The notes under the pieces are model-generated. The model saw only the letters and a program-made list of their open reading frames with translations. It was not told where the DNA came from and made no database searches. 64,000 nucleotides of DNA from Apostichopus japonicus. Its lineage: Eukaryota; Echinodermata; Holothuroidea; Aspidochirotida; Stichopodidae. How positions within the stretch are numbered: position 1 is the first letter of the stretch; the number at the start of each line of letters is the position of its first letter. The translations under genes were made by a program, and so were the position numbers. The stretch spans positions 7,671,501 through 7,735,500 of the forward strand of contig NC_092568.1 in the NCBI RefSeq assembly GCF_037975245.1. The letters are read 5' to 3'. This document shows, piece after piece, positions 1-64,000 of the stretch.

Positions 1-1222
1 ATTATTAGTTATGCATATTGTGTTCCAAAGGGTTTGTACATCCAATTGTCAACAGAGTTTGGTAAACAGTTCATCCTAACAATGTAATCATTGTTAATAG
101 TAATAAAACCAACGTACTAGAAATATTTCTATAAATAGTTTGGGTAGGTTAATATAGCTCGAGCTATGATCTTATGCCGTTCCATCAGTTCTTTGCGAAC
201 ACCATAGAACAATTAATAAAATTGGTATTGATATATCCTTGTAATTAACTAAACATATTCTAGAACTGGACCGAACATCTGTTTTGTGTGTGTGTTCAGT
301 CAAACTAATCACAACAACATGTCTAGTCTTGTCTAAGGTAGACCCATTGCCAATATATATAACTTTAGGATCGATGACACGCAACAACTGTGATACTAAC
401 GGGTATTGAATTTAAAAAAAGAGAGTTTAATATGAAGATAATTGAAGAGCTAGTCAGTTCTGCATAACATGTTACTATAGTGTTTATGCAAGGTACTACA
501 AACGATTTAAAGGTGCATGGTGCAATCAACTTTGTGCAAACTTTGGTTATATAGTACGTAATAATCAGTAACAGATTCCGTAACAAATACTAACCGTAGA
601 TGACTATTCATGCAAGTGGGACTTATTGTTGACACTGTATGCATTGTAAAAATCAACAAGTGTCTTTTTTTGGCCGATCATCGGAAAACTTAACCAATAA
701 TCTAGTTTTGGAAGTTTTACCCTAAAGAAAATGAACCCTTTGTTAAGGTTTGCATTTTCTTCACATTTCATTAAGTATCCTATTCACAATTTCTTTTCCA
801 ATTCAAGCAAAGGTGTAAGTCAATATTGAATTAGGTGGGATGGCTGAGTAAAATAATGCATACAAGAATGAACTACCTAAAATCCTGCGTGTAACGTTCG
901 TTAATCTTTCACTCGCAATGCAGGTGTCTTGTTTGACAAGTATTAGCACGACTTATCAAACTGGTTATGGTTTACAAATCATTAACAAATACCACCACTT
1001 GCAGGGACAATGTTCAGGGATATTTCTACGTTATTAACGACTGTTTACAAAGTTTCGTTACCTCAGATGAGCTTTCAAGAAACACGTTGATAACAATATT
1101 GGATTCCAAATAGCATAAAACATCGCAACTATCTTTGTCTCAATTCAATTCAAGTCAAGTCAACGACGTTGCTAGATGACCACAATACACACTGAAGAAA
1201 AATTGGCATGATCTCTTCCATC
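1..1222 (+). other. 5' flank of FReD gene 1 (repeat-unit DNA)
   Basis: No coding exon is visible. The stretch is homologous to the 5' flanks of genes 3 (about 15,350-16,760) and 4 (about 24,350-25,680): the same phrases recur in the same order, for example near 25, 15,365 and 24,365. The window therefore opens inside a repeat unit. The TATA-containing part seen upstream of genes 3 and 4 would lie before position 1. Short reading frames here are not conserved between copies and are treated as chance. Confidence 0.7.
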
Positions 1223-4200
1223 ATGAAGGCTGCTATTCTATTGATCCTGGTTGGATGTATTTCGTTCTGCATCAGCTCTGAACCTTTGACTGAAAGTGAA
1301 AATACTGTAAGAAAACTTTAAAATATTCTCTTATATTTTTTAATATGTTTTTCATGTAAAACACAGCTTTTGCCTTTCGTATCTGAAACAAGTATTATAT
1401 TCAGTTCATTTGTGGAGGTTTAGATTTTTTTAACAAAATGGTGATGTCGTTCTCATTTAGTTGATGTTACTAGTTTGCAATAATGTTATCGTGAATATCA
1501 TATTGAAATATATATATATATATATATCTAAATACCACTTATAACATCTCTTAACAGCAGTAGCTCAATGACAATGTAAGTTGTATGTTTAGAATATCAT
1601 CATCTGATCACGTCTTTTCTATATTGAAGTTTTCTACCAAAATTCATCGAGGAGTAATCAGTCACTTTTAGATGATTTCACCGGAATCATCTTTTAATAG
1701 AATATAGAAGATTTAAGATGATGAGAATAATATTTGAAGAATAACATACCAATTATGATGAAAATCGAGGATACGTCGGAATTTGTAAAATCTTATCATA
1801 CATCATGAATTTTATTATTGCATATAAAAGGTAATAATATTTTGAATAAAACACTTATGCCATCAATACAGACATCTGAGATGAAAAGTTGTGCACCTTC
1901 ATCTTAACTTTATAATGTAGAAATTTCTGCATGATGCTAAGTGAGGAAAAACAGTCTCAGAATTACATTGAAGTACACGAGAGAATCCAAGAGGGATTAT
2001 CAACAAGTTACACTTCTGTTACTTTCACATATAAAGAAAGATACAAATTCAAAGTGATTGTAATTCCTGTATCATGGTTTATTACGATAAGTCTTCTACA
2101 AACGTTAAGATACAGATCGTAGATTCCCTCGTTTATGAAAATCACTAGTTTTCAAAACAAAGTATATAGATACCTGCAACTACTGTACAGCATTCATAAG
2201 AAACATAGATGAAATTATTGATTACGGGGGAATACATGTTGTTTTTCCAGTAAAGAATCTATAGGGTTCCTAGTAATCGTAATAGTGAAAAAGGGGGGGG
2301 GGGGTAAGGTGTAGAAATAAGTCTTTGGTTTAGACTTCAAAGGAGTCTCAAGAGTTACAAAGTACAATCGACCTATCAACCCTTGGACCACATGTCTTTA
2401 GTGCAGATATTACACTTAAACTTAACCATGTTCCATACAATAGAAATTTGCATGATTTTTGAAGGATAATTGTCTGTACAAATATCTTTTACAAATTTAA
2501 GACATTATGTGTAAATTCTATCTACAGAAACACAATAATGCACAAACGCACGACGCGACGTTGATATAAGACTCGACAGAAATAAACAGAAATATATATG
2601 TTTATGGTTGTACTTCAACCCAATATTGGAAGTAGGGAAGGTGATCTGCATCATCATTGAGAGTTTACAAATATGGAAACGCCACTGAATTAGAAACTTA
2701 AACTTTACATCATAAAACATATGATTTAGCTAGCACTGATAGTATGTTTCATCATATGTTAATGAGATAGATAACTCAATGTTGCTTATTCGTAAAGATA
2801 TGTTTGTGTTTTTGGTTCGATGTGCAAACTGGTCGCTGGAAAGCATCTTATGAATTAAGTTATTATCATAAATATTGTAGTAAATTATATTTTAACAAAC
2901 ACACCGAACATCATTGATGGTACGATAAAGGTTCAATCTTGTTTTCTTTCTTTTCTTAGTTCGAACGGTCTTTAGCAGATCCGGCTAAGAGAAAAAAGCG
3001 GCAGTCAGGTAAATAATGAATTGTTCTATGTTTCAAATTTCATTACAATAATTTATATGTCCGTACATAGGTCAATATAGCACAGTCTCACTGTAAGCTT
3101 ATTCCAACTCAGACCTTCAGTCTAGCCAACTGAATAGTTAGAGTTTCAATAAATGCTTTCGTCATATATAAGATCTATAAGATTTGCAATAAGTTTGCAT
3201 ACATCAAACTCATCGATTCAAGCTTAACAAAAATGTAGTCTAAAAGTACAAAATATAACTAGAAATATTCTTGTCTATACAATCATAATTTTTTTCTATT
3301 GTAACAATTTGTGTGTCCTAAGCATATACAGGGTACAAAAGTGGATGTAAAGAATCTCTGTGCAAATACCGATGAATCGTTTTTTTTTATAACAGTAAAA
3401 ATATAGTTGTATTTTTTTCTTTCCGTCCTGAGTAGCACTTTTTCTTAATATTGATAAAATGAAATAAGTATGTAAAACAACACAAAGATTTAGAAGATAT
3501 AAATCGTCTTAACACCTACATAAATTTTGATCAAGAAATAAGACTTCAATTGGATCCTTCTCAAACAGGTCTTTCGGGTCCCAATAGGATTTACCATTCT
3601 CCTGAGTACCCACGTGACTGCTATGATATTCTGCAATCTTCTTCCGGTCATTCTCCACCAAGTGGTCAGTACTACATTCAACCAGATGGTGGTAACGTCA
3701 TCAAGGTCTACTGTGATATGGAAACTGACGAGGGAGGATGGACGGTAAGATGAAATGATATTACACTCTTTGTTGTGACATTGTTATAAAATTTCATTAT
3801 TGTTGCATCTTACAACGCTAAACTTTAAATAGAGTTCAGTTGAAAATAAGTGTCGTTCTGGAGTCGTGACCTTACACTTAGCTCTTCTTTCAAATGAAGA
3901 ATTAAATTGGGTTATGTTGCCAACTGAGGGGGCTAAATCATATATGTAAAGACAAAAATGAATGATTGTCTTTCGGAAACTATTGCCAATGACCGACTCC
4001 CTAAATAAACTGTGTGCCATACCAATTCCTTGTTGCATTTAAATGAGACACACAAAAAAAAATATTTGGGAGATCTTCGGATAAATGTTCCTTCACACAA
4101 AAAGCTGAATGCTTGATCGAGTCTAAATATGAAGTCATGGAGCTAGATATGCATCAATTACTCATACTTATCTTTATTAATAGCGGGTATATTTTCTGTA

Positions 4201-6164
4201 ATGTTAAAGTAATTAAACTATTGAAGCATGACGCAATGATGTTATTGGTTTCAGTGTCAACACTGGTATCATTCTGCTTTATGCTGAATTGTCAAACAAA
4301 AAGCAAGAACAAGGTTTCAGATCGTATTAGCACCGTGACATCACAGATTAACCATTTCGAATCATTGTAAACGCTTTTCTGAAAGTTAGCTTCTTTATCT
4401 ATCCCAATCCTTTACCAGTAAATCGATTTTCAGTATTATGTACTGGGAAACGGCACAGATGAGTCTTGTCCTTTAAACAACAAGTTTGGTGGTCAACATG
4501 TTTTGAATGTGGATGGAGTCAGTTGATAGAAGGTTAACTCCATAACAAATCCTTTTCCGTTTCAAACTTATAAAAGTCGGAAACATTGAAGTAACTAAAT
4601 GGGTATAACAGGTAGGTCTAGCAATATCCCAGTATGCTTTTAACATGGTAACTGAGGTAAATTCAGGTCACGTGGCATGTATAATTATAGTGCAAACAAA
4701 GTGTCAAAAAGTTTTCCAAAACGGATTGACCAATTTTGCTTAATCTTGTTTAGAAGTTTACCCGTGCATGGTGGAAACTTGTGTCTATTCACGAAGGGTG
4801 TTTGCTATGAGCTACACAACTCCATGGATTGTCCTCTTGTGTACTTTATATCAAAGTCCTATATACATTTCTATGTAATAAATGGAAGCATGCATAAGGA
4901 GACATACTTTATTCTTGTTCAAGCCACACTTATTTAATCTACTCTATTACATAGTTTGGAATAATCACTGAATTAGCCTGTAAACAACATGCACATGAAT
5001 ATTTTGTTATACGTCCATTTTTCACAAGAGATAGAGGGGGGGGGGGGGGTTATTTTTAAATATTCTTGCTGGGAGCAACACCTCATGGTCTTCGATCGAT
5101 AAGAATTTTAGTCTCACTGTAGACATACAGATTAGACTAGATATAAGAGATAGAAGGAATGTGTGTTACCAATAACAACTGATGGTAAATCATATTTGTT
5201 TCCTCATATTTGTTCCCTTGTTATGTTACAGGTCTTCCAGAGACGTTTAGACGGTACCATTAACTTCTATCGTTCGTGGTCCTACTATCAAAGTGGGTTC
5301 GGGAACCTAAATACAGAATTCTGGCTTGGAAATGACAACATACACTATCTTACTTCCCAGAGAGACTACGAGCTGAGGGTTGATATGAACAACACTTTAG
5401 GAAACCATTACTTTGCCAAGTACAACAAATTCAGAATTGGCGACTCATTCTCCGAGTACCGTTTAGTACTTGGAGCGTATTCGGGTACAGCAGGTAAACT
5501 ATAAACACACATATAGTTAAGGTTTTTCTGTATATTTGATTGCATCACGGTTCAGTATATACAGGGAAACAATAACCATGCCCATAGTATCATGCATGGC
5601 GTAACTCATGATGGAGTTCCTGTTGTTTAAGGAAAGCGATGTGTTGTTAAAAAAGTGATACTTTCGAGCTGTTATGTTAAATGCGCATTTATAAGAAGCT
5701 TATTCCCATAAATATACGAACCGATTATAGAACATGTGTTTGTTTCCACGAAGCTATCTTTCAGCTACATTGTTAGCTGAGGATTGATGTGAATATCTCC
5801 TAAGGACATGATATCTTTTGTAATCATTGTTTACTACATAATATTTCAACGAACAGGCAAAATGGAAGTTTATAAATTGATCGAGTGTCTTTTCGAATGA
5901 TTACATACAGGTGATGCTCTCACTTTCCAGGACACGATGAGGTTTTCCACGTACGATAATGACAATGACGTTTATTCCAGCAACTGTGCGAGTCATTCAT
6001 TATACGGAAGTGGAGCGTGGTGGTATAAGGATTGTCACTTATCTAATCTAAACGGTCAGTACTACGGTTACAGTACATTCTCCAGTATTTACTGGCACCA
6101 ACTGCCTGGTAATAATGAACAAATTCCTTTTGCTGAGATGAAGCTTCGTCCTCGTTCAATTTAA
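1223..6164 (+). CDS. FReD gene 1: secreted fibrinogen-domain protein, 5 coding exons
   Basis: Coding exons are 1223-1306, 2960-3008, 3536-3744, 5232-5493 and 5911-6164; phases fit and give 285 residues. Exon 1 is a hydrophobic signal peptide (MKAAILLILVGCISFC start). An in-frame ATG at 1208 adds five residues, but I chose 1223 because only that ATG is shared with gene 3. Exon 2 ends in a basic RKKR furin-like site, predicting a cleaved propeptide. Exons 3-5 form a full FReD: PRDC and VYCDMET cysteines, EGGWT/VFQRR across the exon 3/4 junction, WLGNDNIHYLTSQ, an NNT glycosylation sequon, the calcium-loop region TYDNDND...NCAS, AWWY and the terminal EMKLRPRS. Family knowledge: such proteins are extracellular lectin-like molecules binding acetylated sugars; that role is inferred here. 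Exon 3 has Gly and Ser where the other copies have two Cys. Candidate polyadenylation signals lie near 6,986. Confidence 0.9.
5755..5815 (+). pseudogene. Exon-4 relic inside last intron of FReD gene 1
   Basis: Within the exon 4-exon 5 intron, a roughly 50-base stretch resembles the part of exon 4 encoding the DYELRVDMNN region: GCTGAGGATTGATGTGAATA here against the exon 4 stretch around 5,372-5,392. It is followed at once by a TAA. This copy is the most degraded of the four; the equivalents in the other units are clearer. Confidence 0.55.
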
Positions 6165-8390
6165 GATTTTAAGCGAGAACATTGAATCATTATATACTGG
6201 GATCCAACTGTATATGGTCGTACAAAATGGATGAGGAAATCAACTTTACGATTGTTATGACTTACGGAAATGTATTGTGCAATTATTGCTTTGAAAATCA
6301 AATCCATGAAATGATTCTGCATAGATCACTTTCTCTCTCCCTTTATTATGATTATTACAATTGTTCTTGTTCTTGTGATTACAATTTTGGGGTCTGGATA
6401 GTCAAATCCTTAATAGTAAATATAATCAAGAAATATCTTCTTAAAATCATCAAGATGAGCCCCTTCCTTCTCAAAGTTGAACAATTCTGTCGATATAAGA
6501 ACATAAAATGGGTATATTTATAGTTGACGCTAAAGCTGTCGACTCAAAATGATCACTGCTGTGATAAGTACGAACTGTTTGGACACTTAAGCTTCTCGAA
6601 ATTATAATACAAACTGCATTGTTTTGTGAAAGTAACTTAAATATGTCCCTTCTTATAGTTTTGTTGTAGACATCGATACCAAATATATTCGGAGCAATGG
6701 TTGAATTTTGAAAGTAAATTCTCAATATGTCTATTTACAATGTCACGGGAAAATATACTGATGAAACCGAATACGCGAACCCTTGTTGTATTTCTTTATC
6801 GCCTGTTTGTAAACTCACTAAGACCTGTATATAACGAATGTTTATATTTTAACGATTAATATTATTTTGTAATGAGGATTTGTTTTTTATAGCATAGATA
6901 ATAACTGAATCAGTAAATTTTTGTTTATTATTTATAGGAACATAAATTAAACCTTAAATAATTTAATATTTATACAAAAAAAGTCAATAAAAATAAACTC
7001 AACTGTAAATTAATTAACGAGGACAAAAATTCATCAGTATGTTTTATCATGCTAATATATATTTATTTTCTCTCTGTCTGTTGATGCTATTGGGAGAGCT
7101 TACAGAACATGCAGGAAGCACAACAGTTCTACGATACTGTTATGGGGTCGTGAAGTTCTTTCTCTTTTCTAATAGAAATATTGGCAATACTTTTGTTAAT
7201 CTATATACCTTGAGATAGTGTAAAAAAAAAACTATTGGTTACCTACAGTTTGGAAATTTTACTTTGCATGAACTATAGTGGTGCATTTTATTGTCCAGTG
7301 CAAAAATATGTTTTCGTACGACTCATGTTTCTACAGATTTCAAGATCATTTATAACTTTCACAACATACACCAGAACTATCGATTAATGATATCATACGT
7401 CATATATGTATCCATGGATCATTTGTAATGCATGTTATTTTTGCGGAGAACATTTATTTCTTCTGAGAACCTTCACTTTCAGCTGTTTTTGCTTTAATTG
7501 CTTAAGATCAGCTCAAAATAAACTTCAATATATATCATGTTATAACCATAACTGATATAGGATACATAATATAGAAAACTATGTGCCATTAATCAAACGA
7601 AAAGAGTCAAATTACCAACATTAAGGCAAAAGGATCCAGAAACAGAAGAAGAAATACACTAACGCCTGTGTCACTAAAAAGGAGCTGGACACATTAAGAA
7701 TCGAAACTATTAATACGAAGCAACTAGCATCTCTGTATTATTATGACTTAAAGTCGTCACTGTACTGTTAAGTCTGCACTTGTGAACATCCTCATGTGAA
7801 CAATCTATGGATGCAGATAACGTAAAACGTAACGATTGATCTAATCTGTAGATCATACTCCTTCTCAACTGCTGTCATACTTAAATGAGACCGTTTTACA
7901 AACATTGCCCCATATTTTAGACATTCCTCCATCTTCTGTTTTCTTTTTATTTCATTGTGAACTTGGTGTGGTTTTTTACCGCGATGTTGCACCATTAAAC
8001 CTTAAATGCTGCGTCTCTTATTACATTAATTTTAGGGACTTACATTAGTTCAGTGCATTAATGTTGCTTAAAGTCTGTCAATCTATTGCATTCTTATAAC
8101 AGGTATGTTATAAGAATTGCATTCTTATTGCATTCTTATAACAGGTTTTCCAATATATATATATACTGTACATCCCGATTTATATGTTAATAACAATATA
8201 GATAGGAAAGAACCAAGATAGAAAGTACACGCTTGGGGAAATAGCAACATTTAGTTATCAACATGCACAGAACGGGTACATATCTTGGTGTATTGTCAGC
8301 ACTTAAAGTCTTGCCGTAAAAACTTGATTCTCGAATATTTTCGTAACAGCTGTTTTGCGCTTGACGAAGAGATCTAACAGACGGTATTTT
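6165..8390 (+). other. 3' flank of FReD gene 1 / inter-unit DNA
   Basis: No coding exon found. The sequence is collinear with the 3' flanks of genes 2 (12,409-14,550), 3 (22,102-23,450) and 4 (30,879-32,860), so it is ordinary unit DNA (3' UTR plus spacer). A candidate polyadenylation signal AATAAA lies at about 6,986. Short ORFs on both strands are not conserved in frame between units. Around 8,090-8,145 the phrase TTGCATTCTTATAACAGG recurs with an inverted piece between the copies. Confidence 0.6.
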
Positions 8391-8429
8391 GATGTCGTTC
8401 ACTTTTATTAGAAGTAACCATTTTGTAAT

Positions 8430-8488
8430 ACAATATATATATATGTATATGCATATATATATATATATATATATTTATGTATATATAC

Positions 8489-8535
<47 letters not shown>

Positions 8536-8555
8536 GGTGTGTGTGTGTGTGTGGA
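8430..8555. repeat. (TA)n/(TG)n microsatellite
   Basis: Alternating TA followed by TG dinucleotides, interrupted by ATGTATA/CATATA pieces. It lies in what was intron 1 of FReD gene 2. A similar TA-to-TG tract occurs in intron 1 of gene 3 at 16,981-17,053. A reading frame across it is an artefact of the repeat. Confidence 0.95.
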
Positions 8556-9740
8556 TATAAATATGTATGTGTGTACATCTCTTAACAGTAGGACCTCAGT
8601 AACAAATTAAACTGTTTTTTTTAGAATTTCTTTTCCCCTTTAACGTTTTTTCTTCATTGGAGTTTCCAACCAAAATTCTTTCGATGAGTACCCAGTCACT
8701 TTTAGATGATTTTAACCGGAATTATCTTTCGAATCAGATTTAAGTTAATCTTTAACAAGAACATCCCAAGTTACATTATGATGAATTCGAAAATACGTCA
8801 GAATTCGTATAAAAAAATAAACATAAATCATGAATCGTATTATTTTGATCGAACATAATTCATATATTACTTTTGAATAAAACACTAATGCGATCAACAA
8901 AGTCATCTGAGAAGGTCTGCTGGAAGGTAACAGATGCAAACTCGTAGATTCCCAGGTGTATGAACATAACTTGTTTTCCAAGCAAAGTACATCATACCTG
9001 CTACTTCTAAACAGCAAGTAAAATGAAGTAAATAGGAAATTATTGATTATCTAACGGGCTTTTCCGTAATAGCAAAAGAGGGAGAAATGTGTAGAGTAAG
9101 TCTGTGTTTTATTTCACAGGAGTCCCGAGGGTTACAAAGAGGTTCAATGGACCTATCAACCCTTGGACACCATGTCTTTAGTGCAGATATTACACTTAAA
9201 CTTAACCATGTTCCATACACTTAGACAGTTGCATGGACTTTGAAGGATAATGTCTGCACGAATATCTTTTACAAAATTACAACATTATGTGTAAACTCTA
9301 TCTACCGACACACAATCATGCGAAATCGCACAACCGCACGACTCGTCGTTGATATAAGACTCGACAGAAATAAACAAATACATATGTTTATGGTTGTACG
9401 TTAACCCAATATTGGAAGTAGGGAAGGCGATCTGAATCGCCTTTGAGAGTTTAAAAATATGGAAACGCCATTGAATTAGAAATGTAAACTTTACATCATA
9501 AAACATATGGTTTAGTTAACACAAATAGCATGTCACATATCGTCACATTTTAAAGAGATAGATGTCTAAATTTTGTCAAGATATGATTGTGTTTTGGTTC
9601 GATGTATGAACTGGTCGCTGGAATGCATCTTATAAATTAAGTTCTCGTAAATATTGTAATAAATCATATTTTAAGGTACACACCGAACATCATTAATGGT
9701 ACGAAAAAGATCCAATCTGAGTGGGTATTTTTCTTTTTAG

Positions 9741-12408
9741 TTCGAACACAAGGAACGGTCTTTAGCAGATCCTGCTGGGAGACAAAAGCGGCAGTCAGGT
9801 AAATAATGAATTGTTCTATGTTTCAAACTTCATTAAAATCATTTATATGTCCGTACATAGGACAATATAGCACAGTCTCACTGTAAGCTTATTCCAACTC
9901 AGACCTTCAGTCTAACCAACTGAATAGTTAGAGCTTCGATAAATGCTTTCGTCACATGTTTTTTCTCTCTCTTAATCTAAAAGATCTGCTATAAGTTTGC
10001 ATAGATTAAACTCATCGATTCAAACTCAACACAAATATTGTCTAAAAGTACAAAATATAACTAGAAATATTCGTGTCTATACCATCATAAATTTGTTTCT
10101 ATTGAAACAATTCGTGTGTTCTAAGCATGTTTCTGTTGAATGTAACCCGAATTTGAAGTAAATTATATCTTCAAGGGAACAAGAGTGGATGTAAAGAATC
10201 TCCGCCATGAGCAGCACTTTTTCTTAATATTTGTATAAATGAAATACGTATGTAATACAACACAAAGATTTAGAACATATAAATCGCCTTAGCACTTACA
10301 TAAATTTAGATCAACGAAGAAACAAGACTTCAATTGGATCCTTCTCAAACAGGTCTTTCGTGTCCCAAGGGGATTTCCCATTCTCCTGAGTACCCACGTG
10401 ACTGCTATGATATTCTGCAATCTTGTTCCGGTCAGTCTCCCCCAAGTGGTCAGTACTATATTCAACCAGATGGTGGTAATGTCATCAAGGTCTACTGTGA
10501 TATGGAAACTGACGAGGGTGGATGGACGGTAAGATGAAATTATATTACACTCTTTGTTGTAACGTTGTTATTAATATTCATTATTTGTACATATATCAAC
10601 GCTAAACTTTGATTACAGTTCAGTCGGAAATTAGTGTAGTTCTGGAGTAGTGACCTTACACTTAGCTCTTCTTTCAAGTGATAAATTATTTTTTCACAGG
10701 AAAGTGGGTTATGTTGCCAACTGGGGAGAAAAATACTATATTTAAAAAACATGTACATGTTGTCATTCTGAAATTATTGCCAATGACCGATTCCTGAAAA
10801 CGCTGTGTGTGACATAGCAATTCCTTGTTGTACTAAAATGAGACGCAAACCAAAATATATATTGTTATTAATTTCTCTTCACACAAAAGGTTGAATGCTT
10901 GAACGAGTCTAAATATGAAGTCATAGAGCTAGATGTGCATCAGTTTTTCCTACTTATCTGTATCAATAGCAGACGAGTTTTGCAAGTGCTGAATCTACAG
11001 CATTAAAGCAAAACGTAACGATGTCATTGGTTTCGGTGGTTTCAACACTGCTGTCATTCTGCTTTGAAAAAAAGCAAGTTGAAGGTGTTAGATAGTAGTT
11101 GCAACGTGACATCACATATCTACAACATGGCAACTACCAGACACGACTGATAAACTGTAGGATATCTCGCAAATGGAACCACAGTTTTCGTAGATGTTGC
11201 TGGGGGAGGGGGGGGGGGGTTGTCTCAGGTGAAGATGATGACTTGGTTTGTGTCCCTTTTAAACCTTCCAAAATGTAACAGTTACCAGTTTTTTTGATGA
11301 ATCATGGTTGTTGCATGTAAAAACTGTGGAGTACAACGAACACACATAAATTACTTGTTATAGTGTTATAAATCCGCCAAAATGATGTGATTTGGAATGA
11401 TTTACTTGAGGCAAATCCAAACAACATCACCTCAGTTGCCAACATTTTGTTCGGTGGCAAATCTCAACCATTTAGAATCATTGAAAACGTTTTTCTGAAA
11501 GTTAGTTTCTTTATATGTCTAAATCCTTAACAAGGAAATCGAGTTTCACTATTTATACTGGGAATCGGCACATATGAGTTTTTCCCTTTAAAGACGGAGT
11601 TCGGTCGTCAGTAGTCTTTGAATGTGGATGGAGTCAGATCATTGGAAAGTTTAACTCTTTAACAAATCCCTTTCTGTTCAAAACTAATAAAAATCGGAAA
11701 CATTGAAGTAACTAATGACGAGTATAACAGGAATATCAGCATTTATAAAAAGCTTATTCCCATACATATACAAAGGGACCTACTCTATTTAAAACGTTTT
11801 CTGATTAAAGAACCCCAGTCTTGAGGTGTTTAAGACAAGATTGCCCACGCATTGTTATTAGCACTGTTGCGCTGCGCACCAACATCCTCGTTGTGATACC
11901 CGAGAGGGGTTTTTTAGAGTACCTAACAGAAACAGAAACAGTAACAGAAACAAGTGTTTGCTTCCACGAACCTCTCTTGCAGTTAGACTATGAGCTGAGG
12001 ATTGATTTGAACAACTCCTAAGGACATGATTTTTGGAATCATTGCTTTACTCGGAAAACTAAATATTTTTGCAATCAACAGGCAAAATGGAAGTATATTA
12101 ATTGATCGAAAAAAACAATTAATTTGATTCTCTTTCCGAATGAAATACATACAGGTGATTCCCTAACTGCCCACGAGACCATGATGTTTTCTACGTACGA
12201 TAATGACAATGACGTTATTTCGACCAACTGTGCGAGTCATTCATCACAAGGAAGAGGAGCATGGTGGTATAAATACTGTCTTGTTTCTAATTTAAACGGT
12301 CAGTACTACGGTTACAGTGGAAATCCCAGTATTTACTGGCGCTATCTGCCTGGTGATGATGACCAAATTCCCTTCGCTGAGATGAAGCTTCGTCCTCGTT
12401 CAATTTAA
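9741..12408 (+). pseudogene. FReD gene 2: decayed copy lacking exons 1 and 4
   Basis: Three exons survive with good splice sites: exon 2 (9741-9798, RQKR propeptide end), exon 3 (10320-10528, PRDC...VYCDMETDEGGWT) and exon 5 (12155-12408, TYDNDNDVIS, AWWYKYC, ending MKLRPRSI and TAA). No signal-peptide exon exists upstream: the join near 8,385-8,395 skips the segment that in other units holds the promoter and exon 1. No exon 4 exists either: intron DNA jumps near 11,738 from the sequence matching gene 3 at about 20,285 to that matching about 21,567. Exon 3 ends in phase 0 and exon 5 starts in phase 1, so direct joining shifts frame. The remaining exons have no internal stops, so the loss looks recent or is masked by gene conversion. 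Confidence 0.88.
11980..12032 (+). pseudogene. Exon-4 relic inside last intron of FReD gene 2
   Basis: After a pyrimidine-rich run and TTGCAG that looks like a real splice acceptor, the sequence reads LDYELRIDLNNS and then stops at TAA. This is clearly related to DYELRVDMNNTLG of exon 4 in genes 1, 3 and 4. In this pseudogene it is the only remnant of exon 4-type sequence. Confidence 0.7.
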
Positions 12409-14550
12409 GTGTTTAAGCGAGAACATAGAACCATGTTGCAACATTCAACTGTATATGGTCGTAAACAAATAAGGAAATCAACTTTACGATTGTTATGACT
12501 TACGGAAATGTATTGTGCAGTTATTGCTTTGAAAATCAAATCCATGAAATGATTCTGCACACATCACTTTCTCTCTCCCTTTATTATGATTATTATAAAT
12601 GTTCTTGTTCTTGTGATTACAATTTTGGGGTCTGGATAGTCAAATCCTTAATAGTGAGTATAATCAAGAAATATCTTCTTAAAATCATGTAGATGAGTTC
12701 CTCCCTTCTCAAATTTGAAACATTCTGTCGAAATAAGAACATAAAATGGGAATATTTATAGTTAATACTAAAGCTGTCGACGCAAAATGATCACTGCTGT
12801 GATTAGTACGAACTGTTTGGACACATTAGCTTCTCGAAAACATATACAAACTGCATTGTTTTGTGGAAGTAACTTAAATATGACCACTCTTATAGTTTTG
12901 TTGAAGACATCGATACCAAATATATATTGAGCAATGGTTAACTTTTGAAAGTAAATTCTCAAAATAAATATTTCCAATGTCACTGGGAAATATACCGATG
13001 AAACCGAATACGCGAACCATGTTTTTATTTCTTTATCGTCTGTTTGTAAACTCACTAAGACCTGTATATATATAACGAATGTTTAATTTTTATCGAATGA
13101 TAATATTTTGTATTGAGGATTCGTTTTTCAAAGCATAGATAATAACTGATAATTAAATTATATTAGGAACATAAATTAAACCTTTAGTAATCCAATATTA
13201 ATAAAAAAAATCAATAAGAATAAAAGCAACTGTAAATTAATTAACGAGTAAAAAAATCAACACTATGTTTATCATGGTAATATATTAGTTATATCTCTGT
13301 CTGTTGATGCTATAGGGGTGAGCTTAAAGAACATGCAGGAAGCACAACAGTTCCACGATACTGTTTTGGGGTCGTGAAGTTTCTTTTCAAATTGAAATAT
13401 TGGCAATACTTTTGTTAATCTATATACCTTGAGATAGTGTAAACAAAACTATTGGTTACCTACAGTTTGGAAACTTTTCTTTGTAAGAACTTTAGTGGTA
13501 CATTTGATTGTCCAGTGCAAAAACGTGTTTTCGTACGATTCATGTTTCTACAGATTTCAAGATAATTTTGAACTTCACAACATACACCAGATCTACCGAT
13601 TAATGATATCATACGTCATATATGTATCCATGGATCATTTGTTATGCATGTTATTCATGCGGAGATCATTTATTTCTTATGAGACCCATCATTTTCAGCT
13701 GTTTTTGCTTTAATTGCTTTAGATCAGCTCAAAACAGACTTCAATATACATAATGCTATAAACATAACAGATATAGGATACATAATATAGAAAACTATGT
13801 GCCATTACTCAAAAGCAAAGAGTCAAATTACCAACATTAAGGCAAAAGGTATATACGAAAAAGAGCTGAACACATTTAGAATCGAAACTATTAATACAAA
13901 GCAACTAGCATCTCTGTATTATTATGCCCTAAAGTCGTCACTGTACTGTTTAGTTTGCACTTGTGAACATCCTCATGTGAACAATCTATGCATGCATAGA
14001 ACGATTGATCTAATATGTAGGTCATACTCCTTCTCAACTGATGTTACTTAAATGAGACCGTTTTAAAAACATTGCCCCATATTGTAGACATTCCTCCATC
14101 TGCTGTTTTCTTTTTATTTCATTTTGAACTTGGTTTGTTTGTTTTACCGCGATGCTGCACCATAAAACCTTAAATGCTGCGTCTCTCATTACATTAATTT
14201 TAGGGTCTTACAATAGTTCAGTGCATTAATGTCTGTCAATCCATTACATTCCTATAACAGGTATGCAGTTTTCCAATATATATATACTGTACATCTCAAT
14301 TTATATGTTAATAACAATATAGATAGGAAAGAATCAAGATAGAAAGTACATGCTTGGGGAAATTGCAACATTTAGTAATCAACATACATAAAGCGGGTAC
14401 ATATCTTTGTGTCTTTGTGTATTGTCAGCACTTAAAGTCTTGCGTAGAAACTTGATTCTAGAATGTTTTCGTAACAGCTGTTTTGCGCTTGGCAAAATAA
14501 TAATTATGATATAGTTAGCATCAGAGAACTACCAGATGGTATTTTGATGC
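12409..14550 (+). other. 3' flank of FReD gene 2 / inter-unit DNA
   Basis: Unit DNA collinear with 6,165-8,370. It holds a candidate AATAAA at 13,219-13,224 and no coding exon. Several 60-95 codon frames appear, but the same DNA in other units is frameshifted or stopped, so they are not genes. Confidence 0.6.
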
Positions 14551-14899
14551 AGTTCCTAGTCTTTTTAGATGTACCAGATATGCATCGACACAGGAAACAT
14601 TACAGTGAGAACGATACCTGCGAAAATAACATATAGACATTGTCGTCGTTACATTAATTAATCTGGAGGTCACTGTATCTTAATTTTTTATGCATCGATT
14701 CCAATGCGATTAGAATCACATTGTTGAGTAAATTACTTGTGTTATTATATGTACTAAATCAAGATTTTCGGTTCTCTGACGTGACGACTTGAATCACGGG
14801 ATTTCTACGGAGACGTCAAGTCTACAAATTAAACCAAACTATCTCCATCTAGTGTCGTAATTTATTGGTTCACAAATGTGTTCCAGAAGAGGAGAACGT

Positions 14900-16762
14900 T
14901 CTTGCTGGAAACAGGAAGATGATTCAATTGTTCGAGACAGCTAACGTATGGAATGCCAATGGGGAGGTTTAAAAGACTATACTTCCAGTACTGAAGAACC
15001 AGCCCAATAGCTCCTCGAAGTTGACATTGTCTTCACAAATCCACACCCTCTGCATGACCGGGAAATAGTGAAAAGCACAAACCAATTAGACACGTGGACA
15101 AACCGAATCATTTGTTAGGAAATCTACATGAAGTATAAGAGGATTTAGAGGGTGGTCTGTTGATTTGCAATTGGAAAAGAGAAAGGACTTACAGAGAGAT
15201 TACATGGTATAAAAGTTGAAGGAAGATTAAATACAATTAACTAAACGAACCGTTTCTACTTCTGTGTTCCGTCTATGATGTACTTCAAACTTCAGCACGA
15301 GCATTAAGTGTGTTTCGCCAGTGACTATATGGCATAGCGTATTGAACTATTAATGAGGCATATTGTGTTTCAAAGGGTTTGTACATCCCTTTGTCAACAG
15401 AGTTTGGTAAACAGTTCATCCTAACAGTGTGTTCATTATTAATAGTAAATAAACTAACGTACTAAAAATATTTCTATAAATATTTTAGGGATTACAGAGC
15501 TCGGGCTACTGTCTAATGCCATTCCACCAGTTCTTTTCGAACACCGTAGAACAATTATTAAAGCTGGTATTGAGACATCCTGGTAACTAACCACACATAT
15601 TTCAGAACTGGACCGATAGTCTTTTTTATTCAGTCTAATCTCAACCCCATCTCTAGTCTAGTCTAAGATAAACCCATTGCCAACATATTTAACGTTAGGA
15701 TCGATGACAAGTATCAATTGTGATACAAACGGGGATTCAGTTAAGAACAATTGGATAGTATGACACTAATTCAACCCACTAGTGTGTTGATCTGCATGAC
15801 ATGTTCCTATAGTGTTTATGCACGGAACTATAAACATGTTTTATGGTACAATCAACTTTGAGCAAACTTCGGTTACAGAGAACGTTATATCAGTAACAGA
15901 TTCAGTAACAAATGCGCAACGGTTGATGACTGTTCATGCGAGCGGGCCTTATTGTTGACACTGTATGCAAAGTAAAAAACAAAATCAACAAGTCTCAATT
16001 TGCCAATTATCGGAAAAACTTAAACAACCATCTAGTTTTGAAAGTTTTACGTTAATGAAAATTTACCATATTTTTTTTTTGCATTTCCTTTACAGTTCAT
16101 TTAGTATCCAATTCACAACTCCCTTGCCTTCCCGCCACAATTGGCTTATAATGTCAATATTCTCAGTTCAAGGAATCTTACAATAACAACAAGCAAAACG
16201 TAGTCTATACCAAATCAACTTTCAATGAATTATCTTATCTCCGTAAAGAAAAATCATGACATGAACTATCACATTATCTGGATACAGATCAAACTAAGAA
16301 TAATATCATCAATAAAAGACGATCCAAAACAATTCTATCCTGTTCAGAATTCAAGCAAAGTTGTTAGTCAATATTAAATAAGGTGGGATCGCTGAGTAAA
16401 ATCATTCATACAAGAATGAACTAACTATTAAAAAGCTGCGTATAACGTTCGTTAATCTTTCACTCGCAATGCACGTGTCTTGTTTGACAAGTATTAGCGC
16501 GACTAATCAAACTAGTTATGGTTTACAAATCATTAACAAATACCACCACTTGCAGGGACAATGTTCAGGGATATTGCTACGTAATTAATGACTGTTTACA
16601 AAGTTTCGTTACCTCTAATGAGCTTTTCAACAAACACGTTGATAACAATATTGGATTCCAAGTAGCATAAAACATTGCAACTATCTTTTTCTCAATTCAA
16701 TTCATGTCAAGTCAACAAAGTTGCCAGATCACCTAAGTACGTACTGAAGACAAATTTTCATC
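14900..16762 (+). other. 5' flank and likely promoter region of FReD gene 3
   Basis: The region is collinear with about 23,980-25,680 before gene 4 and, from about 15,350, with the start of the window before gene 1. It includes the TATA-like motif at 15,208. The distance from there to the start codon is about 1.5 kb, so an untranslated first exon is possible but not demonstrable here. Confidence 0.5.
15208..15215 (+). promoter_or_regulatory. TATA-like box upstream of FReD gene 3
   Basis: TATAAAAG in the context ATGGTATAAAAGTTGAA, conserved at the same place in the unit before gene 4. About 1.55 kb upstream of the start codon. A core-promoter role is inferred from conservation and consensus only. 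Confidence 0.4.
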
Positions 16763-16977
16763 ATGAAAGCTGGTATTCTGTTGATCCTGGTTGGATGCAT
16801 TTCGTTCTGCATCAGCTCTGAACCTTTGAAAGAAAGTGAAAGTACTGTAAGAAAACTTTAAAATATTCATTTATATTTTGTAATATGTTTTTCATGTTAA
16901 ACAAGGCTTTTCATTTCGTATGTGAAACATGTATTGTATTCAGTTCATTTGTGGAGGTTAAGAATACTTAATACTTA

Positions 16978-17025
<48 letters not shown>

Positions 17026-20000
17026 GTGTGTGTGTATGGTGTGCGTGTGTGTGTAAATTAATGATGAAAATCGAATATACGTCAAAATTCGTAAAAAATA
17101 ATATAAATCATGAATCGTATTATTTTAATCAAACATAAATCATATGAGCTTTTGAATAAAACACTAATGCCATCAACACAGACATCTGAGATGAAAACAT
17201 CTACAACTTCATCTTTCTAGTTTAACTAATTTAGAAATTTATGCATTATGGTTAATAAGGAGAAATAGTCTCAGAATCACAATGGGGTACGGAAGTAGAG
17301 CAAAGTTTAATTGTCAACATGTTACACTTCTGTTACTTTCACATATAAAAAAGGATACGAATACAAAGTGATTAAAATTCCCGTATCATATAACGAGGTA
17401 TGCTGGAAGGTATCAGATAAAAATTCTTAGATACCCAGGTGTATGAAAATCACTTGTTTTCAAAGCAAAGTACATCGATACCTGCAACTAATGTACAGCA
17501 AGTCAAATGAAATAAAGATGAAATTATTGATTACGGGGGGATGAATGTTGTTTTTCCAGTAAAGAATCTATAGAGTTCCTAGTAATCGTAATAGTGAAAG
17601 AGGGGGTAAGGTGTAGAAATAAGTCTGTGGTTTACTTCATATGAGTCCCAAGGGTTACAAAGAAGTTCAATGGACCTATCAACCCTTGGACACCATGCCT
17701 TTAATGCAGATATTACACTTGAACTTAACCATGTTCCCTACACTTACACATTTGCATGGACTTTGAAGGATAATGTCTGCACAAATATCTTTTACAAATT
17801 TAAAACATTATGTGTAAACTCTATCTGCAGACACACAATCATGCGAAATCGCACAGTCGCACGACGCGACGTTGATATAAGACTCGACAGAAATAAACAG
17901 AAATATATATGTTTATGGTTGTACGTTAACCCAATATTGGAAGTAGGGAAGGTGATCTGCATCGTCATTGAGAGTTTACAAATATGAAAACGTCACTGAA
18001 ATAGAAACGTAAACTTTACATTATAAAACATATGGCTTAGCTAGCACCAATTGCATGTTACATATCGTCACATTTTAAAGAGATAGATGTCTAAATTTTG
18101 CTCATTCGTAAAGATATGATTGTGTTTTTGGTTCGATGTATGAACTGGTCGCTGGAAAGCATCTTATGAATTAAGGAATTATCGTAAATATTGTAGTAAA
18201 TCATATTTTAACATGCACACCGAATGTAAAAGGTCCAATCTGACTGTTTTTTTTTTATTTTTTTTTATTTTTTTAGTTCGAACGCGAGGAACGGTCTTTA
18301 GCAGATCCGGCTGGGAGACAAAAGCGGCAGTCAGGTGACTAATGAATTGTTTTATGTTTATCACACGGAGTTCAAACTTCATTACAATAATTTATATGTT
18401 CGTACATAGGACAATGTAGCACAGTCTCACTGTAAGCTTATTCAAACTCACACCTGCATTCTAACCAACTGAATAGTTAGAGTTACAATAAATGCTTTCG
18501 TGACATGTTTTCTTTCTCTTTTAATCTATAAGATCTGCTGTTTGTTTGCATACATTAAACTCATCGACTCAAACTTAACACAAATATAGTCTAAAAGTAC
18601 AAACTATAACTAGAAATATTCGTGTCTATACTATCATAAATTTGTTTCCAATGAAACAATTCGTGTGTCCTAAGAATGTTTCTGTTGAATGTAACCCTAA
18701 TTATAATAATATAATTACATTTTATCTTCAATGGTACAGAAGTGGATGTAAAGAATCTCCGTCATGTGCAGCACTTCTTTCTTAATATTTGTATAAATGA
18801 AATACGTATGTAATACAACATAAAGATCTTAGAGCATATAAATCGTCTTAACACTTACATAAATTTTGATCAACGAAGAAACAAGACTTCAATTGGATCC
18901 TTCTCAAACAGGTCTTTCGTGTCCCAAGGGGATTTCTCATTCTCCTGAGTACCCACGTGACTGCTATGATATTCTGCAATCTTGTTCCGGTCAGTCTCCA
19001 CCAAGTGGTCAGTACTACATTCAACCAGATGGTGGAAATGTCATCAAGGTCTACTGTGATATGGAAACTGACGAGGGAGGATGGACGGTAAGATGAAATT
19101 ATATTACACTCTTTGTTGTAACGTTGTTATTAATTTTCATTATTTGTACATATTTCAACGCTAAACTTTTGTAACAGTTCAGTCGGAAATAAATGTAGTT
19201 CTGGCGTAGTGACCTAACTACACTTAGCTCTTCTTTCAGTGAGGATTTATTTTTTTCAACAGGAATTTGGGTTATGTTGTCAACTGGGGCAGAAAAATCC
19301 TATATGCAACAACAAACATGTCATTCGGAAACTATTGCCAATGACCGACTCCTGAAAACGCCGTGTGTGACATAGCAAGTCCTTGTTGCACTTAAATGAA
19401 ACGCAAATATAATTAAAATTGTTATTAATTTTCCTTCACACAAACGGCTGAATGCTTGAACGAGTCTAAATCTGAAGTCATAGAGCTAGATGTGCATCGG
19501 TTCTTCCTGCTTATCTGTATCAATAGCAGACGAGTTTTGCAAGTATTGAATCTAAAGCATTGAAGTAAAACGTAATGATGTCATCGGTTTCAATGTCAAC
19601 ATTGGTATCATTCTGCTTTGAAAATATGAAATGAAAAAAAAGCAAGTAGAAGGTTTTAGATAGTAGTAGCAACGTGACATCGTGACAACGTGGCAAAATG
19701 GCAACTACCAGACACGACTGTTAAACTATAGGATATCTCGCAAACGTAAAAACAATTTTCGTTGGGGGGGGGGGGTGTCTCAAATTAAGATGATGACTTG
19801 GTTTGTGTCCCTTTAAGTCATCCAAAGTGTAACAGTTATCAGTTTCATTGATGACGCATGGTTGGTGCATGTAAAACCTGTGGAGTACAACGAATACACA
19901 TAACATACTTGTTATAGTGTTACTAATCCGCTATAATGATGTGGAACGATTTACTTGAGGCAAATCCAAACAAAAACACCTCAGTTGCCAACATTTTGTT

Positions 20001-22101
20001 CGGTGGCAAATCTCAACAATTTAGAAGCATTGAAAACGTTTTTCTGAATGTTAGCTCCTTTATCTGTCCAAATCCTTTACAAGGGAAGTCGAGTTTCACT
20101 ATTTTGTACTGGGAAACGGCACAGATGAGTTTTTCCCTTGAAACACGAAGTTCGGCCGTCAGCAGTCTTTGAATGTGGATAGGGTCAGATCATTGGAAAG
20201 TTTAAATCCTTAACAAATCCTTTACTGTTTAAAGCTCATAAAAATCGGAAACATTTAAGTAACTAAATGAGTATAACAGGAATATCCAAATATGTATTTA
20301 CGATGGTAACTGACGTAAAATTCAGGGGTTTAAAGTGAATAATTCACACATTGAATAACACTCATAATTTCATCTCGTTCAAGCCACACGTAGTTAATTT
20401 ATTCTATTACATATTTTGGAACTATCACTGTATTACCTATCAGCAACATGAAAATAAATAGCTTTATTTATATCTGCATATATTTTCTCAAAGAGAGAAG
20501 GGCTGTGTACGTAGGTCAGATATTAATGTTCCTACTGGAAGCAACACTTCATATACTTCGTTTGATAAGATGTTAAGCCTGACTGTAAAAATACAGATTT
20601 ATATTAGATATAAGAGATAGAAGGAATGTGTGTTACCAATAACAACTCATGGTTATATTGATCATATTTGTTCCCTTGTTATGATACAGGTCTTTCAGAG
20701 ACGAATAGACGGTACCATTAACTTCTATCGTCCGTGGTCCTACTATCAAACTGGGTTTGGGAACCTAAATACAGAGTTCTGGCTTGGCAATGACAACATT
20801 CACTACCTTACTTCCCAGGGAGACTACGAGCTGAGGGTTGATATGAACAACACCTTAGGGAACCATTACTACGCCAAATACAACAAATTCAGAATTGGCG
20901 ACTCATTCTCCGAGTACCTTTTAGTACTTGGAGCGTACTCGGGTACAGCAGGTACAATATAAACATACGTATTTAAGGTGTGTCTGTATATTTGATTACT
21001 TCACATTGCATATGACGGTTCAGTATACACAGGGACAAAATAAACATGCACCGTGCATGGACTAAATCGTGATGGAGTTGGGATGATCTAAGTCAGGTAG
21101 TTTCACATCCTCGCTATCGCGTTTTACAACCGATCGTTCATTGTCTAAGTACTGAGACTAACTATACACATTTTAGGATGAAATTTATTGATCAGAATTA
21201 TGGTGATAATGAAATTGCATAAATTAAATTATTTGATTATACATTTACACAGGTACAGAAAAAGGCGCCTAGAAACATACACGCTCGATAAGCACACATT
21301 CGATTGATCAATCGACGTAGGTTACTGCGCTTGTTGCGTCGATACAATTGCAAACAAATAACTGTTCAAGGACCTTTCCACTAGATACTTAACTTCTGAA
21401 TGTAAATCTATCACGTCGCTATTCCGTTAGATACGACATATTGTCTCCATATTAGAAATATAAGTCAGTGTGGTATAGGGAGACGATAGAGTCCTGTTGT
21501 TCAAAGTCAAGGAAAACGTTGTGTTCGTTAAAATAGTGAAATTTTCGAGCTGTGATAGTCTAATGCGCAATTATAACAAGCTTATTCCCATAAATATACA
21601 AAGCAACCTACTCTATTTAAAGCGTTTTCCGATTAAAGAACAAGTGTTTGCTTCCACGGAACTATTTTTCAGGTAGACTATGAGCTGAGGATTCATTTGA
21701 ACAACTCCTAAGGACATGTTTTTTTGTTGTTGGAATCATTGCTTTACTTGAGAACTAAATATTTTTTAACCAACAGGCAAAATGGAAGTATATTAATTGA
21801 TCGAAAAAACAATTAATTTGATTTTCTTTCCGAATGAATACATACAGGTGATTCCCTAGGTTACCATAACACCAGGCGGTTTTCTACGTACGATAATGAC
21901 AATGACGCTTATTCCGGCAACTGTGCGAGTCATTCATCATACGGCAGAGGAGCGTGGTGGTATGGATATTGTCACCATTCTAATCTAAACGGTCAGTACT
22001 ACGGTTATAGTGGAAATCCCAGTATTTACTGGCGCAATCTGCCTGGTGATGCTGACCAAATTCCTTTTGCCGAGATGAAGCTTCGTCCTCGTTCAATTTA
22101 A
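16763..22101 (+). CDS. FReD gene 3: secreted fibrinogen-domain protein, 5 coding exons
   Basis: Coding exons are 16763-16846, 18277-18334, 18879-19087, 20690-20951 and 21848-22101; all join in phase to give 288 residues. Exon 1 encodes the signal peptide (MKAGILLILVGCISFC start); no upstream in-frame ATG exists here, which fixes the start. Exon 2 (FEREERSLADPAG, then RQKR) is three codons longer than in gene 1 and ends in a furin-like site. FReD landmarks are complete: PRDC, VYCDMETDEGGWT, VFQRR, WLGNDNIHYLTSQ, the NNT sequon, TYDNDNDAYSGNCAS, AWWYGYC and EMKLRPRS. Two extra Cys (LSCPKG and QSCSGQ) are present in exon 3. Intron 1 is shortened around a TA/TG tract compared with genes 1 and 4. 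Exon 4's donor is GTACAA, weaker than in its paralogues. A candidate AATAAA lies at 22,874-22,879. Function inferred as for gene 1. Confidence 0.92.
16981..17053. repeat. (TA)n/(TG)n microsatellite in intron 1 of FReD gene 3
   Basis: TA dinucleotides pass into TG dinucleotides. The tract sits where several hundred bases present in intron 1 of genes 1 and 4 (e.g. about 1,440-1,740 and 25,900-26,200) are missing. Confidence 0.9.
21664..21720 (+). pseudogene. Exon-4 relic inside last intron of FReD gene 3
   Basis: The stretch after TTTTTCAG (GTAGACTATGAGCTGAGG...) reads VDYELRIHLNNS then TAA. It keeps an acceptor-like pyrimidine run plus CAG and matches the DYELRVDMNN part of exon 4. Same position and same terminating TAA as in the other units. 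Confidence 0.65.
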
Positions 22102-25100
22102 GGCTTTAAGCCAGAACGTAGAATCATAATGCACTGCCATTCAACTGTATATGGTCGTAGAAAATGAGGAAATCAACTTTACGATTGTTATGACAAATGT
22201 ATTGAGCAGTTATTGCTTTGAAAATCAAATCCATGAAATGTATCTGCATAGATCACTTTCTATCTCCCTTTATTATGATTAATGTAAGTGTTGTTGTTCT
22301 TGTGATTACAATTTTTGGGGTCTGATAGTTAAATCCTTCATGGTAAATATATTAAACAAATATCATCTTAAAATCATCAAATCATCGAAATAAGAACATA
22401 AAATGGGAATATTTATAGTTAACACTAAAGCTGTCGACTCAAAATGATCACTGCTGTGATGAGTACGAACTGTTTGGACACTTTAGCTTCTCAAAAACAT
22501 ATACACCCTGCATTGTTTTGTGAAAGTAACTTAAATATGACCCCTCTTTTAGTTTTGTTGTAGACACCGATACCAAATATATTCGGAGCAATGGTTAAAT
22601 TTTGATAGTAAATTCTCAATATATCTATTTCGAATGTCACGGGGAAATATACTGATGAAACCGAATACGCGAACCATTTTTGTATTTCTTTATCGTCTGT
22701 TTGTTAACTCACTAAGACCTGTGTATAACGAATGTTTAATTTTTAACGATTAATAATATTTTGTCTTGAGGATTCGTTTTTCAAAGCATAGATAATAACC
22801 AATCAGTAAATTATGTTAAGAACATAAATTAAACCTTAAATAATCCAATATTAATACAAAAAAAGTAAATAAGAATAAAAGCAACTGTAAATTAATTAAC
22901 GAGTAAAACAAATCCTCACTATGTTTTATCATGATAATATTTTAATTTTCTCTCTGTCTGTTGATGCTATAGGGGTGAGCTTACAGAACATGCAGGAAGC
23001 ACAACAGTTCCACGATACTGTTTTGGGGTCGTGAAGTTTCTTTTCAAATAGAAATATTGGCAATACTTCTGTTAATCTATATACCTTGAGATAGTGTAAA
23101 AAAAAATATTGGTTACCTACCGATTAATGATATCATACGTCATATATGTATCCATGGATCATTTGTAATGCATGTTATTTATGCGGAGATCGTTTAGTTT
23201 TTCTGAGAACCTTCAGTTTCAGCTGTTTTTGCTTTAATTGCTTTAGATCAGCTCAAAACAGACTTCAATATATTAAATTTTATAAACATAACTGATATAA
23301 GTTACATAATATAGAAAACTATGTGCCATTTATCAAACGAAAAGAGTCAAATTACCAACATTAAGGCAGGAGGATCCATGAAACGAAAACTATTAATACA
23401 AAGCAACTATGACTATACACTAGACCTCTTTAACATATAATTATCGACGAATAAATTTGGAATGTACTGAACCTTACAACAAATGGCGGATTAAACGATG
23501 ATGATATATCATATAAAGAAAATGAACGAGTGCTGGATTACAGTTGCATGAATAACAAAAACATAATATCCTTTTAATCGTCCCCTCTCTTATGACTTAA
23601 AGTCGTTACTGTACTGTTTATGCTGCACTTGTGAACATCCCCATGTGAACAATCTATGCATGCAGATAACGTTAAAGGATGTGAAGACTCGCGTACAAAG
23701 AGAGGTCTCATGCCGGTAATCTGACCTAGTTTCGAATGAGGTGTAACAGAAGTGTTAGACACCACCATCGATCCCAGAAAATACACACACAGCTTGCTAC
23801 CGTCGGTAATTAGACACTAGTGTACAGTCAATACATACAGCTACGTTCAATACCCACAACACAGTGTACAAAGCAGCGATGGACATCTCAGGTCTAGATA
23901 AATGATAACAAGGTATCACGTTTCATTACTGTCTGCATTTTGTAGCGACAAGACTAACGAATGGAAGGCCAAAGGGGTCATGTTAAAAAACATACTTCCA
24001 GTAAGGAGTAACCAGCCCAATAGCTACGTCTCGAAGTTTACATTGTCTCCACAATTATAAACCCTCCCCATGGCTGGGAAAGTCACAAAACAAGTTGACA
24101 AGTGGGCAAACCGAAGCATTTGTCGGGAAACCTAAGTATAAGAAGAAATAGAGGGTGGTTTCTTGTACTGGAAGAGGGCAAGAGGAAGGACGTACAGAGA
24201 GACCACAGGGTATAAAAGTTGAAGAAAGATTGAATACAGATAACTAAACCGAACCGTTTCTACTTTTGTGTGCCGTCTATGATGTTCTTCAAACTTCAGC
24301 ACGAGCATTAGGTGTGTTTCGCCAGTGACTTTATGGCATAGCGCATTGAACTACTAGTGAGGCATATTGTGTATCAAAGGGTTTGTACATCCCTTTGTCA
24401 ACAAAGTTTGGTAAACAGTTCATCCTAACAGTGTGTTCATTGTTGATAGTAATTAAACCAACGTACTAGGAATATTTCTATAAATGGTTTGGGTAGGTTT
24501 AAATAGCTCAAGCTATTGTCTACTAATGCCATTCCACCAGTTCTTTTCGAATACCGTAGAACAATTATAAGAGCTGGTATGAGACATCCTGGTAACTAAC
24601 CACACATATTTCAGAACTGGACAGAACGTCTTTTTTATTCAGTCTAATCTCAACCCCATCTCTAGTCTAGTCTAAGATAAACCCATTGTCAATATATTTA
24701 ACGTTAGGATCGATGACTAGTATCAACTGTGATACAAATGGGGATTCAGTTAAGAAAAATTGGCTAATATGACACTAATTCAACCCACTTGTGTTCTGTA
24801 TGACATGTGCCTATAGTGTTTATGCACGGTATTATAAACATGTTGTACGGTACAATCAACTTTGAGCAAACTTCGGTTACAGAGAACGTAATATCAGTAA
24901 CAGATTCAGTAACAAATGCGCAATGGTTGATGACGGTTCATGCGAGTGCGCCTTATTGTTGACACTGCATGCAAAGCAAAACAAAAAGCAACAAGTCTCA
25001 CCTTGTCAATCATCGGAAAAACTTAACCAACCATCTAGTTTTGCAAGTTTTACGCTAGAGAAATTTTACCATTTTGTGAAGGTTGTTTTTTCTTCACAGT

Positions 25101-25680
25101 TCACTTAGTATTCAATTCACAACTCCCTTGCCTTCCCGCCCCATTTGGCTTATAATGTCAATATTTTCGGTGAATGCAGCTAATAATAACATCTAGCACA
25201 ACGTAGCCTATACCAAATCAACTTTCAATGAATTCTCTTCCATCCTGTTCAGTATTCAAGCGAAGGGCTTATTCAATATTGGATGCGGTGGGATCGCAGA
25301 GTAAAATCATTTATACAAGAATAAACTAACTCTTTGAAATTCTGCGTATAACGTTCGTTAATCTTTCACTCGCAATGCACGTGTTTGTATAACAAGTATA
25401 AGCACGACTAATCAAACTGGTTATGGCTTACAAATCATTAACAAATACCACCACTTGCAGTGACAATCTTCAGGGGTATTGCTACGTAATTAATGACTGT
25501 TTACAAAGTTTCGTTACCTCTGATGAGCTTTCAAGAAACACGAGGATGAAAAAAAAATGGATTCTAAATAGCATAAAACATTGCAACTATCTTTTTCTCA
25601 ATTCAATTCATGTCAAGTCAACGAAGTTGCTAGATCACCACAATAAGTTCTGAAGACAAATTTGCATGTTCGCTTCCATC
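22102..25680 (+). other. Spacer between FReD genes 3 and 4, including 5' flank of gene 4
   Basis: The first part (to about 23,450) matches the 3' flank of genes 1 and 2. From about 23,980 it matches the 5' flank of gene 3. Between about 23,450 and 23,980 the sequence differs from other spacers and shows no recognisable gene. No conserved coding frame was found. Confidence 0.55.
24211..24218 (+). promoter_or_regulatory. TATA-like box upstream of FReD gene 4
   Basis: TATAAAAG in GGGTATAAAAGTTGAAG, the exact counterpart of the motif at 15,208 before gene 3, about 1.47 kb upstream of the start codon. Confidence 0.4.
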
Positions 25681-28600
25681 ATGAATGCTGCTATTCTATT
25701 GATCCTGGTTGGATGTATTTCGTTCTGCATCAGCTCTGAACCTTTGACTGAAAGTGAAAATACTGTAAGAAAACTTTAAAATAGTCTCTTATATTTTTTA
25801 ATATGTTTTTCATGTAAAACACAGCTTTTGACTTTCGTATCTGAAACATGTATTGCATTCACTTCATTTGTGGAGGTTAAGAATTTTTTTAACAAAGTGC
25901 TGATGTCGTTCACCTTTAGTTGAAGTTACTAGTTTGCAATAATGTTATTGTGAATATCATATTGAAATATATATCTAAATACCACTTATAACATCTCTTA
26001 ACAGCAGTAGCTCAATGACAATGCAAGTTGTATGTTTAGAATATCATTATCTTATCACGTCTTTTCTATATTGAAGGTTTCTACCAAAATTCGTCGATGA
26101 GTAATCAGTCACTTTTGGATGATTTCACCGGAATCATCATTTAAATAGAATACAGAAGATTTAAGATGATGAGAATAATATTTGGAGAATAACATACCAA
26201 TTATGATGAAAATCGAGGATACGTCGGAATTTGTAAAATCTTATCATACATCGTGAATTTTATTATTGCATATAAAAGATAGTACATATATTATTTTTGA
26301 ATAAAGCACTTATGCCATCAACAAAGACATCTGAGATGAAACGTTAAGCACCTTCATCTTTACTTTATAATGTAGAAATTTCTGCATGATGCTAAATGAG
26401 GATAAATAGTCTCAGAATTATATTGAAGTACAAAGAATCAAAGAGGGATTGTCAACAAGTAACACTTCTGTTACTTTCACATATAAAGACAGATACAAAT
26501 TCAAAGTGATTTTCATTCCTGTATCATGGTTTATTACGATAAGTCTTCTACAAACGTTAAGATACAAGATCGTAGATTCCCTCGTTTATGAAAATCACTA
26601 GTTTTCAAAACAGAGTATATAAATACCTGCAACTATACTGTACAGCATTCATAAGAAATATAGATGAAATTATTGATTACGGGGGAATACATGTTGTTTT
26701 TCCAGTAAAGAATCTATAGGGTTCCTATTAAGTAAGGTGTAGAAATAAGTCTTTGGTTTAGACTTCACAGAAGTCTCAAGAGTTACAAAGTACAATGGAC
26801 CTATGAACCCTTGGACCCCATTTCTTTAGTGCAGATATTACACTTAAACTTAACCATGTTCCATACAAAAGAAATTTGCATGATTTTTGAAGGATAATTG
26901 TCTGTACAAATATCTTTAAAAAATTTAAGGCATAATGTGTAAATTCTATCTACATAAACACAATAATGCGAAATCGCACAATCGCACAATCGCACGACGC
27001 GACGTTGATATAAGACTCGACAGAAATAAACAGAAATATATATGTTTATGGTTGTACGTAAGCCCAATATTGGAAGTAAGGAAGGTGATCTGCATGGTCA
27101 TTGAAAGTTTACAAATATGAAAACGCCACTGAATTAGAAACGTAAACTTTACATTTATAAAACATATGGCTTAGCTAGCACTGATAGTATGTTATCATTA
27201 CATTTTAATGAGATAGATGTCTAAACGTTGCTAATTCGTAAAGATATGATTGTGTTTTTGGTTTGATGTGTGAACTGGTCGCTGAAAAGCATCTTATGAA
27301 TTAAGTTCTTATCGTAAATATTGTAGTAAATCATTTTTTAACATACACACCGAAAATCATTAATGGTATGTAAAAGGTCTAATCTGACTGTTGTTTGTTT
27401 TGTTTTTTAGTTCGAACGCGAGGAACGGTTTTTAGCAGATCCGGCTGGGAGACAAAAGCGGCAGTCAGGTAAATAATGAATTGTTTATGTATATGACACG
27501 GATTTCAAACTTCATTACATAATTTATATATCCGTGCATAGGACAATATAGCACAGTCTCACTGTAAGCCTATTCCAACTCAGACCTTCAGTATAACCAA
27601 CTGAATAGTTAGAGCTTCAATAAATGCTTTTGTCACATGTTTTCTTTCTCTTTTAATCTATAAGATCTGCTTTAAGTTTGCATACATACAAAAAATTAGT
27701 CTAAAAGTACAAAATATAACTAGAAATATTCGTGTCTATACCATCAAAATTTTTGTCTATTGCATAATTCGTGTGTCCTAAGCATAAACAGGGTACGGAA
27801 GTGGATGTAAAGAATCTCTGTGCCAATACCGATGAATCGTATTTTTATAACAGTAACAATATACTTTTATTCATTTCTTCCGTCCTGAGCAGCATATTTT
27901 TCTTAATATTTGTATAAATGAAATGCGTATGTAACACAACACAACGATTTTAGAACATATAAATCGTCTTAACACCTACATAAATTTTTATCAACGAAGA
28001 AACAAGACTTCAATTGGATCTTTCTCAAAAAGGTCTTTCGTGTCCCAAGGGGATTTCCCATTCTCCTGAGTACCCACGTGACTGCTATGATATTCTGCAA
28101 TCTTGTTCCGGACAGTCTCCACCAAGTGGTCAGTACTACATTCAACCAGACGGTGGTAATTTAATCAAGGTCTACTGTGATATGGAAACTGACGAGGGAG
28201 GATTGACGGTAAGATAAAATTATATTGCACTCCTTGTTGTAACGTTGTTATTAATTTTCATTATTTGTACATATTTCAACACTAAACTTTTGTAACAGTT
28301 CAGTCGGAAATAAATGTAGTTCTGGCGTAGTGACCTAACTACACTTAGCTCTTCTTTCAGTGAGGACTTATATTTTTCAACAGGAATTTGAATTATGTTG
28401 TTAACTGGGGCAGAAAAATCATATATGTTAAAACAAACATATCATTCGGAAACTATTGCCAATGACCGACTCCTGAAAACGCTGTGTGTGATATAGCAAG
28501 TCCTTGTTGCACTTAAATGAAACGCAAATATAATTAAAATTGTAATTAATTTCTCTTCATATAAACGGCTGAATGCTTGAACGAGTCTAAATCTGAAGTC

Positions 28601-30878
28601 ATAGAGCTAGATGTGCATTGGTTCTTCCTGCTTATCTGTATCAATAGCAGACGAGTTTTGCAAGTGCTGAATCTACAGCATTGAAGCAAAACGTAATGAT
28701 GTCATTGGTTTCAGTGGTTTCAACACTGCTGTCATTCTGCTTTGAAAATATGAAATGAGAAACAAAAGGCAAGTAGTAAGGTTTTAGATAGTCGTAGCAA
28801 CGTGACATCACATATCTACAAAATGACAGCTACCGGACACGACTGTTAAACTATAGGATATCTCGCAAACGGAACAACAGTTTTCTTAGATGTTGGGGGT
28901 GGGGGGGGGTGTCTCAAGTGAAGATGATGACTTGGTTTGTGTCCTTTTAAGTCATCCAAAGTGTAACAGTTATTAGTTTCATTGATGACGCATGGTTGGT
29001 GCGTGTAAAACCTGTGGAGTACAACGTACATACATAAATTACTTGTTATAGTGTTATAAATCTGCTATAATGATGTGATTTGGAATGATTTACTTGAGGC
29101 AAATCCAAACAAAAACACCTCAGTTGCCAACATTTTGTTGGGTGGCAAATCTCAACTATTTAGAAGCATTTAAAACGTTTTTCTGATTGTTAGCTTCTTT
29201 ATCTGTCCAAATCCTTTACAAGGAAGTCGAGTTTTACTATCTTGTACTGGGAAACGGCACAGATGAGTTTTTCCCTTGAAAGTTCGGCCGTCAGCAGACT
29301 TTGAATGTGGATGGAGTCAGATCATTGGAAAGTTTAACTCCTTAACAAATCCTTTTCTGTTTAAAAGTAATAAAAATCAGAAACATTGAAGTTACTAAAT
29401 GAATATAACAGGAATATTAAAATATGTATATACGATGGTAACTGACGTAAAGTTCAGGTCACTTGGCAAAGTTTAAATGAATATCTAAAGTGAATAATTC
29501 ACACATTGAATAACACTCATAATATCATCTCGTTCAAGCCACACGTAGTTAATTTATTCTATTACATATTTTGGAATTATCACTTAATTACCTATCAGCA
29601 ACATGAAAATAAATATCTTTATTTATATCTGCAAATATTTTCTCAAAGAGAGAGAGAAGGACGGTGTACTTTATTTTAGATATTAATGTTCCTACTGGAA
29701 GCAACACTTTATTGGCTTCGTTTGATGAGAAGTTAAGCCTGACTGTAAAAATACAGATGAGCTATAAGAGATAGAAGGAATGTGTGTTACCAATAACAAC
29801 TGATGGTTAATCATATATGTTCCCTTGTTATATAACAGGTCTTCCAGAGACGAATAGACGGTACCATTAACTTCTATCGTCCGTGGTCCTACTATCAAAC
29901 TGGGTTTGGGAACCTAAATACAGAGTTCTGGCTTGGGAATGACAACATTCACTACCTTACTTCCCAGGGAGACTACGAGCTGAGGGTCGATATGAACAAC
30001 ACTTTAGGGAACCATTACTACGCCAAGTACAGCAAATTCAGAATTGGCGACTCATACTCCGAGTACCTTTTAGTACTTGGAGCGTACTTGGGTACAGCAG
30101 GTAAAATATTAACACACGTATTCAATGTGTGATGTATATTTGATAACTTCGCATTTCATGACGGTTCAGTATATACAGGGATACAATAATCATGCACCAT
30201 GGCATAATGCTTGACGTAAATCGAGATAAAGTTGCTGTAGCGTCGTAGTTTCCAATGTAAAAAATATAATTCAGGGTGGTATAGGCAGACGATAGTTTTC
30301 TGTTGTTCAAGAAAAGCGATGTGTTCTTGAAATATTGAAACTTTCAAGCTGTTAAAGTCCAATTTGCATTTATAAGAAGCCTATTCCATTAAATATACAA
30401 AGCTACCTACTCAAATTAAAACAGTTTTCCTATAAAAGGACAAGTGTTTGCTCTCAGGAAACTATCTTTCAGTTAGACTGTGAGCTGAGGATTGATGTGA
30501 ATAACTGTTAAGGACATTATTTCGTTTGTAATCATTGTTTTACTTAATAATTTTTCAAAGAACAGGCAGAAATGGAAAAATATAACTTGATTGATTGATT
30601 CTCTTTCAGAATGAATACATTCAGGTGATTCTCTCGCTTACCACAACACAATGAGGTTTTCCACGTACGATAATGACAATGAAGCTTATTCCGGCAACTG
30701 TGCGAGTTATTCATCAGAAGGAAGAGGAGCGTGGTGGTATAAAGTCTGTACTTATTCTAATTTAAACGGTCAGTACTACGGTTACAGTGGAGAACCCAGT
30801 ATTTACTGGCGCTATCTGCCTGGTGATAATGACCAAATTCCTTTGGCTGACATGAAGCTTCGTCCTCGTTCAATTTAA
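25681..30878 (+). CDS. FReD gene 4: secreted fibrinogen-domain protein, 5 coding exons
   Basis: Coding exons are 25681-25764, 27411-27468, 28000-28208, 29839-30100 and 30625-30878; phases agree and give 288 residues. The start is the conserved ATG of MNAAILLILVGCISFC; an in-frame ATG at 25666 could add five residues. Exon 2 is FEREERFLADPAG followed by RQKR, a furin-like site. The FReD is complete, with PRDC, VYCDMET, VFQRR, WLGNDNIHYLTSQ, the NNT sequon, TYDNDNEAYSGNCAS, AWWYKVC and MKLRPRS. Two departures stand out: the usually invariant GGWT reads GGLT (TTG at 28,202-28,204 in place of TGG), and the sequence is DNDNEA rather than DNDNDA near the calcium loop. All splice signals look sound. 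It may be a functional divergent copy or an early pseudogene; the frame is open. Confidence 0.88.
30471..30520 (+). pseudogene. Exon-4 relic inside last intron of FReD gene 4
   Basis: After CTATCTTTCAG the sequence reads LDCELRIDVNNC and stops at TAA. It is homologous to the DYELRVDMNN part of exon 4, in the same place as the relics in the other three units. Confidence 0.65.
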
Positions 30879-32860
30879 GTGTTTAAGCGACAACATAGAA
30901 CCATGTTGTACTGCCATTCAACTGTATATGGTCGTAAACAAATGAGGAATTCAACGCTACGATTGTTATGACTTACGGAAATGTATTGTGCAGTTATTGC
31001 TTTGAAATTCAAATCCATGAAATGATTCTGCATAGATCACTTTCTCTCTCCCTTTATTATTATTATAATTATTCTTGTTCTTGTGATTACAATTTTTGGG
31101 AGTCTGATAGTTAAATCCTTAATAGTAAATATAAAAAAGAAATATCTTCTTAAAATCATCAAGATGACTTCCCTCCTTCTCAAAGTTGAACAATTCTGTC
31201 GAAATAAAAACATAAAATGGGAATATTTATAGTTGACACTAAAGCTGTCGACTCAAATGATCACTGCTGTGATAAGTACGAACTGTTTGGACACTTTAGC
31301 TTCTTTAAAACATATACAAACTGCATTGTTTTGTGAAAGTTATTTAAAAATGACCCCCTTATAGTTTTGTCGTAGACATCGATACCAAATATATTTCATG
31401 CAATGGTTAAATTTTGAATATTCGCATTATAGTAAAATTCTTAATGATAAATATAATCGAGAAATATCTTTTTAAAATCATGAAGATGAATCCCTTCCTT
31501 CTAAAAGTTGAACAATTCTGTCGAAATAAGAACATAATGTGGGAATCCATACAGTTAATACTAAAGCTGTCGATTCAAAATTGTTACTGCTGCGATAAAA
31601 ACAAACTGTTTGGACATTTACTATTAAAACTTTTCTGAACAGGTACAAGCTATGTATTTGTGTGAATGTAAGTTAAATAAGACCCCACTTATAGTTTAGT
31701 CATAGTGGGATTTAATTGTAAAGGTTTTCAAGTCGTGAGTATCACAGTATCATATAATAATAGTTACATCGATACCAAGTAAGTAAGTAATAGTTAAATT
31801 TTGGTTTTACACTTTCAATATCTCTACTTTCAATGTCCTTCTTATGTCGCGGGGAAAATTAAACTTATGAAACCGAATACGTGAAACTTTTTTGTTTTTC
31901 TTGATTGTCTAATGTAACAGGGCTTAAACTTGTGAACTCACTAAGACGGGTAATTATTTTTTTTTAACGAGTACCCCTTTTTTGTCTGGAGTATTTCTTT
32001 TTCAAAGCAAAGAGAAGTGACGTATTGGTAAAATTATTTTAAAGAGCAAAATCTTGACTGTTCATTATATTTATAAAAAATCTATAAATAGAAGTGCAAA
32101 GTAAAGAATAATTAAAACTCAGCATTTTGTCATAAAATGATCAACTGAATTTACTTTCTGTTCGTATATGCTCCAGGTGTAATTGTTTTTTTGTTTTTTT
32201 TCCTGTTTTTTGTCGTGAAGTTCTTTTTCTTTTCAAATATAAATATAAGCAATATGTCTGTTAATCTATATACCTCCACTACTGTAAGAAAGAAACTAAT
32301 TATTGTCAATAGTCTGGCAGTTTTACTTTAGCTAAAACTATAGTGTTGATATTGTATTGTCCATTCCGCAAGGTTATGTTTAATACAACTAATGTTTCTA
32401 CAGTTATTCCAGTTTTCAAGATAATTTATAACTTCACATTATTATACACCAGATCTACGGTACCGATTAATGATATCAGAAGCCACACACGTATGCATGG
32501 ATCATTTCTAATGCATGTTTTTATTGCGGTAAAATGTGTTATTATTTTCATACGTTCAGTTTTGTGTTGCTTCTGAGAACCTTCAGTTTCAGCTGGATGA
32601 TGTTATTATGTAGTTTTTGCTTAGATCAGCTCAAAGAAAATCAGACTTATGTTTATAAAATACCACAAACATAACTTATATAGTATACATAGTATAGAAG
32701 AAAAGAATAACAAAGAAAAGAGTTACGTAAAGCAACATTAAAGAAAAACCTATAGGAACAGGAGAAGACAATACAGTAACGCATGTGTCACGAATAAGAC
32801 CTGTAGAACTGACCTGTAGAAAAGAAACTATTAATGCAAATCAAGTATGAAATGTACTTT
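30879..32860 (+). other. 3' flank of FReD gene 4 and right end of the array
   Basis: Unit DNA collinear with the other 3' flanks, but with an internal duplication: the segment around 31,123-31,300 is repeated in diverged form at about 31,430-31,620. Similarity to the unit fades at about 32,850, taken as the right border of the tandem array. Short ORFs here are derived from the duplicated UTR and are not genes. Confidence 0.55.
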
Positions 32861-34640
32861 TCAATGATTCCTTTTTAAGACATAATTATATTAAATGAGT
32901 AATTATTATTATTTTTTGGTTCAGAATAAGTACGTTGCAACTATATAGACAGATTGAGACAACTGGGATGTTTCTGTCACCACTGAAAAGTTTCATGATC
33001 GCGTAGTTAACGTATTTCTGACAGTTAAATGAACAGTATAACTGTATAGTATTATCAGTTTTTATCCATTCGACCTGACCATCAGCCCCCTCCCCTCCAA
33101 CTACCACCTCTCACACCAAAAAATCCCACAAGTATCACATTTTCAAGGCTAAATCAACAAGCTGGTTGTAATAGCCCAAGTGAAGCGTTTTCATAGCATT
33201 TGTCAAGATGACATCACATAACTGCTACTGTGAGCCAGTTGGAGTAGACTAAGATTGATGATGTTTTTAGTAAGGTAGCATCATATCATTACAGTACAAG
33301 GCCTGAAAAGGGTACTTGGCTGGCATTGTGATTAAGAAACAAAATCAGCAGATCTTATCATTGCTCTTATATATTTATTATGAGCGTACATTCTGAATAA
33401 TTACAGTTTTAAAAAGTAGAAGAAACAAAGTATAACTCAAAAGTAAATTTTATAAAGGGAGCAGTTCAATGATTACAACAAACTAAATTAAATCGTCATT
33501 GAATATCTTTTATCATTTTTGGATAAAGACGTATTCTCTGCAATTCGAAATAGTACGACGTTTATGTCGCTTTACTTTATTACTTGTTTGTTTGTTTGAT
33601 ATCTTTGGAAAGATTATCCAACCGACATCATTATATCCTGCTGTCTACCTGCACGAATTACTGAAGATATATTTAACTGATTTTTAACAATCAATTAACA
33701 TTCGACAATGAAGGTATGTAATCAACTGACATTTGTTGGCTGTACGTGTCCACATCCCCACCCAATTTTCATCTCATACCACCGCTAATCTTATGTTTTT
33801 AATAGTACTTTAGCAATACTGGAATGCTAAATATGCACCTATTTTTGTCACATTTTAATTAGAATAGTGCGGTGTAATAACGAAGAGTTGAAAGGACGTA
33901 AAGAATTCTCAGATCTCTTCAACCAGTAACTTGGCATGATGACGGAGTTGAAAGAATGATCACTGAAATAAAAGGCCTTGTTAAAGTAGAAAAGTTAGCA
34001 AATTGACAAAATAGTAGACACCCTTTCGATACCATAGTCTGAAATTAATCAAAGAACAGCAAACAACCGCTGTAATTTGTATTAAAATTCGTCAAGGTAA
34101 GATATTCCTCGTCGTGTTTAAGGGATCTAACCACTCTTTGCGGGCTAAACATGACCTGATGAGGCGCTCTTCTCCTAATATTAAATACAAGGTTGTTCTT
34201 AAGTGTCAAACTGGTATTTTCTTTATTATAGTGTATTGTTTTAAAGTAGCGTCATTACTTCTCATCAAAAGTTCTCTTGTTAGTTGGTTAGTTACAGCAC
34301 AATTCCTAACTAATTGTTAACCAAGCAAAACAATGAGGATTTAACACTGTTTTCATGAAACTTTTGAGAAATTTGCGGGATTGGATTCGCGGTAGCTTCG
34401 AGTAGAGGACACATATCACGGATCACTTTGCTCTGGGATTGATCAAGGATTGGGCTGGCGAAGCTTAGAATTTACAACGTCGATCACTCCGATATAGAAA
34501 AAGTTATAAGATAAAATGACTAGCAATATCAAGGAATATGTCGACATATTCATAGCATAATTCTGCAGGATAAACTGGATGTTATGTGATAATTAAGGTG
34601 AAATTGTGAGGTAAGAAACCAAAACCTTGAGACGAAAGAG
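32860..34640. other. Intergenic stretch without recognisable genes
   Basis: AT-rich sequence between the FReD array and the LINE relic. I see no conserved domain, splice pattern or clear repeat structure. The open frames of 60-75 codons carry no motif I recognise. Confidence 0.5.
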
Positions 34641-34659
34641 TCAGAATTATAATATAAAT

Positions 34660-37455
34660 AGTGGTAATTTTTATTAAGGAACGAGTTAAAATTGGGCAAT
34701 ACTATTCTGGAAGATTGCAGAAAGAAAAGTCGAATAACGTTCAACAAAAATACTCGAAATTAAAAAACAGAAATAAAAGGAAGGTCGAAATCGTCTCATT
34801 CTGTATGGAAAGAAATCAAGATAAGAATGCAGAAATTTTGAAAACATGTTAAGATTTCAGGAATTAAGAAAAGGGTACTCTTTCAACCTTTCGACAGGGG
34901 TTCTTAATCTTCCTCCTCAAGAAAGAAAAACACAGGAAAGTGGCGTCCAATTTATCTACTAGGTATTTTTGATAAATTACTTTCAAACTGTATTGCAAAG
35001 AGGTTGAAGAATGTTTTTTGTACGATAATTCATGAAAATCAAAAACGATTCTTATATGGGAGATTTATAGGGGAGCATATTCCATTATTTTAGGATTTTC
35101 TACTGTATACGGATATAGAACATATCCCTGGTCACTTGATTTTAGTTGATTTGAAAAAGCCTTTGATTGTATTTTAACATAATTTCATCTGGAAAGTACT
35201 TAATCATATCGGGCGAGGTAATAATGTTATCAAATGGTGTAAACTTTTGTATAACAATGCTTATTCAAGCTTAATTTTAATCGGTCATCGTTCACCTTTC
35301 TTTACTGTTCGTAGGGGTTGCCGACAAGGGGACCCTCTTTTACCCTACCTATACATTGTTTGTGTAGGAATTGCTGTTATTCATATTCGTAATAACTCTC
35401 ATATCAAAGGAATAACAATTAATAATTGTCACTTTAAGCTAATTCAGTATGCAGATGACACTGCATTCATTACAAATGGGAGATGTTCTTCTATGGCCAA
35501 TATTTTGAACTCCTTAAAACTTTTCAACCTCTTATCAAGAGTTAAGATCAATTATGATAAGACGTCCGTATTTTCTATCGGGTCAAATAGTTCCGAGAAG
35601 GTAGGAAATGATGAATTTTAGTTTCTCACCTGGGATCTCGGAGGAAAGTTCTCTTGATTTATTCACTTGACTTGAATGAAATGGTTGATTTAAACTATTC
35701 TAGAGTGATTGAGTTAATTCATGAGATTGTTGGCTATATTGGTCTAAACGGAGACTTATAGTCCTTGGAAAGATTACTTCTATTAAAACCTTTGCATTAC
35801 CGAACTTTATTCACCTTTTGCTCACCATTCCCAATCCACCCTTTCATGTTGTCACCCTGAAAATATGGAAAAGCATTCTACTCCTTTATATTGAATGGGT
35901 GTGACCGGATACAGCATAAGCAACTTTTCTTACCCTATAAGATTGGGGGTCTAAAAATGATTGACTTACATAGCTTTATCCATTCACTTAAACTAACTTG
36001 GTTAAGGAGATTTTTAAAAACATCGTCTATGTCTCCTATGTATGTGTGTTTTTATTATTTGTTTAAATAGCAAAGTAGCTTCTCTGTATGAAAGTGGAAA
36101 AAATTGTAGTATAGTAAGATTTTTTTTCTAGAGGGACATGTTGAAAGCTCTCATCAGACTAACAGATTCCTTAAAACCTTATCTTGTTGAATATCCCAGT
36201 TCCAATCACTTTTATGGAAAAATGACATTATACAAGTTGATAAAAAACCATTTCATTTAAGTTATTGGGTGAAATATCGGTATATACATAATTGATGATT
36301 TCTTAGATATTGATAATATTTTTCTCTCATATTGTAATATTGTGACGAGCCCGGCTCCTCCGATAGTAAAACTATATCGGGACTCGCGATAGAAAGGTAC
36401 TGGGATATCTTGATGCCGTATTTATGCTTCTTCAGGAGATGTCTCGAACGGAAGAAAACAATGAGTTCACAGAAAAACAATTTGACGAGATAGGATTTGA
36501 TTTAATGATTCGGTATAATTTCTTCTCTGTCGATTCTCTTTACAAATAAAACTAAATTACAATGATTTGACTTGACTTGACTTGACTCCGTCAATTAAGC
36601 AATTAGAAGGAGTGATGAAATGGTGACGAAGCAATGACGAAGCGACGAACTGATCACGGAGCGCTGACGGAGTGATAAATTTGCTGACCAAGTGATAAAC
36701 TTTCGGCCCCATGCCCTTTTATACGTTACTTCTATAAAATCCCTCTGCGCATAATCAGTAGGCAGCCAATAACCTGACCATCCTGTATTAACTTAACGAT
36801 ATAAAGATAAGTGCGCTGGCACTGATCTGCCCTGATTGGTTGGGAGTTTGGAAGTCCATCCCCTTTCTATGGAAACTTCCATACCACGTGAGAGAACCTT
36901 CTCGAATGTTCCACAGACATAATGGGATCTATTTTGGGAAAAGGCCCTGTACCAAGATTCAATAAGATAGTTAAAAAACTTCTCGTGGGAAAACTGAATC
37001 CATGACCTAGATAAATACATAAGAGGCCTGTAAGGTGTCTCGATGGAGTGTTTCGGTAACATCAAAGAGATGGTATCACTATTTCATAACAATATGATAA
37101 ATTTGTTTCCCTAGATACGATTAAGTCAAACTATTTGCAGTATCAAGTAGTTTTAAGGGCACTTAAACTTTACTACAATGACCAGGGTTGCATTAAAATT
37201 GATATGCCATTTATTCCTGAAATGTATGCTATCTTCTTTAAAAGTGTTAAGGGGATCGGATTTCTATTATAAGATGTTAAAAATACCGAGTTTACACAGA
37301 CGTCTCAAGTTCATTGGGCAAACGAACTTTCCATAGCAGACCTTAACTGGGAACGTATATATAAACTTCCGTTTTCACTATCTTTGGAATTCAAGTATGT
37401 TTGGTTCCAGTACAGAATTAACAGTAGAATCTTATCTACAAATCAAAACCATAAA
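34660..37455 (+). mobile_element. Degraded LINE (L1/Tx1-like reverse transcriptase), interrupted
   Basis: Broken reading frames in sequence along the + strand match non-LTR retrotransposon ORF2 parts. A lysine-rich pre-RT segment spans about 34,665-34,850. RT begins with WRP and CIAKRLKN (34,940-35,020), then continues with GRFIGEH, the GCRQGDPL motif (35,318-35,341) and the catalytic YADD box (35,447-35,458). The conserved post-RT piece GGLKMIDLHSF lies at about 35,945-35,980 and the C-terminal part with YKLPF and WFQYRINSRIL at 37,360-37,435. Stops and frameshifts occur throughout, so it is dead. A 751-bp insertion splits it at 36,340. The clade is assigned by motif style only. Confidence 0.8.
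36341..37091. mobile_element. Probable solo LTR inserted in the LINE
   Basis: The block begins TGTGACGAGCCCGG and ends CATAACA (TG...CA), is flanked on both sides by ATAT (36,337-36,340 and 37,092-37,095), and separates two parts of one LINE reading frame. It holds an AATAAA near 36,546 and no protein-coding domain. These fit a solo LTR with a 4-bp target duplication. Short degenerate repeats of TGACGAAG/TGACGGAG type occur at 36,600-36,700, and a GACTT repeat precedes them. Confidence 0.5.
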
Positions 37456-37466
37456 TAGATGGAAGC

Positions 37467-37566
37467 TGGTCACTTCGCCCAACAACCATTTCGCCCAACC
37501 AGCCTGGTCATTTCGCCTAACCAGCCTGGTCATTTCGCCCAACCAGCCTGGTCATTTCGCCCAACC
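37467..37566. repeat. 22-bp minisatellite
   Basis: About four and a half copies of a 22-bp unit (CATTTCGCCCAACCAGCCTGGT) with few differences, directly after the LINE remnant. Two overlapping frames over it are repeat artefacts. Confidence 0.9.
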
Positions 37567-37591
37567 TTATTTAAATATCATACTTCAACAG

Positions 37592-37841
37592 GGAAACGTT
37601 CGGGAATTGCTAACGTTACAGGATACGAACCGAATATTAAGGAAACTTGAAGTCCTTTAGTTTGTATAACTTTAGTAAGGAAACGTTCGGGAATTGTTAA
37701 CGTTACTGGATACGCTGAACCGAATATTAAGGCAACCTTAGGATGGATCAGTGTTTTAGGGTTATGTTTGATAGGTTTGATAGGAAACGTTCGGGAATTG
37801 TTAACGTTACGGAATACGAACCGAATATTAAGGAAAGTTGA
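37592..37841. repeat. Direct repeats of a ~60-bp motif; a fourth copy at 39,251
   Basis: Three copies of the segment starting GGAAACGTTCGGGAATTG lie at 37,592, 37,679 and 37,783, each followed by a GAACCGAATATTAAGG end. A further partial copy starts at 39,251, next to a second copy of the ATCAGTGTTTTAGGG phrase seen at 37,748. The 37.9-39.2 kb element therefore split an existing tandem array. Confidence 0.8.
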
Positions 37842-37900
37842 ATTCGTGGTTACATTGATACAATGGTTACATTGATTAACTATAATACTTCAATATTGCG

Positions 37901-39206
37901 CAGGGGCGTATCCAGGGGGGCGCAACAGGCGCGCGCCCCCCCCCTATTGGCCGTCACCAAAAAAAAAAAAAGTTTAGCAAAAAAAAAAAAAAAAAATTGA
38001 TGACGACCTTTATGTGAGATGTCGGTGATCGCTCAACCCCCCCCCCCCCCTCCCATATGCTTAACTTTTTGTTTGCCAAAAAAAGGTTCTGGCGAAGTTC
38101 GGCGGCATTATAGTTTTAGAAACATAGATGGTAATTGTGTTTGTATTATCACTATAAACACTAAATGACATGCCAGCCATACTAAATTGTGCATTATGTG
38201 TCCATATTTACTGGAAATGTTGCTCATTATTAAGGTCGAAAAATGGATCACATATGGCCATGGGCGGCGATCCTGGGTGGAGGGGGGATATATCCCCCCC
38301 ATGAAAATGGGTGGAGGGGATGTAATGCACCATATCCCCCCCCCACCAAATGCCAGGGATAAGAATATTTTCATGCCTACATTTATGCATCTTCGTTAAT
38401 GTACGGCTCTTTTTTAGCTTCATTTCTCGCCTACCATAAACGCAGTGCGATCTTTTCAAATAAAGCGTCTTTATAAAGCAAAAATAGTTGACTGTAGGCT
38501 TCATTGGCCCTATAACAACAAAATGTATTATTGCGCCCACGGTATTGATATAGTACATATATGCACCCTCATAGTATTCATAGGCCCTATAGTAGCCTAC
38601 ACACGTACATGTTCCCTCGAACAGCTGAGAATCTCATGTAACCAGGGTAATGCTTAATACACGTTTCACCTGGATGCCCTAGCAATCGGTACCTAGGAAT
38701 GTAACTATGTGTAATTGTGTATTGCATGTGTATAGGCCTATAATAGCCTGCATGAGGCCATTTTCTTCATCGAATAATATAACAGAGCTCTCGAACATTC
38801 TAACGTTGCGCCTGAAACAAGATTGACAGGGGCAATTTTCCCAAAATAACACCCGAAATTAAAAAAAAAATGTATTTTGGATCCTGATTATGAGATATTT
38901 CGGACATGACATCCCTATTTTAAAGTTGGGTATATGCCGCTTGGAAACCTCGGGAAGTGCCGTTTCCGGCCATCTAGAGGGTTTGTTAATCCCAAAATTT
39001 CTTGTACGCTTCGCGCCAAAAGGTGGCGCTACGCTTAGATAGTCAACAAGGTAATATCCCCCCCCCCCCACTCGGAAGTACGGATCGCCGCCCATGCATA
39101 TGACACCATTTTGCATTTCAGCCCTTCTTTGAAAGCAAAAATTGTACACCCCTCCCCTTAGACCCATCCCCCAGGATGGCGATCATTCATCCTGGATACG
39201 CCCCTG
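37901..39206. mobile_element. Non-autonomous hAT-like element with 5-bp target duplication
   Basis: Perfect 16-bp terminal inverted repeats: CAGGGGCGTATCCAGG at 37,901-37,916 and its reverse complement at 39,191-39,206. Both ends are flanked by TTGCG (37,896-37,900 and 39,207-39,211). No transposase is visible. About 840 bp of its length is a second element. The CAGGGGCG terminus is typical of hAT-type elements, and some hAT groups make 5-bp duplications; the family is inferred. Confidence 0.75.
38259..39096. mobile_element. Nested element with 15-bp inverted ends and 8-bp duplication
   Basis: CATGGGCGGCGATCC at 38,259-38,273 is matched by its exact reverse complement at 39,082-39,096. Further inside, both ends carry a G-run followed by ATAT in inverted order. 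Flanks are CATATGGC and CATATGAC, an 8-bp duplication with one mismatch, the length expected of hAT insertions. It lies wholly inside the 37,901-39,206 element. No transposase frame. Confidence 0.7.
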
Positions 39207-39399
39207 TTGCGGACGGGTTTTATATTTCCCTTTTTTTTTTCAATTTAATAAGAAAACGTTCGGGAATTGTTAGTCGGTAGGATTGATCAGTGTTTTAGGG
39301 GATAGGTTTGATAGATTTTTATGGAGACCGATTCCCCTTTGTTTTGTAACATTAAATTAATACTATGTAGAACTAGATAGACACCTAACTGCTGTGAAC

Positions 39400-39960
39400 A
39401 ATAACCTTCATCAGGGGCGGGATTTGAGTTGTGAAAGTGGGGGCAACCCTGCCAGCAAGTCTATATAAGCGGAGCGCCACCATCAGTTGGCGCGGAGCGT
39501 ACAATAAATTTGTTGGCTTTACAAACCCTCCAGATGGCCGGAAACGGCACTTCCCGAGTGCTCTAAGCTGCATGTACCCATCCTTGAAATATGGATCTCA
39601 TGTCTGCAATTGTATCTAGAGAGTTAATTATCGTTTAAAAATTTGAAGAGGATAGATAGTAGAATATATGGTCAGATGGTGATGTACAACTTTTGTTATA
39701 CGTCACTATCTAAGTGGAGTGCCATCATCGGTTGGCAAGGAGCGTCGAAATTTTTGATGAAAGGTACCCTTAGATCGGTCAAATTAACACCCATATAGGC
39801 TTTAAATTGCATCTTAACAATTAATGAACATGTAAATTTAGGGAGGACGGATAGAAGAACTTATATGGTGATGTACAACTGAAGCTTATACGTCACTATT
39901 TAGGCGGTGTACCACCATCAGTTGGCGCGGCGCGTCGAAATTCAAGCAAAAAGGAAATCC
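39400..39960. repeat. Three diverged repeats sharing a GC-rich hairpin-like motif
   Basis: The phrase GCCACCATCAGTTGGCGCGG and close variants recur at about 39,475, 39,720 and 39,910. The stretch TGGTGATGTACAACT...ATACGTCACTAT occurs twice (about 39,675 and 39,865). Part of it (39,520-39,560) is the inverted homologue of 38,945-38,985 inside the nested element, so this is probably a related element in the opposite orientation. Ends could not be fixed. Confidence 0.5.
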
Positions 39961-41371
39961 AAGATCAGCAAAAATGACACCTCTGGTAACAATAAAAGTT
40001 TCTCAGGAAAGCAATCGTGTGCAAGAAATTACTTTTTATGCAAAACCAAGCGTAAGTGTTTCATTCATCAGCGAGAATAGATCCGAAAACGTAACTCAAA
40101 GCCACACATTATTTTATCGGCCCTACCGAAACTGCCGAGTGTTGTATACTGTAACAATGGATTTAATGTGTTACTGTGTTAGTGCCAATTTGTAATTTAC
40201 ATTATTCGATTTACATGCATCATTCCAGGATTACGAACAGTAAAGAAATTACATCGGCATTGCCATTGCATATTGTTGAATGACAAGGGGGGGGGGGGTG
40301 TCATGTGTCAGTGTATTGAATTTAACTATTGATATACCCAAAAATCTGGCTTTCGTAAATCGTTTCTCTGGATTTAGTTATTCAACGCATTCAGTAGAGC
40401 AGCAACGTTAAAGACGTATTTTGGTGTTTATATATTTTATAAGTTAAATGCTTTCTTCGTGTGTGTTTGCTGGTTCATGTTTGTGCAATAGTGAAATTTG
40501 TGTAGTTTTTTTTGTGCCAAAAACAAACTATAAAATTGTTGTATTTAGTACTGTAAGTTTTCTATTTTTATATTTCGATTGTTTTACGAAGTGATGGAGT
40601 CATGGAGTCTATGTGCGACTGCGGAGTAAATAAATTGCGGTGACTTCACACCTTTTGTACGAAACCGTCCTAATTTTTCGTCTTGCCGCGACCGTTACAG
40701 TAAAACTCTAGATAGGACTTCCGTGCGTCTGTTAATTGGGAGTCTTTCTTCGTATACATTTTACCGGCGTGGAAATCTTCGGGAACTTCATTCTACCACC
40801 AGCTTCGATTAGCTCCACATTATTTGCAGCCATGAAACGGCAGATGTGTCACGGCCTCCATATTCAACCATCAATATAATTAAATATACCGGTTTGAACG
40901 ACGTTCTGGCTATACCATAAAACAGGTATTTGGTATTTTGCGGAACTGTTGAAGTAGGTTGCTATCTTCGTATCGTCGACCATCGACTAGCAATATGCAG
41001 CCAACTCTGCGAGGTTCCAGGCCTGTATCTGTAACCCTTCGTTCGTATTACCGCAAGACCGGTGTCGTTACTCTCTGAACTTTTCAGAAATATAAGGTAT
41101 AATGGTTGCAATGTAAAGGCTTAGTATTGAAATATATATATATATATATATTTGATATCCGTTTTATATCTTTCTATCTGTTTCATACTGTTAGTTTTGT
41201 GTCGTGACAGTCTAGTCTATGTAGAACTGTTTGTTGATATTGTTGTACATTAGTAAAAATAGTGTTCGGTTTGGTAGCCTTGATTTTATAACTGTGTTAT
41301 GAGTGACTGTGTGTTCGGGCCTATCATCATTATATATGGTACTTTGAGTTGAACCTTAACAATTCAGTATT

Positions 41372-41525
41372 ATGATGGACTCTGCCGATAATGAGGGCAC
41401 GGTTTCTGGAGACCAGACGTCTGGGTTTAATACTCGTCAAAGGATTTTGACTGAGAAAGGTTTTCAGTTTCAGTTAGGTCAAAAGGAGCAAACATTTAGA
41501 GGCATAATCTCTAGCATTGTCGCAC
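41372..41525 (+). pseudogene. Possible gag start of the BEL/Pao element
   Basis: An ATG frame begins about 670 bases after the putative 5' LTR, with an acidic head and then a basic/glutamine-rich helix-like piece (RQRILTEKGFQFQLGQKEQ). That style resembles the N-terminus of BEL/Pao gag proteins. Likeness fades after about 50 codons, where the sequence turns T-rich. Weak evidence; position and order relative to pol support it. Confidence 0.3.
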
Positions 41526-42419
41526 GCACTAGCGTATTTTTCTCCATTTGCCGCCCAGCGCCCGCTGGAGATTTTTTTTTTTTAAATATCATTATTTGTC
41601 GAACTTACCAATGTTATATTAAATGTAATATTTTTGGTTTTAAAATCATAAGAACACATTTACCCAACGTCAAATAAAAGTATCTTTGCAAACCGCCTCG
41701 AAATCATTGGCAAATCCATAAATGAAAGTGTGCCCCTTACTGTGAAGAACAATGTAAATTTGTATGTACGTGCATACAGCGATATGATTTTTGGTCATAA
41801 CTTCCGGGTTGCCATTTTCTTTTCGTTCGATCGGCGGCAGTCAAAGACTTAATCCCATCCCCAACATATATACGTCATTTGATAGAGAATGGAATTGTCT
41901 TTCAACAGTAGTATGGTCTAAGATAGGTTCCTATGTATTTTACATATTTTTTACATTTTAAACTTTCATTTGTTGTTTACAGGTAGGTATAAATAAGAAT
42001 TTTACAAGCCATATATTTTATTGCTTTTATTTGCTTTATTTGATATTCAAATGATTTTTCTTTCTTAAAACAACACTGAGCTGCCGCCCCTACTTTTAGT
42101 AAAAAGGTCCGTTTTTGATGATTAAGCCCCGCCTCCAAGTCTGGTTTGTAGCAGATTGGCTATGACTCATGGCAGCTACATGTTGGATATACGAAAATGG
42201 CTACCCTCGCGACCAATTTTCTGTACTGTTGACCGGTGTGAAGTTAGATACTTATTCCCCGTTCCTCGTTCGACATTCGCGAATGAGTAACTGCTACCTA
42301 TTCAGTTACGTATTCGACAATGGTCGACGTATCACCTCTGGCATGACGAAAGCTTTCTTACAAGATGTTCAACATTTGGTCGTGGTAAGAGGTTTATCTA
42401 TGGGTCATATACTCTAATG

Positions 42420-45180
42420 AATATTTAGAAGGGTACCATAATGCATCTTTTCCGGCCCGAATAGCTCTTGACCAACTAAAATGACCACCACTTCATCAGT
42501 TTCTAAATTATTGTAACGGGACCTGAAAAAATCACTCTAGGCCCTACTCAAGACTAGCACGCCTTGGACCACCTAACCAATGGGTCATAGGAATTCTTAA
42601 CACATTGTAGAAGGATACCATAATGCGGCTTGCCCGGTCCAAAGCGTGCTTGACCAATTAAAATGACCACTAAATCAACAATTTTTTAAATAAATGTAAC
42701 AGGAACTTAAATAAAAACATTTGGGCCCTAATCAAAACCAGCACGCCTTGGACCACCCAACCAATAGGTCGTATGAACTCTTAAGTCATTGTAGAAGGGT
42801 ACCATAATGCGTCTTGCCAGGTCCAAAGAGTGCTTGACCAATTTAAATGACCACTAAATCATTACTTTTTTCATGAGTGTAACAGGACCACGAAAAAGCT
42901 TTGGGCCCTAATCCATGCAGCACGCCTTGGACCACCCAACCAATGGGTCATATGAAAGCTAATGACATTGTAGAAGGGTTCCATAATGCGCCTTGCCCGG
43001 TCCAAAGAGTGCTTGACCAATTAAAATGACCACTAAATCATCACTACCTTAATGCATGTAAATGGACCTGCAAAAATCTTTAGGCACCAGTCAAGACCAG
43101 GGGCCTGTTTCACTAAACTCGACTTACGCACACAGGACTTAGTGCTGTGCGAACTCGACTTACACTAAGATGCGTCTTAGTAAAGTACTGTTTGGATCTC
43201 GGTTTCACAAAACTGTTCTCCACTAAGACGCGTCTTAACATGCTAACATTTTATTTTTGTTGACATGAACGAGGCTGTGACCTTTGACCGCGAAAAGTTT
43301 TAACAGTTCATTGCACGAACGAACTTTACAGTTGCGAGAATGGGAAAGGTAAATACCAAGTAAAATGCCTTTTATAATCACAATTTTTGGCCAAGACTTA
43401 TGTACTATTAATAGGTTGACGTCAAGTAGACGGAGAGCCTCTGAAGAAGATCCTGCTGGAACGAAGCATCAGACCAACTTACTTTTACACATTCTATTAC
43501 ACAGGCTCTTCAGTTGATAAGCAGTTTGCTAACAGTTTTGTTTCATTTTTACTTTAGCATTTAAAAAAGAAAATCAAACAAATTGTTTGATACCCATAGT
43601 AATCCCAAATTTCTTTTTCAGGCATAAGTTTCAGCAGGTGTTGGGTGAGGGTAGGGATGGGAGGTTTTGAGTGGAGGGTGGGCTTATAGCTGGGAGTTAT
43701 GGGTAGGGAAAGGTTGGAAAATTGTGGCAAGGGGCAGGTGGTTTTGAATGTGGAGACATATCTTTATGTATATTTTCAAAGTTAAGCAGGGAGTGCACTA
43801 CTCGTTAAGCCATAAAGGTTTTTTTTAGAACACTTCCTTTCACAACTCTTTGTATTTGTTTTTATTATTATCATTACCTGAATTTTGTGATAAAACAAAT
43901 AAATACATTAGCAGGTTAAAATTGGCGCCAATGCGATCACATGACTAGAAATACACTGAGATCAGTTCCTAAGTCTCGTCCATACGAGACGTAGACTAAG
44001 TCCCGTTATGCTACTTAGTGAAGAGTGGACTAAGTCTTGTACGCGACTTAGTGATCTTTGTGAAACCGGCACTAAGTCCTATTCACTAAGATGCGTCTTA
44101 AGACCACTAAGACGCGACTTAGTGCTTTGTGAAACAGGCCCCACCACGCCTTGGACCACCCAACCAATGGGTCATAGGAAGTCCAAGGACATTGTAGAAG
44201 GGTACCATGATGCGTCTTGTCCGGTCCAAAGAGTGTTTGAGCAATTAAAATGACCACTAAATCATTACTTCTTCTATGGCTGAAACGGGACCACGAAAAA
44301 GCTTTGGGCCCTAATCCATGCAGCACGCCTTGGACCATCCAACCAATAGGTCATATGAACGCTAATGACATTGTAGAAGGGTTCCATAATGCGCTTTGCC
44401 CGTTCCAAAGAGTGCTTGAGCAATTAAACTGACCACTAAATCAACACTACCTTAATGTATGTAAATGGACCTGCAAAAATCTTTAGGCCCCAGTCAAGAC
44501 CAGCACGCCTTGGACCACCTAACCAATGGGTCATAGGAATTCCAAGGACGTTGTAGAAGGGTACCATAATGCGTCTTGCCCGGTCCAAAGAGTGCTTGAC
44601 CAATTTAAATGACCACAAAATAATTACTTCTTCAGTGACTGAAATGGGACCACGAAAAAGCTTTGGGACCTCATCCATGCAGCACGCCTTGGACCACCCA
44701 ACCAATGGGTCATATGAACGCTACTGACAATGTAGAAGGGTTCCATAATGTGTCTTGCCCGGTCCAAAGAGTGCTTGACCAATTTAAATGACCACTAAAT
44801 CATCACTGCGTTAATGTATGTAAATGGACCTGCAAAAATCTTTAGGCCCCAGTCAAGACCAGCACGCCTTGGACCACCCCAAGACCAGCACGCCTTGGAC
44901 CACCCAACCAATGGGTCATAGGAATTCCAAGGACGTTGTAGAAGGGTACCACAATGCGTCTTGCCCGGTCCAAAGAGTGCTTGACCAATTAAACTGACCA
45001 CTAAACCATCACTACGTTAATGCATGTAAATGGACCTGCAAAAGTCTTTAGGCCTCAGTCAAGACCAGCACGCCTTGGACCACCCCAAGACCAGCACGCC
45101 TTGGACCACCTAACCAATTGGTCATAGGAAGTCAAAGGACATTGTAGAAGGGTACCATAATGCGTCTTGCCCGGTCCAAA
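42420..45180. repeat. ~180-bp satellite with alternating A/B units
   Basis: Units recur with the phrase TAGAAGGGTACCATAATGCG at about 42,610, 42,793, 42,972, 44,190, 44,373, 44,555, 44,732, 44,938 and 45,143. Odd and even units differ consistently: type A has GGTACC and the AAAAAGCTTTGGGCCC end, type B has GGTTCC and the AAAAATCTTTAGGC end. This makes a dimeric ~365-bp higher-order period. A short extra duplication of CCAAGACCAGCACGCCTTGG occurs near 44,878 and 45,085. Reading frames on both strands here are repeat artefacts. Confidence 0.85.
43100..44142. mobile_element. 1,043-bp TIR element inserted in the satellite
   Basis: It starts GGGGCCTGTTTCAC and ends GTGAAACAGGCCCC, a 14-bp perfect inverted repeat with imperfect extension. 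It interrupts the satellite in the phrase CAAGACCA/CACGCC. Both ends carry many short motifs of the ACTAAGACGCGTCTTA and GACTTAGTG type in both directions, so the subterminal regions fold extensively. No transposase frame. A target duplication of ACCA is possible but not certain. Family not assigned. Confidence 0.75.
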
Positions 45181-46490
45181 GTCTTGATTAGGGCCTCAAG
45201 TGATTTTTTCAGGTCCCGTTACATTAATTTAAGAACTGATGAAGTAGTGGTCATTTTAGTTGGTCAAGAACTAGTTGGACCTTGCAAGATGCATTATGGT
45301 ACCCTTCTTCATAGTCATTAGAGTTCATATGACCCATGGGCCATAGATAAACCTCTTTCCACGACCAAATGTTGAACATCTTGTTAGAAAGCTTTTGTCT
45401 TGCCAGAGGTGTTACGTCGATACCATTGTCGAATACGTAACTGAATAGATAACTCAGTTACTCATTCGCGAATGTCGAACGAGGAACGGGGAATAAGTAT
45501 CTAACTTCACACCGGTGTACTGTTGTTAGATACTACCACTGATCTACACTAACTAGATAGGCCGCGCGGCTCCGTGTGTGAAGCGGCCGGACGTGACTCA
45601 GCGGCCATGTTGGGATATTCAAAACATCACCGCGCACATACAGTGCATACGTTGCTATGTCGGTCGGTGGCCGAGAAGGTGATGCAAAGAGAGGCCAAGG
45701 AAGGAAAGTGAATGTCGCAGAAACAATCCTTATTTTTCAAGGAAGTGAAGTTGAACATTTGAACTCTAGAGGAATATTTGTTATGCCAGACTAAAATGTC
45801 AAATATGCCTATTTTCCGTGCAGGAAAAGATATGGAATGGGTCGTCTGTACAGAGACAGACGCTGCAAGTTGAATGCAATACAAAGTCTATGGGATACGT
45901 CGGACTAGGAACTTGAGAGGCATCCCTTCCTCAATGGTTAGGGACTTTTAATTTCAAGAAAAATGTTAAGTATTTCTTCTAAATTCACTTCAAATTGGGG
46001 GAAAGAATTTCATAACTGGACGAGGCTACACCATCCATGCACAAACTATATGTAGGCTACCGGTATCTAGTATTGGGAAGGGCAAATATTAAATTTTTAG
46101 GTAGCTCGCAGGGTTACAAAAATTTAGTTTATTTCCATCTAGAAACTAAAAATGGAAGTTCCATGATAAATAAAAAAAATTAGGAGGGAAAAATTCCATG
46201 TGTTCTCAGGAAAACCTTGTCGTATAGGGTTTGTGCATGAGGCTGGGGTCTTAAGGCAGTGTCCAGAAGTGGAATTCCTTTCAGAAAACCTTAGTGTCCA
46301 ATTTGGGGATATGGAATTAACACAATCATCTACGGGTCATTATTTTTGTACATGTATTAATTTTTTTAAAGTAAATGCAGACAAACAACTCTTTATAGTT
46401 CATATGCACAGTCTGTTATATCTTTGCTGCAACAGCAATTTATTTAGCAGTTCTCAACAATTTCCAGTTAAAATCTTTATATTCGAATAT

Positions 46491-46510
46491 AAGCTGAGGA
46501 TCCTCAGCTT
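46491..46510. repeat. Perfect 20-bp palindrome
   Basis: AAGCTGAGGATCCTCAGCTT reads the same on both strands. It lies in a stretch (45,530-47,040) where I recognise no gene; a 141-codon frame spans it but shows no domain I know and may be chance. Confidence 0.6.
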
Positions 46511-47044
46511 TTTACAGGTTGGTTCCCACAGTGACATACATGTAAGTAATGCCCTAGTACATACATGTAGTAATATACAGCAGGGAAATTTCAGCAACGG
46601 AAAAATACATTTTCTACTGGTTTAAAAATGAAATAAAAACTTGCGGAGTCTTTTTAGAATACTAATTTTAATAAATATGCAAAGATACATTTGATGGCCC
46701 TATAACATTTAATACTTAATTGACAGTGTTCTCCACGGGCCAACATTAACAGGGCACACTGTACAGCTTTAGTACTGTGTTTGAATGTTAGTGGAATTTT
46801 GTGCAATATGAACGTGATATAGATTTCTACACCACAAATTCTGATTGAAAATCAACATTTAAAAGGGCCACCCTGCTGAAAGTGGCTGCGGAGAACTCTG
46901 ACGATCAATCTATGTCATTTTAACAACGTCTGAACAATTTGCTTTGAATAACAGTTAAATTTAAGCAGATTTGTCAGTTCTCATGAAACACTAGTTCACT
47001 ACGGAAGCTTAATAAAATCTGCATGTTTCCATGTTACCAAGATA

Positions 47045-47201
47045 CAGGCCTGGAATTTCACGGAGGCCACGGCCTCTGTTGCCCTGGTCTTGGCCTTGGT
47101 GCCCCTTAAAAAAATCCCATTGATTTTGACATTTTGCTATGAAAGTGCCCTTTGCAAATTGAAAACGGCCTTGCCCTCTCGAAGATGAAATTCCAGGCCT
47201 G
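47045..47201. mobile_element. 157-bp MITE with 6-bp target duplication
   Basis: CAGGCCTGGAATTTCA at the left end is matched by its exact reverse complement at the right end (16 bp). AAGATA flanks both sides (47,039-47,044 and 47,202-47,207). No coding capacity. The CAGG terminus suggests a hAT-type parent with 6-bp duplications; inferred. Confidence 0.75.
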
Positions 47202-47589
47202 AAGATAGGTTTGTGACTGTAACCATGATAAGTTTACATCATACCGTATTGTTGAAACAAGATATGTCAAGATACAGAAAACGGAGATATTTTTACAGCA
47301 CATCTCAGTTTATGTTGAACACCGAGATATTTATCTTGGAAAATGTGGTCTGTCAATTATGTTTCTGTAGTTTACTGATGGATGAACAAATTAAATAAGT
47401 TTTGACATTCGCTTCCGCATTTTGGGTCGTGCAACAGAGGCTGTCATCTGCTTCCCTAAATGGAACAGCTTGATTTTAGAGTAGCATGATGATACAAGCT
47501 TTACGAGAGAGTGTACATGATTATCATTTACTGTGGTGTGAAATTGGTGATTATGTAACTCAGGAAAAAGATTACGGTGTGAACAGTTA

Positions 47590-49630
47590 TTGAGAACAGA
47601 TGATGCTATTGCTGCTGAGACACCAAGACCTTGTGGAAGTTTTCCATCAGAAATGTTGGCAAGTCTTTGGAAACACTTTCTGTTTCCATGCACACACTGT
47701 GATGTAGCAGGTTTTGTGAATCGAAGCTTTTATGTGGATGATGGTCTCCAATCTGTTGATACAGTTAATAGAGCTGTAGACCTCATTTCTCGAACGAAAC
47801 AAATGCTACATAAAGGGCGGCGTTAACTTCACCAAAATTAAGTGTAATTCCAATTCTGTGTTGCGATCAATTCCTGAGGAAGATCTTGCGGTTGCTTCTG
47901 GGCATTTAGATCTCTCCTCAAATGCAACTCATTTGGATCGGGTTCTTGGAGTACAATGGTGTATTGAATCAGATAGATTTCAATTTAAGATAACACTTAG
48001 TGATAGCCCTTTGACACGGCGTGGTATCCTTTCTACGATTGCTTCGGTGTATGACCCGTTTGGGTTTATAACTCCAGTTGTGCTTCCAGGAAAGCAAATC
48101 TTACAGCAATTATGTTATGATCATTTACATTAGGATAGAACCTTGCCAGATGAGCTACACAGTAAGTGGGAAAAGTGGAGGATGGGTTTATCTGAGTTAG
48201 AAACCATCAGAATTGATAAGTGTTTTAAGCCTGTTGAACTTGGCACCGTTACAAAGCGAACTGCATCATTTCTGTGATGCTAGCACCATTGGGTATGGTT
48301 ACTGTTCTTACCCGCGCATGATTAATCGTGAAGGTAAAGTTCATTGTAGATTCGTTTTTGGAAAGTCTAGGGTTGTTCCCCGTAGGCCTGTTACAGTACC
48401 ACGCCTAGAGCTGACTGCAGCTGTATTGTCGGTAAAGATCAGTGCCTTGTTGAAACAAGAGTTGGAGTACAATTTTATCAATGAATATTTCTGGTCTGAT
48501 AGTCAGGGAGTCCTTGGGTATATCAATAATGATGTCAATTAAGGACATCAAGCTGGTTTAGAGGGCCAGAGATGTTATGGGAAAGTCAACTCCCACTGGT
48601 TAAGCACGTTACAAGCCTTGAGGTCTTTGACCATGACCCAGAGGTTAAATGTTGCCAGGTAGCATTTTCCAGTGTCAAATGCTCTAATCATCTGGAAGCA
48701 GATCGTTTAAGCTCCCTTTCGATTTGTTTTAAAGCAAGGAAAGCTATTGCATTATGCCTTTGGCTAAAGGCTATGCTTTAGGCTAAGGCTAGTAAAGCCC
48801 TCCTTCCGGTTAGGGAGCTTAATGTAGATTCTTTGTTTGAAGCCGAGATTGAAATACTGCGAATAGTTCAGTCCTTTGCATTTCAGGAAGAGCTTCAAAT
48901 CCTTCGGACATTGAGTAGTGATCCAGTACAATGCTTAAAGAAAGGCAGTCCACTCTATGCTCTAGATCCTTTTTTGGATGAAAATGGTGTTATTCGGGTT
49001 GGTGGTCGTATATCTAAATCTAGCTTCGAATTTAAAGTGAAGCATTCTGTAATTATTCCTAAGTTATGCCATGTTGCAGAGCTCCTTGTGAGACATTTTC
49101 ATGAGTTAGTTGCCCACCGAGGTAGAGTTTTAACTTCAAACGAAATTAGGGCAAATGGTTATTGGATCATTGGTGGTAGTTTTTTAATTGGTAAAGTGAT
49201 ATACAAATGTGTTACTTGTAGACGGCTTCGTGGTAGTTTGGGTCAACAGAAAATGTCAGACTTACCGGTTGATCGAGTGGAGTCTAGTCCACCCTTTACA
49301 TATTGTGATGTAGATTGTTTTGGTCCCTGGCTTGTAAAGGAAGGTCGTAAGGAGTTAAAGAGGTATGGCGTGTAATTTACGTGTATGGCCTCAGGGGCGG
49401 TACACCTAGAAGTAGCTAATTCATTAACCATCGACTATTTTTTGAATGCACTACGACGCTTTCAAGCTATACGTGGCCCTGTAAGACAATTGCGTTGTGA
49501 TCAGGGCACTAATTTCGTAGGGGCAAATAACGAATTGTTAGCTGCATTAAAGGAAATAAATCAAGGTGTTGTAAGTAAAAGGTTGCTAGAGCTGGGTTTT
49601 GATTATATTGAATTTAAGTTTGCCACGACC
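47590..49630 (+). pseudogene. BEL/Pao pol remnant: RT, RNase H, integrase
   Basis: Frames in order along the + strand carry, first, an RT C-terminal part with the catalytic FYVDDG box at about 47,728-47,746. A frameshift follows near 47,818 and a stop near 48,131 in the place of a Trp. RNase H shows CDAST (about 48,274), RLELTAA (about 48,404) and SDSQ (about 48,497). Linker, zinc-binding (HFHELVAH and CVTC) and integrase parts span 48,830-49,620, with aspartates in DVDCFGPW and RCDQGTNFVG. A TAA at about 49,372 breaks the integrase, and the third catalytic acidic residue is beyond the deletion. It is inactive. The upstream RT core is not recognisable. Confidence 0.85.
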
Positions 49631-49693
49631 GTTACAGTGATCATAAGTTTGACGTAACGAATTAACAGATTACTTTAATGGGTTTCTTGCTCC

Positions 49694-50118
49694 ACGCGAT
49701 AGTCATAGCTGGAACCGGAACTACTGTTCATGTTCTATAAAAAAAAGTAATTAAAACAATTGCAAGAACACAAAGAAGTATTTACTGATGCATGGTTGTG
49801 GGAAATGAACAGTAGTTGCTGTATCAACCATTTAGTGCGAATTCTATGATACGCGATTCTAAAATGTCGTATCTAGTCATTTTTTGCTATAAGTATATGC
49901 CTATGGATATACCCGAACATGGCTTTACTTCATCTCGTAAGCATTCCCATCTTCAGAGAACTCCTCGTCTAGTCGCGTAGTTCTTTGTCTTACATGGGAA
50001 CAACTTAACAGCTTTGCAGTTGTTACAGTGCCACCTGTAACATTTGTTACCGTGTCACGAAAACAAAGTAGTAATGATGTACGATTGTGGGACATGAACA
50101 TAGTTGCTGATTCTCCTC
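49694..50118 (-). repeat. Diverged MITE-like repeat, inverted copy of 60,791-61,279
   Basis: Stretches such as AGTTCTTTGTCTTACATGGG and GTTACAGTGCCACCTGTAAC are the reverse complement of stretches in 60,791-61,279, in reverse order. It starts just after the retroelement end. The terminal inverted repeat is degraded on both sides here. Confidence 0.65.
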
Positions 50119-50119
50119 A

Positions 50120-51172
50120 CTTGCATATTGTTCAAGCTATCCCTGTTTGCTCTCTAGTATAAATCTTATCTAGTTTTTTTTTTTTTACAAGCGCTACAAT
50201 ATTGTTATCTTGAAGTAAAGTTCATGGCTAAATAACGGCATGATTCAGTGTTAAGTAATCTACACCGCGGTTTATTAGCTGAACTATCATTGAACTGTAA
50301 TAATTTTTTTTTAACTGAGTCATAATATTACGCAAAGTCTATACAGTAGCTATTTATATGACGAACCCAAAGCGAATAGAATTAGTCATATTCGTTATAA
50401 AGCCTAAGTACATGATTGGCTTTTCGTTGCTTCACATTTCCATCTCTCTACTGCAGGTTAGTTACGTTGGAAACAAATTTCACTGCTGAAGTAGTCTCTT
50501 ATGTTACGGTTAATAACAACTAAAGTCAACAGAAGGTGAAAGTGTTTGGCTCAGAATTAGATTTACATGCTTGGTTCTTATATTTTCATCATGAAAATTT
50601 CTTTTCTTGAAATCAGTACCAGCGATGGGATGGTAACATTTTTCAAAACTACTATCTCTGTGAAAGAAAATTAAGTACAAAAAATATGGGAAAAAAAACA
50701 TTAGCAAGTGAAGAAATGGTGGCTCTATTATGCAACTTTTATTTTTGTTGAAGTATATGAAGAAAGAAGAAAACACATCTTCAAAAGAGGGTATAAACAT
50801 TTGTTGTTGTTGTTTTTTTGGGGGGGGGGGGCTGGTTGGCTATGAGGAGCTTTCACCATAGCCATTTCTACCAGATAAGTTTGTGATATACAATTATTAG
50901 GTGTTAATCTTTTATCTCACATTTGTTTTCCTCCTCGTGCTGTAACTTTTCGAGGTTAAACTGGATAAGTATTTTATATTTCCTTTAATTGTTTGTCAAG
51001 TTTATCTATTTTTACAAAGCTGGTTAAATTTGTTTTCCTTTAATGTTTCCAAACATCGATCCACAACGAGATTGTACACTTCAAAATGTATGCCTATGCA
51101 TTCATGTAGACTGCTTAAACAACAAAACGTATAAGCAATATACCATAACGATTCATTTTCAGACTCCTCGTC
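50120..51172. other. Upstream region of the P450 gene
   Basis: AT-rich, with a poly-G tract at about 50,820-50,831. No coding domain recognised. The core promoter of the downstream P450 should lie here, but I cannot point to a convincing TATA box or other element. Confidence 0.4.
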
Positions 51173-54100
51173 ATGTTTTTCAAGTTCCTGTTTCTCGCCT
51201 GCGTTCTTATTACTCTGCTCTTCGTGGCATCCTTCCTCTACCTTTTCAGCCAGATATTATATCTGAGATGGAGATACAGGCATCTTCCTAGTCCCAAAAC
51301 AAAGAGGTACAGTATGCTCTTACCATTTCTCTCCCCCCCCCCTAAATCTTCGCAAGTTGAGAAAGAAAAGCTCATAAACGTTTCAAACCTTTGCCATTAA
51401 GTTTACATATTGATCATAATAAACGAGAAGAACATGATTCATAAAGCTCACATAATATTATATTTATTAAGAAAACACTACTTTTCTGTAAATTATGATT
51501 TTAGCGTCACTACACGCTTAATTTGAGACAGTTGTTAAAACATTCCTACACAAGCCCTGTGTGAATGTCATTTTACTGTGATTGAAACTAGTTCACGGTT
51601 GTGTAATTCGGGATATGTTCGTCTGTTACACAACCGCTTTCAAGCTTTGATCCCAATGTAAAAATTTATTCAGTATTGCAAGCAGATTATAAAATTAATA
51701 TTAGTTTATCATTTCATTTGTTGTATCTTTGCACTGCATGTTTAATGTTTCCTGGATTTTTCATTTAATTGTATATTTTTTAACGATTTCGTACCATGTA
51801 TGGTAATAACTTGACGCGCGGAATTTTATCACTGACGCCGCTATACCGTCACGAATACTTACACTGGTAACCGTCTGCTGTTAATATTAACTACTTTTGA
51901 CCTCAACGATGAATTTTGTCCAAGAGAAAAGAAATGGGGCTTTTCTCATATGCAGGAAATAGTTGAAAGTTAGTTGAAAATATTTATTGAAATTAATTTG
52001 GTTTTGCCAACGCAACTTTGTGCTAATCGCAGGGGCTCGTACGTTGTCGTACATATATTGATATAAACTATAGACTAGTATAGCCTAGACCAAGTACAGG
52101 TACAATCATGAATAATGTTAGGGCTAACGTTACAGTTACAGGCACGCGAGTAATTGTGTGTTAAAATAAGCCTGTAAATACAGCTTAGGTAGTAGCCTAA
52201 GCTTGTTAGGCCTAGGCAGGACTTAAAACTCGATGTAAAGTCGATATTACATTAACGTTGCCATTATTCAATTTTACATATCGGTTATAGCCTAAGTACT
52301 AAAGTAGCTGTAAGTGTAACATATTTAGGCCAACCGTAACTTATAATAATATTATTATCAATTATAGGCCTAGGCTAGATGCTAGAGGGAGCACAGACAC
52401 TTGTATAGTTGTAAAGTTATCTCTGTGATTTACTACTCCTATGTTTATATACAAAGATAATGTTATGAGTGCCTGTCGAGGAAGCAGGTCCTTTTTGCTC
52501 CAGTGATCATAATATTCATCATGACTATCCATATCGTTAATGCTATCTTAATTTTGATAGCCTTGCACAATAAGCCTATGTGGCATTTATGAATATTAAT
52601 TTGCCTAAATTTTTTAGTATGGGCTACGCAATCACAAATGCAGTGATCAGATCACATTGGTTAATATGCTAATTCAATAAAAATTCAAACCAACTATGTA
52701 CCAAGGTTGCATTGTTCAGCTGTACATCTAGCCTAAAAGCACAGCACTAAACTGGTTGATGCATCCAAATCATCTTTTTCTTTTAATTTTAGAACATAAG
52801 ATTGACAGAGGCAATTCTCTGTTGCTAGGAAGGAAGAACAAAGAAACTGTTCCCTAAAGTTGGACCAAGAATCAAGTTTATGAGGAACTTGGAGGCTCTG
52901 AAGAATGAAGAAAAAGAAATGGTGATGATTTTCTGTTAAGTGGAAGTGCAGTAGGGCAAGGCAAACAATGCTCTAACTGATCTCCCAAATTTTGATGAGG
53001 AAGCTGCTGTTACTGTAGGACAGTTCGCAAAACAAGTAAACACTACAAATAAATATATGATTTCTTATAAACAGGAAGTGTTTCAGATCTATTGCAGTTT
53101 GTAAACCAAATGGATGTCATCAAAGCTCCCGGAACAGTTACAGCTTCAAAAGGCACACCGTTAAGCAGCACACGAACCTAATATTTGTAATGGAGAACAG
53201 ATCCAAGAGCAAGATGATGATTTGCCTATGGTTAGGAACATACAGCGGTTTGAGCAAGATGACATTTGCATTAATGACGTGGACAACAACGAAGATAGTG
53301 ATGATGTTGTAAAGGAACGAGCTCTATGCTAATTTGTGAACTTCAATCTTTCAATAGGTGTGTCTCAAAGTTCAGTGTAAACTATGGTTCAAGATGTGTG
53401 ACAACTGTTTGGTGATCTTGTTGGAAATAAAATAGAACAAACAAAATCATTTTTGCCTAGCCAGAATGTTGGTTCTAACAGTGAGCCCGCCACTGAACTC
53501 TTTCGAAGTTTGTACTTTGTCAAAAACCGTTTTATGACATAGAGACAGATTATTTTGATTTTGGATTTGGTAACCTAAGGCTATGGTCATATTGCAGACT
53601 ATAGACACTGTTATCAGAAGCAGACTGAAATCAACCTTTCGTTTGATGTGTATCGACTTCGGTGGAATGGAGGTGCAAATATCCCTAGTACTAGTCATAC
53701 AAGCCTGCCATACAAGCGAATTCCTTATATTTGTTACAGAAAGGTGATGGGCAAATTCTTTAAAGTGGGATTGTCTAATTGGCTGTAATTGAGCATTTTT
53801 AATGCAGAGTATTTCCTACCAGTTATGTGTTCTCAAATTTGGCAATGATTTAAACACTTTCGTGATACAATAATTCTGGAAAGTTCACGGATTTTAGGGG
53901 GAAATCTAGATCTAGATTCCATCATTTCTGACAAGTGATCATAGAGCTGAGGTATTTTTCTATAGTTTACATCCTCATTGTTGCAATAGTTATTTAGAAT
54001 GTGATGTTCATATTAACTCATTTCCGTGGACTGCCTTCTTCTTTTTGTTCTGGTTAATTAAAGGACATTTTATTATTTTAATTCTTATGATGTAATGAAC

Positions 54101-57100
54101 ATACATAAGATGTTCTACTTTATTAAAGGACAATTAATTACTGTTTTAATTCTAATTATGTAATGATAGTACCAACTGTTTTCCATGCAGAGCCTTCAAC
54201 ACAATCGAGATATTTGATTTCTGCCTTGCCGCCAAGTTTAAGCCAACATATTTCGACAAAAACTCATGATTTATATTTTATATTATTAAAGTACATATTT
54301 CTGTTTTATTTCTTGTTATGTGGCGTGAGTCGCTGAATTCCATCCATTTTTCTTCTATTTATCATACGCGCTATGTTATATTCATTGTAATGGAGAGCAT
54401 TTGCTTTGATTCCTCAAATACAAAAATATATATTCCAAGAAAACGTATATCCTTTTTTGGTATCGTGAATAGTGTCCTACTGTACATCTATAGTTAAGCA
54501 ATTTAACATAGGTCTCATTGTAGCATTCACACAATTAGTAGGCAACTATTTATGGGAGAAGTGATACCGAGATTCATGGACATGGTTGATACATACCAAA
54601 ACATTGAGGCTGTCTATTGTCTATACTGGATATTCAATTGATACTTATGCTATGAACTATATTGATACAGAATTTGTTACAACTGCCCAAAGTCGGCGTA
54701 ATATGTACTCATAGTTGTGTACATTACACTAATCAATTGTAAGCAGGGTGTGTAGTATTAACACAACTGTTGTGTACTTTTTTACACAAGGTGTCCTAAA
54801 ATTGCAAAATGGTGTACAATTTACACAATTGTTGTGTACTGGAGTATACACAATAGTGTGTAAATTTTACACAACTGATGTGTTAATGAAAACTTACACA
54901 ACAGTTGTGTAGTTTCTACACAAGGTTGATTAGTGCACTAGTTACACAACGGTTTTGTAGAATTTCACACATCCTATGTAAGAATTGTTTAGAGTGTACG
55001 GAGAACTTTTGTCAAACTTGTTTGCGGATGATAACTTTTTTTCAAACTTAACAAACATAATATGCAGATTTAATATGATTCATTTGATTAAGAAGATCGG
55101 AAAATCAATTATAGCGAACTATTCAATAGAACGTTACTCGATCATCTATTTTAGAAACAATCTAGATGAACAAATCAGACTTAGTTAAGTTGAATATCAT
55201 AAAAATAATAATTTTGGTAAAAAAAAAAAGAAGCTTGATAATGTTATGGATAACGTATTCAAAATATTTTGTTTGAGATTATATATATATATACATACAT
55301 ATAAATATATATAAACATATATATATGTATATATATATAAATATGTATATATCGTGTGCATCGTACGTAAATGACTGAATGTGGCGTATATCATAATAAA
55401 AAAAAACGTTAAATGAGTCCTCTGAAGGAACAGAAATGTCAACGGGTTAATCATTAGTCTTTTGAATTAGTTTTGGATCAGGCTTGTTGGTAAGGGGAAA
55501 ATATACCTTTTGTTAAAGAACTAAATAAAATGAATGAAAATGAAAAAAGTTGCTTCAAAGTATTCAGACATTTAACATTCTTATAACGTGAATGATATAA
55601 CCTCAAGTAAATAATAAAAACTATAACTTGCAGTGACAGTTTCCATTTTGCAGACAGTTCAGAACTCCCATTTTGAGTTCAGTCATCCTTCAACATCACT
55701 GCAAGCCTTTTGCTTTTAATAACTAACTTTATTGATTTCAAATCTTTATTGATTTCAAATCTTCCAAAACGGTTATTGATATATTGATCATTGCTGAGAA
55801 TAAATACGGGAAATTGTGCTATAATTAAACAGTTTGGCTGCAGATGTGCTTTTGTTTTAATTTAATGAAAACGTAATAGTTTGCAACAGTTGGTTAGTAT
55901 TTACATCGCATACATACGAGCATAAGATGTTAGACAGCTTGTATAGAAAGAATCGAACATAAGAGATTAGGAAATTGATGATTCTATTTCATTTCACTCT
56001 TCAAGTTTGTTCCTGGGGCATGCTGTTGACATGAGAGAAGTGGGAAAACGAGGAGGCCATTTATCGATGCTTTATGTAGAATGGTAAGCACTAGATGATC
56101 CCTTTAACTACGGTGCAAATCAATTCTAATTGACGTCAGAGGATTTCACGCAACCAAAATAACATGCATATATGTAGTATGTTATAAGTCTTGTGTTAAT
56201 ATCAAAACATATATAATACTATAATATTTCATAAAACAGACGTTACAAGGCTGGACATGTCTGGCATGCAAGAATAGTGGCGAAAGATCAGGTATGGATG
56301 GAATTATTCGATTAATTATCTGACCAATGGAAATAATCAATCACACTATTAAATTCAATATCGTTGATCTTTGATTTAGAATCATGAGTACTACATATAT
56401 ATTGCTTTTATTTCATGTTTCTTTGTAATTAACTACCAATAATAATAATTGTTTTGATCTCATTTACTTCTTATTTAAGGCAAAAGCTCCTCGGATCTGT
56501 ATTTGTTGTCTTCATAGTAAACAGAGAAATAGTGTTGTGTCTCGAGCCAGCTTTTGTCAAGGCAAGTAATAAGCTCACGACATTTTATAGAATGAAACCT
56601 GTATCCCATTATTTGTTTTAATAAATACTTTATAGTGTTGTTGCTTCTTGTGAGTTCACAGTACAATGGTGACGGGTAAACTGACTGTTTGACAGTATGA
56701 CAGTATTAATCAACTCCGGTCTACGCACCTTCTCTATAATATCGCCGATGAAATGTAACTTTCCTTTTCAAGTTACATCTTTATCTTTTGCTTACATGTA
56801 AACTAAATATATTTACTGACATAAGTAAGTGCAAATTGGCCTACTACTTCAATACATTGAACTGATTGTAATTATGATTATAATTGATTATAATTATAAT
56901 TGATAAATTTTTAGTGAAAGTTTTTTTTTTATTATGTAACGTTCGAAAACAAACCTTTTGTCAACTTTTATTTTACTATAGGAAGTGATGATAACATCTA
57001 ACAGCAAGAAACCAAAACAATTTTACGAAACTGCTAAATACTTGTTTGGTCAGCGATTTCTTGGTGGTGGCATTTTGACCCAACTAAACAATATCCAATG

Positions 57101-58740
57101 GGCGAAACAAAGAAAGATGATGAATCCAGCTTTCAGAAGAGGGTGAGATATTACTATTTCATGTAAACCCATTCGTCTTCGTTTTAATCACATCCAGGAG
57201 AAACAAGCATAGCTCCAGGTTGTTCTTATCTATATCAGATATTTTTTTCTCAAGAAAAGTCATGAGCGGTAAAGGCCTACGATGTTTGAAACCATCAAAA
57301 AAATGGTCGCTCACAAATTACGCTGAAAACGACAGTTATTTAGCTACAATAAACAAAATATCAATTGGCTTCAATATGTACGTCGTTCAGAAAGAACTGT
57401 ACATTTTTGGTACATTTTTGAGATATACTTTCTTGTCAGCAACATGTTTCTTTCCCTTTTCTTCTCAATGTATTCAGGTATCTCAAAGAGCTGATGGGTC
57501 AATACAATGATAGTGTAGATGAACTAATGACCTATCTCAAACAAAAAGCAGACGGAAAGACAGAAATCCTCATGGCACAACAATTCAACAAAGTGTCGTT
57601 AGACATCATAGCCAAGGTTCGTAATATTGACACCATTGTCAGTTGCGCATAATCACTTTAAATGACTATATTCAATGTTCAGCATATAGTTTCCCGTTAC
57701 AAGATCCAATTGTCAACCATTTAACTTAATTAAACATTTATTGACATCTTCTTATTTCTCTTCCTCATTTGTATCGTTATTTGTTAAAATCTTTTATTAG
57801 AGAGAATTTCTTAGCTTAAACTAACAAAGAAAACATTTTAAATTACCTAAAGCATATAAGAAGTCTAATCACATTCAAATTTGGATCAGGAACCTGACGA
57901 TTAAAGATTTTACAGCTATAAATTCAAATCATAATTACAGCCTTACGCATGGGTATCAAGAATGCAGTCAGGTCACCAGTGACAGTGTTCATTCAATTTG
58001 TATATGATATTTACACCATTCAAAGTTACTAAATTAGAAGCAATTCTCGTTTTAACCATGTTTCGCTGAACTTGAAACAGGTCGCTTTTGGAGAATACAA
58101 TTTGAATGTTATATCAGATGACGCCATGTTCCTCAATACAGCTATCGAAGATACGTTTGACGGCATCGGGATGCAACTTAAGTTGTCTTTTTTCAGCCGT
58201 GTAAGTATCTTTCTTTTTCAAGTTACGTTGCAAGGATAACTCTAGCATATATGAAAACATCTGAGGATGTAAAGAAGTAAGCAACTACGAATGAACACGT
58301 TTAAAAAAAAAACGTGTTATCATTATGAAGTCTAAGATAAATACTTTCCAAGTTCCAACGAAGAAATCACTTAAATAAAAGTTCATTCGATCCTTATTTT
58401 TAGCTGTAGAAAAGTATATCAGACGCCATTATATTTTTTTCTTAGATTGACCCAAGAAAAGAAGCACGTGACAGGAGGAATAAGATAAAATGTTCATGCG
58501 CGGTTGTCCGGAATTTCGGAAGGAAATGCATTATGAGGAGAATCCAGGCTATGAAAGATGGAAGAGACTACCCCCATGACATTTTGACTCATATCTTGTC
58601 CACCTACCAAGACCAAGACAGTATTACCGAATATAACATCAGTCACATGATTGATGAGTTTGCGACATTCTTCGTAGCAGGTTTGATTATACACTCCTTG
58701 TGCTTCTTAAAGTTGTGCTGTTTTGTTCTCATTTATGATG

Positions 58741-58784
<44 letters not shown>

Positions 58785-59807
58785 CATCATTATTATTATT
58801 ATTATTATTATTACTATTATTATTATTTACCAGATTTATATAGCGCTCTTTTCATGCTTAAGCATGTTCAAGAGCGCTTTACAATGACAACAAAATGACA
58901 AAACCCTTAAAATATGAATGTGAAAAATAAAAGTGACGCAGCTTGAATATTAATATAAAAATATATATGAATATATAGTAAGGAAACATTTCAAAAACAG
59001 TATAGATTTACGTGAAATTCCTCAAAAGAAAAAAGTGAGTTTTAAGTAATTTCTTAAAAGTGGCTAATGTTTAGGCATCACGGATATTATTTGGCAATGC
59101 GTTCCATAGCTTGCTAGCAGCAAAGTTAAATTGTCTGTCGCCGTATGTAGCAGTCCTTACTCTGGAGACCACTAGTGTAAGGGAATTGGCCGATCTCAAT
59201 GTTCTGTATAATTATAGTAAGTATGAAGAACAAAACTAATTTATCAACATCATTTTATTTCTATACAGGCCAGGAAACAACCGCTCAACTAATGTCATTC
59301 ACCTGTGAATACGTTGGGAGACACCCTCAGGTGTATCAAAAGTATGACTTATTTCGTAATTCAAGTAGGCTTAGTATCCCATGGGATAATACAATGAACT
59401 AGAAATCCGTCGAATCTGTTGTTTATGTTGCAAAGATTCAAGACTTAAACTTGAAAACAAAAATTTTGATGGTCTCTTATTCATTCCATCAGTTCTTATT
59501 GGTCAAATTTAATGACAAATATTTACCATTATAGTGGGAGAAACAAAAATGTATGGATAGTTACAAAATATACGGCGCCCAAACGGTGGTACTATACAAT
59601 CTTTACTACTCACCAACGAAAGAATCGGTAAGACTTTGTTATGCACTATATGATGAATTTAACAATCAACCTCTCATATTACCCCAGCTTGATAAAAGCA
59701 CGGGATAAGAAACCGGTCTAGCTTGATCCAAGAACCAAACTAAATGACAGACCGCTGCATGTTTAAGAAACTAAGCGTGAAGGCCACACTATGCAGTATA
59801 AACCCGG

Positions 59808-59852
<45 letters not shown>

Positions 59853-62800
59853 TCGTCCAGAAAACTTTTGTTATTATCGCATAAGTCAAGACCGATGACA
59901 TTGGGAATTTCCTAAAATCTGCATATGTGTAGTGTTTGTCCCAAATAAAATAGTATATAGTACCGCCTATAATTACCCCACACTGCGGTTGTACATATAC
60001 AGTTTACACAGTGCCGTATGCTACATTGTAAGATTCTCATCCAGAGATACATTTGTAGCATACCATGCATGATTAGAAGACAGAACGTAAACACCTTATT
60101 AGACCACAAGAGCATTAATATGCATTTTTCGTCGTCATCTGACGCACAGCGTTCTCGTCATTTGGCCATGATCTGATGCCAACCGCGTTATCCCGTGTGT
60201 TCTAAGCCTCATTTATTTAGCTCAGATTACTCGATTTATATGTTAAATCGAAAAGATAATTCCGTTTCTTTCTTTGTTTTTCAAAGACTTAAAGAGGAGA
60301 CAGATGAAGTCATTGGGAGCAAAACATTTATCTCGTATGAAGATACTTGTCAACTGAAGTACATGAATCTGGTAAATCTACCGTTGTCTGGAGTACATAG
60401 TTGGACATAGTGTGATAAGGTTAAAGTTGTTATTTTGAAAACCTAAAATATACCAGTGTATGACTTGATTTTTCTCGACATCAGTATATGGATCTGGAAA
60501 ACAAACACCCACAATAAGCTTTTGCAAAAGTTTATAATGTGTACGAAGTCAACGAAAACCACACGATAAACACATAAAAAATTGCAGTAAATATTTATCA
60601 TACCATATCCAAACAATGAAGCCATAAAGAGTGATTTACACACATATTTGAACTTAGTACGTACTCATACCGTAAGTAAAAGATAAATACGTGGTTGGCT
60701 GTAAAATTGAATACAACTATAAAATCGATTCTTCTTCGATAGGTGAACCGAGATTCACTGCTGCAGTAGTGTCTTATTACTTTACATAGACGATACTCAT
60801 AGCTGGTACAACAACTATGTTCATATCCCACAATCGTGCATCAGTAGGTACTACTTTGTGTTCGCACGGTAACATGTGTTACAGGTGGCACTGTAACAAC
60901 TACAAAGCCGTTACCTTGTTCCCATGTAAGACAAAGAACTGCATGCGCGACTGGACAAGGAGTCTATGAAGATGAGAATGCCTACTAGATGAAGTATAGT
61001 AGGTACGGTACCGCTTGATTCCAGTTTACACCACTCTTCAAATCACGCCAAATTCGTCATGCCGAGAGCGAAGAAAGGCAAAGTTTGGGCATATCCATAA
61101 GCCTTCTTAAAGCATAAAATGACTAGATACGACTTCATTTAATAATCGCGTATTTATGACCGCTAAATGGTGGAACAATAACTGTTCATGTTCTACAACC
61201 GTGTACCAATAATTTGTGTTTGTAACACGGTAACGTGTGTTACAGGACATAGTAGTTGCAGTATCAGCTATGAGTATCGGGTGCTTTACACGTAAAATAT
61301 GGCGAACATACGTTATCTAGGGATATCACGTATTGGACCCATGCAGTAAATATTATAAATATTCATCGGTCATTACAAATCGTGAACATGATAAAGGTCA
61401 ACTTGCTGTACATGAATATTAGTGTTATTGCAGTTAATGTGTGTCCAAGCAATCTCACCACGTCCTCAGAAGAATGTGTGTATGCGCGCTTGTGTGTATT
61501 TGTATATGTATATATGTGTAACTGCGCTATGAGTGCAAATTAGAAAAAAAATTGAGTGAGATATGGTTTCATCTCGAAGTAAAGTCTTGCTTGGAAGTCA
61601 TATCGTTATTTTAAGAATACATACGAGATAAATATGGTTTTTGATGTGATCATGATTACATACGTTTACCTTGTTATATGTTTCAATAATGGTTGGAACA
61701 CCTCCTCCCTGTGATCAAATTGCCATTAGGACGGCGATCGCCAAAACATTTCTTAAAACATCCAATTTGTCTAGGCTATGATCGTTTGCATAATTTTTAG
61801 GGAAAGTATGAATACTCGAAGACCTGAATGAGAGCGTATTTATCATTGAAGAACAACACAATAATTCCCTTCTATAGCTTGGAGCCCACACATGAGCTGC
61901 TATGCTTCCTATATGCTTCCTTCACAAATAAATGGTGTGGTAAATGGTATCTTTAACTCGTGAACGCTTAATTGGATAGACTATTCAATTGTGAACACCT
62001 TGTCTTTCCACAAGAAATGGCATTTCTTACTAGACTCTATGGAATTACAAGAATAGATTTCAAGTTATGGTTTAAGTTTCATATCGTCGTGGAAGCATTA
62101 TATTACAAAAACAAATCTTTTGACAGGAAACCGCATCGTACGTGTAAGACTAAATGCAAATATAAATGTTGTGACGTCGTTATATATTAATATTGTACCA
62201 GCTTAGTGAAAGTGTACTTGTTGTATTCATATGCGTAGGTCTTGAAGGAGGTATTGAGAATTGCCCCACCAGTGACGGGAGTGCAGCGAACTAACGAAGA
62301 GGACATAATTGTAAATGGATTGAAAATCCCAGCAGGAAGTAACATATCAGTGAGTATACATGTTACAATACTCTGTATAGGCTGCCTGCTTCTGTATTTA
62401 GTTACTCTTTGTGTATAACTTTTCTACTTAGGAAGAGGATCTTGATAACTATGACTTCATTATGACGTAAATAAGGTGATTCCGACGAATACAAATTGTT
62501 CGGAGATTTGTGAATGTTTCTCAACTTTGCGAATATCCGAATTACCGTGCATAACGAAAAGAGGGGTTGCATGTAATGGGGAAAAAACATATTCTTTTTC
62601 TTTATAAAAAAGTGTCAAAAACAGAGGTTCTAGTCCGTTATAATAGAAACTACAAATAAAGACAAAAGCCCCCAGACTAACTCAGTTAATACCAAAATCA
62701 TTATTAAGGATTTTTAATATCGAAAATTGGGCAATCCCAATGCAAAAAGGTTGCTTTAACTGAATATTGCATGAACAAATGCATCCAATTAATCTTGGTT

Positions 62801-63613
62801 TAACTTAATCATGTGCCGAAAGTTGGTGATTTTAGGATATAAAACTGACTACGTTTTTAATTTGTCAGCTGAACACTTATGCACTGGGACGAGATGAGAG
62901 ATTCTGGGACGAGCCAGAAGTATTCAATCCAGAAAGATTCAGAGAAAAAAATAGCAGGTATGAATGAATGAATGAATAAGTGAGTGAATTAGTGAATAAA
63001 GGAAGACACGAGTGAGTGAATCAATGAATCAATTTTAATGAATTCACGGACGGACGGACGGACGGACGGACGGACGGACGGACGGACGGACGGACGGACG
63101 GACGGACGGACGGACGGACGGACGAAAAATACATTTTTTTCAATTCATTTTTCTTTTAAATTATCTTTCCTGAGAGGAAAATTGCATGCTTTACGGTAGA
63201 AATAGCACATGTCCTTCTCTATGAGTTGGAAAAATCCAGAATAATATTTAAAAAGTGCAATACTGCGACACTTACATCTGAGATAACATGCTAAGCAACT
63301 GAAACTCCGGTTTTGTTGAACAGATTACTACGTTTATGGTATTTGCAATTGATAACAATTCACTTTGTAGTATCACTTCATCTATTTGATGAAAATCACA
63401 AGTTTAGAATGTCGAATAAACGTCTTAATTTTGGATCTTTTGCATATCACTTTATTATAAACTTTCACAAAATATTGTCTTTATAATCCGATTTACTTTT
63501 TGCCCATATTTATGCTGCGGTCTTTTGCCTTTTCTTCAAATAATAGACATATGTACGCCTACTTTCCGTTTAGCTTGGGACCGAGGGTATGCATTGGACA
63601 ACAATTCGCATTG
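51173..63613 (+). CDS. CYP46A1-like: Cytochrome P450, cholesterol 24-hydroxylase-like (3' end outside window)
   Basis: Twelve exons: 51173-51306, 56006-56083, 56240-56291, 56982-57142, 57478-57616, 58081-58200, 58446-58680, 59269-59341, 60287-60371, 62239-62349, 62869-62957, 63547-63613 (448 codons). The last 45-50 residues of a usual ~500-residue protein lie past the window. Exon 1 gives an N-terminal membrane anchor (FKFLFLACVLITLLFVASFL) as in microsomal P450s. Motifs: FLGHAVD (exon 2), QWAKQRKMMNPAF helix C (exon 4), I-helix AGQETT across exons 7/8, EVIGSK (exon 9), ExxR in KEVLR (exon 10), NPERF (exon 11) and haem loop FSLGPRVCIG with the Cys ligand (exon 12). The motifs and their order fit CYP46A (sterol 24-hydroxylation, ER membrane); substrate is inferred. 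The codon spanning exons 2/3 (residue 71) is TG+A, a stop where Trp is expected, so this allele may be broken. Confidence 0.85.
52840..53340 (+). pseudogene. Possible decayed coding fragment in P450 intron 1
   Basis: The frame at about 52,848-52,925 reads LFPKVGPRIKFMRNLEALK, which resembles the end of a SAM-like domain. It is followed by stops and then a very acidic stretch near 53,190-53,330. No complete gene can be built. It may be part of a retroelement or gene fragment; weak. Confidence 0.25.
54056..54170. repeat. Two-copy direct repeat in P450 intron 1
   Basis: ATTAAAGGACA...TTTTAATTCTTATGATGTAATG at about 54,057 recurs in diverged form at about 54,122. No further copies seen. Confidence 0.5.
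54711..54980. repeat. Cluster of ACACAAC/GTTGTGT palindromes (MITE-like)
   Basis: At least eight ACACAA and TTGTGT blocks alternate here, several as near-perfect palindromes such as ACACAACTGTTGTGT and ACACAACAGTTGTGT. The outer parts GTTGTGTACATTACACTAAT and ATTAGTGCACTAGTTACACA are imperfect inverted repeats, so the whole may be a foldback MITE. Target duplication not identified. Confidence 0.6.
55281..55345. repeat. Interrupted (TA)n tract in P450 intron 1
   Basis: TA dinucleotides interrupted by ACATACATATAAA pieces. A minus-strand frame over it is a repeat artefact. Confidence 0.85.
58741..58828. repeat. (ATT)n microsatellite, tail of the adjacent LINE
   Basis: Nearly pure ATT repeats with a few ATC/ACT variants. 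It directly abuts the 3' end of the minus-strand LINE fragment and probably began as the short-repeat tail that such LINEs carry. Confidence 0.9.
58829..59195 (-). mobile_element. 3' end of a CR1/L2-like LINE in P450 intron 7
   Basis: Read on the minus strand from about 59,150, the sequence encodes YGDRQFNFAASKLWNALPN and then a piece with FKKLLKTHFF. This is the style of the C-terminus of CR1/L2-type LINE reverse-transcriptase proteins. It is followed by a short UTR ending in a hairpin (58,842-58,879; arms AGCGCTCTT/AAGAGCGCT around CATGCTTAAGCATG), ATATAAA and the ATT tail. It is 5' truncated and has at least one stop. Clade assigned from motif style. Confidence 0.7.
59809..59851. repeat. 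(AT)n microsatellite in P450 intron 8
   Basis: About 21 uninterrupted AT dinucleotides. Confidence 0.95.
60791..61279 (+). repeat. MITE-like element in P450 intron 9
   Basis: Ends are inverted repeats: CGATACTCATAGCTGGTAC at 60,791-60,809 and GTATCAGCTATGAGTATCG at 61,261-61,279 (one mismatch), continuing with weaker inverted similarity. Internal GTTACAGGTGGCACTGTAAC is itself nearly palindromic. A related copy lies in the opposite orientation at 49,694-50,118. CTTTACA occurs near both ends and may be a target duplication. Confidence 0.65.
63047..63124. repeat. (GGAC)n tetranucleotide microsatellite in P450 intron 11
   Basis: About 19 uninterrupted CGGA units. Just upstream (62,958-63,035) is a degenerate GAAT/GAGT tetranucleotide run that starts immediately at the exon 11 donor site. 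Confidence 0.95.
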
Positions 63614-64000
63614 GTAAGAATTAAGAAAAGTTAGGAAATCCCAAACAGTTTTGAAATAGCAAATAGTTTCTCAAAATAATTGTACACGGAAATATTTGTG
63701 TACATTATTGGAGTGTGCCAATTTTGCTTTGTGTGTTGTTTGTTTCGTTTAGTTTTGTTTCGTTTCGTTTTTCTTTTTGGTCTATTTAAAAGATTAAAGT
63801 TGCAGTACCAAGTGTATTGAATAAACATGGAACAATAAACATGTTAACTGAGGCCCATCAGATTTCATCAATTTAATCTTGAAGCTTTCATCGTTTTATT
63901 ATTTACTTAACTTTTCCGTTTTATTTTATGTGAATGAAAATGTTTTATAACGAACTCCTTTACTACAATACATTTCTTACAATATCTTATTATTCGGACA

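Follow-up and report, generated by a model that had tools for sequence, protein, structure and literature searches.

Tetris of Drosophila virilis (PMC4079207) is the closest described element to the one reported here, and the two are set side by side by description. Tetris is built from a flank domain, ~220-bp tandem units in variable number and a non-coding middle of variable size. It makes target duplications of 8-10 bp, no autonomous copy is reported for it, and its authors suggest Mutator. Two alleles one unit apart in number were described there, and contigs composed of the unit alone were reported.

The element analysed here lies in a window of 64,000 nucleotides, by which we mean the whole stretch of DNA under study. 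To judge from the description of Tetris (PMC4079207), it shares with that element the domain plan, the size class of the duplications (8-10 bp in Tetris, 9-10 bp here), the homology between unit and flank, and the existence of copies differing in unit number. The two differ in extent: unit and flank of Tetris share 37 bp, whereas here nearly the whole 179-bp unit is homologous to the inner arm (about 80%), and up to 20 unit matches, with inner arm and partial units included, occur on one side of an element. A first reading of this DNA from its sequence alone (the sequence-only reading) recognised no described family; the type is nevertheless a described one, since the domain plan and the 8-10 bp duplication are already those of Tetris. 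Our literature search for a described family, with repeat databases such as Repbase outside its scope, gave Tetris as the nearest one. The present family adds a Tetris-type foldback element with a satellite in its arms, probably in an invertebrate other than Drosophila.

Three other systems show partial resemblance. Galileo (PMC3573991, PMC3688188) also has long, internally repetitive inverted ends with arms unequal in unit number, chimeric copies without matching duplications, and deletion derivatives; it differs by its 7-bp duplication (9-10 bp here) and its P-type transposase with a THAP domain. Tm1, a Mutator/Foldback element of root-knot nematodes (PMC3169594), is similar in its composite inverted ends, its variable number of tandem units, its mostly 9-bp duplications and its members without transposase, but its units are 13-15 bp long and some members carry a transposase. 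The MULE-related Rehavkus (PMC6446971) has a 9-bp duplication, inverted ends of 26-400 bp and a minisatellite within the element; in contrast to the present family, where no coding part was seen, it is described as coding, with a PHD finger, and its minisatellite is placed only before the 3' end.

Results

Anatomy of the element in the window

The window element (42232-45516) has inverted ends and ~180-bp tandem units inside, and its anatomy can be read directly (Table 1). The left arm extends from 42232 to ~42555 and the right arm from 45516 back to ~45180; the sequence-only reading gave ends of about 323 and 336 bp. The foldback element with long inverted arms and a perfect 9-bp duplication that it had proposed was confirmed, the duplication GTACTGTTG being exact on both sides. 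The two arms agree fully over their outer 61 bp and are 89-91% alike as a whole. The inner ~150 bp of either arm is a diverged unit, as had been noticed earlier; the array may have arisen from the arm, as the sequence-only reading proposed, or the arm from the array. Beyond the inner unit of the left arm there are nine unit matches, two of them partial and all in + orientation; two of the unit spacings measure 206 bp, caused by a 26-bp duplication.

Table 1. Positions (in the window) of the parts of the foldback element and of the insertion nested in it.
Feature	Position	Strand	Basis
Target site duplication, left copy, GTACTGTTG	42223..42231		exact match to 45517-45525
Flank domain of left arm, alpha type, starting ACCGGTGTGAAGTTAGATAC	42232..42410	+	genome search and alpha/beta typing
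Left arm, inner part: diverged 179-bp unit	42411..42590	+	profile match, 77% to unit consensus
Tandem units; the third (from 42959) is broken by the nested insertion	42596..43099	+	unit matches
Nested insertion, 1,043 bp, outside the foldback family	43100..44142		14-bp inverted terminus GGGGCCTGTTTCAC, ACCA either side
Rest of the tandem units; the final unit ends at unit position 60	44143..45186	+	unit matches
Right arm, inner unit	45173..45324	-	unit matches
Flank domain of right arm, beta-leaning type	45325..45516	-	arm comparison/typing
Target site duplication, right copy, GTACTGTTG	45517..45525		exact match to 42223-42231

The earlier description of the interior as ~180-bp tandem repeats holds for these nine matches, but not for 43100-44142, which is a nested element and not satellite. 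A 114-bp relative of the nested element, 86% similar, is found at L024 9500-9611 (the same place as L002 2524-2635).

The + array of the window meets the right arm at about 45173-45187. Judged from the other copies, this junction would be the scar left by a lost core and right array; it can also be read as a 2-bp microhomology. The window copy would be a deletion derivative, a point that the sequence-only reading had missed along with the nested insertion: of the 17 copies analysed below, 13 have both a core and an opposite array, and this one has neither.

Copies across the genome and their target duplications

In the genome searched (671.6 Mb, 35 contigs) the left arm of the window element matched 39 other places with E values of 2.5e-123 or better (40 of 475 candidates scored). 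A search with only the 179-bp flank domain scored 40 of 309 candidates; all 40 matched, and they were distributed over 17 of the 35 contigs. Seventeen copies with both ends were analysed, a biased sample, since they were drawn from the best-scored matches to the window arm; the ends L027, L029 and L036, whose partners were not in the stretch read, are left out of the two-ended counts.

Exact duplications of 9-10 bp flank ten of the seventeen copies: 9 bp in eight (the window copy, L017_18, L020, L021, L024, L031, L030x and L032x, the last two judged by eye from flanking sequence) and 10 bp in two (L025, L034). Chance is no issue here, because the arms are hundreds of base pairs long, 39 other strong matches exist and the duplications are exact in 10/17 copies. 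The target duplications and the dispersed copies together demonstrate that the family is mobile. The copies combine tandem repeats inside long inverted ends of variable length with target-duplicating mobility, both of them traits of foldback (FB-like) transposons. The remaining seven copies (L019, L026, L028, L033, L035, L022a, L022b) have no matching duplication, and recombination fits this.

Two of these seven are arranged head to head at C16:5141500-5158900 (L022+L023), in the order CGTGATTTC, element, GAAATCACG, element, GTGATTTC. The spacer GAAATCACG between L022a and L022b is the reverse complement of the 9-bp CGTGATTTC, and the outer ends have 8 bp in common; such a layout would result if a second element inserted into the duplication of the first and the touching arms then mediated an inversion. 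At L032 8392-8434 a stray 43-bp family end immediately adjoins, on the outer side, the 9-bp duplication that flanks a complete copy.

Linkage of arms and arrays

Arms and units co-occur in all 17 two-ended copies, so that ends and satellite belong together in the copies read, as the sequence-only reading had assumed; the independence of the two, which it had named as its refutation, was not seen there. Long element-free arrays are reported for Tetris (PMC4079207). In our unit search 30 of the first 40 matches (of 296) lay in or beside a family copy; the other ten are not among the places read for arms. The search scored 40 of 439 candidates with an arm-adjacent unit as query, which favours linked arrays, so that element-free arrays, and with them the seeding of arrays elsewhere that the sequence-only reading suggested, may exist in this family. 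Two further array starts taken from it (L048, L049) were both found to have an arm, and at C20:28609059-28612100 the array spans no less than 3 kb.

Core and coding capacity

The plan arm, array, core, inverted array, arm was found in 13 of the 17 copies, with 1,992 to 4,732 bp of core between the innermost unit matches. The core is absent from the window copy, L033, L034 and L035, and the junctions of L034 and L035 hold other material. At least two core subtypes exist: compared with L017_18, the cores of one group are ~90-97% similar and those of the other ~79-89%.

Among 14 stretches between arrays, one of which (L033, 495 bp) is array and not core, 13 contained no frame of at least 120 codons, and L020 has a single one of 122 aa. 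A Pfam scan of the six frames of two cores (L026, L030) gave no family above the cut-off and one weak match with E 0.79. A coding core is not supported by these 14 stretches or by the scan of the two cores. A core piece of ~1 kb is situated ~3 kb from a MULE domain at C7:11249700-11260700 (L047+L046); neither arm nor unit was found in the 11 kb read there, and the piece is taken as an independent fragment.

Behaviour of the 179-bp unit arrays

Each side of the 13 core-bearing copies has 3 to 20 unit matches, a count that includes the inner arm and partial units, and in 12 of these copies the two sides are unequal in unit number. An edge-to-middle gradient is directly visible in the 34 arrays of the 17 complete copies (22 of the 299 unit matches were too partial for scoring): mean similarity to the unit consensus is 80% for the inner arm (33 of the 34 arrays), 85% for the first unit (30 arrays), 93% for the second (30 arrays) and 91-94% at further array positions where at least four units were compared. 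The core-edge units are mostly truncated or diverged. Interior units are alike to 0.912 within an array (698 pairs), to the same 0.912 when the two arrays of an element are compared (435 pairs) and to 0.891 between elements (13,232 pairs). Homogenisation array by array is therefore not visible on average, within-array likeness being equal to that between arrays. Some arrays are very uniform, such as the left array of L032 with 0.98 in its compared part.

The most informative pair of copies is L030x and L032x, which are 96.4% alike over 8.5 kb and stand at different sites with different duplications (ACTTTAGTG and GACTTGCTG, respectively). On one side they contain 17 and 20 unit matches; there, two core-edge and five arm-edge units have one-to-one partners at 98-100%. 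Between them lies the homogeneous middle block, with 10 and 13 units, a directly observed difference of three. On the other side both copies have 11 unit matches, and the interior units are without simple pairing order. Diverged edges, a more uniform middle and this three-unit difference display steps of array growth inside a transposon, and the transposon origin of satellites would become testable by comparing individuals of one species.

The conserved blocks GTACCATAATGC.TCTT, CTTGACCAA.T.AAATGACCA, GGCCCTAATC and CAGCACGCCTTGGACCACC are present in the consensus of inner-arm, first, interior and penultimate units. The unit also contains a 14-bp inverted repeat, GGTCCAAAGCGTGC / GCACGCCTTGGACC, with one mismatch, which, to judge from the sequence, would give direct homology between opposite arrays. 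The putative core-loss scars of the window copy and L033 are situated within about 10 bp of this repeat; only these two + to - junctions are clear, and both were assessed by eye. We attribute no structural role to a hairpin in the unit: one window unit, as single-stranded DNA, folds no better than shuffles (z -0.84).

Arm types and their reassortment

Two arm types could be distinguished among the 34 arms, four of which (L021_5, L028_5 and both L034 arms) are left out of the following figures. The 19 alpha arms are on average 96.3% alike and the 11 beta arms 95.5%, and alpha and beta arms are 90.9% alike. In L030x, L032x, L022a and L022b the arm 5' of the core is alpha and the one 3' of it is beta; the arms are beta-alpha in L024, L025, L026 and L028, and alpha-alpha in L017_18, L019, L020 and L021. 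L031 has the core-edge markers of L030x, L032x and L022b, but its alpha and beta arms are exchanged. These combinations demonstrate directly that arm types have been reassorted relative to the core. Crossing-over between the inverted arrays, flipping the core, would explain the exchanged arms; alternatively, copies may have exchanged arms with one another, without an inversion inside any one of them.

Search for a transposase

The MULE domain matched 38 places in the genome. At 11 of these 38 places the sequence was inspected together with 1.5 to about 7 kb on each side, and neither the arm nor ends of the ACCGGTGTGAAG type were found there. At C17:19936300-19944300 (L044 155-7522) a frame of 503 aa, containing a MULE domain and a FLYWCH match below the cut-off, sits between inverted 17-bp minisatellite arrays of about 55 and 31 copies; no match to the foldback arm was seen in this sequence. 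With this locus, the genome has at least one MULE gene with foldback-like flanks, possibly a coding foldback MULE. L021 contains an insertion of several hundred bp in common with sequence beside the MULE of L010/L037. The target duplication of the family (9 bp in 8/17 copies, 10 bp in 2/17) falls within the 8-11 bp of the Mutator/MULE superfamily, and a MULE origin of the family is likely.

Discussion

We interpret the family as a foldback DNA transposon, non-autonomous and of the Tetris / FB kind, that is moved by a transposase made elsewhere, most likely one of Mutator/MULE type, and assign to this interpretation a probability of about 0.85. A transposase supplied from elsewhere, presumably a MULE, would cut at ACCGGTGTGAAG... 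and paste the element with a 9-10 bp duplication. Each arm begins with a ~180-bp flank domain, followed by a diverged first unit and then by a row of 179-bp units, which may offer the transposase additional binding sites. Mid-array units would be gained and lost by unequal exchange or slippage, while the edge units stay; exchange between the inverted arrays could flip the core, and deletions between them may lead to short copies such as that of the window. Cores would be lost rather than gained.

Transposons and satellites often adjoin in animal genomes, and ends and satellite might be independent repeats joined once, when one was inserted in the other. The ten unit matches outside the places read for arms could be counted for such an origin. 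It is nevertheless very improbable, since arms and units stand together in every two-ended copy and at both further array starts, the inner arm is itself a unit, and the duplications are found outside the arms and not at the array edges. A segmental inverted duplication of a satellite-bearing region, with no transposon involved, could produce long inverted arms by itself, and L022a/L022b illustrate that two elements can stand head to head with an inverted 9-bp spacer; against it, dispersed copies share the same ends and have different 9-10 bp duplications, and we consider its chance negligible.

More weight has to be given to another superfamily, with the family being a foldback-like member of P/Galileo or Merlin type instead of a MULE. 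Galileo, a member of the P superfamily, likewise combines long, internally repetitive arms with chimeric copies (PMC3573991), and no transposase with the present ends was found among the 11 of 38 MULE places read. The duplication of Galileo is however 7 bp in that description and 9-10 bp here, and MULE transposase genes do occur in this genome, at L044 flanked by inverted minisatellite arrays. We regard such an assignment as rather unlikely, though it is the strongest competitor of the Mutator/MULE-driven foldback transposon.

A more far-reaching idea, which at present we hold to be speculative and improbable as a whole, goes beyond the non-autonomous foldback transposon itself: a mobile satellite, a single lineage whose 179-bp arrays turn over, travel with it to new sites and serve to flip its core, and which repeatedly sheds free arrays. 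If this were true, a single genome could document the whole series that leads from a lone diverged unit to a long array.

Other features were also recorded in the window. Positions 5154-5501 and 20621-20959 are similar stretches, both with a match to the fibrinogen C-terminal domain, and probably represent a local gene duplication. Pieces of a Pao-type retrotransposon peptidase domain are situated at 47780-48539 and a reverse transcriptase piece at 35178-35618. The fibrinogen-domain and Pao matches would point to an invertebrate host. A perfect ACGG tetranucleotide array of about 20 copies extends from 63046 to 63124.
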